A DNA stretch of 60,000 nt, from assembly GCF_026151205.1 (NCBI RefSeq), contig NC_087076.1, positions 1,747,692 to 1,807,691 on the forward strand. Reading direction: 5' to 3'. A program made the position numbers and the translations under genes. The notes under the pieces were generated by a model. That model ran no database searches. It was not told where the DNA came from and worked only from the letters and a program-made list of their open reading frames with translations. The stretch is from Bolinopsis microptera. Lineage: Eukaryota > Ctenophora > Tentaculata > Lobata > Bolinopsidae. Below are positions 1 to 60,000 of the stretch, one piece after another (position 1 is the stretch's first letter; every line of letters starts with the position of its first letter).

Positions 1-828
1 TTCGGGTCGGAAGAAGCTCACAGCAAAAATCTTAACAAAACGAAAAGTTGTATTTTCAGAACTCAGTCCCATTTTCAGATGTGAAAATTTCTGAACACAC
101 ATTTGACAGATTGGATGAAATTTTTGCTCACAAACCAATTAGTCAGTTAATTGATGATAGTATGAAACCAAATAAGGGTACTGGAAGTCAAAATCTCGAA
201 ATAAATTGGAAAATCATACTGTCCCATACTCTGTCCCATTTTCAGTTTTTGAACTTAAAATTTCCAGGGCCGAAATTTTATAGTTTTGGCCGAATTTCTG
301 TCAACTATAGATGCCAAATGACACGATTGAGGTGCTGGAAGTTTGATTCGGGTCGGAGGAAGCTCACAGCAGAAATCTTAACAAAACGAAAAGTTGTATT
401 TTCAGAACTCAGTCCCATTTTCATATGTGAAAATTTCTGAACACACATTTGACAGATTGGATGAAATTTTTGCCCACAAACAAATAAGTCAGTTAATTGA
501 TGATGGTATGAAACCAAATAAGGGTACTGGAAGTCAAAATCTCGAAAAAAATTGGAAAATCATACTGTCCCATTTTCAGTTTTTGAAGTTAAAATTTCCA
601 GGGCCTAAATTTTATAGTTTTGGCCGAATTTCTGACCTGCAACCAATTAGTCAGTCAACTATAGATGCCAAATGACACGATTGAGGTGCTGGAAGTTTGA
701 TTCGGGTCGGAGGAAGCTCACAGCAGAAAGCTTTAAAAAACGAAAAGTTGTATTTTCAAAACTCTGTCCCATTTTCAGATGTGAAAATTCCTGAACACAC
801 ATTTGACAGATTGGATGAAATTTTAATC
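1..828. repeat. Tandem repeat, unit about 350 bp, about 2.4 copies, continuing past the left edge
   Basis: The motif TTCGGGTCGG recurs at 1, 347 and 701, giving spacings of 346 and 354 bp, and the sequence between is closely similar. The second and third copies differ by short indels. The third copy breaks off near 828, where an unrelated T-rich stretch begins. Partial open frames of 70-130 codons cross the units, but they start and stop at different places in each copy and show no recognisable domain, so I read the repeat as non-coding. A shorter related sequence lies at 15290-15545. Confidence 0.85.
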
Positions 829-1324
829 AGGGTTGGGAAAAAAGTTTTTTTCGTTTTTTTGAGAACCGGCGTTTTTTGCGTTTTTTTTTTAATTGTGGCC
901 TTTTTTTATTTGAATAACCCTGTACCTATCCACATCATTTGACCTTCCACAAAATGGCAGTTATCGTAAAATTATTAATTTTGTTAACAAATGTTTGCAG
1001 GTTGTGCCAACAAAAACCGTTCGATATTTTTCAGCTTTATTTCTATGAGGCTATGAGTATGCTATACAAATTTGTCTCGGAATAGTAACGTCAGGATTAA
1101 TGATCATACTAACTATAACCACTGCGAATTTTTAAACTCGAATTTGTAAACTATCGAATTTCAAATTTGCCAATTCGTAAAAAAGCATTTAAAATGAGAA
1201 AATATCACATTATATTATATATTACTTTTAAGATATCACATTACTTTTAAGTGCAATTGATTAATGATTACTTAGAAAGTCTGTTCGAATTTTCCACATA
1301 AATCTCTCGTGAGTCATGAGGCTG
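829..1324. other. Intergenic, T-rich then AT-rich, no gene seen
   Basis: The stretch starts with long T runs at about 840-910 and continues as AT-rich sequence with stops in every frame. No domain, RNA gene or splice-framed exon was recognised. Confidence 0.5.
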
Positions 1325-1795
1325 TGAAAACTTCGGGATGCTGGCATTATGGTGATGGTTAAATACTAAATAGACTAATAACAAGACCAAAAGAGACCAG
1401 GTGGAGTCCAGCTAGCGAGTAGCGATTGGAAACTTACCTGGGACCACAGGCTATCATGTTCATAAACATGCCGAATAAAGATTCCGCCGAATAAAGATTC
1501 GGCGGAATGACAGGCTAAGCGCCGCCCAGTAATTGGAAACAGAAGCAGTCAGGTTTACTTCCCCTCTTGTAGTTGTAAACGCGTCTGTGAGGGTACTGAA
1601 ATATTCAGACTTTATTTTTATCTGCAATGTTGGGTGTTAATTACAAATCACATGAGGTTTTAAATACAGCTCCATATATTGAGGATGCTGGGATTATGGT
1701 AATGGGTAAGTTGACTAACGCAGGAGCTAAATATAGTTAAAAACAGGTGGAGTCTAGCTTTAGCGATTGAAAACATAAACAGACATGTTTACAGG
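1325..1795 (+). repeat. Local direct duplication of about 150 bp, one copy interrupted by a MITE
   Basis: The segment from about 1335 (a GATGCTGGCATTATGG motif, then CAGGTGGAGTC and AGCGATTGGAAAC) reappears at about 1685-1790 (GATGCTGGGATTATGG, CAGGTGGAGTCTAGC, AGCGATTGAAAAC). The second copy runs straight on where the first copy is interrupted by the element at 1434-1532, so it serves as an empty-site reference. Confidence 0.7.
1434..1532 (+). mobile_element. Short non-autonomous DNA transposon (MITE), copy 1 of 3
   Basis: The ends are TTACCTGGG and CCCAGTAA, a short inverted repeat. The 8-bp direct repeat TTGGAAAC flanks the element on both sides and is single in the related uninterrupted copy at about 1763-1775. 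The interior contains the conserved string GGCGGAATGACAGGCT and a small internal duplication around CCGAATAAAGATTC. Eight-base target duplications are typical of hAT-type elements; the superfamily is inferred from that alone. Other copies are at 14742-14827 and 39001-39067. Confidence 0.75.
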
Positions 1796-1908
1796 AGGGC
1801 AAGGGTGGCTCAGTTTGGTGAAAAACCAAAGTTCGCTATAAAACAGCTTGTTAAAATATCACTGCACCATTCTGATTTGAATAATTTTACAAATAACAAA
1901 TCAACTTC

Positions 1909-3093
1909 ATGATGTTCGTTCGGAGCATTATTTTCCTTTTCGCAGTTGGCCTGGTAGTGGAATCTAAAAGAAGTTGCTACTGGGGCGCTGACTATCCGTG
2001 TAATACTGTATCCGGATGTTCGTGGGGCTGCTATCATGGTCAATGCTGGAGCTCGTGTAACGGTAAGTTTTTTATTTTTTCAGTTTCTCCAAGGGACTGG
2101 GAGGGTGGGGTTTATTCTGAATTTTTGCGAAACTTGACTTTGAGATAGTAAGTGCAAGTGACCAACAAACTAGTAGCCCATGACCGAAATTGTGATGGAT
2201 AGTCTAGTGGTACTGATGCCCAAACTTTGAGTGAAACGTAAATCTAAACTACATATTCTTTATGATTAACAGCTCGATTATAATATTAATATGTAAATAT
2301 TTGAGCAATAATTGCATTATGTTATTGATCTAAATTTTTTCCCTACTCTTAACTTGCCGAAGGCAAAAACATCGTAGGGAATAAGTAATCGGGTTTGGAT
2401 ATATGAGGTGGCCCGACGCGGTCCTGCATTGACGACAAAAGTCTGCTCCTTGATCGCAATATACCACTCCCCCATAATTATTAATTATGTGTATAAAAGG
2501 AGTCTATTTTGCGCGCGCGACGCCAGTTATGTGTTACTGACACTGTTAATTAATTACAGGCATAGCAACCACTACCAGTTATTTGTGCTTGACGACTGTT
2601 ACACAGATTTCCATCGGGTTACATGATTTACCCTAATTCATTAATATAGCGTATTTATACTATTAGTATTAGTCATCTGAGCGGATCAATCGTCAATATA
2701 AGTGTTATTCTGGTGAAACACGTGAAGCACGATTACAGATTATCACGTGCGCCAAACACCACTCTGGGATACAATAAAAGTAAAACAATTACCATACAAA
2801 GTAGGGAAATTTGATCGTGCGTGGTGTTACCGCGGCGAAATTTTTGTTATTTAGGCCTTTAAAAAATGTAACTAGTATTACTGACCTTCAAAAAATCATA
2901 CGTTTTTTGTAATTTTTAGCTTAATTTACTTTCAGGAATCGCTATAAACTTCACCACGGATACTTGCTCGTGGAGTGCGGAATGGTGTTACTTGACGGGA
3001 CACCGCGGTCTTAAGGAGAGTTGCTCAAAGGACTCAGATTGTCACAAAGTCAGGAATAACAACTGTGCAATAGGTAGTCTGTGCACGATCTAA
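1909..3093 (+). CDS. Secreted cysteine-rich peptide, two exons, 103 aa
   Basis: Exon 1 is 1909-2062 (donor GTAAGT) and exon 2 is 2936-3093 (acceptor TTTCAG), joined in phase 1 and ending at TAA. The first 18 or so residues form a hydrophobic signal peptide (FVRSIIFLFAVGLVV), so the product should be secreted. The mature part has twelve cysteines, six from each exon. In exon 1 the spacing is C-x7-C-x5-C-x3-C-x4-C-x3-C. Exon 2 has its own six, including a C-x6-C opening and a C-x5-C pair. The one-exon-per-six-cysteine layout suggests two small disulfide-rich modules. I do not recognise the family; antimicrobial, venom-like or signalling roles are all possible and none is shown. An alternative start one codon downstream (both begin Met-Met) changes nothing of substance. 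Confidence 0.7.
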
Positions 3094-3422
3094 AATCATA
3101 TTGTGTAGTGGTTTTAGACCTGGATTTGGACCCCTTGTGAATATGCGATAGAATTATAATATTAATATTATATAATTATAGAAAGTTTTAGATGATTTTT
3201 CGAGATTGTTGCTTTACATTTGTTAATTTAATAGATTTTTGGATATCGATTTTAGAAGCATATTTTGGCGAATAATTTATAGTGTTTCATTGTCTCCTTT
3301 AATTCACATTACAACCCTAAAATAAGTAGATATGAGATCTACTAGGAAGAATGGTAAGGGAGTCAGTTACAGTATGTGAGACTGGGTCTTAAGTGGGCGT
3401 ATCACTATCAAGAGGCTCATGT

Positions 3423-3490
3423 TTTCTGTCCAGTGACCAATAAGTAATAACTAGCTCATGATGAGCTGGTTATTGGTCACTGGACAGAAA
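3423..3490. repeat. Palindrome, 21-bp arms
   Basis: The sequence TTTCTGTCCAGTGACCAATAA at 3423-3443 is the exact reverse complement of 3470-3490. The centre AGCTCATGATGAGCT is itself palindromic, with a short insertion on the left arm. It may be a tiny foldback element; the tRNA-derived repeat starts just after its right end. Confidence 0.75.
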
Positions 3491-3499
3491 TTCTGTCAA

Positions 3500-3799
3500 A
3501 ATTATGCAATTTGGGTCCAACACACAGCAAGATACAAGGGCAGGTCTCTCCCGAACGTTGGGATGGCCTGAGGTGCTTATCTCCTTTTCAGTAACCCTAA
3601 GCCACTCTGTGCCGAGGCACTATACTAGCTGTAGGGGGTTAGTCCTACGAGCCAGAGAGTGTGTATCACCAGCCGAAGCTGTACCAAATCACAGCTTGGT
3701 AACTGGCCGACTTGCATCCGACCGGATTTGAACCCGGGTCTTCTGCTTGGGAGGTGATCGTGTTACCAATACCACTACTGACTACACCACCCGGCCGAC
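3500..3799 (-). mobile_element. tRNA-derived SINE candidate (tRNA-Gly-like head)
   Basis: Read on the minus strand from about 3799, the sequence resembles a tRNA: an A-box-like GTGGTGTAGTCAGTAGTGG, a CTCCCAAG segment resembling a Gly-CCC anticodon arm, and a B box GGGTTCAAATCC at about 3722-3736. The D and T arms are imperfect and an insertion lengthens the D region, so it is unlikely to be a working tRNA. The body would run on to about 3500, but I see no A-rich tail or clear target duplication, so the left boundary is a guess. Confidence 0.55.
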
Positions 3800-3837
3800 T
3801 AGTCGTGATCCTCATCGTCATTTCATTTGAACGACGC

Positions 3838-3960
3838 GACCCCTAAAACGTATATCATTAACGGGTGATACTCGTAAAATATTTGTTCCATTGGACCGTC
3901 GACGAGTCCAACTCTGCGCGCGTCCTCGTAGGTTATAAACCTACAAGTATATCATTGTGA
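3838..3960 (+). repeat. Dispersed repeat, second copy at 38735-38880
   Basis: Shared blocks in the same order include TAACGGGTGATA, AAAATATTTGTTCCA, GTCGACGAGTCCAA, GCGCGCG and TAGGTTATAAACCT. The copies differ by an internal indel. No coding potential was recognised. Confidence 0.65.
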
Positions 3961-6385
3961 TCAATGATCATCTATCATAATACGTATTCCTTCATATTGG
4001 CCAATTTTGATATTTCGCCACGATTCAACAAGCAATTTTGTTTAGAATTGGATCCCGATTGGACAAAGGAAACAAGTAAGTTAAGTTAAATAAAGCTGAC
4101 AATTGTCCGCAAATCTCGGACGCAACGTAACACTGTCATAGTTTTGACATTCACTCTTTCTCAACGTAAATGGTCTTTAAAACAAATCGTCATCTGTTTG
4201 TCGTCATGGTAATATCACAATTCTGAAAACCATGACAACATTTACTGACGTCATAGAAACATATTTACAACTAACGATATCAAAATCTAGTCGTCAATTC
4301 CATCAGATTTGGCTTAAATTCCAATACATCAAGTAATTTGGTACGTAGTTAAATGCAAAATACACAACAACCCAGAAATCCTAAAAATAAAGTTAAGTCA
4401 AATTTCTGAAATTAGTCATGTATAATAACATAGCATTAAATAATCGCTCTCCCCTTTTGCGACAAACGGACATTAAAATCCACATCTCAAATAATCACTT
4501 CTGTTCATCAGTCAATTTACTCTCACGCTCACATTTGAAAATATTCCATCATCAATTGTTGAATCTTCAGCTCGTGGGATCAACGATCGTGCAATATAAA
4601 AACATGCAACAAAAAAGCACTTTAGCGCTTTCTAGACAAAACAATAAAATAACCCAATTAATATAAAGCAAATACATCTACACATCCCTTCCAAAGGTGC
4701 TCCTCATTAAAATAAAGGGAAGTAATAAAATTTGTACGGACGTCTAAATGTAAGCAGCAATTCCACGAAGTGAACCAGCCTAACTGAATTAACAGCCGGT
4801 TTACAGTGGAATGCGAGGAGAGAGCACCTTTTAAGAGGGGCAAACAGAACCGTCATCTGATCAACAAAGACGGTTCGAGGATACCCCAGTATCTGGAAAC
4901 ATCATAATACATGCGAACAAGACCTGGCCTGCCGTTTAGGGTGGAAACACGATATAACGTTGTGACGCCACTAGTATCAAACGTGACACCACAACTCGTG
5001 CTACTCCCCGCACCGGGAGCACCAGATATATCAATACACACTGATATCCAAATACTTGCACGTGTACATATATTGCTTAAAAATCAGGGCCTGTATATAT
5101 ACCATACATGTATGGTAGTTACCATGGCAACTCCGTGTTGCTATGGTAAAAAGTACAACTTGGATTAATCAATGGGTACAGGAGGTGCAATATGATTAAC
5201 AATTTTCTATTACAAAGCGACAAAAAGAAATGTGAACACATGATATATCATAAATACCGTGTTCCTACGCATCGCCAATATATTGGAAACTAAGACATTT
5301 TAAGTATCTATTATGAAATGTTTAAGTGCCTGAATGAAAATTGGAATCCGACATTGTTTCACGGAAATATTCCTTGCAGTTGCTTTGGTAACTTGCATAT
5401 TTATAAGGGCATAAATCAATAGAATGTCGAGCAATTTTTGTCAAAAAGTATCGCACAAGTTACCATAGCAACAAAGAGCACAAAATAATAAATACTAAAC
5501 TATAAAAAACTTCATTATACAAAAAAATCAAGTCTTAGCATAGTTCAGCTGATTTAACGAGATCGGTGAGGCTTTTATATAAGTAGGGAGACTGTCAAGC
5601 ATTTATTAGACAATAAAAAGTGGCTTCATTTAATACATACAAACAAAAATGAGACAAAGTTCTCTCTTTAAAACAAATTAAGGCATAAAAATAACTTTTA
5701 AGCAAAAGTTAAATTTATTTTTCGGAATTTGAGAGAACTTTGTCCGGAAAAGTCATTAATTACCGAGAAAGTAATTAACATTCTACGAATGTACATATTT
5801 CTTGAAACCTGTGGAAACCGCATTTTAATGACACAGTTGCCATAGCAGCCAGTTATATTTCATTTTACTGACCACCACGGCAACTATTTAGTCAAACCCT
5901 CCACCATTCACAAAATTGTGACCCTCGTGCCACAAAAATACGGAATCCGAACGAGGTTTAAAACAAAATAATCTGATCACATCTGTACAATTCATCCCAA
6001 ATCTTACCTAAATTTAATAATAGCATTTAGCAATTACTTCTTCCACTTGTGCGATGAAGCATCAATACCGAGCATGGCACACGCTATTTCGTTAAAATTA
6101 TAAAAATCAGATCACTTGGGCGTAAAACATATCCTAAACAGAATGCCTTAATTAATTAATTAATCAATTAACGTGAGAAAGAGAGTGATATTCAAACGTC
6201 CATACTAAAATCTCTTACACAGCGGGAGTTAAACAGAGTGAATGTCATATCAAGTGTTCGTTGCGGTGGTGTTAAAAGTTGGTTGTCGTAGTGTCTACTA
6301 CAACAACAGGAACCGAGATGCCACAAGCTCATTGCTCTGTGGCTGTCGGTACGAAAACATGTCAGCTGGCTTGGTGTGTGTCGGG

Positions 6386-6913
6386 CTACATAACGTTCAA
6401 CAGGAATTTAAGCTGATTAGAGATGTTATATTCATTCTGAACTTCTCTAGCGCACCCTGAGAACCAGTGTGTAGGGGGAAGTGGCACGTCCGCAGCATTG
6501 GGACTGCTGAATGATAACTTGGGGCTGGCAAAATCTTGAGCTTGCTTTTGACACACAGGGGGGGTATTCTTGCGGGGCGATCTTTTCGTCTTGTTGTTGC
6601 CCCTTTCTGAGGGGGTTGCCTTGGATTCTGGTAAGAGGTTACTGTTGTAATGTAACTGTCGCTTCACAGTGTGGGGGGACGGCTGCTCTTTCTGGGGTGA
6701 ACCTCTTTGTGAATTATTGCTTTTACTGGGTGAATTTTTGGTGCAATTGTTCTGTCTTTGCTTGGGTGGACTTTGTCGACCGGGGCTCGATTTGCCCGAT
6801 GATAAATGTCGATCGTTTGAAACTAATTGTCCTTGCAAAACAGAGGGAACTTCATTTTCGGAGTTGGAATTGGAGTTAGAGTTCCTGGGCTTGAACTTTT
6901 TTCGAGGGTTCAT
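6386..6913 (-). CDS. PNRC-like proline-rich nuclear receptor coactivator, 175 aa, single exon
   Basis: The C-terminus carries the family signature: VPLPPTHWF (the SH3-type LPxPPxHW core), preceded by a short block containing SPKLSF and followed by a hydrophobic tail ISNQLKFLLNVM. The same order of elements closes vertebrate PNRC1 and PNRC2, which act in nonsense-mediated and 5'-3' mRNA decay by bridging decapping factors, and bind nuclear receptors. The rest is low complexity: a basic N-terminus (MNPRKKFKPR), an Asn/Ser tract and many Ser-Pro and Lys/Arg residues, as expected of a disordered adaptor. I chose the start at 6913 because the sequence becomes basic and PNRC-like there. The frame stays open to a Met at 7000, whose 29 extra residues look like untranslated sequence. 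Length is close to the vertebrate proteins. It is isolated, with no neighbour within 3 kb. Confidence 0.72.
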   Translation of the reverse strand: MNPRKKFKPRNSNSNSNSENEVPSVLQGQLVSNDRHLSSGKSSPGRQSPPKQRQNNCTKNSPSKSNNSQRGSPQKEQPSPHTVKRQLHYNSNLLPESKATPSERGNNKTKRSPRKNTPPVCQKQAQDFASPKLSFSSPNAADVPLPPTHWFSGCAREVQNEYNISNQLKFLLNVM

Positions 6914-8394
6914 CGTAGGAAGGGTAATCTTCGGAGAGCGTAACGCTAAATGAATAAATTTGATTAGAATAGGAATTGAAAGATCATTGCAAAGTTTCAT
7001 TCATTTGTAAGAACCAAGTTTACTCATAAAGTAAAAGTTAAACATTCAAACGTTCAAATTATGAAGACAAATAAGTTCTAAGTTACAGAAAATTGACATG
7101 AAGATCATGTTCCAAATAGGCATATCGGATAAAAGTTACAACGTTTGAAGGGTTAATAAACTGGGGAATGTTACTATGCAACGGTATTTCAAGACGAGGA
7201 AAAGACATGTCAACGAAAAATAGAGCCACAAACGAACTAACTTTAACTGAGAGTGGTCACATACTCAAGTTTATATATCTTTCGTAAGGTGTAGAAAATT
7301 TCAATCTCATATAACGATTTTCTGTCATGACACCTAATTAGTATGATTGGTCACATGACTTGACATCGAATCCTCATTGGCATGCCTTAATAAGTCGGAT
7401 GCACAAGCCAGACCTCTAGGGGCTCATTAGTGAGAATTACAACCAATCAATAACTGGTTTTCTGTGCAAGTGTAACATAAGAGACTAATTAGAGGAAATT
7501 AGAAGTTAACTAGCTTCCATCCAACGGCAGTTAGATGTCAAATGTGTTGTACGAGGGGAAAGCAATGTCCAATAAAAGAGTTAATGCGAGAAATGAACCA
7601 AGAGGAGCTCCAAAAGAACTATATACGGGCAAAACGATTACTGCGGGCCAGTGACGACAAAGGCGTAAACCAGCAACTCCCTGTTAACTGAGTTTCTATA
7701 TTTAGGACACGCGCAAACGAATGCTGCGTAATTGAATCTTGCGCGCAGAGAAACTCAGGGGTTCGCACATATCAATCCAATTCGGCTGCTAGTAGTCCAG
7801 GAGATTTAGCGGACTACATGTACGCTGAGATGGTAACAAAGACAAACTCTTTTCTGAAGAACCAGATTCAGGAAGTTCCCAGTCACGAGTATTCGATTAT
7901 AATTTGGATACTCGTGTGACTGACTCGTAATCTGGTATACAAGTATCAACTGATAGCACATAGTGAGTCTGAGAGCAACAGAACGATCTACAGTTGCATT
8001 CGAGAGGTGTCAGGTGAACACAGCATAAGCCGTTATTGCACAAAAATAGAATAAAAGATAAGGCCCAATTGCAGGACAAGGAAATGAATTGTGCAACAAG
8101 AGTTGTAAAAATAAACCGGTAGCTTAATCCTCATAGCGTAAACCTTATACATGTTACAATAAACCCAAGTTAATCTCAAAGTAAGCTAGGCTCGAGGTAC
8201 ATGCAGATGAATCAAGAGGTACATAATAAGATTAAAAAGTCGCAAAAACCGATGAGAGTTTCGCAAGAAAAAAAGTATCGAAAATTCCCAATAAGTTTCG
8301 TATTGCTTAGACAATTATAAACAATCAAAAGTATCTCAGGGCTATGAAATAAAGATAGAGAATAGAGATATATTGTTTGTACATGGGCGTGGTC

Positions 8395-8542
8395 TAAAAT
8401 ATTCGAATTTTCAAATTTTGACGACGGAATCCTCGAACCAGTAAGTACAGTATGCCATCTGCAAAGCAACAGCTCTCAAATATAAAACACGGCGGAGCTA
8501 TTAAGGCTAACGTATGGGTACTGACTTTTGGCCCACCCTGTA
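8395..8542 (+). mobile_element. Right end of a Tc1/mariner-like non-autonomous element
   Basis: The segment ends in ACTTTTGGCCCACCCTGTA, the reverse complement of the TACAGGGTGGGCCAAAAGT terminus seen at 37640. The 140 bp before it match 36428-36579 and, inverted, 37640-37790. No left end is visible here, so the copy is probably truncated. Confidence 0.6.
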
Positions 8543-8604
8543 TATTTATAGTAATATGTAAGCCTTACTAAGACGGATCAACGTTACAGAAGTGACGTCA
8601 CAGC

Positions 8605-8700
8605 TCCGAAGCAGTGACGTGCAGCAGTGACGTGCAGTAGTGACGTGCAGTAGTGACGTGCAGTAGTGTCGTGCAGTAGTGACGTGCAGTAGTGACGGAA
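8605..8700 (+). repeat. 13-bp tandem repeat containing TGACGT, about 7 copies
   Basis: The unit is roughly GTGACGTGCAGTA. Each unit contains TGACGT, and a full TGACGTCA palindrome lies just upstream at 8593-8600. A degenerate continuation with GTAGTGACGACACA runs to about 8795. Confidence 0.8.
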
Positions 8701-9417
8701 CAGTGTAACGGCAGTGAAGCTAAAATATGACAGCAGTGACGACACGGTAGTGACGACACATTCCTGTAGCGGTAGTGACGACACATTCCTGTAGCGGTCT
8801 CATATAATCTAAGACATCCTTGTTCAGTGCACAATAATGAACATTGTAAAAAAGAGCTCAATTTCATATCATTGAAAGTGACATAACGGATGGTTCGAAT
8901 TATTTTATAGTTTTATGGCAACTATATTATCTTAGTCAACAAAATTTAGTTATAACTTAACTAGTCAACAAGAAGAACCATAAACAAACAATATAAACAT
9001 CAGGATACATTTCTGAGAGACCTTAAATGCATGAATGTTGCAAGTCACTCTTTTTGAAACGCCTTTGCTTAAAGTTCTTTGAAGTTTTGAGCTCCACTAC
9101 TGGATAGTGGATACACTCTGTAGAGAAGTAGCTAATGAAATACTCAAGCATATGACCGTGCCACAGAGCTCGCAGCCTGAGCCAATATGCACAAGAAGAC
9201 AAACTAAGTGGGTTTACGGTTTTTAATTATTTATAGGCCACAGTTGTCTACCTTTTTTATTAATCGGGGGGTTGTCATCTCCGAATGTGGAGATTGTTCG
9301 GAATAAAAGTGCAAAATTTCGAACACAGATCTTCCATTATTTTAAACTGTACGCAGGAACACACGGCAGTCTGCAATAAACTCGTCCCACTCACTCCCTT
9401 TAGTTTGGCGACGTTCT

Positions 9418-9472
9418 TAGTATGATTAGCTAGTATGATTAGCTAGTATGATTAGCTAGTATGATTAGCTAG
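9418..9472 (+). repeat. 13-bp tandem repeat, four copies
   Basis: TAGTATGATTAGC is repeated four times without change, followed by TAG. No function is apparent. Confidence 0.9.
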
Positions 9473-9589
9473 AAGTGGGGATTTCATTTATATGGTGACA
9501 GTGTACTGTACTGTCATAATCAACAGTTCATGTTGTAATTTGGAGTGATATTATTACGAGTATTAAAATGCGAAGACCTCACGAACTAT

Positions 9590-9662
9590 CCCTGACTTAC
9601 GAACTAACCCTGGCTTACGAACTAAACCTGGCTTACGAACTAACCCTGACTTACGAACTAAC
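9590..9662 (+). repeat. 18-bp tandem repeat, four copies
   Basis: The unit is CTTACGAACTAACCCTGG with one or two substitutions per copy. Confidence 0.85.
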
Positions 9663-10437
9663 ACAAACACCCAGCCAGATTGTAATCCGCTGACTGGAGT
9701 GTTTCACCATCTGGGCCCTGGGGTCTCAAGAACAAGTTAACCGCTCCCCAATTAAATAACTGTGATATATTGTTAATTACAGACCCTATTATATATATAC
9801 CCTATATCTCACAAACTAACCTCATTAAACTAATTGAACCATGTTTAACTAAATGTCAATAACTCAATCTGGCTAACAAACTTATCTTACCATCACAGAA
9901 TCTATGAACCAGTACTTTACAATGTGGTCTAATGTCCCTGATGTCACGATAATAACATCATCTAATACTCCCATGGACCAATTTCAATTGACAACACTAA
10001 AGCCTGCTGTAAGCACCGCGAGGTGTGCTACATGTGGTCATTTTGCCACGTTACTGACTTTGAGTTGGTCCGTCTAATGGCTACTGATGAATCCCAGGTA
10101 AGGGGGTTATATATTTTAGTGGCAGTGGCAGTATTTAGGAATTGAAGAATCATGGAATGAGAACAAAGCAATGATTCACAACACGGACAGAAATCTGACG
10201 TCTAATTAAAATTCGCAATCTAAGGAAAACTCTTACATGATACGGTTTTGAATTCTGATAAGGTAAAAAGAAACCGTGTATATTTTAAGTGTATATATGC
10301 TTGAGCTACTTAAGCAAAAAAAGTTAAGGAAAACTAAAACTCTCTTCCATAGGAATGTAACCACTATAAAATATGAGAGCCACACTACACAATACACATG
10401 CTCGTGATACAGCTGCTAGGAAATAAGTCATTGCTAG

Positions 10438-10621
10438 CACGTGACTCCCCACCACACCACGTGACAGCCAATACTCTCGCTGCTTTCAGTGCACGTGGTG
10501 CTGTGGCGATACCACGTGGTGTTGTGGAGATGTCACCTGACAGAGCAGTTAATAACTCAGAGCACGTGCCATGTGCTCAGTCACGTGACCGGAGTGAGCC
10601 AATAACTCGCACTCACACGTG
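10438..10621. promoter_or_regulatory. Cluster of seven CACGTG E-boxes in 184 bp
   Basis: CACGTG occurs at 10438, 10458, 10492, 10513, 10563, 10582 and 10616. One site sits in TCACGTGAC, the extended palindrome bound by MiT/TFE-type bHLH-ZIP factors. Two CCAAT-like motifs (GCCAATA) lie inside or beside the cluster. Isolated CACGTG sites are common elsewhere in the window, so only the density is unusual. No transcription unit is identified next to it. Confidence 0.45.
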
Positions 10622-12305
10622 ATCTAATAAGCCAATAGGGCGGCCTCTTTAATCACAATTCTAGCTACCAGGAGGCTCTGGCTCGCTAATGATATTTAGA
10701 TTATCGTATTAGAGTGTGTAAGGGCGTTGTTGTGCGTGTATAGAATATCACGAGCGTCATGCCTCTTTCGCAATATTCAGAATATTCGCATTGTTAGGAC
10801 ACTTTCGAGTGATGTGACAGTTTGACAATATTGACATGACTAGGTTTAATTGTGTAAACTAATTTTTTGTAAATTATGATTTCTAAAATTAATCACTACC
10901 ATATTAAAATAGGCAATGATGTAATACTAAATATGATGGGCCGTTATGAACATGTTGAAGATTTAAATATAGATACAAATTCATTTCCGGTTCCAGTAAG
11001 AGAATCATTGAAAGCCCGGAAAACAGTTGACGAAAACTGTTCATATGCTTGATACAATTAAAAAGTCCTGATTATTGTTGTGAAATGTGAGACGTGAGTC
11101 ACGTCACGTGATCAAATTCAAACAAAGAATTAAATACAATGAGCGCATACCTGCATACCATAATTAACTGTGATCTCATACTTAATAACAGATAAGAAAC
11201 CTCATATAAACTGAGAAGCTGATAAAGTGATTAAAGAAATACGAAATTAGATATTATAATATTTGCTTTTTACTGTTAATCTGTAGATGTATCTGAATAT
11301 TTTTAGAATATCTAGTCACCCCCAGCTAGAGAAATCTGAAAAAAGACCCGCAGAGGCACCACCTGATTTTGTATCTGAATGTGGGCTGTTTTAAACATTC
11401 CGTAGGTTTAAGGTTTGGGCAAAAATCTAAGATTAAAGTTATAAGTTATGGAGGTTTTCCGCTTGTAATTCTATTAAGATCTAACTACATCAGCAGCACC
11501 AAATCTGCAGCGAAATGAACTTTACTTCATTACAATGCATTAGTGTGGCAAGATTGTCTATTGAAAGTGAAGTTCCGGCCGAACAGTATATATCTGGAAT
11601 TTTTTAGGGAGCTTTATCATGATAAAGTTTATTACAAACTATTATTATAAAGAGTTATTATTATAAACTAAGTTTAGATTAATATTTTCAAATCATCAAT
11701 TGAACCATATAGAACAAAAACGTATCTTGGCTGTAGAACGAGGTACGAATGATAGAATATTATGAACGTAGCTACAGCAGGGTTTGATAATTATCGTATG
11801 ATTTGATATCATGCTATGGGATTGATTTCATACAAGACTGTGGGTAAGCCTCATTTAATTATCAAAGTAAGCAGGTCATGGTTAAGCACGTGCCGACGAA
11901 CGGTAACCTATCTTAATTGCTGTACCAGTCAAGTTTGGATGTTATAATATACCAAATGGCTTGGGGTGAAGTCACTACATCAGCAATACTGTTCATTGTT
12001 AATGTGCTGATGTAAATATGATCTGAGAGATAAGATTGCTGATAATGGTTGTAACGTGTTTGAGTGAACTTGCAAGAGATAAGTCATAAGTGAATGGTGC
12101 AACAAAAGATTAGACATGTGATAATGAGTATTGATGGTGTTATGAAGTCAGCAAGTAACTTGGGGTTGATGGAACCTGATATAATTCAGGTTGTTTTAAG
12201 TCCAAACTATATAATATACGTACAAAACAAAAAGTGCAACTCGGCACAACCGAGAAGAAAATAATTTAATTAATATAAAACTTATTAATAAGTTTAATTA
12301 GGTAG

Positions 12306-12348
12306 TTAAATTGTGTCCGAACATAAAATTTGTTCGGACACAATTTAA
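12306..12348. repeat. Perfect hairpin, 18-bp arms
   Basis: TTAAATTGTGTCCGAACA at 12306-12323 is the exact reverse complement of 12331-12348, with a 7-nt loop. It could be a tiny foldback element. Confidence 0.85.
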
Positions 12349-12503
12349 AAATCGGATTAAGTGGGTCCTAAACTTACTGAACACACAATATGTTAAATTA
12401 AGGGTTGCTTCGAATTCGGAAAAGTTGAAGTATCCTAACACAACAAAGAGTTTCTTAACTTAATTAGAAGAATACGGAGAGCATATTTCCATAGTTTAAA
12501 AGT

Positions 12504-12724
12504 TTAGAGCTGAAACAAGAGCCCTTGAAACATGTCGGGTACGGAATCAAAGAAATCAGGTTGCGAACTTTCACCACGAATCCATCTGATTCGTTGAATT
12601 GTCTTCAGTGGTTCGCCCTCTAAGTGAGACTTAATAGAATATGAAAATGTGTAAACTTCACTGTATTTTACTAAATGTAACAATAAATGCCCATTGAAAC
12701 TGACCACGCATATGATTTCATTGC
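12504..12724 (-). CDS. Possible terminal exon of an unidentified gene
   Basis: On the minus strand an acceptor-like GAGTTTTAG ends at 12725 and is followed by 72 open codons to a TAA at 12504. The predicted peptide is mixed in composition, with segments such as VSFNGHLLLHLVKYSEVYTF and GEPLKTIQRIRWIRG, and looks more protein-like than its surroundings. I recognise no family and found no convincing upstream exon, so it may be chance or a pseudo-exon. Confidence 0.25.
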
Positions 12725-14417
12725 CTAAAACTCACGTCTATTTGTACTCGTTGAAAGGCGTAGAGAAGAAGCAATAAAATTGATTCAGCGAAGAGTTGAC
12801 ATAATCAAGTATTAGTAAATGTGTAGCCAACAAATGGAACACAAGATTCAAACTAAGTAGCCACTCATCGCATCATGTTGTTCAGGTAATTTAAAGGGTT
12901 TAAAGGGAGCACGTTCAGTCCCTCATTCATAGTCAATTGTCAAACAAGAAAATTACAATACCTCACAGAATTTGTTGTATAATAGCTAGCTCAAAACGGG
13001 ATCACGAAACAGTTCAAGTCTGTCTAGGACACATGCAGTCTCGAGTCTCAAGATTATACGAACTCTACCACTTACACCACTGAAACATGGATTTACACAA
13101 CAAATGCAGATCATGAGTGCTGTGTGTTGGAAGTTTAGTGTAGAAAGACATTAATTTCTCAGGATAGCTAACGATCTTATTGAAGTGGAGGGTGTATCGA
13201 ATATACTAACATCTTAACCGGGTTGACAGGAATTGGCTGTAGAAATTGGAGTCTTGACCTAATAATAGGCAAAAATATGCCTCCCGATTCGCTAAGATCA
13301 GATGGTTGAAACTATTACCAAACGTCTACTTGGAGCAAGATACCTCTCACAGTAAATTGAGGTCAAAGTTATTGAGGGGCAAGAGATAACAGACCACAGA
13401 GTACAGAGGCAAACTTAAATTATAAGATAAGGGTTATGATGGATTTGATAACGAACCCGAAAAGTGATAGTCGGATTCCATCCACATTTAAATTTAGAAC
13501 AACAGTTCGCAACCAGGTAAGCAGTCTCAAACATTACTCATAGTTACGCTCACGTAGAAGAATCGCCTACAAATAATGAAGAGATCGACCAATATAGTGA
13601 GATTCAGCGCTCGATTCTATTTATCGATTTTGAAAGCTTGACTCCTGCGAGTTGTATTTTATATTGTTATTAAAGACGCGCACTCCGTATAAATACTCAC
13701 ATTTATTGTTTATCATTTATATTGGTTCATGATTCAGTAACTTAACTTTTTATTGAAAGAACAAAGTTTTATGAATTTTATCTATTAATGAAACATGAGT
13801 TTCATTTTGAGTTGTATCTAATAGTTTTTCTTTTACAGTCACTTCATTTTTGATTTGCAATTTCCTTGCGCGCGCAAAATAAAAACTTAAAACAGGGTTT
13901 TACGATACAAAAATATTTAATACATGGTTTCATCCTCAGATGGCAAAGAAGCGTTTTATAAATTTTTGTTCCACTGGGAAGTTTAATTAGGTTTTTGAAA
14001 TAAAATAATACATAATAGTTTTGATACAATTTTTATATTGTATTTGATACATAATTAATGTTGGTGCGTAGTGCATAGTGGGGAAATATTTGTTATATAT
14101 TTACATAGTGCGATGATATTTTATAAACATGTGTGATGATGTGATCAGTGATGTAACAAATTTTACTTTATTCTATTTAATAATTTATTGCACAAGTGTT
14201 GATTCGATTCACAATTCATTATTCATTCAATTTTATTACAGTTAAAGTAAATTAATTTTGTTGTTTTGTTTGGTGGACAATGTCAAATATTCACAACGGA
14301 GAGTTTATGATATTAAATTATTTACAAAGTTATAGTACCACCAACTATTTAAATCGAAGCAGGCATTGCATTGATACATGTTACGTATCCCAAATATCAG
14401 AGATATATATGCTTTTT

Positions 14418-14467
14418 CCGCCTTCGGCGGCCTTTTTCCGCCTTCGGCGGCGCGCGCTTCGCGCGCG
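14418..14467. repeat. Three adjacent GC-rich hairpins with the same TTC loop
   Basis: CCGCCTTCGGCGG occurs at 14418-14430 and again at 14438-14450, followed directly by CGCGCGCTTCGCGCGCG at 14451-14467. Each folds on a TTC triloop, in an otherwise AT-rich region. Confidence 0.85.
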
Positions 14468-14741
14468 AAAAGTGGCATGCAACGTATGTCAAGCATTGCA
14501 TGATAGCGCGGCACAGAAGAAAACAATAATTTCAAGAAATTTAACGAAGTTCCTCAAAACAATATTTACCTGAAAATATCAGCAATTAAGTTTAATTATT
14601 TATATAATATAATAACCAAGGCGAAGTGACCGATGCTGTCCTACAGTAAATTGGATAATGTTAATCACTTTACACTCAACTGTCACGTGACTTTTTAACA
14701 CGTTCTCTACATCTCTAGATAACCCTGAATCACTATTCGAA

Positions 14742-14827
14742 TTACCTGAGGACCCCAGGCTATTATGTTCGTTAACATATAATATATATAGATTTGGCGG
14801 AATGACAGGCTGAGCGCGGCCCAGTAA
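14742..14827 (+). mobile_element. MITE, copy 2 of 3, with 8-bp target duplication
   Basis: The ends are TTACCTGAG and CCCAGTAA, and the interior shares GGCGGAATGACAGGCTGAGC with the copy at 1434. TATTCGAA lies immediately on both sides, a clean 8-bp duplication. Confidence 0.78.
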
Positions 14828-15289
14828 TATTCGAAACCCAAACCCTCTACACTGACCCCAATTTAAACCCTTATCAATCCCTTACTCTAGCATATGCTAA
14901 AACCTTAAACCGAATCACTCCCATGATGTAGGGTAAAAATGCTTCCCTGGAGAGTTATGAGAAAACAACTGTTTGGTCACTTGACATGCTAGTTAAACAC
15001 TAATTCGATTGTTTAGGGCTCGAGTTAGGGTTAGGGTTGTGATTAGGGTTTATGTAAATAGTAAAACCTGTTTTGTTTGGCTGCAAAACCATAAAAACCA
15101 AGTCACGTGATAATTTTAAGGCAAGCAAATTAGTAAGAGCCCACATCTATACATCATGTGGGTATCATCACACTATTATAAATAGTATAGGCTTATTATA
15201 TATAAGGCTTATTAATACAAAAAATATAAATATTTTCCCACCAAAATTAATAATTATAAATACTGTTTTGGAAGATTTTTTGAAAAGAA

Positions 15290-15545
15290 GCTTTTCTGCC
15301 GTCCCCTTGACCGAAATTTCATGCTTTTGACTGAAATTTTGACCAGTAACCAATCAGTGAGGTCAGTGAAAGTGACACAAGTCGCCATCAAGGTACTGGA
15401 TGTCCTAGCGGTAGGACATATTCAAATTTCAGCTTTCCGCGACCCAAATTTCACTGTTTTGACTGAATTTTTCTTGAATGACCATCTTACAAGATCACTG
15501 AAAATGGCACAAGACACGATTGAGGTACTCAAAGTTTTATTCCCA
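15290..15545 (+). repeat. Two degenerate copies of a unit of about 130 bp, related to the 1-828 repeat
   Basis: Two consecutive units share the order AAATTTCA, TTTTGACTGAA, a GTGAAAGTGACACAAG or CTGAAAATGGCACAAG block, and AGGTACT. The string GACACGATTGAGGT occurs both here and in the 1-828 units. A 104-codon frame (15321-15635) crosses both units, so its internal repeat simply mirrors the DNA repeat. Confidence 0.6.
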
Positions 15546-15867
15546 AAAGAAAGCTTTGATAAACGGAAAATCATAACAATAGAAGAAGAGATTTTTGAAG
15601 ATTTTTGTTGTTTATTCCTACATATCTGTAAATAATTGGAATTGAGTTTAACTTAAATTATTTTAAGATTCCTACTATATATATTCGATAATGTAAATAC
15701 CACTTTTGTAGCATTGTATACAACTTCCAATCCTTTAGCATTTCAATAATGTTTGAAATTCAACAAGATTTCCCCTACACTCAACAACACTTGTAATCAT
15801 CCTCTAATTTTTGAGACAATAAAGATATGTTCTGTTTAAGAATTTACAATTCAGGCTATAGAGATCG

Positions 15868-18800
15868 ATGGCGGAAAAGGAGAATTACTTCTTTCGTGCC
15901 ACGGAAATGAAAATGGTTGAAATGTTCCTGAGTCAAGAATGTGCATATGAGTGTGTCAAGGAACTGGGTGAACTGGTCAGTTTTTATATGCCAACAAAAT
16001 TTTTGAATAATTTGATTTAAAGGCAATTGACGAATATTTTACTTATAAGAAAATAACATAAAAACACTGTTGATTATCTCAATACAATGTGCGAGGGTGT
16101 AACATAAAATATTACAGGGAATTGTGCAGTTTGTTGACGTGAGTTGAAATTTTCAGATTATATATTTTTTAATTTTGTGAGCCTTTCCAAAAAATGGCTG
16201 TAAATGCATTATCTAATAGAAGGATTTTTTTAACGAGTGAATTCTATTTAGTTGGTGAAAGGGACAAATTTGTTTCAAAGAAGTTTCGTGCCCGAACTGA
16301 AGAGAGCAGATGAAATGGAGCGCCGACTCAGTTAGTTATCATCTTATTCTTTATTTTTTGGAATTATGTGGACTCATCACTTTCTTTAAAACCAATCCCG
16401 TCCTTATCACTAACCTGTTACACTTACCCTAAACTGTACGAGAACGGATAATTTTGATGTTTCAGTTGCTAAATATTTAGCACTCACATGTACTCCATAC
16501 TTCCATAGGACTATCAAATATTTATCAGAAATTTGATATTTTACAGTACCCTCCATATTCTGGTTACATGTTTTGGTATTCTGTCAGGATACATAGCAGC
16601 CGAGATAAACTCTGAAGGTATCCAGGTACCAATAGAATACGAAATACCACCCGCCCCAAACAGCACCGCTACAGAAAACGATTTGGAGGTAAGAAACTTG
16701 ATTTCATTCCGTAAAAGCTATTTATACTTCAGAAAACATTTCCCATAGAAATAATAAAATGTTTTAATTGAGACGTTACTATTCAGACGGTGGTCGCCAA
16801 CTTCGAAGATGAGTTAAAAGAGGTGAAGACGAATTTAACGTCTCTCAGAAGTAGCTTTGTTGATTTGATGGAGCTCAAACAAACCCTTCTAGCTGCAGAT
16901 ACCTTCTTTCGGAAGGTTAGTTATTGGGTATCAAGTACAGAAAACTGATTAATTTCGAGCGTCTTTCAATTGTGTTTAAACCTCGGAATGTGATTGGTTT
17001 CCTGACTCTTTATTTCCAGGGTTCAGGATCTTTGTGGAGCAGCCCAACTAACAATTACTCGTTGGAAGAAGGGGAAGAAGGACGACATCTTCAGTTTATT
17101 ACTGGTGTTATTGATAGAAATAAAGTAGCCATCTTTGAAAGAGGTTTATCTTGTAATGGTTTTATCTTTTCAAATCACTGAAATGTTTATTATTTTAACA
17201 GTTAGTGACTCGTTTTCACGATATTGCAACACTTATAAAATATAAGCACTGGCTGAATCAGAATGTTCTTAATGTGGCATACAATTTCAGTGATTTGGAG
17301 GTCGTGTCGAGGTAATGTGTTCGTAAGGACGGTGGAGATAAAAGATACGATGACAGATCCAGAAACTAATGAACAAATTGAGAAGAATGTTTTTATCTGC
17401 TTCTTTCAGGGATCACAGCTCGAACTAAGGGTCAAAAAGATTTGTGACGGGTCAGTATGATTACTGGAATAGTGTTGTTACTGCACCGTCATCATAATAT
17501 ATTCGCAGCTACCAATTAAGACCATTAAGAACCCGCCAATATAACCATTATTTGCAGCCGAACGAAACGATAATATCTAATATTAAGCCAAACCCCAATC
17601 CTTGCCCCAAAACTAGCATAACCCTATCAACAATCTCAAATATAACCTTGGGAACCTTAAATAATCAAATTTGTGATTCATAAGTCTGCCACGTGAACAA
17701 AACAATTATTGTCCATAACTCCTCCATACTCCATAGGTGTGTCATGAGTTGACTCGTAATCAGTGTACAAAAATGCACCTATTCATACCATCAGAGCTCT
17801 TTTTAATGGGCCGAGCAATTTAGTGGGTGCGGGACGCGGGTTCAAGAGCGTACGGTCTACAGAAGACTATCGTTCTAAAACTTGATAGCTGTTGGTATTT
17901 CAGGAATGTTGGTATTTCAGGAATTAGTTAGATAATTTTTTATGACCTGGTGTAAAGTACGTATATTTGTGTAAGACTGCTTCCCCTCAATTCCTCAAGT
18001 CTCCTATATCTGCAATTATTTAGCAAAGGCAAGTTTTTATCTAAATCTTTTCAAACAATACATAATTATACAGAATTGAATGCTTCTAAATAAACCCAGT
18101 TATAAAAGGAGAAAATCGATAGTAGAAACAAGTAGAAACAATATAACAATAATAGCGTTTACCAGTAAATCTGCAGTCCATTAATCCTCACTCATGGTCC
18201 ACAGATTAATAAGCTTCTCAAACAAAAGAGGGCAACAAAAATATTACATTTTGTAGCTTTGCCAGCAAATGTACTGAGTTATATGTGAACTCTACTCAAA
18301 CTCTAAAGCACATTTCTTCGTAAATCTATCGAAATCCATGGATCAAACGTGAACTGATCTCTGTGAAAGTTAGATCAGAGGGTTCTTAATGGTCGGTCAC
18401 TAGTTTTGCACCTGTACTAGGCAAGCAAAATCCTTTCTGCTCAATCTGAATTAAATTACAATTTCTGCAGTATGTTGTGCAGAGTTTACCCGTGTAGCGA
18501 AAAAGCGTCCAAAAGACACGAAGTTAGAGACCAAGTAACAACTAGACTGGACGAGATGGAGGACGTGATCTTACAGACAACAGAGTACAGAACTCAGCAA
18601 CTCAGAGACATTGCTGTTGACATTAGAAGCTGGATTGTTAAGGTTAAATCTACATTTGTATGCGTTCTATCTTAATTGTATTCTCCGTCCTTTTTGACTC
18701 ATTATACTCTACTCGTTCGCTCAAAACCATGTTTAACGCTACTCAATATCAAGGTTAAGAAGTGGAGGTCAATATATTACACGATGAGTAAGTTTAATGT

Positions 18801-21800
18801 TAACGATACGAGGACAGGCTTCATTGCAGAGGGCTGGGTCAAAACTTCAGATCTTGAAAGTGTCAGACAAGCTCTAAAAAAGGGGGCTGTAAGTTTTAGT
18901 TCTTGATTTTCTTTTGAGTTTTTTCATTTTTGGGTGTGATAATTGAAGAGTTTTAGTGCTATAATGTTTCAGTTAGGTTCAATTTCTTTTTTCGTCACCT
19001 TTATATCTTTGTATTAGACAGTTTTTGGGTTTTCCAAATAGTTTCTGATTATTCTGATTTGCGACAAATGATATTGCACTGTTAGGATAAACGACGTTTC
19101 AAAGTAACAACTTCTTATTCATGCTGACAAAATTGGTAAATATGTGAGAAAACTGTCTCATAAAATTTATTGATCAAAAATGGCTAAACGACAACAAATT
19201 GTTCAAATACTCGACTAAAATTAGAATCAAAATCTATATATATACACCACTACTCGATCTGCTATTCAATAAACTTAAAACATCCACTAAACAGCAAGTA
19301 CGTGATTGTGATCGTGTGATGGAATGACATGTACAGTGATAACAGATGATAAGATGTATCTTTGTATTGGTACAGTCAAACTTTTATTATATACCGTGCC
19401 TCTGTATATCTGGTACCTCGATATAAGGCCCTAATGGGGTAAATTATAGGTTATTTTAGAGGCTGCAGATACTGGGATTGGGATTATGTGAACCTCTCTA
19501 CACTGAGTTTTTTCTTCTATACCGTGCGCTTTTCGTTTCCCCCGAAATGCCCGGTATAGAGAGGTTTCACTGAACCAGGAAACATACAGGTTGTTGTGTG
19601 TAGACTGTAGTGTAACATTATAAAAAGTGTAAGCTGGCCTTGGCAATATAAATAGACTCCATGGTACGAATTTTTTGTTAAGATCGTTCCAATTACAAAT
19701 GTCACATTATTACCTTTACCTTTGATACCTTTGATCTGCTTCGTCGAAACTCGACAGGCCATCAGAGTTGCTGACCACCCCAGAGGGCAGATGCCTCTCG
19801 ATCGTTACGCCAGTCCAGTATAGAATTGGAGTTCGGTGATGTGAAGCCCCGGAAAGGCGGTTTATCCGGCAAGGAAAGCATGAATGCCGTCATATGATCC
19901 TTGAAGCCATCGTATCACGTATCTGACACGTATCAAAACAACACCTCACTAATTTAAGTCGATCGTATTCTACAGGGTGATTTAAAAGAGTGATAAAAAG
20001 ATAATTTATATCAATACAAAAATTGTTGTGTATAAGTTCTTAAGTTAATGGTGGATTCTAAGTTTTAGAGGTTGCCATAACCAGTGGCCACCATAGCAAC
20101 CATACATCGGGGAAAATTCCAATTAAAAATCCAGTGGGCCAGATAAGTAGAAAGAACATTTATTATATAACCTAACCCTGGGTCCGTACAAAGAACATTT
20201 ATATAACCTAACCCTGGTTCCGTACAAAGAACATTTATATAACCTAACCCTGGTTCCGTACAAAGAACATTTATATAACCTAACCCTGGTTCCGTACAAA
20301 GACTATTTATATAACCTAACCCTGGTTCCGTACAAAGAACATTTATATAACCTAACCCTGGTTCCGTACAAAGAACATTTATATAACCTAACCCTGGTTC
20401 CGTACAAAGAACATTTATATAACCTAACCCTGGTTCCGTACAAAGAACATTTATATAACCTAACCCTGGTTCCGTACAAAGAACATTTATATAACCTAAC
20501 CCTGGTTCCGTACAAAGACCATTTATATAACCTAACCCTGGTTCCGTACAAAGAACATTTATATAACCTAACCCTGGTTCCGTACAAAGAACATTTATAT
20601 AACCTAACCCTGGTTCCGTACAAAGAACATTTATATAACCTAACCCTGGTTCCGTACAAAGAACATTTATATAACCTAACCCTGGTTCCGTAAAAAGAAC
20701 ATTTATATAACCTAACCCTGGTTCCGTACAAAGAACATTTATATAACCTAACCCTGGTTCCGTACAAAGAACATTTATATAACCTAACCCTGGTTCCCTC
20801 AGACTTCAGCAGGTAGTGTGGTTATGCCGATACTGAACACAGTTGGAACCAATCTAACACCTCCTACCTACCACCCCTCCATTAAACTTACTAAGGGTTA
20901 CCAAGTTATTATAGACGCGTACGGTGTCGCTACTTATCAAGAAATGAACCCTGGTCAGTGTTTTCTCCGGAGGAGTCGTTAAATGTATTTAGTTATTTGA
21001 GGCATTAAATTGAATTGTAATGATGCCCCCTCATATTGTTTTACCCGACTTCAGTTGCAATACTTTGAGATTTGCCAGAGGAGGAAGTTGGTGCCATTTA
21101 ACGAGGGCAGGCTCACAATTCTGACTTTTTATGTTAGGTCTGTTGGACCGCTGATTGCGATAATAGTTTCCTGTGTCGGCAGTGTTTTGGGACTAGTAGT
21201 GTGCATAAAATCACCAACAAATATGTATTTATAAATGGTGCTAAGATGTGCTTTCCCATTTCCTCTGAGATAACCTGATCAAAATCACGATTTGTTACTT
21301 TCTCTCTGACTATTAAAATTAGTAACAAATAAACGTTTCAGCCGTCTACACGGTCATTACATTCCCGTTCCTGTTTGGAATTATGTTTGGAGACATGGCA
21401 CACGGACTTTTCCTCTTTTTATTCGGCGCCTGGTTTATCTATAAGGAATCTTATTTTGATAAAAGAAAACACTTATTGGACGAAGTAAGCAATGTTTTTA
21501 AAGTAATGAATTTTACGATAATTATAATGGGAGACTTCTTCAATCGTTCATGACCTAATAATTCCGTAAATAATATTCATGACCACCTTATACTCAGATC
21601 ATTGCAATGTTGTACTATGGGAGATACATAATAATGATGATGGGGATATTCGCTTCTTACAGTGGTTTTCTCTACAACGAGATATACTCCAAAGGATTTG
21701 ATATCTTCGGGTCCAGCTGGAGAATGCCAAACGACGACATAACGTGAGAAAATTTGTTACTTAAAGCGGCTAAGTCAAAATATAAATAAGATCCCAAAAT

Positions 21801-24240
21801 TAATACTTTCAATAATATATAAATTTCGCTAAATATATAAACTTCACTGACATAAAATGTAAAACTAACAATATTCTTTAAATCAGGTATACATCGAGTG
21901 ACGATGCAACTCTCGACCCTCAATACGACTATGGTTCACCCTACTACTACGGAATTGATCCAATGTGGATCATGTCAGAAAATAAACTGACTTTCCTTAA
22001 TTCTTACAAAATGAAGCTATCAGTTATCCTTGGACTTAGTCAAATGACATTTGGACTTTTTATCAGCCTTTTAAACTATAGGTATTTCAAAATATCAGAA
22101 TTATCCGTTAATTCAAAGAAAAATTAAATTTTAAAAATGAGATAACCGTTGCATGTACATTTGTGAAATATTCATGAGAAAAATATCTTGAAAATAATAA
22201 GAAATCATTCCCCAGGTACTTTGGAAAAGTTTTAGATATTTGGTTTACATTCATACCACGGCTCATATTTCTTATGTGTATCATTGGTTACATGTGCTTC
22301 TTGATTTTCTATAAGTGGTTCTTTGTGGATGCTGGAAAATCCAACCCTTCTATCTTGATAACAATGATTGACATGTTTTTATCTGTTGGATCTGGAATCG
22401 ATTCTGACGACAAGTTTTATGAAGGCCAGGTAATTTCTCGGAATCATAATCCGATATCCTATTCCTAATCCGATATAATTGCTAATCTGTTTTCAGTGTG
22501 GCTACTGAATAAACAAATTGGGATATACACATCGTAGTCTGAAGCATATTTGCTTGTCTCATTATTCGTTTCAGCAGTTTCATTTCCGTAATGCTGCACG
22601 GGGTTTGACGTGAGCTAGTAACGCAAGAAAACGCTTGCAGTTACATTAAACTTGGTTTAATACATATTGCAAAACAAAAATAAAGGAAAATTCGATTCAA
22701 ATACGATTGCATCCTCTCAAAAAACCTTATCATTAAACTTCGTTACTCGATACTCTTACAGCTTACTGTCTTTGTCTCCTTTACTTAACCAGATTGTTCT
22801 CAAACCTACCTAATAAATATGCAATAAAGTGTCTCCCTTTACCACACTAACATTTCTTCAGATATTAGTGATAATAATTTGGTGTATTTCAGGAACTGGT
22901 GCAGCTTTGTTTAGTTATTCTGGCGCTTTGCATGGTCCCTACGATGTTAGCAGCAAAACCCTTAATTGAGAGGTATCAGAGGCATAAAGATGTTGCTGTG
23001 AGTACAAAATACCTCTTTGATAAATAAGATTGGTACAAAACCATATTGGAATACGTTAAAAGGGGTGGGCACACGGTTTTACACGCCATATATTAATAAT
23101 AAACTATCTTAAACCAGGAGTACGAAGCATTGTCGTCTGACAGTGACGACGAGGATTTGGAGGAGCGAGATAGAGCAGAGGAAGCGGCTGAAATCGACAT
23201 GTGGGTCAATCAAGGAATCCACACGATAGAGTTCTGTCTTGGTGTTATCTCTAACACAGCTTCTTATCTCCGACTTTGGGCTCTTTCTCTAGCTCACTCA
23301 GGTACAGTTACTTATCTCGGAGAAGGTTGCGAGATATCGACTGTTTTTAGAAACAATCCAGATGTTTTCTATCAAATGGAGACTTTTACTTTAAAATTGT
23401 CACATTATTTTTCTGTGTAAACGTTGAGCGCGAATATATTTGTATAATAAAATGCTTCATTGTGCGCTGAGACATTAACATTTTATGATCGCGCGCTTAT
23501 TAATTTTGTTTTACTAAATACACTGCTGTGCCGATCGAGCTTGTGAATCTTTCATATTATCCCATAGTTGGAAGAATAATCGTTCTTGGTTCTGAATTTC
23601 AGAGTTATCGGAGGTACTTTGGGACATGACAATGTACTATGCATTCTACTGGCTGGACTGGGATGAAGGGGGCTGTGTTTTACTGATATTTATTTTTGCT
23701 GCATGGGCCGCTTTAACTGTGTCCATTCTTCTTTGTATGGAGGGACTATCAGCCTTCCTTCATGCACTCCGTTTACATTGGTAGGTTGTCTGTTGTCACA
23801 TAGCTTCTTTAAGAGAATTATGGTTATTGATACAATAGAGTATTTGTGAGACACAACCCAAACTTTTGATTCTAAAACTTTAAATCACTTCTGCTGCTAG
23901 TAAGTAAGAAATGAAGATAGGGATTATGTTTCGAAATCAAGACAGTAGTCTTGTTCCCAAGATTCACTACAAACTGATATTCTGAACAATTGGATTGAAT
24001 ATTTCAGAGCATAATTAATTGAACGAAGCCAATGTGAACAGTTTACACCCTGTGGCTTTCTTAGCCCGACCTAAAGTAAATTCGGGTCACGACACACGAA
24101 TATCGAAGACTATTAACCCGATTTTCAGGGTCGAATTCCAGAATAAGTTTTACGATGGTAACGGCTACAAGTTTCTACCGTTCTCATTTGCCCTTATCCT
24201 GGAAAATGAGGAAAACCTGGAAGAGATATCAGCGATATAA
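15868..24240 (+). CDS. ATP6V0A: V-type H+-ATPase subunit a (V0 complex), 18 exons, 818 aa
   Basis: This is the large membrane subunit of the proton pump: an N-terminal cytosolic arm links V1 and V0, and a C-terminal membrane domain forms the proton half-channels. Exons, all in consistent phase, are 15868-15975, 16118-16138, 16252-16330, 16588-16688, 16787-16915, 17020-17143, 17291-17450, 18471-18642, 18754-18888, 20803-20953, 21342-21484, 21598-21743, 21887-22081, 22216-22429, 22893-22997, 23118-23301, 23603-23780 and 24129-24240. Recognisable blocks include [84 protein letters not shown] and [15 protein letters not shown]. The arginine of YLRLW (about residue 713) is the residue essential for proton transfer in the family. 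Length matches the usual 820-840 aa. Exon 2 encodes only GIVQFVD. Which a isoform it corresponds to cannot be told. Confidence 0.96.
17740..18420 (+). repeat. Dispersed repeat copy inside V-ATPase intron 7; partner at 35290-35830
   Basis: Ordered shared blocks with 35290-35830 include TACGGTCTA, GAAGACTAT, CTGTTGGTATTTCAG, TTTGTGTAAGACTGCT, CTCAAGTCTCCT, GCAGTCC/CTGCAGC-like segments, TTTGCAGCTTTGCCA-like text and GTGAACTCTAC. Several indels separate the copies. It looks like an old transposon family; I see no termini. Confidence 0.6.
19373..19573. mobile_element. pogo/Tigger-like MITE in V-ATPase intron 9
   Basis: The left end reads CAGTCAAACTTTTATTATAT and the right end, on the other strand, reads CAGTGAAACCTCTCTATACC. 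These match the terminal consensus of pogo-type Tc1/mariner elements. A TA precedes the left end, but the right flank is AA, so the target duplication is not intact. There is no transposase frame. Confidence 0.6.
20151..20800. repeat. 36-bp minisatellite, about 18 copies, abutting a splice acceptor
   Basis: The unit contains AAAGAACATTTATATAACC followed by TAACCCTGGTTCCGTAC. Copies from 20190 on are nearly identical; the first has a 3-bp insertion. Because the period is divisible by three, an artefactual minus-strand frame with a 12-residue repeat appears. The last copy ends TTCCCTCAG instead of TTCCGTAC, and that CAG is the acceptor of exon 10 of the V-ATPase gene (exon begins 20803). Confidence 0.95.
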
Positions 24241-24608
24241 ACTGGACTGATCGTACAGTAGGACAGTAATTGAAACAACAGTCGTTATTTTCTGTAAATA
24301 TATTGATCTGCAATTAACTAATTTTCAATGATCATGCTTTGGGGTATTAAAATCCTGTTCATAGACATTATCGATACTAGGTCAAACACACCATATTACG
24401 TAAGTGGACAGTTCAAACTAGTTTACGCGGGAAAGGAGGCACGAGCGTTTCCGCTACTCCTGATCTGGAAATTAACCAGGGTGCACAATTCTATACCCAT
24501 TTGAACGGAAATCAGTCTTAGACTTTGAGGCATGATATCCAAAGGGTCAAAGAGTGTTATGTACCACACAACATTGTCACATAAGAAGTTTTCTTTTTTG
24601 AAGGTTGG
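24241..24608. other. 3' flanks of two convergent genes
   Basis: This segment lies between the V-ATPase stop and the H2A.X stem-loop and must contain the 3' untranslated region and polyadenylation site of the former. An unmistakable AATAAA just after the stop is not seen. An A-rich, purine-rich stretch on the minus strand (about 24585-24600, AAAAAAGAAAAC) fits a histone downstream element. Confidence 0.4.
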
Positions 24609-24624
24609 GGCCCTTATAAAGGCC
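24609..24624 (-). terminator. Histone 3' stem-loop of H2A.X
   Basis: The minus strand reads GGCCTTTATAAGGGCC, which matches the metazoan histone stem-loop consensus bound by SLBP. It lies 25 nt after the stop codon. Processing by the U7 pathway instead of polyadenylation is expected, so the mRNA should be S-phase linked. Confidence 0.9.
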
Positions 24625-24648
24625 GTTTAATGTTGCAGTGGGAGCTGC

Positions 24649-25062
24649 TTAAAATTCCTGGCTCTGTGAGCTGGATTTTCCCTTGCCGGCTTTGGTGCTA
24701 CCGGACTTCTTGGGCAGAAGGACTGCCTGGATGTTGGGCAGGACACCACCTTGGGCAATGGTTACACCGGCGAGAAGCTTGTTGAGCTCCTCATCGTTCC
24801 TCACAGCAAGTTGAAGATGACGGGGGATAATCCTGGTTTTCTTGTTGTCACGGGCAGCGTTGCCGGCCAACTCGAGGATCTCAGCTGCGAGGTACTCCAT
24901 GACGGCAGCCAGGTAAACTGGTGCTCCGGCACCGATTCGTTCACCATAGTTTCCCTTACGGAGGAGTCTGTGGACACGACCTACGGGGAACTGAAGTCCA
25001 GCTCTTGAGGACCTTGTCCTAGATTTAGCTTTGGCTTGTCCACCTTTACCACGTCCAGTCAT
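24649..25062 (-). CDS. H2AX: Histone H2A.X (SQEF tail), 137 aa
   Basis: The protein has the complete H2A histone fold, with [19 protein letters not shown] and [12 protein letters not shown] blocks. Unlike the other H2A in the window it has a longer C-terminal tail rich in Gly, Lys and Ser, ending in SQEF. A terminal SQ(E/D)-hydrophobic motif defines H2A.X, whose serine is phosphorylated by ATM/ATR-type kinases at DNA double-strand breaks. The start at 25062 gives MTGRGKGG, the normal H2A beginning; the upstream open frame is not histone-like. The gene keeps a replication-dependent stem-loop. H4 lies on the same strand about 1.3 kb upstream. Confidence 0.93.
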
Positions 25063-26324
25063 GATGAGAGTTAGAGTATTTGAGTCTTTGAAATCGTAGA
25101 ATGAGCGAGAGAATACGTCGGGCAGGATTTTAAGGGCCAGTACACAAAAGTGCTTCTTCACTTTCCTGGATCGACGTGTTATTTTAGCGGATAAGTAAAA
25201 TTTCACTGCCGCGAGTATTTTGGAGGCAAGAAATGTTATAATCTAACGTGATTTGAACCTTATTACTTCCTTTGTATCATTATATAGTTGTTTTGTCCTA
25301 AGATATACCCAGGTAGTCTCTAAAAATTGGCTGATATATCCATGCAAAGGTGCACTGGATTATTGGATAGTAGTATACAAACTGTCCGGTCGTCCTTATT
25401 TCTACAAATTCTAAATATGAACGGTCGTGCCTTTAAATTTGAGACGTCCTGTGTACCTCATTTTAAGATATAAGGTCTTTTGCGAGACATAATCATATCA
25501 AAATATAAAACTTCTCACTCCCTCTTCAATAAGACTGATATGCTTGAGGATCAATGCCTTTTTGGAGGTGATAAATTTAGATTTTTGGCATCACATACAT
25601 TTCCTTGTCAAATTAAGACTATGGCTGTATCAAACGGCTACTATTCTCTGTTACAGTTTCAAAAGACAGTCGTATGATAGTTTGAATTGATCCTTCACTC
25701 ACTGGAAATTTGTCAAGCACCGTTATTTAGAAATTTAAAAGTGCATTTCTTGCAATGAAGTTAAACGATACTATTAATCCGATGTGTGAGGCACGAACGT
25801 TTATTTACTAATATTGTAGATATTTGTAGATACGAGTTACCTAGGCACGAGAGTACTCATTAATACACGTGTAGAAATTAACGAGACGGCTACATCTCAT
25901 CGTCATACATGGACATAACAGCTTTTCGAAGGTTTGTACATATAATGGAGTAGTTTTATATGCAAAAAATATCTTTAATTCTGAATCAAATTCATAATTA
26001 TATAGAATGGCCGTTATCATACCGTCCTCTGTGGACGATTGAGGCACGAACGTACGTTCTCTTATTTTGTAGAAATTAGGGAGAATAAAATGTAGCAGGC
26101 ACGCGAGTACGTTTTTCAACACTCGTAGAAATTGGCCACATAGCATAAATGTGTGTTTTGGAACTTAATTCTGTAGTTTAGTAAAAAGTATACTAAAACT
26201 TGGCTGACCAGACCTACAAATAATAAGTTGGAAAGACAAATACTAAACTTGGACAATTTGAATAATATTGTTGTACTGTAACATAGTACACAGTTAGACA
26301 AGTTTTCTTTTTTGATTTTTGTGG
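25063..26324. other. Spacer between H2A.X and H4
   Basis: The promoter of H2A.X must lie at the left side. The rest is AT-rich. Motifs GAGGCACGAACGT and CACTCGTAGAAATT-like text recur at 25790-25880 and 26033-26150; the latter is repeated near 30628. Confidence 0.4.
26033..26150 (+). repeat. 118-bp direct repeat, nearly identical copy at 30628-30744
   Basis: From GGACGATTGAGGCACGAACG through AGCAGGCACGCGAGTA to ATAGCATAAA the two copies differ at only a few bases. Both lie downstream of a histone gene (H4 here, H2A at 30341). A more diverged copy is at about 25790-25880. Confidence 0.85.
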
Positions 26325-26340
26325 GGCTTTGAGAAAAGCC
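26325..26340 (-). terminator. Histone 3' stem-loop of H4
   Basis: The minus strand reads GGCTTTTCTCAAAGCC, a canonical stem-loop with a TTCTC-type loop, 55 nt after the H4 stop. It is followed by the A-rich AAAAATCAAAAAAGAAAAC stretch expected of the downstream element. Confidence 0.92.
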
Positions 26341-26394
26341 GTTGTTTGAAATCGAGCAGGCTCGAGATCAGGTAGGTGGAAAGCAGCAGGCTGC

Positions 26395-27930
<1,536 letters not shown>

Positions 27931-28593
27931 ATGCCCGCCGCACCCAATAAGAAAGCTGCACCCAAGAAGCCCGCTGCCCACCCAATGTACAAGGACATGA
28001 TTGCCTCTGCCATCTCGGAACTCAAGAACAAGGGAGGAAGCTCAAAGCTTGCCATCTCCAAGTACATCGTCAGCAACTACAACGTCGGTGACAAGATTGA
28101 TTCTCACCTCAAGACTGCCCTTCTCCGAGGGCTCGCTTCGGGAGCTCTGGTCAAAAAGACCGGACTCGGCTGTTCTGGTTCATTCAAGCTGGCCAAACCT
28201 GTTACTGCACCCAAAAAGGCTGCACCCAAGAAGAAGAAGCCCGTCACCCCAAAGAAGAAAGTCGCCCCCAAGAAGAAGGTAGCCCCCAAGAAGAAGGTAG
28301 CCCCCAAGAAGGCTGCAACTCCCAAAAAGAAGGCTGCCACTCCAAAGAAGAAGGTTGCACCAAAGAAGAAAGCCAAAGTAACCCCCAAGAAGAATCCTGC
28401 CCCCAAGAAGAAGAAGCCCGTCACCCCCAAGAAGAAGGTCGCCCCCAAGAAGAAGGTAGCCCCAAAGAAGAAGGCTGCCACTCCCAAGAAGAAGGTTGCA
28501 CCAAAGAAGAAAGCCAAAGTAACCCCCAAGAAGAAGCCTGCCCCCAAGAAGAAGAAGCCTGCTGCCAAGAAGGTAGCAAAGAAAGCCAAATAA
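27931..28593 (+). CDS. H1: Linker histone H1, 220 aa
   Basis: Residues about 15-88 form the winged-helix globular domain (HPMYKDMIASAISELKNKGG, SSKLAISKYIV, LKTALLRGLASGALVKK, GCSGSFKLA). It binds the nucleosome dyad and linker DNA. The N-terminus is short and basic, and the C-terminal 130 residues are almost entirely Lys, Ala, Pro and Thr in PKKKVAPKKK-type repeats. The tail contains an internal duplication: a block of about 40 codons around AKVTPKK-PAPKKKKP occurs twice (about 28372 and 28510). Antisense frames over the tail are artefacts of the repeat. There is no intron, and a 3' stem-loop follows. Confidence 0.97.
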   Translation: MPAAPNKKAAPKKPAAHPMYKDMIASAISELKNKGGSSKLAISKYIVSNYNVGDKIDSHLKTALLRGLASGALVKKTGLGCSGSFKLAKPVTAPKKAAPKKKKPVTPKKKVAPKKKVAPKKKVAPKKAATPKKKAATPKKKVAPKKKAKVTPKKNPAPKKKKPVTPKKKVAPKKKVAPKKKAATPKKKVAPKKKAKVTPKKKPAPKKKKPAAKKVAKKAK

Positions 28594-28667
28594 GCGCCTC
28601 GCCCCGCTTTTTTGCTTTCCCAAGGCCTCGGGGACCCGATGTCCCGGTACGAGGTTTTACCCCTAAC

Positions 28668-28683
28668 GGCTTTCATAAAAGCC
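28668..28683 (+). terminator. Histone 3' stem-loop of H1
   Basis: GGCTTTCATAAAAGCC, a six-pair stem with loop CATA, lies 75 nt after the H1 stop. A-rich sequence AAAAAAAAACTC follows. Confidence 0.85.
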
Positions 28684-28899
28684 CCCATTTATCAAAAAAA
28701 AACTCTTCGTATATACATTCAGTCAACACTGGTTAGTTCTAGGCTCCGCGCACGAATCTAGTCACCGAGCCGCTCAATTGATTTATCGGTACCCCGAAAT
28801 TGAGATTCAAAATCCCACTCTTGAAGCAGGGCTTATCGTGGGTGGAGAGGGGCCTATTGAATCAGTACTAGCTCTCGAAGTATAGTATGCAAAGCAAAA

Positions 28900-29022
28900 G
28901 AATATGGCACCGGGAATTCCCAGGCGGTCACCCATCCAAGTACTAAACCGGCCTGCAGTTGTATTGTTTAACTTTCCAGATAGAACGAGATGGGGTGTAT
29001 ACAACAGAGTATGGCCGTATCC
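28900..29022 (-). rRNA. 5S ribosomal RNA gene (or very young pseudogene), 123 nt
   Basis: On the minus strand the sequence begins GGATACGGCCATACT and runs through AAAGTTAAACA, GGTTTAGTACTTGGATGGG, TGACCGCCTGGGAA and GGTGCCATATTC, the standard 5S order. Helix I pairs (GGATA with TATTC and GGC with GCC) with one C-A mismatch between. The internal promoter box C text (TAGTACTTGGATGGGTGACC) is nearly consensus. TTTT follows at once (28899-28896), a polymerase III terminator. The middle (about 28945-28985) departs from the usual sequence and is 2-3 nt longer, so function is likely but not certain. It sits between H1 and H2B. Confidence 0.82.
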
Positions 29023-29229
29023 AACCACACTGAAATTTGGACGTATATCAACAATTTGATTGAGGCACACAAAATGCACCACAAGTTCGCCACCACTGCA
29101 GAATTATGTAAGTTGGGTATCTAGATTTATGTTCCAGAGTTTTTGATGGAAATCATAATGGGATAATTTACATGCTCACAGTACAAGGTAGGTAGTTAGT
29201 TAGTGTTTTCTTTATTGATAAGTGTGTGT

Positions 29230-29245
29230 GGCTTTAAGAAAAGCC
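29230..29245 (-). terminator. Histone 3' stem-loop of H2B
   Basis: The minus strand reads GGCTTTTCTTAAAGCC, a canonical stem-loop 65 nt after the H2B stop. Confidence 0.92.
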
Positions 29246-29309
29246 TTTTAGTTAGAGAGATCGCGACCAACCGAGAGGCCGGACAACTCTCCCAAGGAGT
29301 ACATCCATC

Positions 29310-29687
29310 TTACTTGGTAGAAGATGAAGTGTATTTGGTGACGGCCTTGGTGCCTTCGGAGACAGCATGCTTGGCCAATTCACCGGGGAGGAGGAGACGG
29401 ACAGCGGTCTGGACCTCTCTGGAAGAGATGGTCTTACGCTTGTTGTAGTGTCCTAGGCGAGAAGCCTCTCCAGCGATCCTCTCGAAGATGTCGTTCACGA
29501 ACGAGTTCATGATAGACATTCCCTTGGAGCTGATTCCGGTGTCGGGGTGCACCTGCTTCAGGACCTTGTAGATGTAGATGGAGTAAGATTCCTTCCTTTT
29601 CTTCCTGCGTTTCTTACCATCACCGGCAGGACGTCCGGCTTTCTTGCCTGCCTTCTTTTCGGCTTTCTTTCCAGCAACTGGAGGCAT
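29310..29687 (-). CDS. H2B: Histone H2B, 125 aa
   Basis: Complete H2B: a Lys/Ala-rich N-terminal tail, then [56 protein letters not shown] and [19 protein letters not shown], ending YTSSSTK. It forms the H2A-H2B dimer. It has no intron and is divergent from the H2A gene at 29964, with 276 bp between the two start codons, the usual animal H2A-H2B pair. A TATA box for this gene lies at about 29759-29770 on the minus strand. Confidence 0.98.
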
Positions 29688-30341
<654 letters not shown>

Positions 30342-30418
30342 GCTGTGTGTGCAACTTCTCACCCTGCCCTCAGCTGTCTCTCTCTGCAACACGCAGGAAG
30401 CCCCAGCTTGGCCCAAAC

Positions 30419-30434
30419 GGCGTTTATCAGCGCC
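30419..30434 (+). terminator. Histone 3' stem-loop of H2A (variant stem)
   Basis: GGCGTTTATCAGCGCC folds into the standard six-pair stem and four-base loop with compensatory G-C changes. AAAAAGAAAAAC follows at about 30450, fitting the downstream element. Confidence 0.85.
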
Positions 30435-30627
30435 ACTTCACATATCAAAAAGAAAAACTACCTTCGTACAATTCAAACATATTTTTTCAATCCACCTACT
30501 CAGATGTAGGTTTTGCTGACCATGTATTTTGTTCAACTTACTGTCAGCTGGGGTCACTGAACAATATTCCAACATGATTCTTTTCCTTCTAAACTCACTT
30601 TTACTTCTAAAGTCACTTTTACTTATT

Positions 30628-30744
30628 GGACGATTGAGGCACGAACGTACGTTCTCTTATTTTGTAGAAATTAGGGAGAATAAAATGTAGCAGGCACGCG
30701 AGTATGTTTTTCAACACTCGTAGAAATTGACCAAATAGCATAAA
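30628..30744 (+). repeat. Second copy of the 118-bp direct repeat at 26033
   Basis: Near-identical to 26033-26150 (see that entry), 4.6 kb away in the same orientation. Confidence 0.85.
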
Positions 30745-30820
30745 CGACATTTTCATTTGCCTCAATTTACAGTACAAAAAGGTAAACAGTCGAAGATTCA
30801 CCCAAAATTCAATATAATAT

Positions 30821-32123
30821 GGGGGGGGGGGGGGGGGGGGGGGGGTGTCACGTCCGTCTATGTCCGCTTGTCTCATAGAATCCAAAAAGGACTGGACAGG
30901 ACAGGACAGGACAGGACATAGGCGGACATAGGCGGACATAAACGGACATAGACGGACATAGAATAGACGGACATTGACGGACATAGACGGACATATACGG
31001 ACTTTGGCGGACATGAGCGGACATAAATGGACACCTAAATTGCTAAATAAAATGTTCAATTTTTGCTGTTATATTCCCTATATTTCGTTAAATAGGTACT
31101 GTGCCTATTGTGTACCCTGTGTAACTGTTTCAAATTTTCCAAGTCAAAAATTTTCAAACTTTTTCTGGAAACTATTTCTATTCATGTTTTAAGCTACCCT
31201 GATCATTATGAGCCAAAAATATTTTTTCGGTTTTTAGTCCGCACCTACCGTTCGATATATAATTTAGATAATATAATTTAGGACTCGAGGGTTCCCCTTT
31301 ATTATGCAATCTCGAAAGGCAGGCCTCCCCTTTGTAACACAAGCTCGCAAGCGGGAGCTTTGCCTTCCAAGGTTCGTATCGAGATCGACTCGGACTGAAA
31401 ATTTTCCAAGTCCAAAATTTTCAAACTTTTTCTGGAAACTATTTCTATTCATGTTTTAAGCTACCCTGATTATTATGAGCCAAAAATATTTTTTCGGTTT
31501 TCAAAGTCCGGCCGCACCTACCCGGCCCTTCGATATACAATTTTGGAATCGAGGGTTCCCCTTTGTTATGCGATCTCGGAAGGCAAGCTTCCCCTTTGTA
31601 ACACGAGCTCGGAAGCGGGAGCTCTGCCTTCTAACTTCTAAGCACTAAGGTTCGTATCGAGATCGACTCGGACTGAAAATTTTCCAAGTCAAAAATTTTC
31701 AAACTTTTTCTGGAAACTATTTCAGTTCATGTTTCAAGCTACCCTGATCATTAATATTATGAGCCAAAAATATTTTTTTCGCTTTTCAAAGTCCGCACCT
31801 ACCCTTCGATATACAATTTTGGAATCGAGCTTTAGCGTGATTAATAAGTCGTTTGCTTTGTACAAAATTATAATACATAGAAGTTGCGAAAAATTCTCAA
31901 AATGTTTGTCCGCTAATGTCCACCAATGTCCGCTGATGTCCACCAATGTCCGTCCGAGTCCGCCAATGTCCGTCCGGGTCCGCAAATGTCCGTCCGAGTC
32001 CTCCAATGTCCGTCCGAGTCCGCCAATGTCCCAAAAATGAAAAAACACGTCCGTTGTCTCATAGAATCCAAAAAGGACAGGACATAGGCGGACATAGACG
32101 GACGTGACACCCCCCCCCCCCCC
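30821..32123. mobile_element. Composite repeat bounded by inverted GTCCG-rich termini and G/C runs
   Basis: The left end is 25 G (30821-30845) followed by TGTCACGTCCGTCTATGTCC. The right end is the inverse, GGACATAGACGGACGTGACA followed by 14 C. Next to each end is a ladder of GGACATAGGC/GTCCG repeats and a direct copy of TCTCATAGAATCCAAAAAGG. The interior (about 31125-31760) has three direct repeats of about 270 bp keyed by AATTTTCAAACTTTTTCTGG. AATAT flanks both ends. No transposase frame. Either one element with 1.3-kb spacing or two small MITEs around a tandem repeat. Confidence 0.6.
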
Positions 32124-32901
32124 AATATGACATTATTAACCTCATCTCCCAATACTTACCAAAATTATGCCACTAATATCAAAAACGCTATTTTTTGTGT
32201 GTCCTAATAGTAATACCTTCAACTTTCTCATTTCTGCATATCATAATATTAATAACAGTATATGTATCTAAAATTTTACTTTAGGCGTTATTGTTACATG
32301 TTGGCCGAACCGAAATCTATTGTTAAATTGTTGTATCTTTTACGAAACTTGATCATATTGATCCGACACATTCAGTTTTTACAATATTGACGTAAAATTC
32401 TCAAGGCAAATCGAAAATGTTGACTTAAATTGTTTTGATACGATATGAAGACATTTGTCTTTAAAGTTCAATGAGTATATGCGATTTCGGGATAGCAACG
32501 TTATTTATGAGTCGCATTCATACTAGTGTTTTCTGTTACTGCAAGAACATAAATATCAGAAATTGTGAAGATTCAACAAAAGAAAATGTATTACCATGTC
32601 ATACAATTACAATGGAGAGAAGACTATAAAAAACTCTTCTCTAGGCCTGGTGTATAACAGCTAAAAAATTTAGAAAAACCTTGCACATTATCTGTGCTGC
32701 AAACACCTGTCATATGACGTATAACAAATCAGATCAGATACAGAACCCAGATATTTGTTCAGCGCAGTTATCTTATCTCACATCGTGGCTCGGGATTTAC
32801 CCTGCCTGAAACGCAGTTGTTTTGGGCAGAGAAAACCGTGTAAAATATCTTTGAACTTTCGTACCATATTAATACCAATATAGCGCCTAATTTGGTAGTG
32901 G
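32124..32901. other. 3' flank of the MFS gene, no other gene seen
   Basis: AT-rich sequence with no recognised coding or RNA signal; it should hold the 3' untranslated region of the minus-strand transporter. Confidence 0.4.
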
Positions 32902-34539
32902 CTAGTATTTCCCTATCATGATGATATCACCGACCAGGGATAACAGAGCGGGAACTGACAGAGCCCAAACCATAGTCAGGTCCGGAATGTTTCCTACCAG
33001 GGTCACAAACACCAGGTACCAAACAGTACCCAGTGTCTCTCCAACCAACAGTAGCCCAAAATTCCGTGCCAAGTTCTCTTGTCCAATGTGTCGCTTGATA
33101 ATAGAAGGCATGATGCTCATCATTCCAGTTGTAGTGGCGAGGAGGGTGCACACAATCAGGTACCAGATCTTATCCCTCCGACCGTAGTACATCAGGATCT
33201 GGAGGACTGCTGAAGCTCCGTTTCCCACTACGAGTAGTAACCACGTTGGAACGTGATCTCCTGCAAATCCCCACACCAACCTTCCTGCTGCTCCTGCTAT
33301 CACTAGCGCAACACCGAAATTGTTAAGGAACATGTCGCTGTTGTCGTACTGTTTCAGTTTTAGAGCGAAATCTTTGAAGAGGTCAAACACGCATAGGTGG
33401 TTTATTCCTATCGTGATAGCAGTTAGGAACATCAGAGTTCCTGAAATATTAGGATCGTGTCAGTTTATTAGTTTTACTTTATTTATTGTGAATTTAGTAT
33501 ATATACTCAATTTACAATAAATAAAATAAAAACATAATAACATGCCGTATATATACGGCATGCCGTATATATACGGCATGTTATCTACTCATTAACAATA
33601 ATAAAGTCAAATACAGCGAAAAAAAATTAGTTTACCTAGGATAGGCTTTGAAACGCGGTCTTTTTCATTCAAACAATTTTCTGTACTCAAATTTTCTTTG
33701 TTCGTTTCCCTTAAAGGAGAATTTTCTTGTACTTGTAGTTCCACTGCTAAATAGTCCTCTGTGACATCATTATCAATGAATATCAAACCAGGGAGGAGCA
33801 GGATGAATAGTATTGCAGCCAATATCAACCACATGTACGGGACTCGACTAAGAACTCTTTCATCGGTGAAAATATAGTCTCGTGAACTAGATTCTATGTT
33901 CTGCTTTTCCAGTGACCAGGGGTTCATGAATGTGCTACCGATGATATTTCCCCAGATTCCTGAGGTACCTTGGAAAATACCGTAAATCCCACTCACCAGC
34001 GAGGGGTGCCTGTATAGTATATAGTAATTAAAATTGTTATTTGTTATTGACGAAAATATGTCACTCCTCTCTCTAAATTCTAGTGTCAGTGAGTATAAAG
34101 GTTTGAGAGCTGATAGAGGAATTAATCAATAACGTTACCTTTTAGCTTTGTTAACTGATGTAGATACGAAGTATACGTGCAGCATCCCGTTACTCAGACC
34201 AATTCCAGCCAAGGCTATCGTCGCTGCAACGAAATTCTGACAGATCCAGAACAATACTACGCACCATCCGCACATGCTCAACATGTTGACTAAATGGAGG
34301 ATCCTAGTGCTGATCCAGCGGGACAAGTACCCTTGTAACCAACCACAGCTAGTGCATGCTAGATATAGAACGGGGAGTTGCAGGTGCATCTGTTTCATTG
34401 TGAGAGCAGGGTTGTATTGGTACAGATAGGAGTATAAGTACACTTGTAGGATGCCGTATGAGAAAGACACGACACTAGTAGCATGGCCTCCGAGAAAACA
34501 AAGTATAAGTTGGAAATAGTATTTTGCAGACGGAGACAT
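32902..34539 (-). CDS. Major facilitator superfamily transporter (MCT/OFA-like), three exons, 437 aa
   Basis: Exons on the minus strand are 34539-34139, 34009-33636 and 33440-32902, with GT-AG borders and matching phases (2 then 1). Six membrane segments lie in exons 1-2 (for example FVAATIALAGIGLSNGML and MWLILAAILFILLLPGLIF), then a hydrophilic loop of about 45 residues, then six more in exon 3. Exon 3 has an MFS motif-A-like GRLVWGFAGD and LLLVGETLGTVWYLVFV. The 6+6 layout with a central loop, and the layout of helices 4-5, resemble the monocarboxylate/oxalate-formate antiporter branch. The substrate cannot be read from the sequence. Intron 2 contains a tandem palindrome (33541-33580). The start MSPSAKYYFQ gives a short cytosolic N-terminus. 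Confidence 0.85.
33541..33580. repeat. Tandem perfect palindromes in MFS intron 2
   Basis: CATGCCGTATATATACGGCATG is followed by a second copy that shares its CATG end, so the whole 40 bp can form one long or two adjacent hairpins. Confidence 0.85.
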
Positions 34540-35289
34540 TTTTTCTTTGCTGAATTAAGTGGGTTTGAGAATTCAAAGTAAAAGTTCAAAGTTAGAATCA
34601 TATGTACATGGCAAACTTATGTTTTGGGCTCATGTAATGTCCGTTTTGTCCGTGCGGTACCCTATATTTCCAAGACGGACAAAAAATAGGGCGGACAAAA
34701 ATGGACAAAAAAGTTATGGAAATAACATTTAGATGCCTCTTTTCTACACCGATTAGACTCATGCTTATCAGTTATCAGTATTTGTAAAATTCAGTCGATA
34801 AATCAATTATAAATAAATTTGAGGTTCGTATTATATTAATTATTGGTTGAAGTACAATCCTTTATTCCAATTGCAAGTCATGAAATGGAGGCAGATATGT
34901 GCAACTTTGATTAACATTGCTGACTATTAATGATACTCTCCGAAATTCTTTACTGTAATGGACCGTTGACATTTTGCTCGAACCTTTTTGGTAATTTTAG
35001 ACCCCGTTCCTCTCCTTCTGGAGCTTGGTAAATTTGATTTATTTATGAGCTAGACCGTTACATCAACCAATAAAATACGTTTCTTCTGTAATTGCGCCCG
35101 TGAATGAATAAATGTGATATTATGTTCCCTAACGATTTGTATTGAATTGCATCGTTTCGTATTGGATTGTATCGAATTGTATCAACCCTGTGGTTATTAT
35201 CAAAGTGTATACTATGATCTCCGGCAAGGACAATATAATTATTAAATAACATCAAAAACATTATCAAGAAGAGCAAACTAGCACTAAGG

Positions 35290-35830
35290 GGTTGATCATC
35301 AAGAAGGTACGGTCTATGGAAGACTATTGTTCTTAATGTTAACAACTGTTGGTATTTCAGTAATTTGGGGTGACCGATAACTGAACCCTATCGAAACTAG
35401 TTTTGTCATATCATTGTTTGTCCATTAGCTGGTACGTTTTGAGCACGTATGTTTGTGTGAGACTGCTGTCCTCAAGTCTCCTCTGATCTGCAACTATTTA
35501 ACAAGTGCCAGTTGAAACAATAGAAGATGTTGCCAATAAATCTACAGAGTATCGATTGAGATTCACAAACAAAGGGGAACAACAAAACTGTAAAATTTTG
35601 CAGCTTTGCCATCAAAGTCATAGTGCAGATCCGAAGGTTGCAGCTCTGTGGATCGAGCGAGGGACTGCTAAATAATCTGCGAGGACCTCTGTCATGTGAA
35701 CTCTACCCTGACTCTTTAAAACCATTTCTAAGTCAACTGAAATCCTCGATTAATCGTCACTGTTTTGTACCCCTGTTTGACGTGATCTGATGTTGGAGCC
35801 GGTTAATGGTCCGGTTCAATTAGTGCGATG
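35290..35830 (+). repeat. Dispersed repeat, partner of 17740-18420
   Basis: Same ordered blocks as the copy in V-ATPase intron 7, including GACTGCTGTCCTCAAGTCTCC and CAACTGTTGGTATTTCAG. Confidence 0.6.
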
Positions 35831-36427
35831 GCAAGTTCCAATCACATACCACAAACTGTTACCCAAGGGTGGCTTTAACCAGTAGTATGTTGTAACCGCA
35901 GGACACAGTATAACCTATTGTATTATACACTATGTGTTTTGCTTACCCCGACACCACTTTCAGTCTCTGTTATACGGTATAAATATTGATTAAGATATAA
36001 AAACTAAAAGGATTTATTCATTTAATTTATATTTATACTTAATGCCGTGGTGTCAGTAAAATGGCACGGATATATATATATATATCGTCTCGCTTTATAT
36101 ATAGTAAGATATATATTACTGAAATGTGTTTAAACGCATTTCAGTCTGTAACATATTGACATGTTTCTGTTACTGACTCAAAATGTGCTCAAGAATTTTG
36201 TGTTTAGTATTCTCCAATACTATGGAAAAGTTGTTACACGATATTTTTCATAAATAAAGTGATTCCATCCCTTTGTATGTAATTAAAAAATGTGTAGATT
36301 ATTCTTTGTTATTGTACCTAACTGAGGATTGAAAGTTTGAGAAAGGACCATGGTCATTAACCGTGCTACCCATTTCTGCAGATAGCCTTTTACAAATTGT
36401 GGAGAAAATTTAAATTAAAAGTTACAT

Positions 36428-36579
36428 TTTCGCCAATTTTCAAATTTTGGCGACAGAATCCTCGAATGAGTAGGTACAGTATTATATGTCATCTGCAAAG
36501 CAGCAAGTCTCAAATATGAAACACGGCGTTAATATAAGACCCAACGTATGTACACTGACTTTTGCCCCCCCCCCCTGTA
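36428..36579 (+). mobile_element. Right end of the Tc1/mariner-like element family
   Basis: Matches 8395-8542 through CAAATTTTGGCGACAGAATC, ATCTGCAAAGCAGCA and CCAACGTATG, ending ACTTTTGCCCCCCCCC then CTGTA. The terminal G/C run has expanded. Confidence 0.6.
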
Positions 36580-37639
36580 CATTTTGCATTATCATGAAAC
36601 TCAGTTTAAGACATTACATAAGACACCTTGTTACCTACCTATCTATGGTAGGTAGGTAACAAGTTACCTAATAATAATTGTCGCGCGTCGTGTGAACAAA
36701 AACAATCGTGTAAGGCAATGTTATAAATATATACTACGCTGTTTGATAATTCAACCTGAGAAAATTTTGAAAATATTAAATAATATTGAACGTTTTGCTT
36801 GCCTGCTGTGGATTTTCAGACCACCCAAGTATCATCCATTAAATCACCTCTGAAAGATATTAATGTTTTCGGTTGCTCCCAAAACAGTGCAATTAGTTTT
36901 GTAATCGTACTCCCTGGAAAAAACCGGTGCAATTATGAAAATAATAAGTGGCCGTCAAATAGGTCAAAAGTGGAGTTATAGTATTAAATACTTTCAACTA
37001 TATAACAAATAATTAGAGATCATGAATAAGATGTTGTTACATTGATACGTCGAATAATTCCTTTCCTGATAAGAGCCTTTTCCTTGTCGCAACAAACGGG
37101 ATCAATACAAATTTTGCCCAAGATACAGTACTATATAGTATGTTATAAAGTAATAGTAGTACATGACTGATGACACGTTAAAGTTAAGTCTTAAAAATAT
37201 TATATAATAAAGCTCGTGTTAATTGTGTATTCAAACCTAGGATTGCCTGCAATATGTAAAACTAAGGCAAACGTACTTTAACGCACTAACAAACCATGAT
37301 GCACTTTACGCACCTTTCCCGAAAAATGTACGCACGAACCAACTAATACTATGCCTTTATTACTACTACTAGGGCCTACTAGTACTAAATAAATATTATT
37401 TAAACGAGCCTACTTGATAAAACGGTTTTTTCCTTACAATTTGGTTCAGGAAGGTGATTAGTGAAAGTGCTTTAATTTGTATACGTGATTAAGAATTGCA
37501 ATTACAATGTCTCAATGTTCCTCAATATAATCTCCAATAAATTCAGATTTGCTAGTTCTCCAACTATAAACAGAAACTCCAACTGTACTAAAACCAAAAA
37601 AGGTAACCAACAGGCCCACTCTTAAGTATCCCCAGATAG

Positions 37640-38414
37640 TACAGGGTGGGCCAAAAGTCAGTGGGCATACGTTGGGTCTTATACCTCCGCAGTGTTTTAT
37701 ATTTGAGAGTTGTTGCTTTGCAGATGGCATACTGTACCTACTTGTTCGAGATTCCGTCGCCAAAATTTGAAAATTCGAATATTATAGACCACGCCCATTC
37801 AATAGTAAAACATCTATATTGTTTTCTCTGAACATGCTGGATGCCTAATTTTTTTCAGAGACGGTAGATTATTAATGTTGCATCTGATCTGAAAAAATGA
37901 TGTGAAACGGATTAGGAATGACGAAATTATCAAGCATTTTGTGTACCTCGTTAGAAAAATTGATTGGGTGTTAATGTGACACCTTAATTGGGCAGCCTTA
38001 ACGATTCCCATAATGTTGAACGGGGTGGTTAACGGGGTCACCTTATCACGTGATTAGGTAAGCCAATCACCTGATCACACGTAATGAATAAACTCGTTAT
38101 GCTTCGTATCTCGGTCATCTGAGAAGCTACAACTCTAATTTTTCAGGACAACCTTAATTCGAATGGCCAAACACAATTCAATAAAATTTAGCTCGATCCG
38201 ACTATCCAAACTATCAAATAAATGCGAAAATGAACCTTCATGTGAAAAAATAAACCTTCATTTGAAAAAATTAACACGAATATTTTTGCGTTGACAAATT
38301 CCTCGAACCAGTGGTGGTACTAAGTCATACCAGAAAGAATTATTTCAATTGGGCACTCAGTGACTGAGCTATAAAGGCCAACGTATGGGTACTAACTTTT
38401 GGCTCACCCTGTAT
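37640..38414. mobile_element. Non-autonomous Tc1/mariner-like element with both ends, 775 bp
   Basis: The left end reads TACAGGGTGGGCCAAAAGTC and continues AGTGGGCATACGTTGG. The right end on the other strand reads TACAGGGTGAGCCAAAAGTT and continues AGTACCCATACGTTGG. The TA at each end is the expected target dinucleotide. The interior has no transposase frame. Confidence 0.7.
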
Positions 38415-38734
38415 AAACAATCTCCCACTCTCACTAGCAATCTCTAAACAATTCCTAAACTATCATCCTTGTAACCAAAACAGAGGTGTATGGTTTTTTA
38501 TTTTATTTTTAAAAATGGCCCTCCTCGGCCACCATAAAGGTGTTAAAATAAACCCTCTGATAATCAAAACAGAAATGTTAAAATGATAACTCTCTGCTCC
38601 CCAAAACGGAGGTGTTAAAACGAACTCTCTGCACTACCCTGCTGTACTAAATGTCGTACACTATTATATGCCCTAAAATGCTACGCTAAGATGTTGGAAA
38701 AATACACGTTAAGTCTTGAAATTGTTCATTCGGT

Positions 38735-38880
38735 GTCATTTAACGGGTGATAGTGTGATACTCCTAAAATATTTGTTCCACATTCCAGTATCAGACCGTC
38801 GAGTGTCGACAGTCGACGAGTCCAAATCGGCGCGCGTTTTAGTAGGTTATAAACCTTCAAATTGTTATAATGTATAAACA
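38735..38880 (+). repeat. Dispersed repeat, partner of 3838-3960
   Basis: Same ordered blocks as at 3838, with an extra GTCGAGTGTCGACAGTCGAC segment. Confidence 0.65.
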
Positions 38881-39000
38881 ATAGGCTTGGGGTTCCTAGG
38901 CAAGGCCATCCCGCGCGCGTTTACCTTGCTTGCTGCTAGTCTATTGCTCGCTCCTCTCACGTATAATGCAGGAGGATCTCGAAAAGAGCGCCGTGCGTAA

Positions 39001-39067
39001 TTACTGGGCCGCGCTCAGCCTGTCATTCCGCCGAATCTCTACATAATAGCCTGAGGTCCCCAGGTAA
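39001..39067 (-). mobile_element. MITE, copy 3 of 3, reverse orientation
   Basis: Begins TTACTGGGCC and ends CCCAGGTAA, with AGCCTGTCATTCCGCCGAAT inside, the inverse of the other copies. Flanks CGTGCGTA and CGTGCATA are an 8-bp duplication with one mismatch and one extra A. Confidence 0.7.
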
Positions 39068-39405
39068 CGTGCATAAGTAATAAAGCCAAAGACAGGCACG
39101 CCTGAAAAGTTAATCAAACAAATTCGAAGATCAGTCACGTTCGCGAATGTGGAATGACGAACCAAAAGTTCACAACGCGCGCGGTGTTCATACTTAAATA
39201 ATACATATAATGCTTTTGAATACGACGCTGGAAACACACAACGTAAGTGCATGGGTTGCTCTATCCAGAGCCCTTGCGCTTGCAGTAGCGCGCAGTAGCG
39301 CGCGCCCGCCTCACGGCACCCACCTCAAGATCGGGTGACAGGGGGAGCTGACCAGTAGTGTAAGAGGATTTTTTCGAGCTCCGTTTACCCCTAAAATTGA
39401 GGCAC

Positions 39406-39475
39406 ATTTAGCTTTAGCACAGTTGACTAATCTGCCACATTTTAGCCAGAGGTTACAAGTTCGAATCCCAGTCGG
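39406..39475 (+). other. tRNA-like sequence with A and B boxes, left arm
   Basis: An A-box-like TAGCACAGTTGAC precedes a B box AAGTTCGAATCCC at usual tRNA spacing. The T and acceptor stems do not pair well and there is no T-run terminator, so it is not a normal tRNA. The mirror copy is at 44914-44983 on the minus strand. Confidence 0.45.
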
Positions 39476-40252
39476 AGTCGTTCTCCAATGTGATTATATT
39501 ATTATGGTACACATTTTAACCTAGTTTAACCCATATTCAAGCAATCTAACCCTACATAATACATTCATCACACAGCAGAAGTCGTTAAATGTATAGTGTA
39601 CACGTTCACGTACAATTACATCAGTTGTCTATCGACATTATTAACATCTGGCACGCGGCGACCTTTTATTTGTAAAGTGTGCTGATAAAGTGAGATAATG
39701 AATAATGTGCTTTCTAAATTTAACTAGGGACAGAGTGTACCGTTTCAGGACAACACCTGCAACTTTGCTTACACTATCATTCAGCGTTCAGCGGTGTGTT
39801 GCGTAAATTTTGACTCTGATTCAGCTTTAATTGTTATTATCTTTAACTTTAAGGTTAAGTTTTTAATTCTTTTACCGTAGTCGGTCACGTAACACTGACT
39901 GTTTGATATGAACTCTAATTTATAAAGAGCACTTTCAGGATGCAGATGGTTACTCTACAGCAGCTCAAGAATACTACGTCATTGTATAGCCATAAGCCTT
40001 GTACAGCATAGTTACAGTAACATCTGTGCAATGTATTTGACACAAATCTCTTGTCAAGAACTGCTGGTCTAGATATTTTCTACTTTCTAAAATTATATCA
40101 TATGAATGAATACTGAATGATAATTATAATGTATTATTTAAATAAGTTATAATGTAGACAAGGAAACACACGTTTAGATTTTTGAAGATAACTTAAACAA
40201 AACTATATTCAATAACTCTATATCATATATATTATATATGTCCAAATACTTA

Positions 40253-40888
40253 TCAATAGTTAACAACGTTTTGGTTATAAAGTTCATGAATCTTCCTAAC
40301 GATATTTTTGTTCTCGTTCATTAGTTTGTTGACATCAGATAGACTAGTAGTCATGATAACTGCATCCAATAGAGCTCGCGCTTCAATACTTAAAATTGTG
40401 GTGATATCTTGTCCACAGTCAACGAGAAGCTGCTCCAATGTCTCAAAAATTTCAGTTTTCATTATGTAAGAGAATAAAAAGTCGAAACATGTGTCTTCCT
40501 CTTTACATAATTTTCTTTGTAACAGGACGTCTAGAGTTTTGAGTAATTTCGACATCTTCACCTTTTTATTTATTTGCTTGATTACTTCACCTTTTCGCTT
40601 GCCTTTGCGTTGTCGAACAATACTAGATTCTGTTTTTGACTCATCATCACCGCTTGTTTCCTCAGAGTTAGAACCGTCTTGATGAGATCTTTCAGATATT
40701 GTTGTATCAGTATCTGAATATGTGGCAGCAGGATAATCCATTTCAACATCAGACACATCCGAGTTAGCTTTTGACACGATAGAGCTTGTGTCTGACTGTA
40801 CGTTCTCTCGATGAAACCGACTTTTGTGTGAGGACAGACTTCGCTTGTTAGCGAATTGTTTATCACAGAGCGGGCAGAACACTGACAT
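40253..40888 (-). CDS. C2H2 zinc-finger protein of the palindromic element, left-arm copy, 211 aa
   Basis: One zinc finger opens the protein: CPLCDKQFANKRSLSSHKSRFH, with spacing C-x2-C-x12-H-x4-H. An acidic Ser/Thr/Asp-rich linker (residues about 30-80), a basic patch (RQRKGKRKGEV, then INKKVK) and a mostly helical C-terminal half follow. DNA or RNA binding through the finger is likely; a regulatory or packaging role in the element's cycle would be inference. I start at MSVFCPLC because a TATA box (TATATAAGG) lies 36-44 bp upstream of that ATG; the in-frame Met 23 codons earlier lies upstream of that TATA box. The protein is identical to the right-arm copy. The gene reads toward the outer terminus. 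Confidence 0.82.
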   Translation of the reverse strand: MSVFCPLCDKQFANKRSLSSHKSRFHRENVQSDTSSIVSKANSDVSDVEMDYPAATYSDTDTTISERSHQDGSNSEETSGDDESKTESSIVRQRKGKRKGEVIKQINKKVKMSKLLKTLDVLLQRKLCKEEDTCFDFLFSYIMKTEIFETLEQLLVDCGQDITTILSIEARALLDAVIMTTSLSDVNKLMNENKNIVRKIHELYNQNVVNY

Positions 40889-41039
40889 CACTGATTGAAA
40901 TGAACTGTTCCCGACAGTCTTCTCCTTATATAGGCGACTGCTCACAAATTTACGCAAATATCGCTTAATTTTACTTAAATGTTATTCAATGCTTCAATAC
41001 TCAATGTTGTTAATTTTTTTGGTCCTATATTATTCGATG

Positions 41040-41747
41040 TTGCCCAAATGTTGCTTAGTGTTGCTTAATGACCAATGTTGATTAATGTTGTTCGATGTTG
41101 CTAGATGTTTCTCAATATTGTTCATTTGGTCGTATATTATTCAATGTTGCTCAAATGTTGATCAAATGTTGCTAAAATGCTGCTTAAATGCTGCTTAAAT
41201 GTTGCTTAAATGTTGCTCAAATTAAATGTTGTTTAAATGTTGCTTAAATTTTGCTTAAATGTTTCCTAATATTGTTAAATGTTGCCTAAATGTTGTTAAA
41301 CATTGCTGAATATTGCTGAGTGTTGTTCAAATGTTGCCCAAATGTTGCTTAGTGTTGCTTAATGACCAATGTTGATTAATGTTGTTCGATGTTGCTAGAT
41401 GTTTCTCAATATTGTTCATTTGGTCGTATATTATTCAATGTTGTTCAAATGTTGTTCAAATGTTGCTAAAATGCTGCTTAAATGCTGCTTAAATGTTGCT
41501 TAAATGTTGCTCAAATTAAATGTTGTTTAAATGTTGCTTAAATGTTGCTTAAATATTTCCTAATATTGTTAAATGTTGCCTAAATGTTGTGAAACATTGC
41601 TGAATATTGCTGAGTGTTGTTCAAATGTTGCCCAAATATTGCTTAGTGTTGCTTAATGACCAATGTTGATTAATGCTGTTCGATGTTGCTAGATGTTTCT
41701 CAATATTGTTCATTTGGTCGTATATTATTCAATGTTGCTCAAAAGGC
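41040..41747. repeat. Left-arm repeat array, 294-bp period, two full periods
   Basis: The landmark TGCCCAAA recurs at 41041, 41335 and 41629, spaced exactly 294 bp. Within a unit the sequence is largely an 11-bp motif, AAATGTTGCTT, with variants. Unit types with ...CCCAAATATTG and ...CCCAAATGTTG can be told apart. Confidence 0.92.
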
Positions 41748-41856
41748 TAAAATTTTGACTCTATCCAGCGCAAATACACCCATTTTTCAGTGCTTTAATC
41801 TATTTTTAGTAACACTATTATAGATGTCTACTCAAGTTACGACATCAACTCAGTGC

Positions 41857-41945
41857 AAACTGCACACCTGTTTCAAATACGTCTGCAACTAAGAATTCTT
41901 GTGCTGTAAGTTAAGAAATTACCGCGGATGTTATTAGGTGTTAAA
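41857..41945. other. Unique 89-bp centre of the palindrome
   Basis: The only part of the element not present twice. It contains GAATTCTTGTGCTGTAAG and no open frame or known motif. It prevents a perfect hairpin tip. Confidence 0.8.
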
Positions 41946-42062
41946 GCACTGAGTTGATGTCGTAACTTGAGTAGACATCTATAATAGTGTTACTAAAAAT
42001 AGATTAAAGCACTGAAAAATGGGTGTATTTGCGCTGGATAGAGTCAAAATTTTAGCCTTTTG

Positions 42063-43350
42063 AGCAACATTGAATAATATACGACCAAATGAACAATATT
42101 GAGAAACATCTAGCAACATCGAACAGCATTAATCAACATTGGTCATTAAGCAACACTAAGCAATATTTGGGCAACATTTGAACAACACTCAGCAATATTC
42201 AGCAATGTTTCACAACATTTAGGCAACATTTAACAATATTAGGAAATATTTAAGCAACATTTAAGCAACATTTAAACAACATTTAATTTGAGCAACATTT
42301 AAGCAACATTTAAGCAGCATTTAAGCAGCATTTTAGCAACATTTGAACAACATTTGAACAACATTGAATAATATACGACCAAATGAACAATATTGAGAAA
42401 CATCTAGCAACATCGAACAACATTAATCAACATTGGTCATTAAGCAACACTAAGCAACATTTGGGCAACATTTGAACAACACTCAGCAATATTCAGCAAT
42501 GTTTAACAACATTTAGGCAACATTTAACAATATTAGGAAACATTTAAGCAAAATTTAAGCAACATTTAAACAACATTTAATTTGAGCAACATTTAAGCAA
42601 CATTTAAGCAGCATTTAAGCAGCATTTTAGCAACATTTGATCAACATTTGAGCAACATTGAATAATATACGACCAAATGAACAATATTGAGAAACATCTA
42701 GCAACATCGAACAACATTAATCAACATTGGTCATTAAGCAACACTAAGCAATATTTGGGCAACATTTGAACAACACTCAGCAATATTCAGCAATGTTTCA
42801 CAACATTTAGGCAACATTTAACAATATTAGGAAATATTTAAGCAACATTTAAGCAACATTTAAACAACATTTAATTTGAGCAACATTTAAGCAACATTTA
42901 AGCAGCATTTAAGCAGCATTTTAGCAACATTTGAACAACATTTGAACAACATTGAATAATATACGACCAAATGAACAATATTGAGAAACATCTAGCAACA
43001 TCGAACAACATTAATCAACATTGGTCATTAAGCAACACTAAGCAACATTTGGGCAACATTTGAACAACACTCAGCAATATTCAGCAATGTTTAACAACAT
43101 TTAGGCAACATTTAACAATATTAGGAAACATTTAAGCAAAATTTAAGCAACATTTAAACAACATTTAATTTGAGCAACATTTAAGCAACATTTAAGCAGC
43201 ATTTAAGCAGCATTTTAGCAACATTTGATCAACATTTGAGCAACATTGAATAATATACGACCAAATGAACAATATTGAGAAACATCTAGCAACATCGAAC
43301 AACATTAATCAACATTGGTCATTAAGCAACACTAAGCAACATTTGGGCAA
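42063..43350. repeat. Right-arm repeat array, 294-bp period, four full periods
   Basis: The landmark TGGGCAACA recurs at 42168, 42462, 42756, 43050 and 43344, each 294 bp apart. Two unit types alternate (CAATATTTGGG and CAACATTTGGG), so the array is a dimeric higher-order repeat of 588 bp. It exceeds the left array by one 588-bp dimer. Confidence 0.92.
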
Positions 43351-43456
43351 CATCGAATAATATAGGACCAAAAAATTAACAACATTGAGTATTGAAGCAT
43401 TGAATAACATTTAAGTAAAATTAAGCGATATTTGCGTAAATTTGTGAGCAGTCGCC

Positions 43457-43465
43457 TATATAAGG
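43457..43465 (+). promoter_or_regulatory. TATA box of the right-arm C2H2 gene (mirror in the left arm)
   Basis: TATATAAGG lies 44 bp before the ATG at 43501, which predicts a leader of only about 10-20 nt. The identical box in the left arm is at 40924-40932 on the minus strand. Confidence 0.65.
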
Positions 43466-43500
43466 AGAAGACTGTCGGGAACAGTTCATTTCAATCAGTG

Positions 43501-44136
43501 ATGTCAGTGTTCTGCCCGCTCTGTGATAAACAATTCGCTAACAAGCGAAGTCTGTCCTCACACAAAAGTCGGTTTCATCGAGAGAACGTACAGTCAGACA
43601 CAAGCTCTATCGTGTCAAAAGCTAACTCGGATGTGTCTGATGTTGAAATGGATTATCCTGCTGCCACATATTCAGATACTGATACAACAATATCTGAAAG
43701 ATCTCATCAAGACGGTTCTAACTCTGAGGAAACAAGCGGTGATGATGAGTCAAAAACAGAATCTAGTATTGTTCGACAACGCAAAGGCAAGCGAAAAGGT
43801 GAAGTAATCAAGCAAATAAATAAAAAGGTGAAGATGTCGAAATTACTCAAAACTCTAGACGTCCTGTTACAAAGAAAATTATGTAAAGAGGAAGACACAT
43901 GTTTCGACTTTTTATTCTCTTACATAATGAAAACTGAAATTTTTGAGACATTGGAGCAGCTTCTCGTTGACTGTGGACAAGATATCACCACAATTTTAAG
44001 TATTGAAGCGCGAGCTCTATTGGATGCAGTTATCATGACTACTAGTCTATCTGATGTCAACAAACTAATGAACGAGAACAAAAATATCGTTAGGAAGATT
44101 CATGAACTTTATAACCAAAACGTTGTTAACTATTGA
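43501..44136 (+). CDS. C2H2 zinc-finger protein of the palindromic element, right-arm copy, 211 aa
   Basis: The translation is identical to the left-arm gene over all 211 residues: a single C-x2-C-x12-H-x4-H finger at residues 5-26, an acidic Ser-rich linker, a basic patch and a helical C-terminus (FLFSYIMKTEIFETLEQLL, SIEARALLDAVIM). No intron is needed. Both genes read outward from the centre, with the repeat array behind the promoter and about 900 bp between the stop and the terminus. An AT-rich near-palindrome (ATATATAATATATATGATAT) lies just past the stop. Perfect identity of two copies implies recent origin or continuing conversion between arms. Confidence 0.82.
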   Translation: MSVFCPLCDKQFANKRSLSSHKSRFHRENVQSDTSSIVSKANSDVSDVEMDYPAATYSDTDTTISERSHQDGSNSEETSGDDESKTESSIVRQRKGKRKGEVIKQINKKVKMSKLLKTLDVLLQRKLCKEEDTCFDFLFSYIMKTEIFETLEQLLVDCGQDITTILSIEARALLDAVIMTTSLSDVNKLMNENKNIVRKIHELYNQNVVNY

Positions 44137-44913
44137 TAAGTATTTGGACATATATAATATATATGATATAGAGTTATTGAATATAGTTTTGTTTAAGTTA
44201 TCTTCAAAAATCTAAACGTGTGTTTCCTTGTCTACATTATAACTTATTTAAATAATACATTATAATTATCATTCAGTATTCATTCATATGATATAATTTT
44301 AGAAAGTAGAAAATATCTAGACCAGCAGTTCTTGACAAGAGATTTGTGTCAAATACATTGCACAGATGTTACTGTAACTATGCTGTACAAGGCTTATGGC
44401 TATACAATGACGTAGTATTCTTGAGCTGCTGTAGAGTAACCATCTGCATCCTGAAAGTGCTCTTTATAAATTAGAGTTCATATCAAACAGTCAGTGTTAC
44501 GTGACCGACTACGGTAAAAGAATTAAAAACTTAACCTTAAAGTTAAAGATAATAACAATTAAAGCTGAATCAGAGTCAAAATTTACGCAACACACCGCTG
44601 AACGCTGAATGATAGTGTAAGCAAAGTTGCAGGTGTTGTCCTGAAACGGTACACTCTGTCCCTAGTTAAATTTAGAAAGCACATTATTCATTATCTCACT
44701 TTATCAGCACACTTTACAAATAAAAGGTCGCCGCGTGCCAGATGTTAATAATGTCGATAGACAACTGATGTAATTGTACGTGAACGTGTACACTATACAT
44801 TTAACGACTTCTGCTGTGTGATGAATGTATTATGTAGGGTTAGATTGCTTGAATATGGGTTAAACTAGGTTAAAATGTGTACCATAATAATATAATCACA
44901 TTGGAGAACGACT

Positions 44914-44983
44914 CCGACTGGGATTCGAACTTGTAACCTCTGGCTAAAATGTGGCAGATTAGTCAACTGTGCTAAAGCTAAAT
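44914..44983 (-). other. tRNA-like sequence with A and B boxes, right arm
   Basis: Mirror copy of 39406-39475; see that entry. Confidence 0.45.
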
Positions 44984-45124
44984 GTGCCTCAATTTTAGGG
45001 GTAAACGGAGCTCGAAAAAATCCTCTTACACTACTCTGACCATGCCCGAACCTAATTGATTGGGTCTGAGGTCACGTGATTATGAGCCTATGAGGTCACG
45101 TGACTATGACGTCACTTGATTCAC

Positions 45125-45724
45125 GATGTCAATCCTTCGCAGCTCGGTGAGGCACAGTGGTGCATCTCGCCGATCTACCGAAGTTGTGGTTGCGAGAAGC
45201 ATTATTTGATGCGCGCGCGACCCAGTAGTGCATCGCGCTACAAGTAATTTGGTTTTATTTTTTATATCATTGATGGTGGCTTAGTCATTAAACATTAAAA
45301 ATAGACCGGAAATTTGGATAAAATTACTAAATAGATTAAGATCAGTTTCAAGTTTTAGACAAACGTTATTATTGCTTTGCATATTGTAATAAATGGACTG
45401 ACTCGGCGTGTTCACCTAACCATGTGCTTTCGCGCCACTTCGGGCGCGCTTGTTTCACAAGTCAAGAAAGGCGGGCGGGCGCGCGCTACTGCAAGCGAAA
45501 GGGCTCTGGATAGAGCAACTCGGCGTGCACTAATATGTAATATTTCGAGGAGAAAATGGTATGCACTACTTCGAAGAAATTTAAACCATAAACGAGTATT
45601 ATCCGTCAATAATTATTGTAGCGCGATGCGTTACTGTGCCGCGCCACGCACTCAATGAGGCTTCTCACAGCTAGATCGGCAAAATGCGTTACTGTGCCTC
45701 GCCGAGCTGCGATGAATTGACATC
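45125..45724. repeat. 600-bp unit with inverted ends of about 120 bp, GC-rich interior
   Basis: GATGTCAAT...CGCAGCTCGGTGAGGCACAG at 45125 is repeated, inverted and slightly diverged, at 45605-45724. The interior segment 45470-45519 (GCGGGCGGGC, CTACTGCAAGCG, GGGCTCTGGATAGAGCAAC) also occurs inverted at 39252-39309, just outside the left end of the palindrome. Confidence 0.65.
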
Positions 45725-47510
45725 GACAATTAAGTCCATTAACATTGCCTCACGTTGTAGGCCCGCCGCGCACGAGTGCGCGGCTATATCGAATGACTTT
45801 TGTCCTGATCACTGATAATGAGTGAAAGGGAATGTAAAATCAAAAATAAAACTTGCTGTGCCAAAACTTATTGTTTCAGTATGTTTACAGTTATAATAAA
45901 TATGATGTATGACAAGATATTTTTGAACTCAGAATTATATGAGATTTATAAGCTTTGTGTTGACAGAGGGTGTACACCCCTTTGCCCCCGGCCCCCCTCT
46001 ACTCTGACTACGCTCTTGCTTTCGAGCTTCTGTTTTTTAACTTCATAAATCATACAATTCCTGTATAAATTGAATTGGGAAATTTTGCATTTAAATGGTA
46101 TACAACTGCATGGACCGCGCTACTTCGAAGAAATTTAGACGAGTAACATCCGTCAACAGAATTTAAAGATGTGATAACTAAATTGACTTGAGCTCTCATT
46201 TTTTATTTGAACTGTGTAAGAACTTGTTTAAGAACTTAACATTCTCCTACATCGAGAAATCCATATCACTTTAATGTCAAGTAAAGAAATTGCTATTCAT
46301 TGGAATATTGCGAGCCGATGATTATCAGTTAAGGAAAGTTCTTTGTGTTGATGCCTAAATCTTCTTTTTTATGTGGGAGGGAGTTCCAGTTCAATTCTTT
46401 AGAGACATAACCAATAATTTTATCATCTTACTTATCAAATCAAATAATAATGACAAAAACATCATCATTATATTAAGAATCCCACCTTCCTAAATAAAAA
46501 AGATTCACAGTACGATCCATAAACTGTGATTGGTTGATAGAGTATGGTTTTTGTATATGTTATGTGGTGTTCTAATTGCAGATACGAAATAGCAATTGAT
46601 GGCTCCCTATAAGGTATGCTCAACTTTTCTTGTGGTGGGTTTTAATCCCACCTGAACTGATGAAAAGATATCGAAAAACTATATTTTGACAGAAATAAAG
46701 TGGCATTGCGAACACAATAATGCTGAAAGGCTAGTGAGTCATACTGACACCGGTTTTATTCATTCATAAAAAATGTCTGTCCTTTCCAGTGGGGGTTTGG
46801 TTGACATACAATAGCATAACAATGCTATTTGTCAACCCTGTCTACATTTTTTTCTGGAATCCCCAATAAGAAAAACAAAATTTAAGAAAAACAATATTTT
46901 TATTTACCACAAAACAATCAATACATAATGTTATATTCATAAATAAATTCAAATTTGAATTTCAACCATATATATAAACAGCCCACCGGGGGAAATAATT
47001 ATTTCTTTCTCCTAAATATTCATTTTGCCTCACCGATATTGTGCATTTTGCTGACAAATCAAACTATTTTCTGTTACAACACCTAAAATTCGAGAAAATT
47101 ACGTCTCCCTCTGATGACAAAGCTTTGGTTTTGGAAACTTTTTCATTTAAGCTCTCTGCTTCATTCAATTTAATTTCATAATTATTTGATAGAGTAAGCA
47201 ACCTATCATATTGGGTCTCTCAAGAGAAGCATCGTTTATCACTCTCTCTATGAACACTCCAATAATAGGAGCAGTATTCTGACTGTATCGTATCCAGTCT
47301 AACGTTTTACTTATACTAATACCATTATCAGCAGTGATCCTAGAAAAAATGACGTGAAATAAAGTTGCAAGTGCAAGTGGGATTCAATACGATGCTCTCG
47401 GCGCTCTCTCAAGGATATGGAGTTTGCAGGAAGGATGGTGTAATCTTGATCCCAGAGGCTAGCGGAGCAATTCCTTCTTACTCAACACAAGTCAAGGTTC
47501 GTTCAATATG

Positions 47511-47590
47511 GTCCCTAAATGTTCCTAAATGTTCCTAGATGTTCCTAAATGTTCCTAAATGTTCCCAAATGTTCCTTAATGTTCCAATAG
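47511..47590 (+). repeat. 10-bp tandem repeat AAATGTTCCT, about 8 copies
   Basis: Units vary at one or two bases. The motif resembles the 11-bp AAATGTTGCTT motif of the palindrome's arrays, 3.4 kb away. Confidence 0.8.
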
Positions 47591-48308
47591 CTTTCTGGTC
47601 GCTAGTTATACATTCATACTCAAGCCAAAGTTTAAATTAGCAATTCTGATACCGATGATTGTATTCTGATCCTCAATATATTGCTCTTCATCTAGTTATT
47701 TGTATTTGACTGACGGTTAGAATGAAATATCTTAACAAACGAGCTGTGCATTGTGCTGCACAAGATCTGCATCAACTTGTCATGCAAAATAGCACTATCA
47801 CACTATATTTGATAGCTCCATGGAGATATGACTTGGAGATATGACTTGTGCCATCAACTGGTATTTCTCCTGAATTGTTTTGGAAGTGAACGCTTCTTAA
47901 AACTGTAAAAATATATCTTCCGAGCATTTCACCTCCGTTCTCACTGTAATATTTTAGCATAAATGCTAAAACTCTGCTTGTTACACATATCGTAGAATCG
48001 ATGTGTTTTTACGCTAGCTAAAGTTGGAGTAATATTGCTTGTTATCGATGTTAAGTGTTTGCTTGTTAAAAAATCCGCAGCTTGTGCCGTCAGTAGAGCT
48101 GCTAATCGAAAACATCATGCGATTGAAAAGGGAGTGGTGACTGGCCAGTCATCGACTGGGGATAAAACTGGGGTAAATGTGATCCTTTTGTCAAAATAAT
48201 TCCTGTACACTATTCCTCCAAACTTGCAGCTGAATACTTGTTCAGCCCAGTTGTTTCTCATTTTCTCGGATCATCGAATGAACATTTTTCGGAGGGTGTT
48301 GTATTTTG

Positions 48309-48723
48309 CATTCCTTGGCAACCACAAGAATAGATTGCAGTAGGTTTAAATGCAAGTTATATATGTTATGCACGCTAATTTAATTCTTCATCAAACCAAA
48401 TATTTGTATAACTTTCCTGATACCTGAGAATTTTGAATAAAGAAATTCTTAAATGAACTATCTGTAATAATTCAATGCTTTGTGATTTAAAGCTAAATTT
48501 TAATCCGATTAAAAGCTTAATTTTAATCCAAAGGAAAACGATTGAAGAGGGGGTAGCTAAATAAATTGGGCTAAAATAAATCATTCAGCTGAAATACTCC
48601 TATTTTGCAGGCTCCTCCGTTAAGTTGCTATAATCGTCACAAAGTAGAATCTTTGACCAAAGGAAAAGTTTCAAAGTCTATTTTACTTGTGGCATTCCTT
48701 GACAACCAAAAGAAAAAATTGCA
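48309..48723 (+). other. Duplicated exon-like segment
   Basis: A 31-bp block, CATTCCTTGGCAACCACAAG at 48309, returns diverged at 48693 (CATTCCTTGACAACCAAAAG). In each case a TTGCAG-type acceptor lies 90-100 bp upstream, and both give similar peptides (AFLGNHKNRLQ, AFLDNQKKKLQK). Only the second has a possible GT donor. It may be a tandemly duplicated exon of an unknown gene or an old repeat. Confidence 0.3.
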
Positions 48724-48904
48724 AAAGGTCCGAATCAAAGTTTGTGTTTCTGTGTAAGACAATTTGATGTAGACAAATTACCTTGGTTCTTGAAATAAAC
48801 TAACAAGAATGATGCAATTTCAATCTGGGCAATTTGAATCAACAGATTTAAAAATTAATAATTTGAATCAATGTCTAAATACGAATAGTGTTGAACACCG
48901 TCCT

Positions 48905-48967
48905 TGTGTTGTTGGTTAATCCAGGAGAGCGGGACATAAATACTTCATTTCATTTCATTTCATTTCA
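48905..48967 (+). mobile_element. LINE/SINE 3' end with TTTCA tail, copy 1
   Basis: GTTGTTGGTTAATCCAGGAG, AGCGGGACATAAATAC and a (CATTT)n tail, matching 52060-52112. Such tails are usual for CR1/L2-type LINEs and their SINEs; nothing upstream is recognisably coding. Confidence 0.55.
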
Positions 48968-49972
48968 ATATGTAATGTGTAAAAAACCTCATTATATGAA
49001 AGTAGTGGATCACATTTAACGTAACCGATGTCTCTGGTATGTATAAACTTTTTCAGAACTAATACTCCATATTACAAAATATTTGGATGGTAAATCTGCT
49101 CCCACATTTCACATAACTAAGTACCTAGCATTTTAATGGGGGGTAATAAGATATCAAGGTCTTATGACATAATAGTGTTGGTGTAGGACTAAAGATAACC
49201 CATTATAAAAGTTAGTTGCTATGGTGCCTTGTTAGTTGCTACGGTGTAGTTCACCAACATAATATATCATAAATCAGAGCTACATTGTTATTTTTATGCG
49301 TCTGGATCAACACACATATAATATATTGGCATGGTTGCAAGAGAAAATGTTACGTAATTAAATAAAGTGTAAAGTGTAAAAGTAACCGTACACCCTGACA
49401 TTACTAATGCCATTCGGGGCTACATGTGGCACCATAAGTTACCATGGTAACCAAAAATAATAGATGGGAGGGAGATCGTTTATACGTCGTTTAAAAAGCG
49501 TCTAAATTTGACGGATGGGTATACAATGTGACCCGTGACGTTCCATTTTATGACGTGATTAACTAAAGGAAAAACACAACAGATGTAAATGATAACAAGC
49601 AGCTGCACAGATAAAAGAAGTCACACAATGTCCTGCTCCAGCCATCCAGTGCTCATTTCTAGATACCCGTAATGCATGATATCCTTCAAACATAAACATT
49701 GCTGTATCCACTATTTCTACCTTTAATTTCCAAGTTATTTGAATTAAAGTCCATTAAGGCCACGTGACCATCAGTGGAGCGTATCATTGGTGGATGGAAG
49801 GTACATTAGTTGTGTAGGAGTATTATACAGGTGGTTCAGATATGTTATATGATCGTTTCTGTTCCGTTCTATTTGTTGTTTCTTGTTTGATAGTCCTTAG
49901 TGTGCACTAGAGAAGAGTGATATAGATTATAGGTGCTATATAAAGATACAGCTGTCTGCAACAGAGTAGTAG

Positions 49973-52900
49973 ATGTCAAAAAGGAGACGGGTTCGGCACT
50001 TAATGCCGAACCGAGTGGCGCTAAAAGACTTGGTATCGGCGAGGAAGGAGCTAGCTGCTGCTCTAGTTAGACATCAGGAGTTGGCTAATAAGATAGTAGT
50101 GAGACCTACAGGGCCGGGAAGAGGGGGTTCCAGGCTGCCCAGGGTGAGTCATACAAGCCACTATCTTCCTATCTTACCCTTATTTCATCCTGTAGGATAG
50201 AATTTTGGATAAATTTCTTGATAGTCTGGGTCATTTTCAATAATGCATAAATTGTATCATAAACAAATACGTGAAGTAGCTTAAATTACAAATTACTAAA
50301 ATGTAGGGTCTAACTCTTAAAAGATGTCTCTTTGATATTGACGATGACGTTATCATGACTCGTAGCAGGTAGTTTTAAATATTGCTATTATCCATCATCC
50401 ATGCTAAAATACTCTCAATTACTGAGCTGTGACGATTGTATGTCGATAACGGTGGGGAGAAAGCGCAAGATTGTTTTGACACGTGATAATGTTTCATTGA
50501 TTTGATAGGTCGATGTTGCATGCTGATTGTCACGTGTCAAACCAAATCTGATCCCGCGTTTTTGGCCGTTGCTTCGGAGACTAAAACCTACAAAATCTCA
50601 ACGCTTGCGCCCACACAAATATCACCGCTTATGCCCGTGTAAATTCAACTCCGTAAATGTCACTACTAGTACCCACTATCTACACGTTCATTTAGTTATT
50701 AAAACTACTATATTTAATGCGGTTGTTCAATGAGCCACTGCAGAGTTAAAACTAGGTACAAGTTTCTCACATATTCTAACCACACACTAGTTTTTCTTGT
50801 GACAAATCTCATGATCATATCGCTGGTGTCGTTAGGTTGAAACTGCAAGTAGGGCGCCATGTGTCTGTGATAACGTGTTTGTTCAGTTGCCATTCGGGGA
50901 CACGGCAGTGGTCTTTAAATACGTATTGCATATCATCGTAAAGATCGCTATTGTTATCTGCTAACATGTTACAGGCCCGCACGTTACAATGCATCTCACA
51001 GAGGCGACAATGATCGGGAAATAGTGTGTAATATTTAAAATATTTTATGGGAAGTTTTTTGTTCCTTGAAAAACCACATGCTGTGTGTTTTTGTATCTGG
51101 TGGTTACAAATTATTCACTATTCAGCCTGGATACGACGTTTTGATCAAAAATGATTGGTAGAAATTCCAGAAAAAGCTGGAATAATAGACGGAATAATAT
51201 ATATTGATCATTTTCATGCAATGCTATGATGATTATTCAGGGTGGCTTCTTTACTCCAATATTAACTCTATCGCACTACAACCTATATCATCGGTATAGT
51301 TATGTTTAATATATGCTTGAGTAGGAGTTGCCTCGTCATCCATTCTACTAAACCTGCCGCAATATCTACTTGCGACCACTTTTTTTATCGGACAAAAGAA
51401 TTTCTTACAATAACATGCCAACCAGTAATTCGGTCCTAAGATGTTCTTGTTACTAAATCTTGTTCTAAACAATTGTTGTTAAATAGATCGCTTCGTACGA
51501 ATTAAATTTTACATTACCTTCACATGGACAAGTTGGATCTTGGTATAGACTGATTTCTAGAATCTAGATCATACTCTAAGTTAATCTAGCAGCAGTCCAA
51601 CATTGAGCTCAACTGTTGGTGGATCATTAAGAAAAGCTAATAACTGAAAATAACTAAAATGATCACTGATAAAGGGAAATTTTAATAAATATATCCTTGT
51701 AATCAAGAAAATAATACTGTGGGGGTAAAAACCAGTTAAATATTTCTTTGATGTTTTTTCTTTCCATTGTCTTCACTTCGCAAGACACCTTGGCTTTTTA
51801 TTTATTTTTTACCGCATTCCTTTTTATGTCTTGATCTCTACCTCTCTAGGATCTGTTTCTTTCTTGATTAATTATGTCACTGTAATTACCTTTATTATAC
51901 CTACATGTATTCTATGGTTTATGCTTCTATTTAGTTTAGTGTGGTTTACAATAAAAGATTTTTTAATTGTGTCTTTGCCTTAATATGATGAGTTATACTT
52001 TAAACTTTTGTTCACTTTTACACATTTGCTCACATCACTCACAGTCATACCACCTACCTTGTGTTGTTGGTTAATCATATGAGCGGGATATAAATACCTC
52101 ATTTCATTTCAGTTCATTTTTCTATAAATGTTTCATTCATATATTTTAACATGTATAATTTCAAGGTGGCGCTACATACTTTAAATTCTATTTTTTAGTT
52201 TCTGAGGAATACGTTCAATCAACAACAAAGATTGTTTAACCTTACTCAATTTGGTCAAAGAAATCATGAAACATCTCCAAAAAGCTGACTCCGTCAAGAT
52301 GAAAACAGCTAGATTAGAATTTAGATTTCACAAATATGCCAACTTCAGTACTCATCGGTTTTCATCGTCTCTGAACAGATTGTTCCTTCGTTTGCATTGG
52401 TCCACGAATAAGACCTACAGGAATTATATCAAGATCTAAATTCCTCCAAACATTTTTGAAAAGTGCAATTTTTAAGTTTGTACTCATGTCGATACATTGA
52501 CACTTTTCATTTTTAGCGTAAAACGTTGTTTCTCTTTCAGAATGCAGAGGGAACGTTGTACGGACATTTTGTGCCAGTGCCCAAGACCTTCTTAACAAGG
52601 TTAGTTGTTAGCAATATATTATACTATTTTCTTTAAAAATACAATAAAATTACTGAAAATGGCCTGAAAGAAGTGTTGAGAGTTAACCATACCATCCTTA
52701 ACCCAGTTCTTTGGTTCTTGTCAATACACCTATATTCATTAAACCTTGTGTTTTCCTACAATTCTAATTATGCACGCTCTCAAACTTGAATATTTTACCA
52801 CTCCATCTCTAGTTGTTGAATAGGATACGTCTACCATCGAACTCTGTACAGAGTGTCTGCCAACTCTGACTGTATTGTTATTGTGTTGATTAACAGAGGG

Positions 52901-55900
52901 CAGGAAAACAAGCACTTGTCTGCCGTTTTGTCGTGAACTAGTTAGTAACATGTTCACCGCTAGACAGTAACGAGTGAGCGTTGGTGGCTGACTGTAATTT
53001 GTAGATTAAATAGGTGTGTCGAGGTTAATGTTAACATAATGTTAGGTTGTTAGATAACCTAATATTATATATTTAGTGGTTAGTAATCTGAGAAACTTTA
53101 TAACAATTGCTCAGAGTATCTCATTGTACGTTGGAATTGTATTAATTCTGCACACGCGAAAACTTGCATATTTCATTGTTATAAAAAAAAACTTCAAAGC
53201 CATACGCAATAAGAACTGAGAGGCTATTCAATCAAAGAGGCCCGCTGTTTTCAAACGGTTCTCAATTCAATCACTCTGAAAAGAGCTTGCATTTAAAAGT
53301 TGCTGGCGGCAAATCAATAAGTACATATAAAGCTGATTGAGAATCGAATTGTTCGTCTCACAAAGCAAATTAAACTTATAGCATAACAATTGGAAAAATA
53401 ACTAAACTTCGGAAAACTGTTTATATTCCTGCTTATTGCCTATTGGCTATTACTGCCTATTGCCTATTATACAGTGCTCACTGATTTACCGATTCAGATT
53501 ATCATCTTCAATTTCAGGCGAGGAGACATAATCCTGTTCACAGAGAATGCGTGTGATATTATGTATCTAGAGGAGATGTACAGCAGAAAAATACGGGAAT
53601 TGTACGAACAGCAGATTAAAACAGTTGACGATCTCAATAAATCGATCCTCTTTTACGGCAGTAAAACTCCGGTAAGATAAATATTCAATCCTGTTATGAA
53701 TTTGAATTGCTAACTTTGACTTCTTCGAGCTGATTTGTCGATGATGATAAAACAAGCAGAGGCTTAACGACCGTTTCTATCCTATGAGACATATGAAATA
53801 AGATGAATGGTATCCACACAATGGTTTTACATAATGGTTTTACCCTTATCACTAGTGGCGAAGGAAACATTCCAATATGATGTGTACAGTTGAATGTGTG
53901 GGTATTTTAGGATATTATTTCACCTGAGAACGGCAGATAAGATCCACAAGACGCTGTTGCATGTTCAAATAACCACAGTTCTCAATTTGTGTTGGGTTCA
54001 TTAAGATCTGGATTTATAAGCATGAGACGAATAAGAGGTAAAATTATGACAAAGTCAATCCAGTGAAATCAGCTAATACGTTCATTTTTGTTCATTTCAT
54101 GAATGCAAGTCTTGATAAAGCGTAAATATCGACATGCTAGCACATCATTGAGGTTACATTTTATAAAAACGGAGTCCTCAGACACCAGACCATGTCCAAA
54201 GAATCGTCCAAACTTCTGTTCACTATTGAGCGCACGCGATTAAAAATTTTTCAATATAAGTTGCCTATCGTAATAGTATAATTTGCATTACGAACGCGCG
54301 CGCATGTCTTGCTTTTCTGATACATGGATTCAACTAGATCAAACTAAATCCTTGATAACTAGGTTGTCTGATAACGTGTTTACTGCTAACAATGGTTCTG
54401 AAGCATTTTTATTTATCTAATTAGGTTCTGGCCTGGTCAACCCCCTGTCACCCGATCTTGAGGTGACGTGCGACACCTCGGTGACCCAATCAATGTCTGG
54501 AAGGCTGCAAATTTTCACATGCCAAATTCACAAGATTCTTAAAGAGTTGTGCGAGATGATGATACATAGAGGCCGCAGAATTATGAGGAATACCAGATCC
54601 TGGTGGAACCTAAGCGATCCATGATATCACGACAGGCCCTACTGATACAGCTAGATCAACCTAAATCCTTGATAACTGCGTTGTCTGATAACGTGTTTAC
54701 TGCTTACAATGGTTCTGAAGCATTTTTATTTATCTAAATACCGATAAAATCGTAAACCATGCTCTTACTAAATCAACTAAACATGTTCATCTAACGTGGA
54801 TGTATAGTGTATACTGTATCCGGTATCGTGATTTGTGGCCAAACGAAACGGTCGTATCTGAGCCCCACCGTAAACCTGCCCATAACCATGACAATTGATA
54901 ATTAAATTTGCGTTTGGCTTGTCACAAGACTAAAACAGTTTTTGTCTCAATAAATTCTTATGGGATTTTTTAACCCAATGTAAAAGTGAGTGATTCGGAA
55001 TAAACTTCCAAAAATGTATCGATCTAAGTAAGTTATATAATATAATCAATGAAACACGACAGCGTGCACCGTGGACTCCTCATGAAGATCCTCCTGGCAT
55101 ATGGCATTCCCAAGGAGATTGTAGGCTTGATACAAAGAATGTATGCAGATACTTTTGCTCGTGTGATCACCGAGGGTGGTCTGAGTGAAGCATTCTTTAT
55201 TCTAGCAGGAGTGATGCAGGGAGACACCTTGGCACCCTATCTATTCATAATCGTAATTAACTACATTATGAGGGTGTCCCTAGAGGGTAAGGACTTTGGG
55301 TTTACTCTACACCCTAGAAGAAGCCGACGCTATCCGGCTGTCAAGGTCACTGATGCGGACTTTGCTGACGACCTTGCTCTTATAACAGATAGTGTTGCAG
55401 AGGCACAAGATTTCCTCAGGAGTCTGGAACTTGCCGCTAACTCAGTTGGACTCCACCTGAACGAGGGGAAAACTAAGTACATGGGAATCAACATAAGAGA
55501 TGAAGATAGCCCGACTCTGGTTGCTGGGAGCGGGAAGACCATCGAGAAAGTCGATGACTTTGTATATTTGGGTAGTAGAATGAAGAGCTCGGAGAAGGAC
55601 TTCGAAGTGAGGAAAGCTAAGGCATGGGGAGCGTGTCACCAGATGAAGCTTGTATGGAAGTCGGATATGCGTAGAGATCTCAAGATACGACTGTTCTTGG
55701 GTACAGTTGAGTCCATCCTTCTATATGGCTCAGAAACATGGACTGTCAGCCAGACCCTCGCAAAACGTATTGATGGATTTTATACGAGAATGCTGAGGAT
55801 GGCACCTCATCAGAGCATCTGATAAGATAGCTTAACGGAGGATGAGACTCGCAGGTCATCTAGCCAGACATGAGGAACTTCTGAGTCATCAACTTCTCTT

Positions 55901-58900
55901 CTGGGAACCCCTTCAAGGACATCGTCGAAGGGGAAGACCACACCTCACGTATATTGATATCCTTCGGAAGGACACGGGGCTTGACGACAGCAAGGAGATT
56001 AACAAACTCTTGCTGGATAGACAGATTTGGAAAAAAAAAACTATCTCTGTTCGGACGTTGAAGCCGCCCTAAGTCGAGAGTAAGTAGACATAATATGTAT
56101 ACCCAGAGCCCTCTATTTTTGTTAGATTTTGACTACTGTGTGGTATTTAGTGAGACTGATGATGTCTGCGACATTTTCTTCGGAACTAAATACCATAATC
56201 TGTACAGTTTAGGAGTTCTGCATAAAATTATGAATTTCTCTTATACGCTTCTGGGTGACTCAGCTGAAAGATCAAACTATCCTTCTAGTTCCGACGTTTG
56301 TTCTGTTAACGTACAGTGGCGTAACGTTGCCTGTGGGCGCCCCCGCCGAAAATGCAACGTCTGTTAAAGTAAACCTGTGTAACATGTCTAACGTTCTGCT
56401 TATTTCAAACTTTTACCCTAAATACTATACAGTATACATTAATATATTGTGTTTGAACTACCATATCGTTAAATCTCTTAAGTCATCCCTTGGGTAAGCA
56501 AATTCCTACCGGACCGAATCTCTACCGCCACAATCACATCGATTAAAAATACCGGACCAAATTATTATTGGACCAGTTAAATTCCGGTATTTGGCACTTG
56601 TATAGAAAATCGCAAGAGGGTTCGGGTAAACTATCCTGGGCTCAAAATAAAACTTTTACCGAAGCTTAGAACATACTTTTTTGCGAGGCATATTTAATTT
56701 TACCCCACCTCCCCCAAAAATCAATTTGATTCGTTGATATCGAGCATCAACAGTCTCTTTACGATCATTCAACGACAATTCTGTTTTTACAGTTTCGGTC
56801 AACTTCGAATATTTATTTTAACTAACTACAGTTTTTTTCCGATTTCATTTCTGAACTATCCTTATGAGTATTGCTGAAAGCACAGTGTAAGGCCTACACG
56901 GACCGCCTCTAACTAGCCAATCCCTGTTTACATGCCGTGTAGCAGGGGACTAGAAAGAGCTAAACTAGTATCTCAAATATACATTTTTGTCTAAACATGG
57001 CGTTTAAACCCCTTTTTGTCTAGCTCCTTAGAAAGTTGAATACAACCAGTAAATCTAAATAGACCAGCTGGTAACGGATCCATCTGATCATTGGCAGCAA
57101 ATTCTGATCTCAAAAATGCAAAATAATAATCGCCGAATAGATGATAGATCAGTGATTATGTTTGTGGGAAATCATCTGAAAAAATTAATAGTTTATTTTT
57201 CCATCGGTCACACGATTTCATGTCAACTCATTGATACCCTAGCAGAGTTCTGATATACCAGAAACAAGTTGAGGTTTATTGATCTCACATCTCCTTGACA
57301 AGCAGGCAGGTCAGACGATCAGCCATGCCTCAAACTATAAGACAGCGTTGGCATGCTCAAAGATCCTACCGTGCTTGTTGTTCATAAACGTACAAGTTTA
57401 AGGTTGCTGTTAAAACACGAGTGAGGTCAATTGGGTATGGATTTTCGTCAATAAATGAGTTAGTCGCATATAAGAATTGTAACATAATATACCAAATGAT
57501 CATGTAACCGAGACTGTACTAAATCTGAGGAAACCGCATTGTTTAGTCTTGAACAATAAATATCTCCAAGAACAATAAGGCCATACAAGAATTAAATTAA
57601 AATTCTATATTCTGACTGTGGTTGTGAATGTATGTACTTTTGTCTTCGTCAATCCACAGCAAGCAAATAGGACAGTAGGTTCTAAGAATTTTAACTGACT
57701 TCTTAAGATCACCTTGTCGGCTTTTATTGATAGTAGCAAGTATGACGCTGCAAAGTCGTACCGCACCTAAATCGTTCAAAAATGGATAGCTGTGTGAACC
57801 ATTAAATTCTTTAATAACCTTTCTCCTACAGTAAATTTTCTGTCTGGATGCCATAAAACTTACTCGGCAGCTAAAGAACACGTACTCATATACCACAAGT
57901 TTATTTTCGATACAAACCGTAAAATCAAGTGCGGTTCTTTAGGATGGCCTGTTATTTGGAATTTCTGTTAGTTTGATGGTTTCAAATACCACGCAACAAA
58001 TCCCCTTTAAACTGAAGATAATGAAGAATATTAAAGATAGTTCTATGTGCATGAGACAGTGAGATATTACCGTCCCAGCATGACGACGTCTTTTGTTACT
58101 CTCATTTAAAAGTTTATATCTAGTAAAAAGACCAGTACAAGTAGTGAAATGGTGCGGGCGGTTTAATTGGACAATGGCAAAGGGCAGTTATCTTTTGTAC
58201 GAACTATTAAGTATCATTTCTAGTAAGGTCTATCGTTTGCTGTTTTGTTGAACACGACTGTACGCTAATAAAAGCAAGAGTGAATTCTGGACTGTAAGTT
58301 TGATTATTGAGCCTTATTTTGATTTTAGTAATGGCGGTCGATCTGGATTGAAATTCTAGCCGGGGCCGGAAGAGGATTTCCAATCGCGAACTCAGCAGTC
58401 CTCAGTCTCCAGATTGAGACTGTAAAGTGTTAAGTCAGGGGTCCTGTAGTAGGATAAGTTGTTGTCAAAATCTAACATTGTTCATCAGATCTGACCTCAT
58501 GTTCCCCGTTTATAACCTTTGGAACTGAACGATTAATCTGCAACTAAACCGCAGGGCGAGTACAGTCTAAACTTTATCCGTGGAAAGTTCTACAGTGACC
58601 GTGACATAGCAGTACAGCCCGGTCATTTACCCACCCACTACCTTAACTCGCTGACACGACACATCAAGCTCAGTTCAGTACTCCGGCCACGTGCTCCTGT
58701 TGGTCCTCCTACTGGCACACCCTTCGGTGTCGACCCTGTTGTCAAAAACATCAAGCTTCCTGTTCCAGGTTTTTGTACTTTCCTCTTATTTAAACTCGTA
58801 CAGTTTAGATGGATATTTAAGCAGAGATTTTGTTGTGAAGTATTGTAATTGAAGGTTTTGTTGTGAAGTATTGTAATTGAAGGTTTTGTTGTGAAGTATT

Positions 58901-59794
58901 GTAATTGAAGGTTTTGTTGTGAAGTATTGTAATTGTTGGAATGGCAGTAACACTATGATAACCAGGACTGACCGATGTTATGGAGAGTTCTGATGATGTA
59001 GAAGAATATGATGGACAGTTGGTGGTGAAACGAGATAAAAAAGAAAAGAGTTCGCCTTCTCCTGTGGACAAGAACAAACTGCCGCCCATTCAGGTACTGA
59101 TTTTTTGAAGTCAGGAGATCTTCCAACAAAGACCGACTGTTATAAGTATTGGCTGTTTCTGGCGGTGAAAATAGAATTTTTTTTTTTTTTTCTTTTTTTC
59201 TTTTCTTTTAAATATGCAACCTACTAAAACCAATGGGGCCCTCCCCGGGGTCATTACTCTCGCATTTGCGAGAGTCGTCCCAAAGGTGTGAAAGTAGGTC
59301 AAGATTTGTTCCCACCAAGCCCTGGCATCGCTATTTGCTGACCATATGCCTTCACTGAAGGTATGTTTTTAGAGAGTGGAGGCCGACCGTCAGCTTGGGA
59401 TGCAGGGCCAAGTGGTCAACAACGTCTAGGCCCCCTTCCACATGGCCTGGGCCATGTTGGTTTTGGCAGATACTGTGGTAATAAGATATGAAGTGAATGA
59501 GTGAAATGAAGTGATTGAAAAGGGTGTAAAAGAGGAAGAGCTTGGTGAAAATAGAATCTGAAATAACTCAGTACCACTAATAATATCTTTGTCGAGCAAC
59601 TAACAATATCTTTATTTCCTCGCCACCTTTTCAGTTTTCTAAGAAATACGACCCTCGTCCTGCGAAGGGTGGAGGATCTCCAACACTCCACAAAGTCAAA
59701 TTGAATTCAGACACTCTGGGTCTACATGGAACTAACGCACTGCCCCCGCAAAAAGGAACAAGTGAAATCCCAACATTACCTAAAGTTATGACTG
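49973..59794 (+). CDS. Multi-exon gene of unknown function, 3' part beyond the window
   Basis: Six exons share matching phases and GT-AG borders: 49973-50143, 52541-52599, 53518-53671, 58555-58768, 58966-59093 and 59635-59794, and the last donor (GTGGGT) leads out of the window. The peptide starts MSKRRRVRHLMPNR with a predicted coiled segment (LVSARKELAAALVRHQELAN). It continues with GTLYGHFVPVPKTFLTRRGD and ILFTENACDIMYLEEMY, then a Pro-rich part (LRPRAPVGPPTGTPFGVDP) and a Lys/Asp/Ser-rich region (SSDDVEEYDGQLVVKRDKK). I do not recognise the family. A nuclear or cytoplasmic scaffold would fit the composition, but that is a guess. A further small exon between 50143 and 52541 is possible. 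Intron 3 (4.9 kb) holds a dead retrotransposon, and intron 4 ends with a 28-bp minisatellite. Confidence 0.65.
52060..52112 (+). mobile_element. LINE/SINE 3' end with TTTCA tail, copy 2
   Basis: GTTGTTGGTTAATCATATGA, GCGGGATATAAATACC and TCATTTCATTTC. It lies in intron 1 of the unknown gene. Confidence 0.55.
54421..54475 (-). repeat. Empty-site paralogue of the palindrome's insertion point
   Basis: Read on the minus strand, CCTCAAGATCGGGTGACAGG, GGGTTGACC and then AGGCCAGAACCTAATTAG. The first part matches the palindrome's left flank (39324-39353) and the second its right flank (GACC-ATGCCCGAACCTAATTGA at 45038-45060), joined with one copy of the target site. Confidence 0.7.
55045..56075 (+). 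pseudogene. 5'-truncated, degenerate non-LTR retrotransposon reverse transcriptase
   Basis: A 257-codon frame (55049-55822) begins inside the palm domain (KHDSVHRGLLMKILLAYGIP). It contains GVMQGDTLAPYLF, the catalytic DADFADDLAL and the thumb-side KTKYMGI and VDDFVYLGS segments. A second frame from 55842 continues the C-terminus (RLAGHLARHEELLSHQLLFW, then RRRGRPHLTY). Between the two, a stop and a frame change interrupt what was one protein. Endonuclease and upstream parts are missing, as expected of incomplete reverse transcription. The clade looks RTE/CR1-like but is not certain. It lies in intron 3 of the unknown gene, sense orientation. Confidence 0.85.
58828..58938. repeat. 28-bp minisatellite, four copies, just before an exon
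   Basis: The unit GTTTTGTTGTGAAGTATTGT plus AATTGAAG is repeated four times and ends 27 bp before the acceptor of the exon at 58966. Confidence 0.9.
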
Positions 59795-60000
59795 GTGGGT
59801 TAAACGAGTTGTAATTATGAGATGAGTTTTGGTTTCATTTTTAGTTCTTGCTATTCTGCCCAAAAAACTTGGACGCAAGCAAACCAGGCACAAATTTAAA
59901 CTGATGATCCCCCAGATATTTGTCTGAAGGAGTCTAGAACCACCAAATGATTGTTTTCACTCGTACATAATAATTACTAATTATTAATATTTATTACTAA
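59794..60000. other. Intron of the unknown gene, cut by the window edge
   Basis: The sequence after the GTGGGT donor shows no further exon before the edge. Confidence 0.4.

Follow-up and report, generated by a model that had tools for sequence, protein, structure and literature searches.

A palindrome with a C2H2 gene in each arm

The window, by which we mean the whole 60,000-nucleotide stretch of Bolinopsis microptera DNA that was analysed, contains a near-perfect palindromic element of 5.7 kb, the features of which are collected in Table 1. Positions 39354–41743 are 99.9% identical to the inverted segment 42647–45035 (2390 bp), and 41037–41856 pairs in inverted orientation with 41946–42765 (820 bp, one mismatch), leaving an 89-bp spacer between them; inverted arms this long and this alike are far more than chance would produce. 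They are of unequal length because the right 294-bp array has approximately two extra units. The centre of the element (41744–42058, 315 bp) is 87% identical to the centre of the palindrome at locus L028.

Table 1. Features of the palindromic element and its flanks (window positions)
Feature	Position	Strand	Remarks
Palindromic element, near-perfect, 5.7 kb	39354..45035		Ends AGTAGT...ACTACT
Left target-site duplication CTGACC	39348..39353		Host repeat also matches across the joined flanks
Right target-site duplication CTGACC	45036..45041		Identical to left copy
Left arm, ~2.5 kb	39354..41856	+	Inverted-repeat alignment
Right arm, ~3.1 kb	41946..45035	-	Inverted-repeat alignment
Terminal segment common to the family	39354..39500	+	Genome matches, mostly inverted pairs
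C2H2 zinc-finger gene, left copy	40253..40888	-	211 aa from first ATG, stop included; reads toward left end
C2H2 zinc-finger gene, right copy	43501..44136	+	Reads toward right end
Left 294-bp tandem array, ~2.4 units	41037..41743	+	Self-alignment
Right 294-bp tandem array, ~4.4 units	42059..43353	-	Self-alignment
Single-copy central spacer, 89 bp	41857..41945		Between paired arm segments

The C2H2 reading frame is open in both arms, with no differences over 645 bp, and its zf-C2H2 matches fall below Pfam's cut-offs. A structure model of the protein was too poor for use (pLDDT 53.7); going by the zinc finger, this small protein probably binds DNA and serves in replication or regulation. A preliminary description of the locus had reported two inverted arms around an 89-bp centre, AG...CT ends with CTGACC on both sides, an intact C2H2 gene in each arm and an element consisting of terminal inverted repeat throughout, all of which was borne out. 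Beyond the C2H2 genes the element has no ORF of 150 aa or more, and the window gave no match to rve integrase, capsid, ATPase or protease, nor to the PolB pieces of either of the two long element types described below. A tRNA-like terminal segment picked out by eye (approximately 39413–39480) was discarded, as ARAGORN (bacterial code) finds no tRNA in the window; the sole Rfam match in 39300–45100, to MIR7723, lies on the central palindrome, scores 66.9 bits (gathering score 200) and is taken as a by-product of self-complementarity.

Copies in the genome and their insertion sites

A protein search of the same genome returned 110 copies of the window C2H2 gene: 37 inverted pairs (74 copies), one symmetric cluster of four and 32 single copies. 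The terminal segment has at least 43 genome matches, at least 32 of which form 16 inverted pairs; pairing was judged by eye and these counts are lower bounds, 40 of 52 candidates having been scored. The palindrome first described is real but belongs to a multiplying, gene-carrying family, and is not one defective molecule as had been pictured. We call the C2H2 protein selected because dN/dS between subfamilies is 0.30–0.49; two pairs inside subfamily B, with values of 1.9 and 2.4, count against this reading. IMG/VR scans with the C2H2 alignment and with a capsid alignment found no relatives.

Perfect 6-bp duplications flank 30 of the 34 elements tested, long elements and Polintons included (16/17 in one set, 14/17 in the other). 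The first set comprised 15 elements with an inverted C2H2 pair, 14 of them with perfect duplications, and two Polintons, both perfect; in the second set all nine palindromes had perfect duplications. The duplication was imperfect or absent in one element of the first set and three of the second. Further palindromic copies with 6-bp duplications had been predicted, and the inverted-pair elements and palindromes of these two sets (14/15 and 9/9) supply them.

When the flanks of the window element were joined without it, keeping one CTGACC, 38 of 65 listed matches ran straight across the join at 89–97% identity; two were the window's own flanks and 25 were shorter and lay on one side of the join. 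These figures come from 40 scored candidates out of 2229, and the matches may contain small gaps close to the join. Of the features by which Polintons/Mavericks are recognised, AGT-type ends, a 6-bp target duplication and terminal inverted repeats are all present in the window element. PMC8097293 gives (AGT)2//(ACT)2 as the commonest end motif of vertebrate Mavericks, together with 6-bp duplications.

Termini shared with Polintons and with longer relatives

The terminus of the subfamily B palindrome L039 matches the Polinton L077/L078 over 362 terminal bp at 95%, and that of subfamily D matches, at 89% over approximately 330 bp, an end that lies 8.5 kb from a capsid gene and is probably that of a gene-bearing Polinton. 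L077/L078 carries pieces of an rve integrase (E = 3.6e-5 and 0.011) together with an ATPase, a C48-like protease, a PolB fragment and a capsid protein, with Pfam matches below the curated cut-offs; for six Polinton ORFs PHROGs was uninformative. The capsid protein, of which a close homologue was modelled (pLDDT 87.4), models as the viral double-jelly-roll type, with matches to PBCV-1 (E = 5e-17) and mavirus (3.7e-14).

The long relatives found for the window element, which is of subfamily A, are elements of 14 kb that have its termini and its C2H2 gene (91–95% aa identity) and are 82% identical to it in the gene-and-array part; we infer the parent end of the window element from them. They carry a PolB-like gene with PolB exonuclease motifs (read by eye) which resembles Polinton PolB weakly, through shared relatives. 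A search covering one of the three fully and the other two minus 2.5 kb gave no match to integrase or capsid, and two of the three have 6-bp duplications. No element combining an integrase or capsid gene with the A-type termini was found, and by eye no capsid match lay within 300 kb of the listed A-type termini (40 of 52 terminus candidates scored). The expectation that full Polintons would share termini with the palindromes holds for subfamily B and probably for D, but not for the window's own subfamily A, whose long relatives gave no integrase or capsid match over the parts covered.

Origin and maintenance of the palindromes

Our preferred reading, to which we give a probability of roughly 0.7, is that the palindromes are non-autonomous elements which Polintons mobilise, and that strand switching in linear replication both makes them and keeps them symmetric. 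Dependence on Polintons is argued from the 6-bp-flanked unit, the (AGT)2 ends and the two sister subfamilies whose ends agree over several hundred bases with those of elements that carry or adjoin capsid genes; the same evidence supports the earlier proposal of a non-autonomous Polinton-like derivative. Polinton proteins would act in trans on the palindrome ends, with a protein-primed polymerase beginning at AGTAGT and an integrase inserting the linear product. A palindrome would arise when, close to the C2H2-side end, the growing strand changes template to the complementary strand and copies that end back to the tip, so that it replaces the other end. In later cycles the same fold-back, or pairing of arm with arm, would keep the arms identical, and each product would retain two functional ends and two copies of the selected C2H2 protein.

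Strand switching is what we infer, and one Polinton shows the sort of end duplication that would be expected. Positions 1–1205 of the C7 Polinton (L078) correspond to the PolB side of the C1 Polinton at 99.2%; past 1205 the sequence gives way at once to the left end in inverted orientation (96.8% over 922 bp), and over 1198 bp one end of the C7 element agrees with the other at 99.9%. In this Polinton, the one that shares its termini with L039, an inverted left-end copy stands in place of the right end. The junction lacks microhomology, which counts against the proposed mechanism. At a locus on C9, two identical capsid genes lie inverted in stretches identical over 1749 bp. Among 28 palindromes, 168 variants are present in both arms and 49 in a single arm, and 28 of these 49 fall in one hybrid element (C4:2664209), in which arm symmetry can be seen to fail; the A palindrome C4b has the same broken reading frame in both arms. 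Repeated fresh formation of palindromes from differing parents would also fit the both-arm variants.

The palindromes could alternatively belong to a separate lineage with PolB as its only Polinton-type gene, represented by the 14-kb elements, replicating itself, borrowing integrase and sharing ends with Polintons by exchange only. The termini, C2H2 gene, exonuclease motifs and duplications of those elements, and the want of integrase and capsid matches on them, speak for such a lineage; we nevertheless think it unlikely, given that the B and D termini are common to capsid-bearing or capsid-adjacent elements and that the integrase and capsid negative is complete for just one of the three. It is still less probable that the element is a plain fold-back DNA transposon from another superfamily that makes 6-bp duplications, its arms lengthened by unequal exchange. 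Long terminal repeats do occur in known fold-back elements, and much shorter inverted pairs with a common subterminal segment exist in this genome; against this stand the 362 terminal bp shared with Polintons, the Polinton with a duplicated end, and the ORFs of two palindromes (the window element and L040), in which no transposase was recognised.

Inverted duplication or gene conversion of an already inserted copy in the chromosome might also produce near-identical arms, yet a single pair of 6-bp duplications encloses the entire palindrome, and a palindrome on C3 and one on C9 are alike in gene and termini apart from single-base differences at most, with gene gaps of 4466 and 4465. Given this near-identity the palindromes seem to move as units, and we regard formation in place as very improbable. 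An assembly artefact, conceivable because inverted arms are difficult to assemble, has the least to recommend it of all and is scarcely credible in view of the target duplications, the host repeat continuing across the joined flanks, the tens of loci and the small differences between arms.

Among known systems, Polintons/Mavericks (adintovirus-like) are alike in their (AGT)2 ends, 6-bp duplications, terminal inverted repeats and, in two sister subfamilies, terminal sequence, whereas the window element has no PolB, integrase or capsid genes and is almost all inverted repeat. Fold-back transposons and MITEs are likewise non-autonomous and mostly inverted repeat, but the window element has Polinton-type ends, and its arms, each with an intact gene, are kilobases long. 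The protein-primed linear plasmids of yeast give rise to hairpin and inverted-dimer derivatives, which are also palindromes derived by deletion from a linear protein-primed replicon but are plasmids and not integrated. Palindromic defective adenovirus genomes, with an inverted duplicated end and a need for helper functions, offer a further likeness. According to PMC8235507, snapback defective genomes of AAV have one end duplicated in inverted orientation, giving a self-complementary, helper-dependent genome. Both the adenovirus and the AAV genomes are products of infection, whereas here the palindromes are inserted and form multiplying families with a selected gene. No palindromic Polinton element was described in the Polinton literature searched by title and start of abstract, a scope that most subscription journals fall outside.

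More tentatively, the palindromes may be satellites of Polintons: self-complementary (hairpin-like) genomes persisting as stable selfish elements, with fold-back replication keeping their symmetry and their own selected C2H2 gene present twice. On this view Polinton capsids may package them, and they may hinder the helper. To our knowledge, the replication mode of Polintons has mostly been deduced from gene content. Here it could be read from its products, since many copies differ little from one another and some have termini in common with Polintons in that genome; strand switching, repair of ends and homogenisation of arms would each leave countable marks in the copies. The family suggests that palindromic defective genomes of the kind seen in linear DNA virus infections can become heritable, multiplying residents with a gene of their own.

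Structure and insertion of the palindrome

Self-alignment of the palindrome matched its arms at 99.9% identity, in an outer alignment of 2390 bp and an inner one of 820 bp with an 89-bp spacer between; a 294-bp tandem array with approximately two extra units in one arm makes them unequal in length. The termini read AGTAGT...ACTACT with CTGACC on either side. Each arm carries one open gene of 211 amino acids (counted from the first ATG) whose product has a weak match to the C2H2 zinc finger, and the left and right copies are identical. The inverted arms with a C2H2 gene in each, AG...CT ends and CTGACC duplication of the preliminary description were borne out. When the flanks were joined without the element and matched elsewhere (best 40 of 2229 candidates scored), 38 of the 65 listed matches ran straight over the join with 89–97% identity; two others were the window's own flanks and 25 covered one side of the join only. 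These sequence matches indicate that the element inserted at its site, and that the sequence carrying the insertion is a host repeat; among the copies of it seen, the majority are without the element.

Elsewhere in the window, a region with histone-like ORFs and an inverted 311-bp repeat (95%) looks, by eye, like a histone gene cluster, and self-alignment detected a tandem repeat with a period of ~36 bp in which several frames are open.

Coordinates of the features described
Feature	Coordinates	Size	Remarks
Window palindrome	window 39354-45035	5682 bp	
C7 Polinton (L077/L078)	C7:16159956-16172003	12.0 kb	perfect duplication GGCTAG
C1 Polinton	C1:8045654-8064101	18.4 kb	perfect duplication ATGGGT
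Single-copy centre of D palindrome L040	L040:4030-5532		ORFs of 219 and 263 aa, one with homology to a Polinton end protein
C9 capsid pair (L122, L123)	G000:C9:8584200-8593450		
Hybrid palindrome B_C4 (L119)	C4:2664209-2670744		
C1 inverted pair enclosing another	G000:C1:22029437-22039575		
Inverted pair, C7	C7:6697421-6698646	~1 kb	
Inverted pair, C11	C11:6787120-6788062	~1 kb	
Inverted pair, C12	C12:15101204-15102421	~1 kb	
Histone-like region	window 24652-30334		inverted repeat 24692-25002 / 30024-30334
Tandem repeat	window 20147-20797		

Size and form of the family

With 40 of 52 candidates scored, at least 43 genomic sites matched the terminal 153 bp of the element, and 32 of these fall into 16 inverted pairs when paired by eye. 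The C2H2 protein gave at least 151 matches, 150 of them listed (150 of 156 candidates scored); merging these yielded at least 110 gene copies, including 37 inverted pairs (neighbours no more than 9 kb apart) and 32 singles. Most of the 37 pairs are known from genes and termini alone. At 22.03 Mb on contig C1 two same-strand pairs lie as mirror images (+,+,-,-), and there was no other same-strand pair among the 110 merged copies. In the C1 stretch listed in the table, the zinc-finger part of the gene lies within open frames of 405 and 398 amino acids that form an inverted pair enclosing another.

Subfamilies A (that of the window element), B, D and E were labelled by us from gene likeness. Palindromes of several subfamilies, read whole, gave best arm alignments of ~2.0–3.7 kb with 98.2–99.9% identity; those on C21 and C10 aligned at full length to their own reverse complement, and the C8 and C11a elements are palindromic in part only. 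Further palindromic copies with 6-bp duplications, as had been predicted, were found. Among all elements tested, long ones included, duplications were perfect in 14 of 17 in a first set (exceptions C1 3.2 kb, C6 and C12, the last with GATACA repeats displaced by three bases) and in 16 of 17 in a second, which includes the C7 and C1 Polintons, an element printed with two alternative right ends being entered once; its exception, C1:24844786, agrees at four of six positions. The genes point outward in 32 of the 37 inverted pairs and inward in five, which we read as separate origins of the palindrome, at least twice; the alternative is that the gene was inverted within both arms. Three ~1-kb inverted pairs (C7, C11 and C12) with a common subterminal segment are possible miniature members of the family.

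Polinton termini and probable traces of strand switching

The expectation that Polintons share the palindrome termini held for subfamily B, where 235 terminal bp of palindrome L039 also bound two long elements, on C7 and C1 (40 of 72 candidates scored). The outer 362 bp of L039 and the C7 element are 95% identical, and no other long match between the two was found. ORFs of the C7 element include two with an rve integrase match, an ATPase, a C48-like protease and a PolB fragment (Pfam, under its cut-offs). Its 435-aa ORF has 70 homologs, the sole species-named one from Mnemiopsis leidyi (75%); the model of the nearest (95% identity; pLDDT 87.4) matches capsid proteins of PBCV-1 (E 5e-17), Sputnik (1e-14) and mavirus (3.7e-14). 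The C1 Polinton has six proteins in common with the C7 element (98.7–100%) and additionally PolB pieces matching DNA_pol_B_2 (2.7e-4 and 3.2e-4; Pfam, under its cut-offs). A capsid query gave 64 matches in the genome. For subfamily D the expectation probably holds: a terminus at C11:10504926, 89% identical to palindrome L040 over ~330 bp, lies 8.5 kb from a capsid match. A protein found near a Polinton's left end has a homolog (38.5%, 2e-34) coded by the L040 centre.

For subfamily A, no Polinton with the palindrome termini was found among the candidates scored. The longer A-type relatives, three of 14 kb and one of 21 kb, carry the C2H2 gene (91–98%) and encode a PolB-like protein, with exonuclease motifs read by eye and 34 homologs, the sole species-named one from a sea anemone; pieces of this protein had no polymerase match in Pfam. 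Polinton integrase, ATPase, capsid and protease had no match on the long elements (one 14-kb element whole, two less 2.5 kb). What ties the window element itself to Polintons is therefore the form of its ends, its target duplication and a relationship to subfamilies B and D. The 14-kb elements (L023, L021 and L025) are perhaps a distinct, PolB-only element type.

In the C7 Polinton, positions 1–1205 of L078 correspond to PolB-region sequence of the C1 Polinton (99.2%); from 1206 onward the sequence is that of the left end in inverted orientation (96.8% over 922 bp). Relative to the C1 layout, the remainder of PolB together with the right end, ~7.4 kb in all, has thus given way to 1.2 kb of left-end sequence in inverted orientation. 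The C7 Polinton has ends that agree with each other at 99.9% over 1198 bp, and there is no microhomology at the junction. On C9, two inverted 1749-bp stretches, each with a capsid gene, are 100% identical; this locus is possibly a palindromic Polinton with one capsid gene per arm. Strand switching would yield both the end-duplicated C7 Polinton and the inverted C9 stretches. The main proposal of the preliminary description, a non-autonomous Polinton-like derivative made by strand switching (snap-back), stands as the probable reading.

Concerted arms and a selected gene

Of the 37 inverted pairs, 28 (four A, 16 B, four D and four E) were used to compare the C2H2 gene between arms; several of the nine left out have broken copies. 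Arm-to-arm identity was 99.4–100% in 27 of the 28; it exceeded the best match to another element in 22, tied with it in A_C10, B_C2y and D_C9 (labels giving subfamily and contig) and was lower in B_C4, B_C6 and D_C3. Against the subfamily consensus, 168 variants were common to both arms and 49 confined to one (28 of these in B_C4), counts that are not independent events because related elements have variants in common; no both-arm variant among the 28 pairs had unlike bases in the two arms. The A palindrome C4b has the identical broken frame in both arms. The D palindromes of C3 and C9 differ in gene and termini by single bases at most, from which whole palindromes seem to move as units. The arms of hybrid B_C4 derive from two B lineages, with the outer 100 bp identical and the centre 99–100% identical; we infer an exchange between elements whose ends were restored from one another.

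Values of dN/dS for the C2H2 gene were 0.30–0.49 among subfamilies and 0.11–0.58 within them (pairs with at least eight changes), save for values of 1.9 and 2.4 in two pairs of subfamily B. Those pairs have three or two synonymous changes and 21 or 18 replacement changes, and may reflect adaptive change. Broken copies numbered five of 60 (three A, one B, one E), and in seven D copies the sole stop lay at the end of the stretch taken. Judged by these substitution ratios, the C2H2 gene is selected.

Taken singly, Polintons, fold-back elements and snapback genomes have all been described before, and no heritable family combining their traits was found in the literature searched. Newly found here are how large the family is, the termini shared with Polintons, an end-duplicated Polinton, arms that evolve in concert and a gene under selection.
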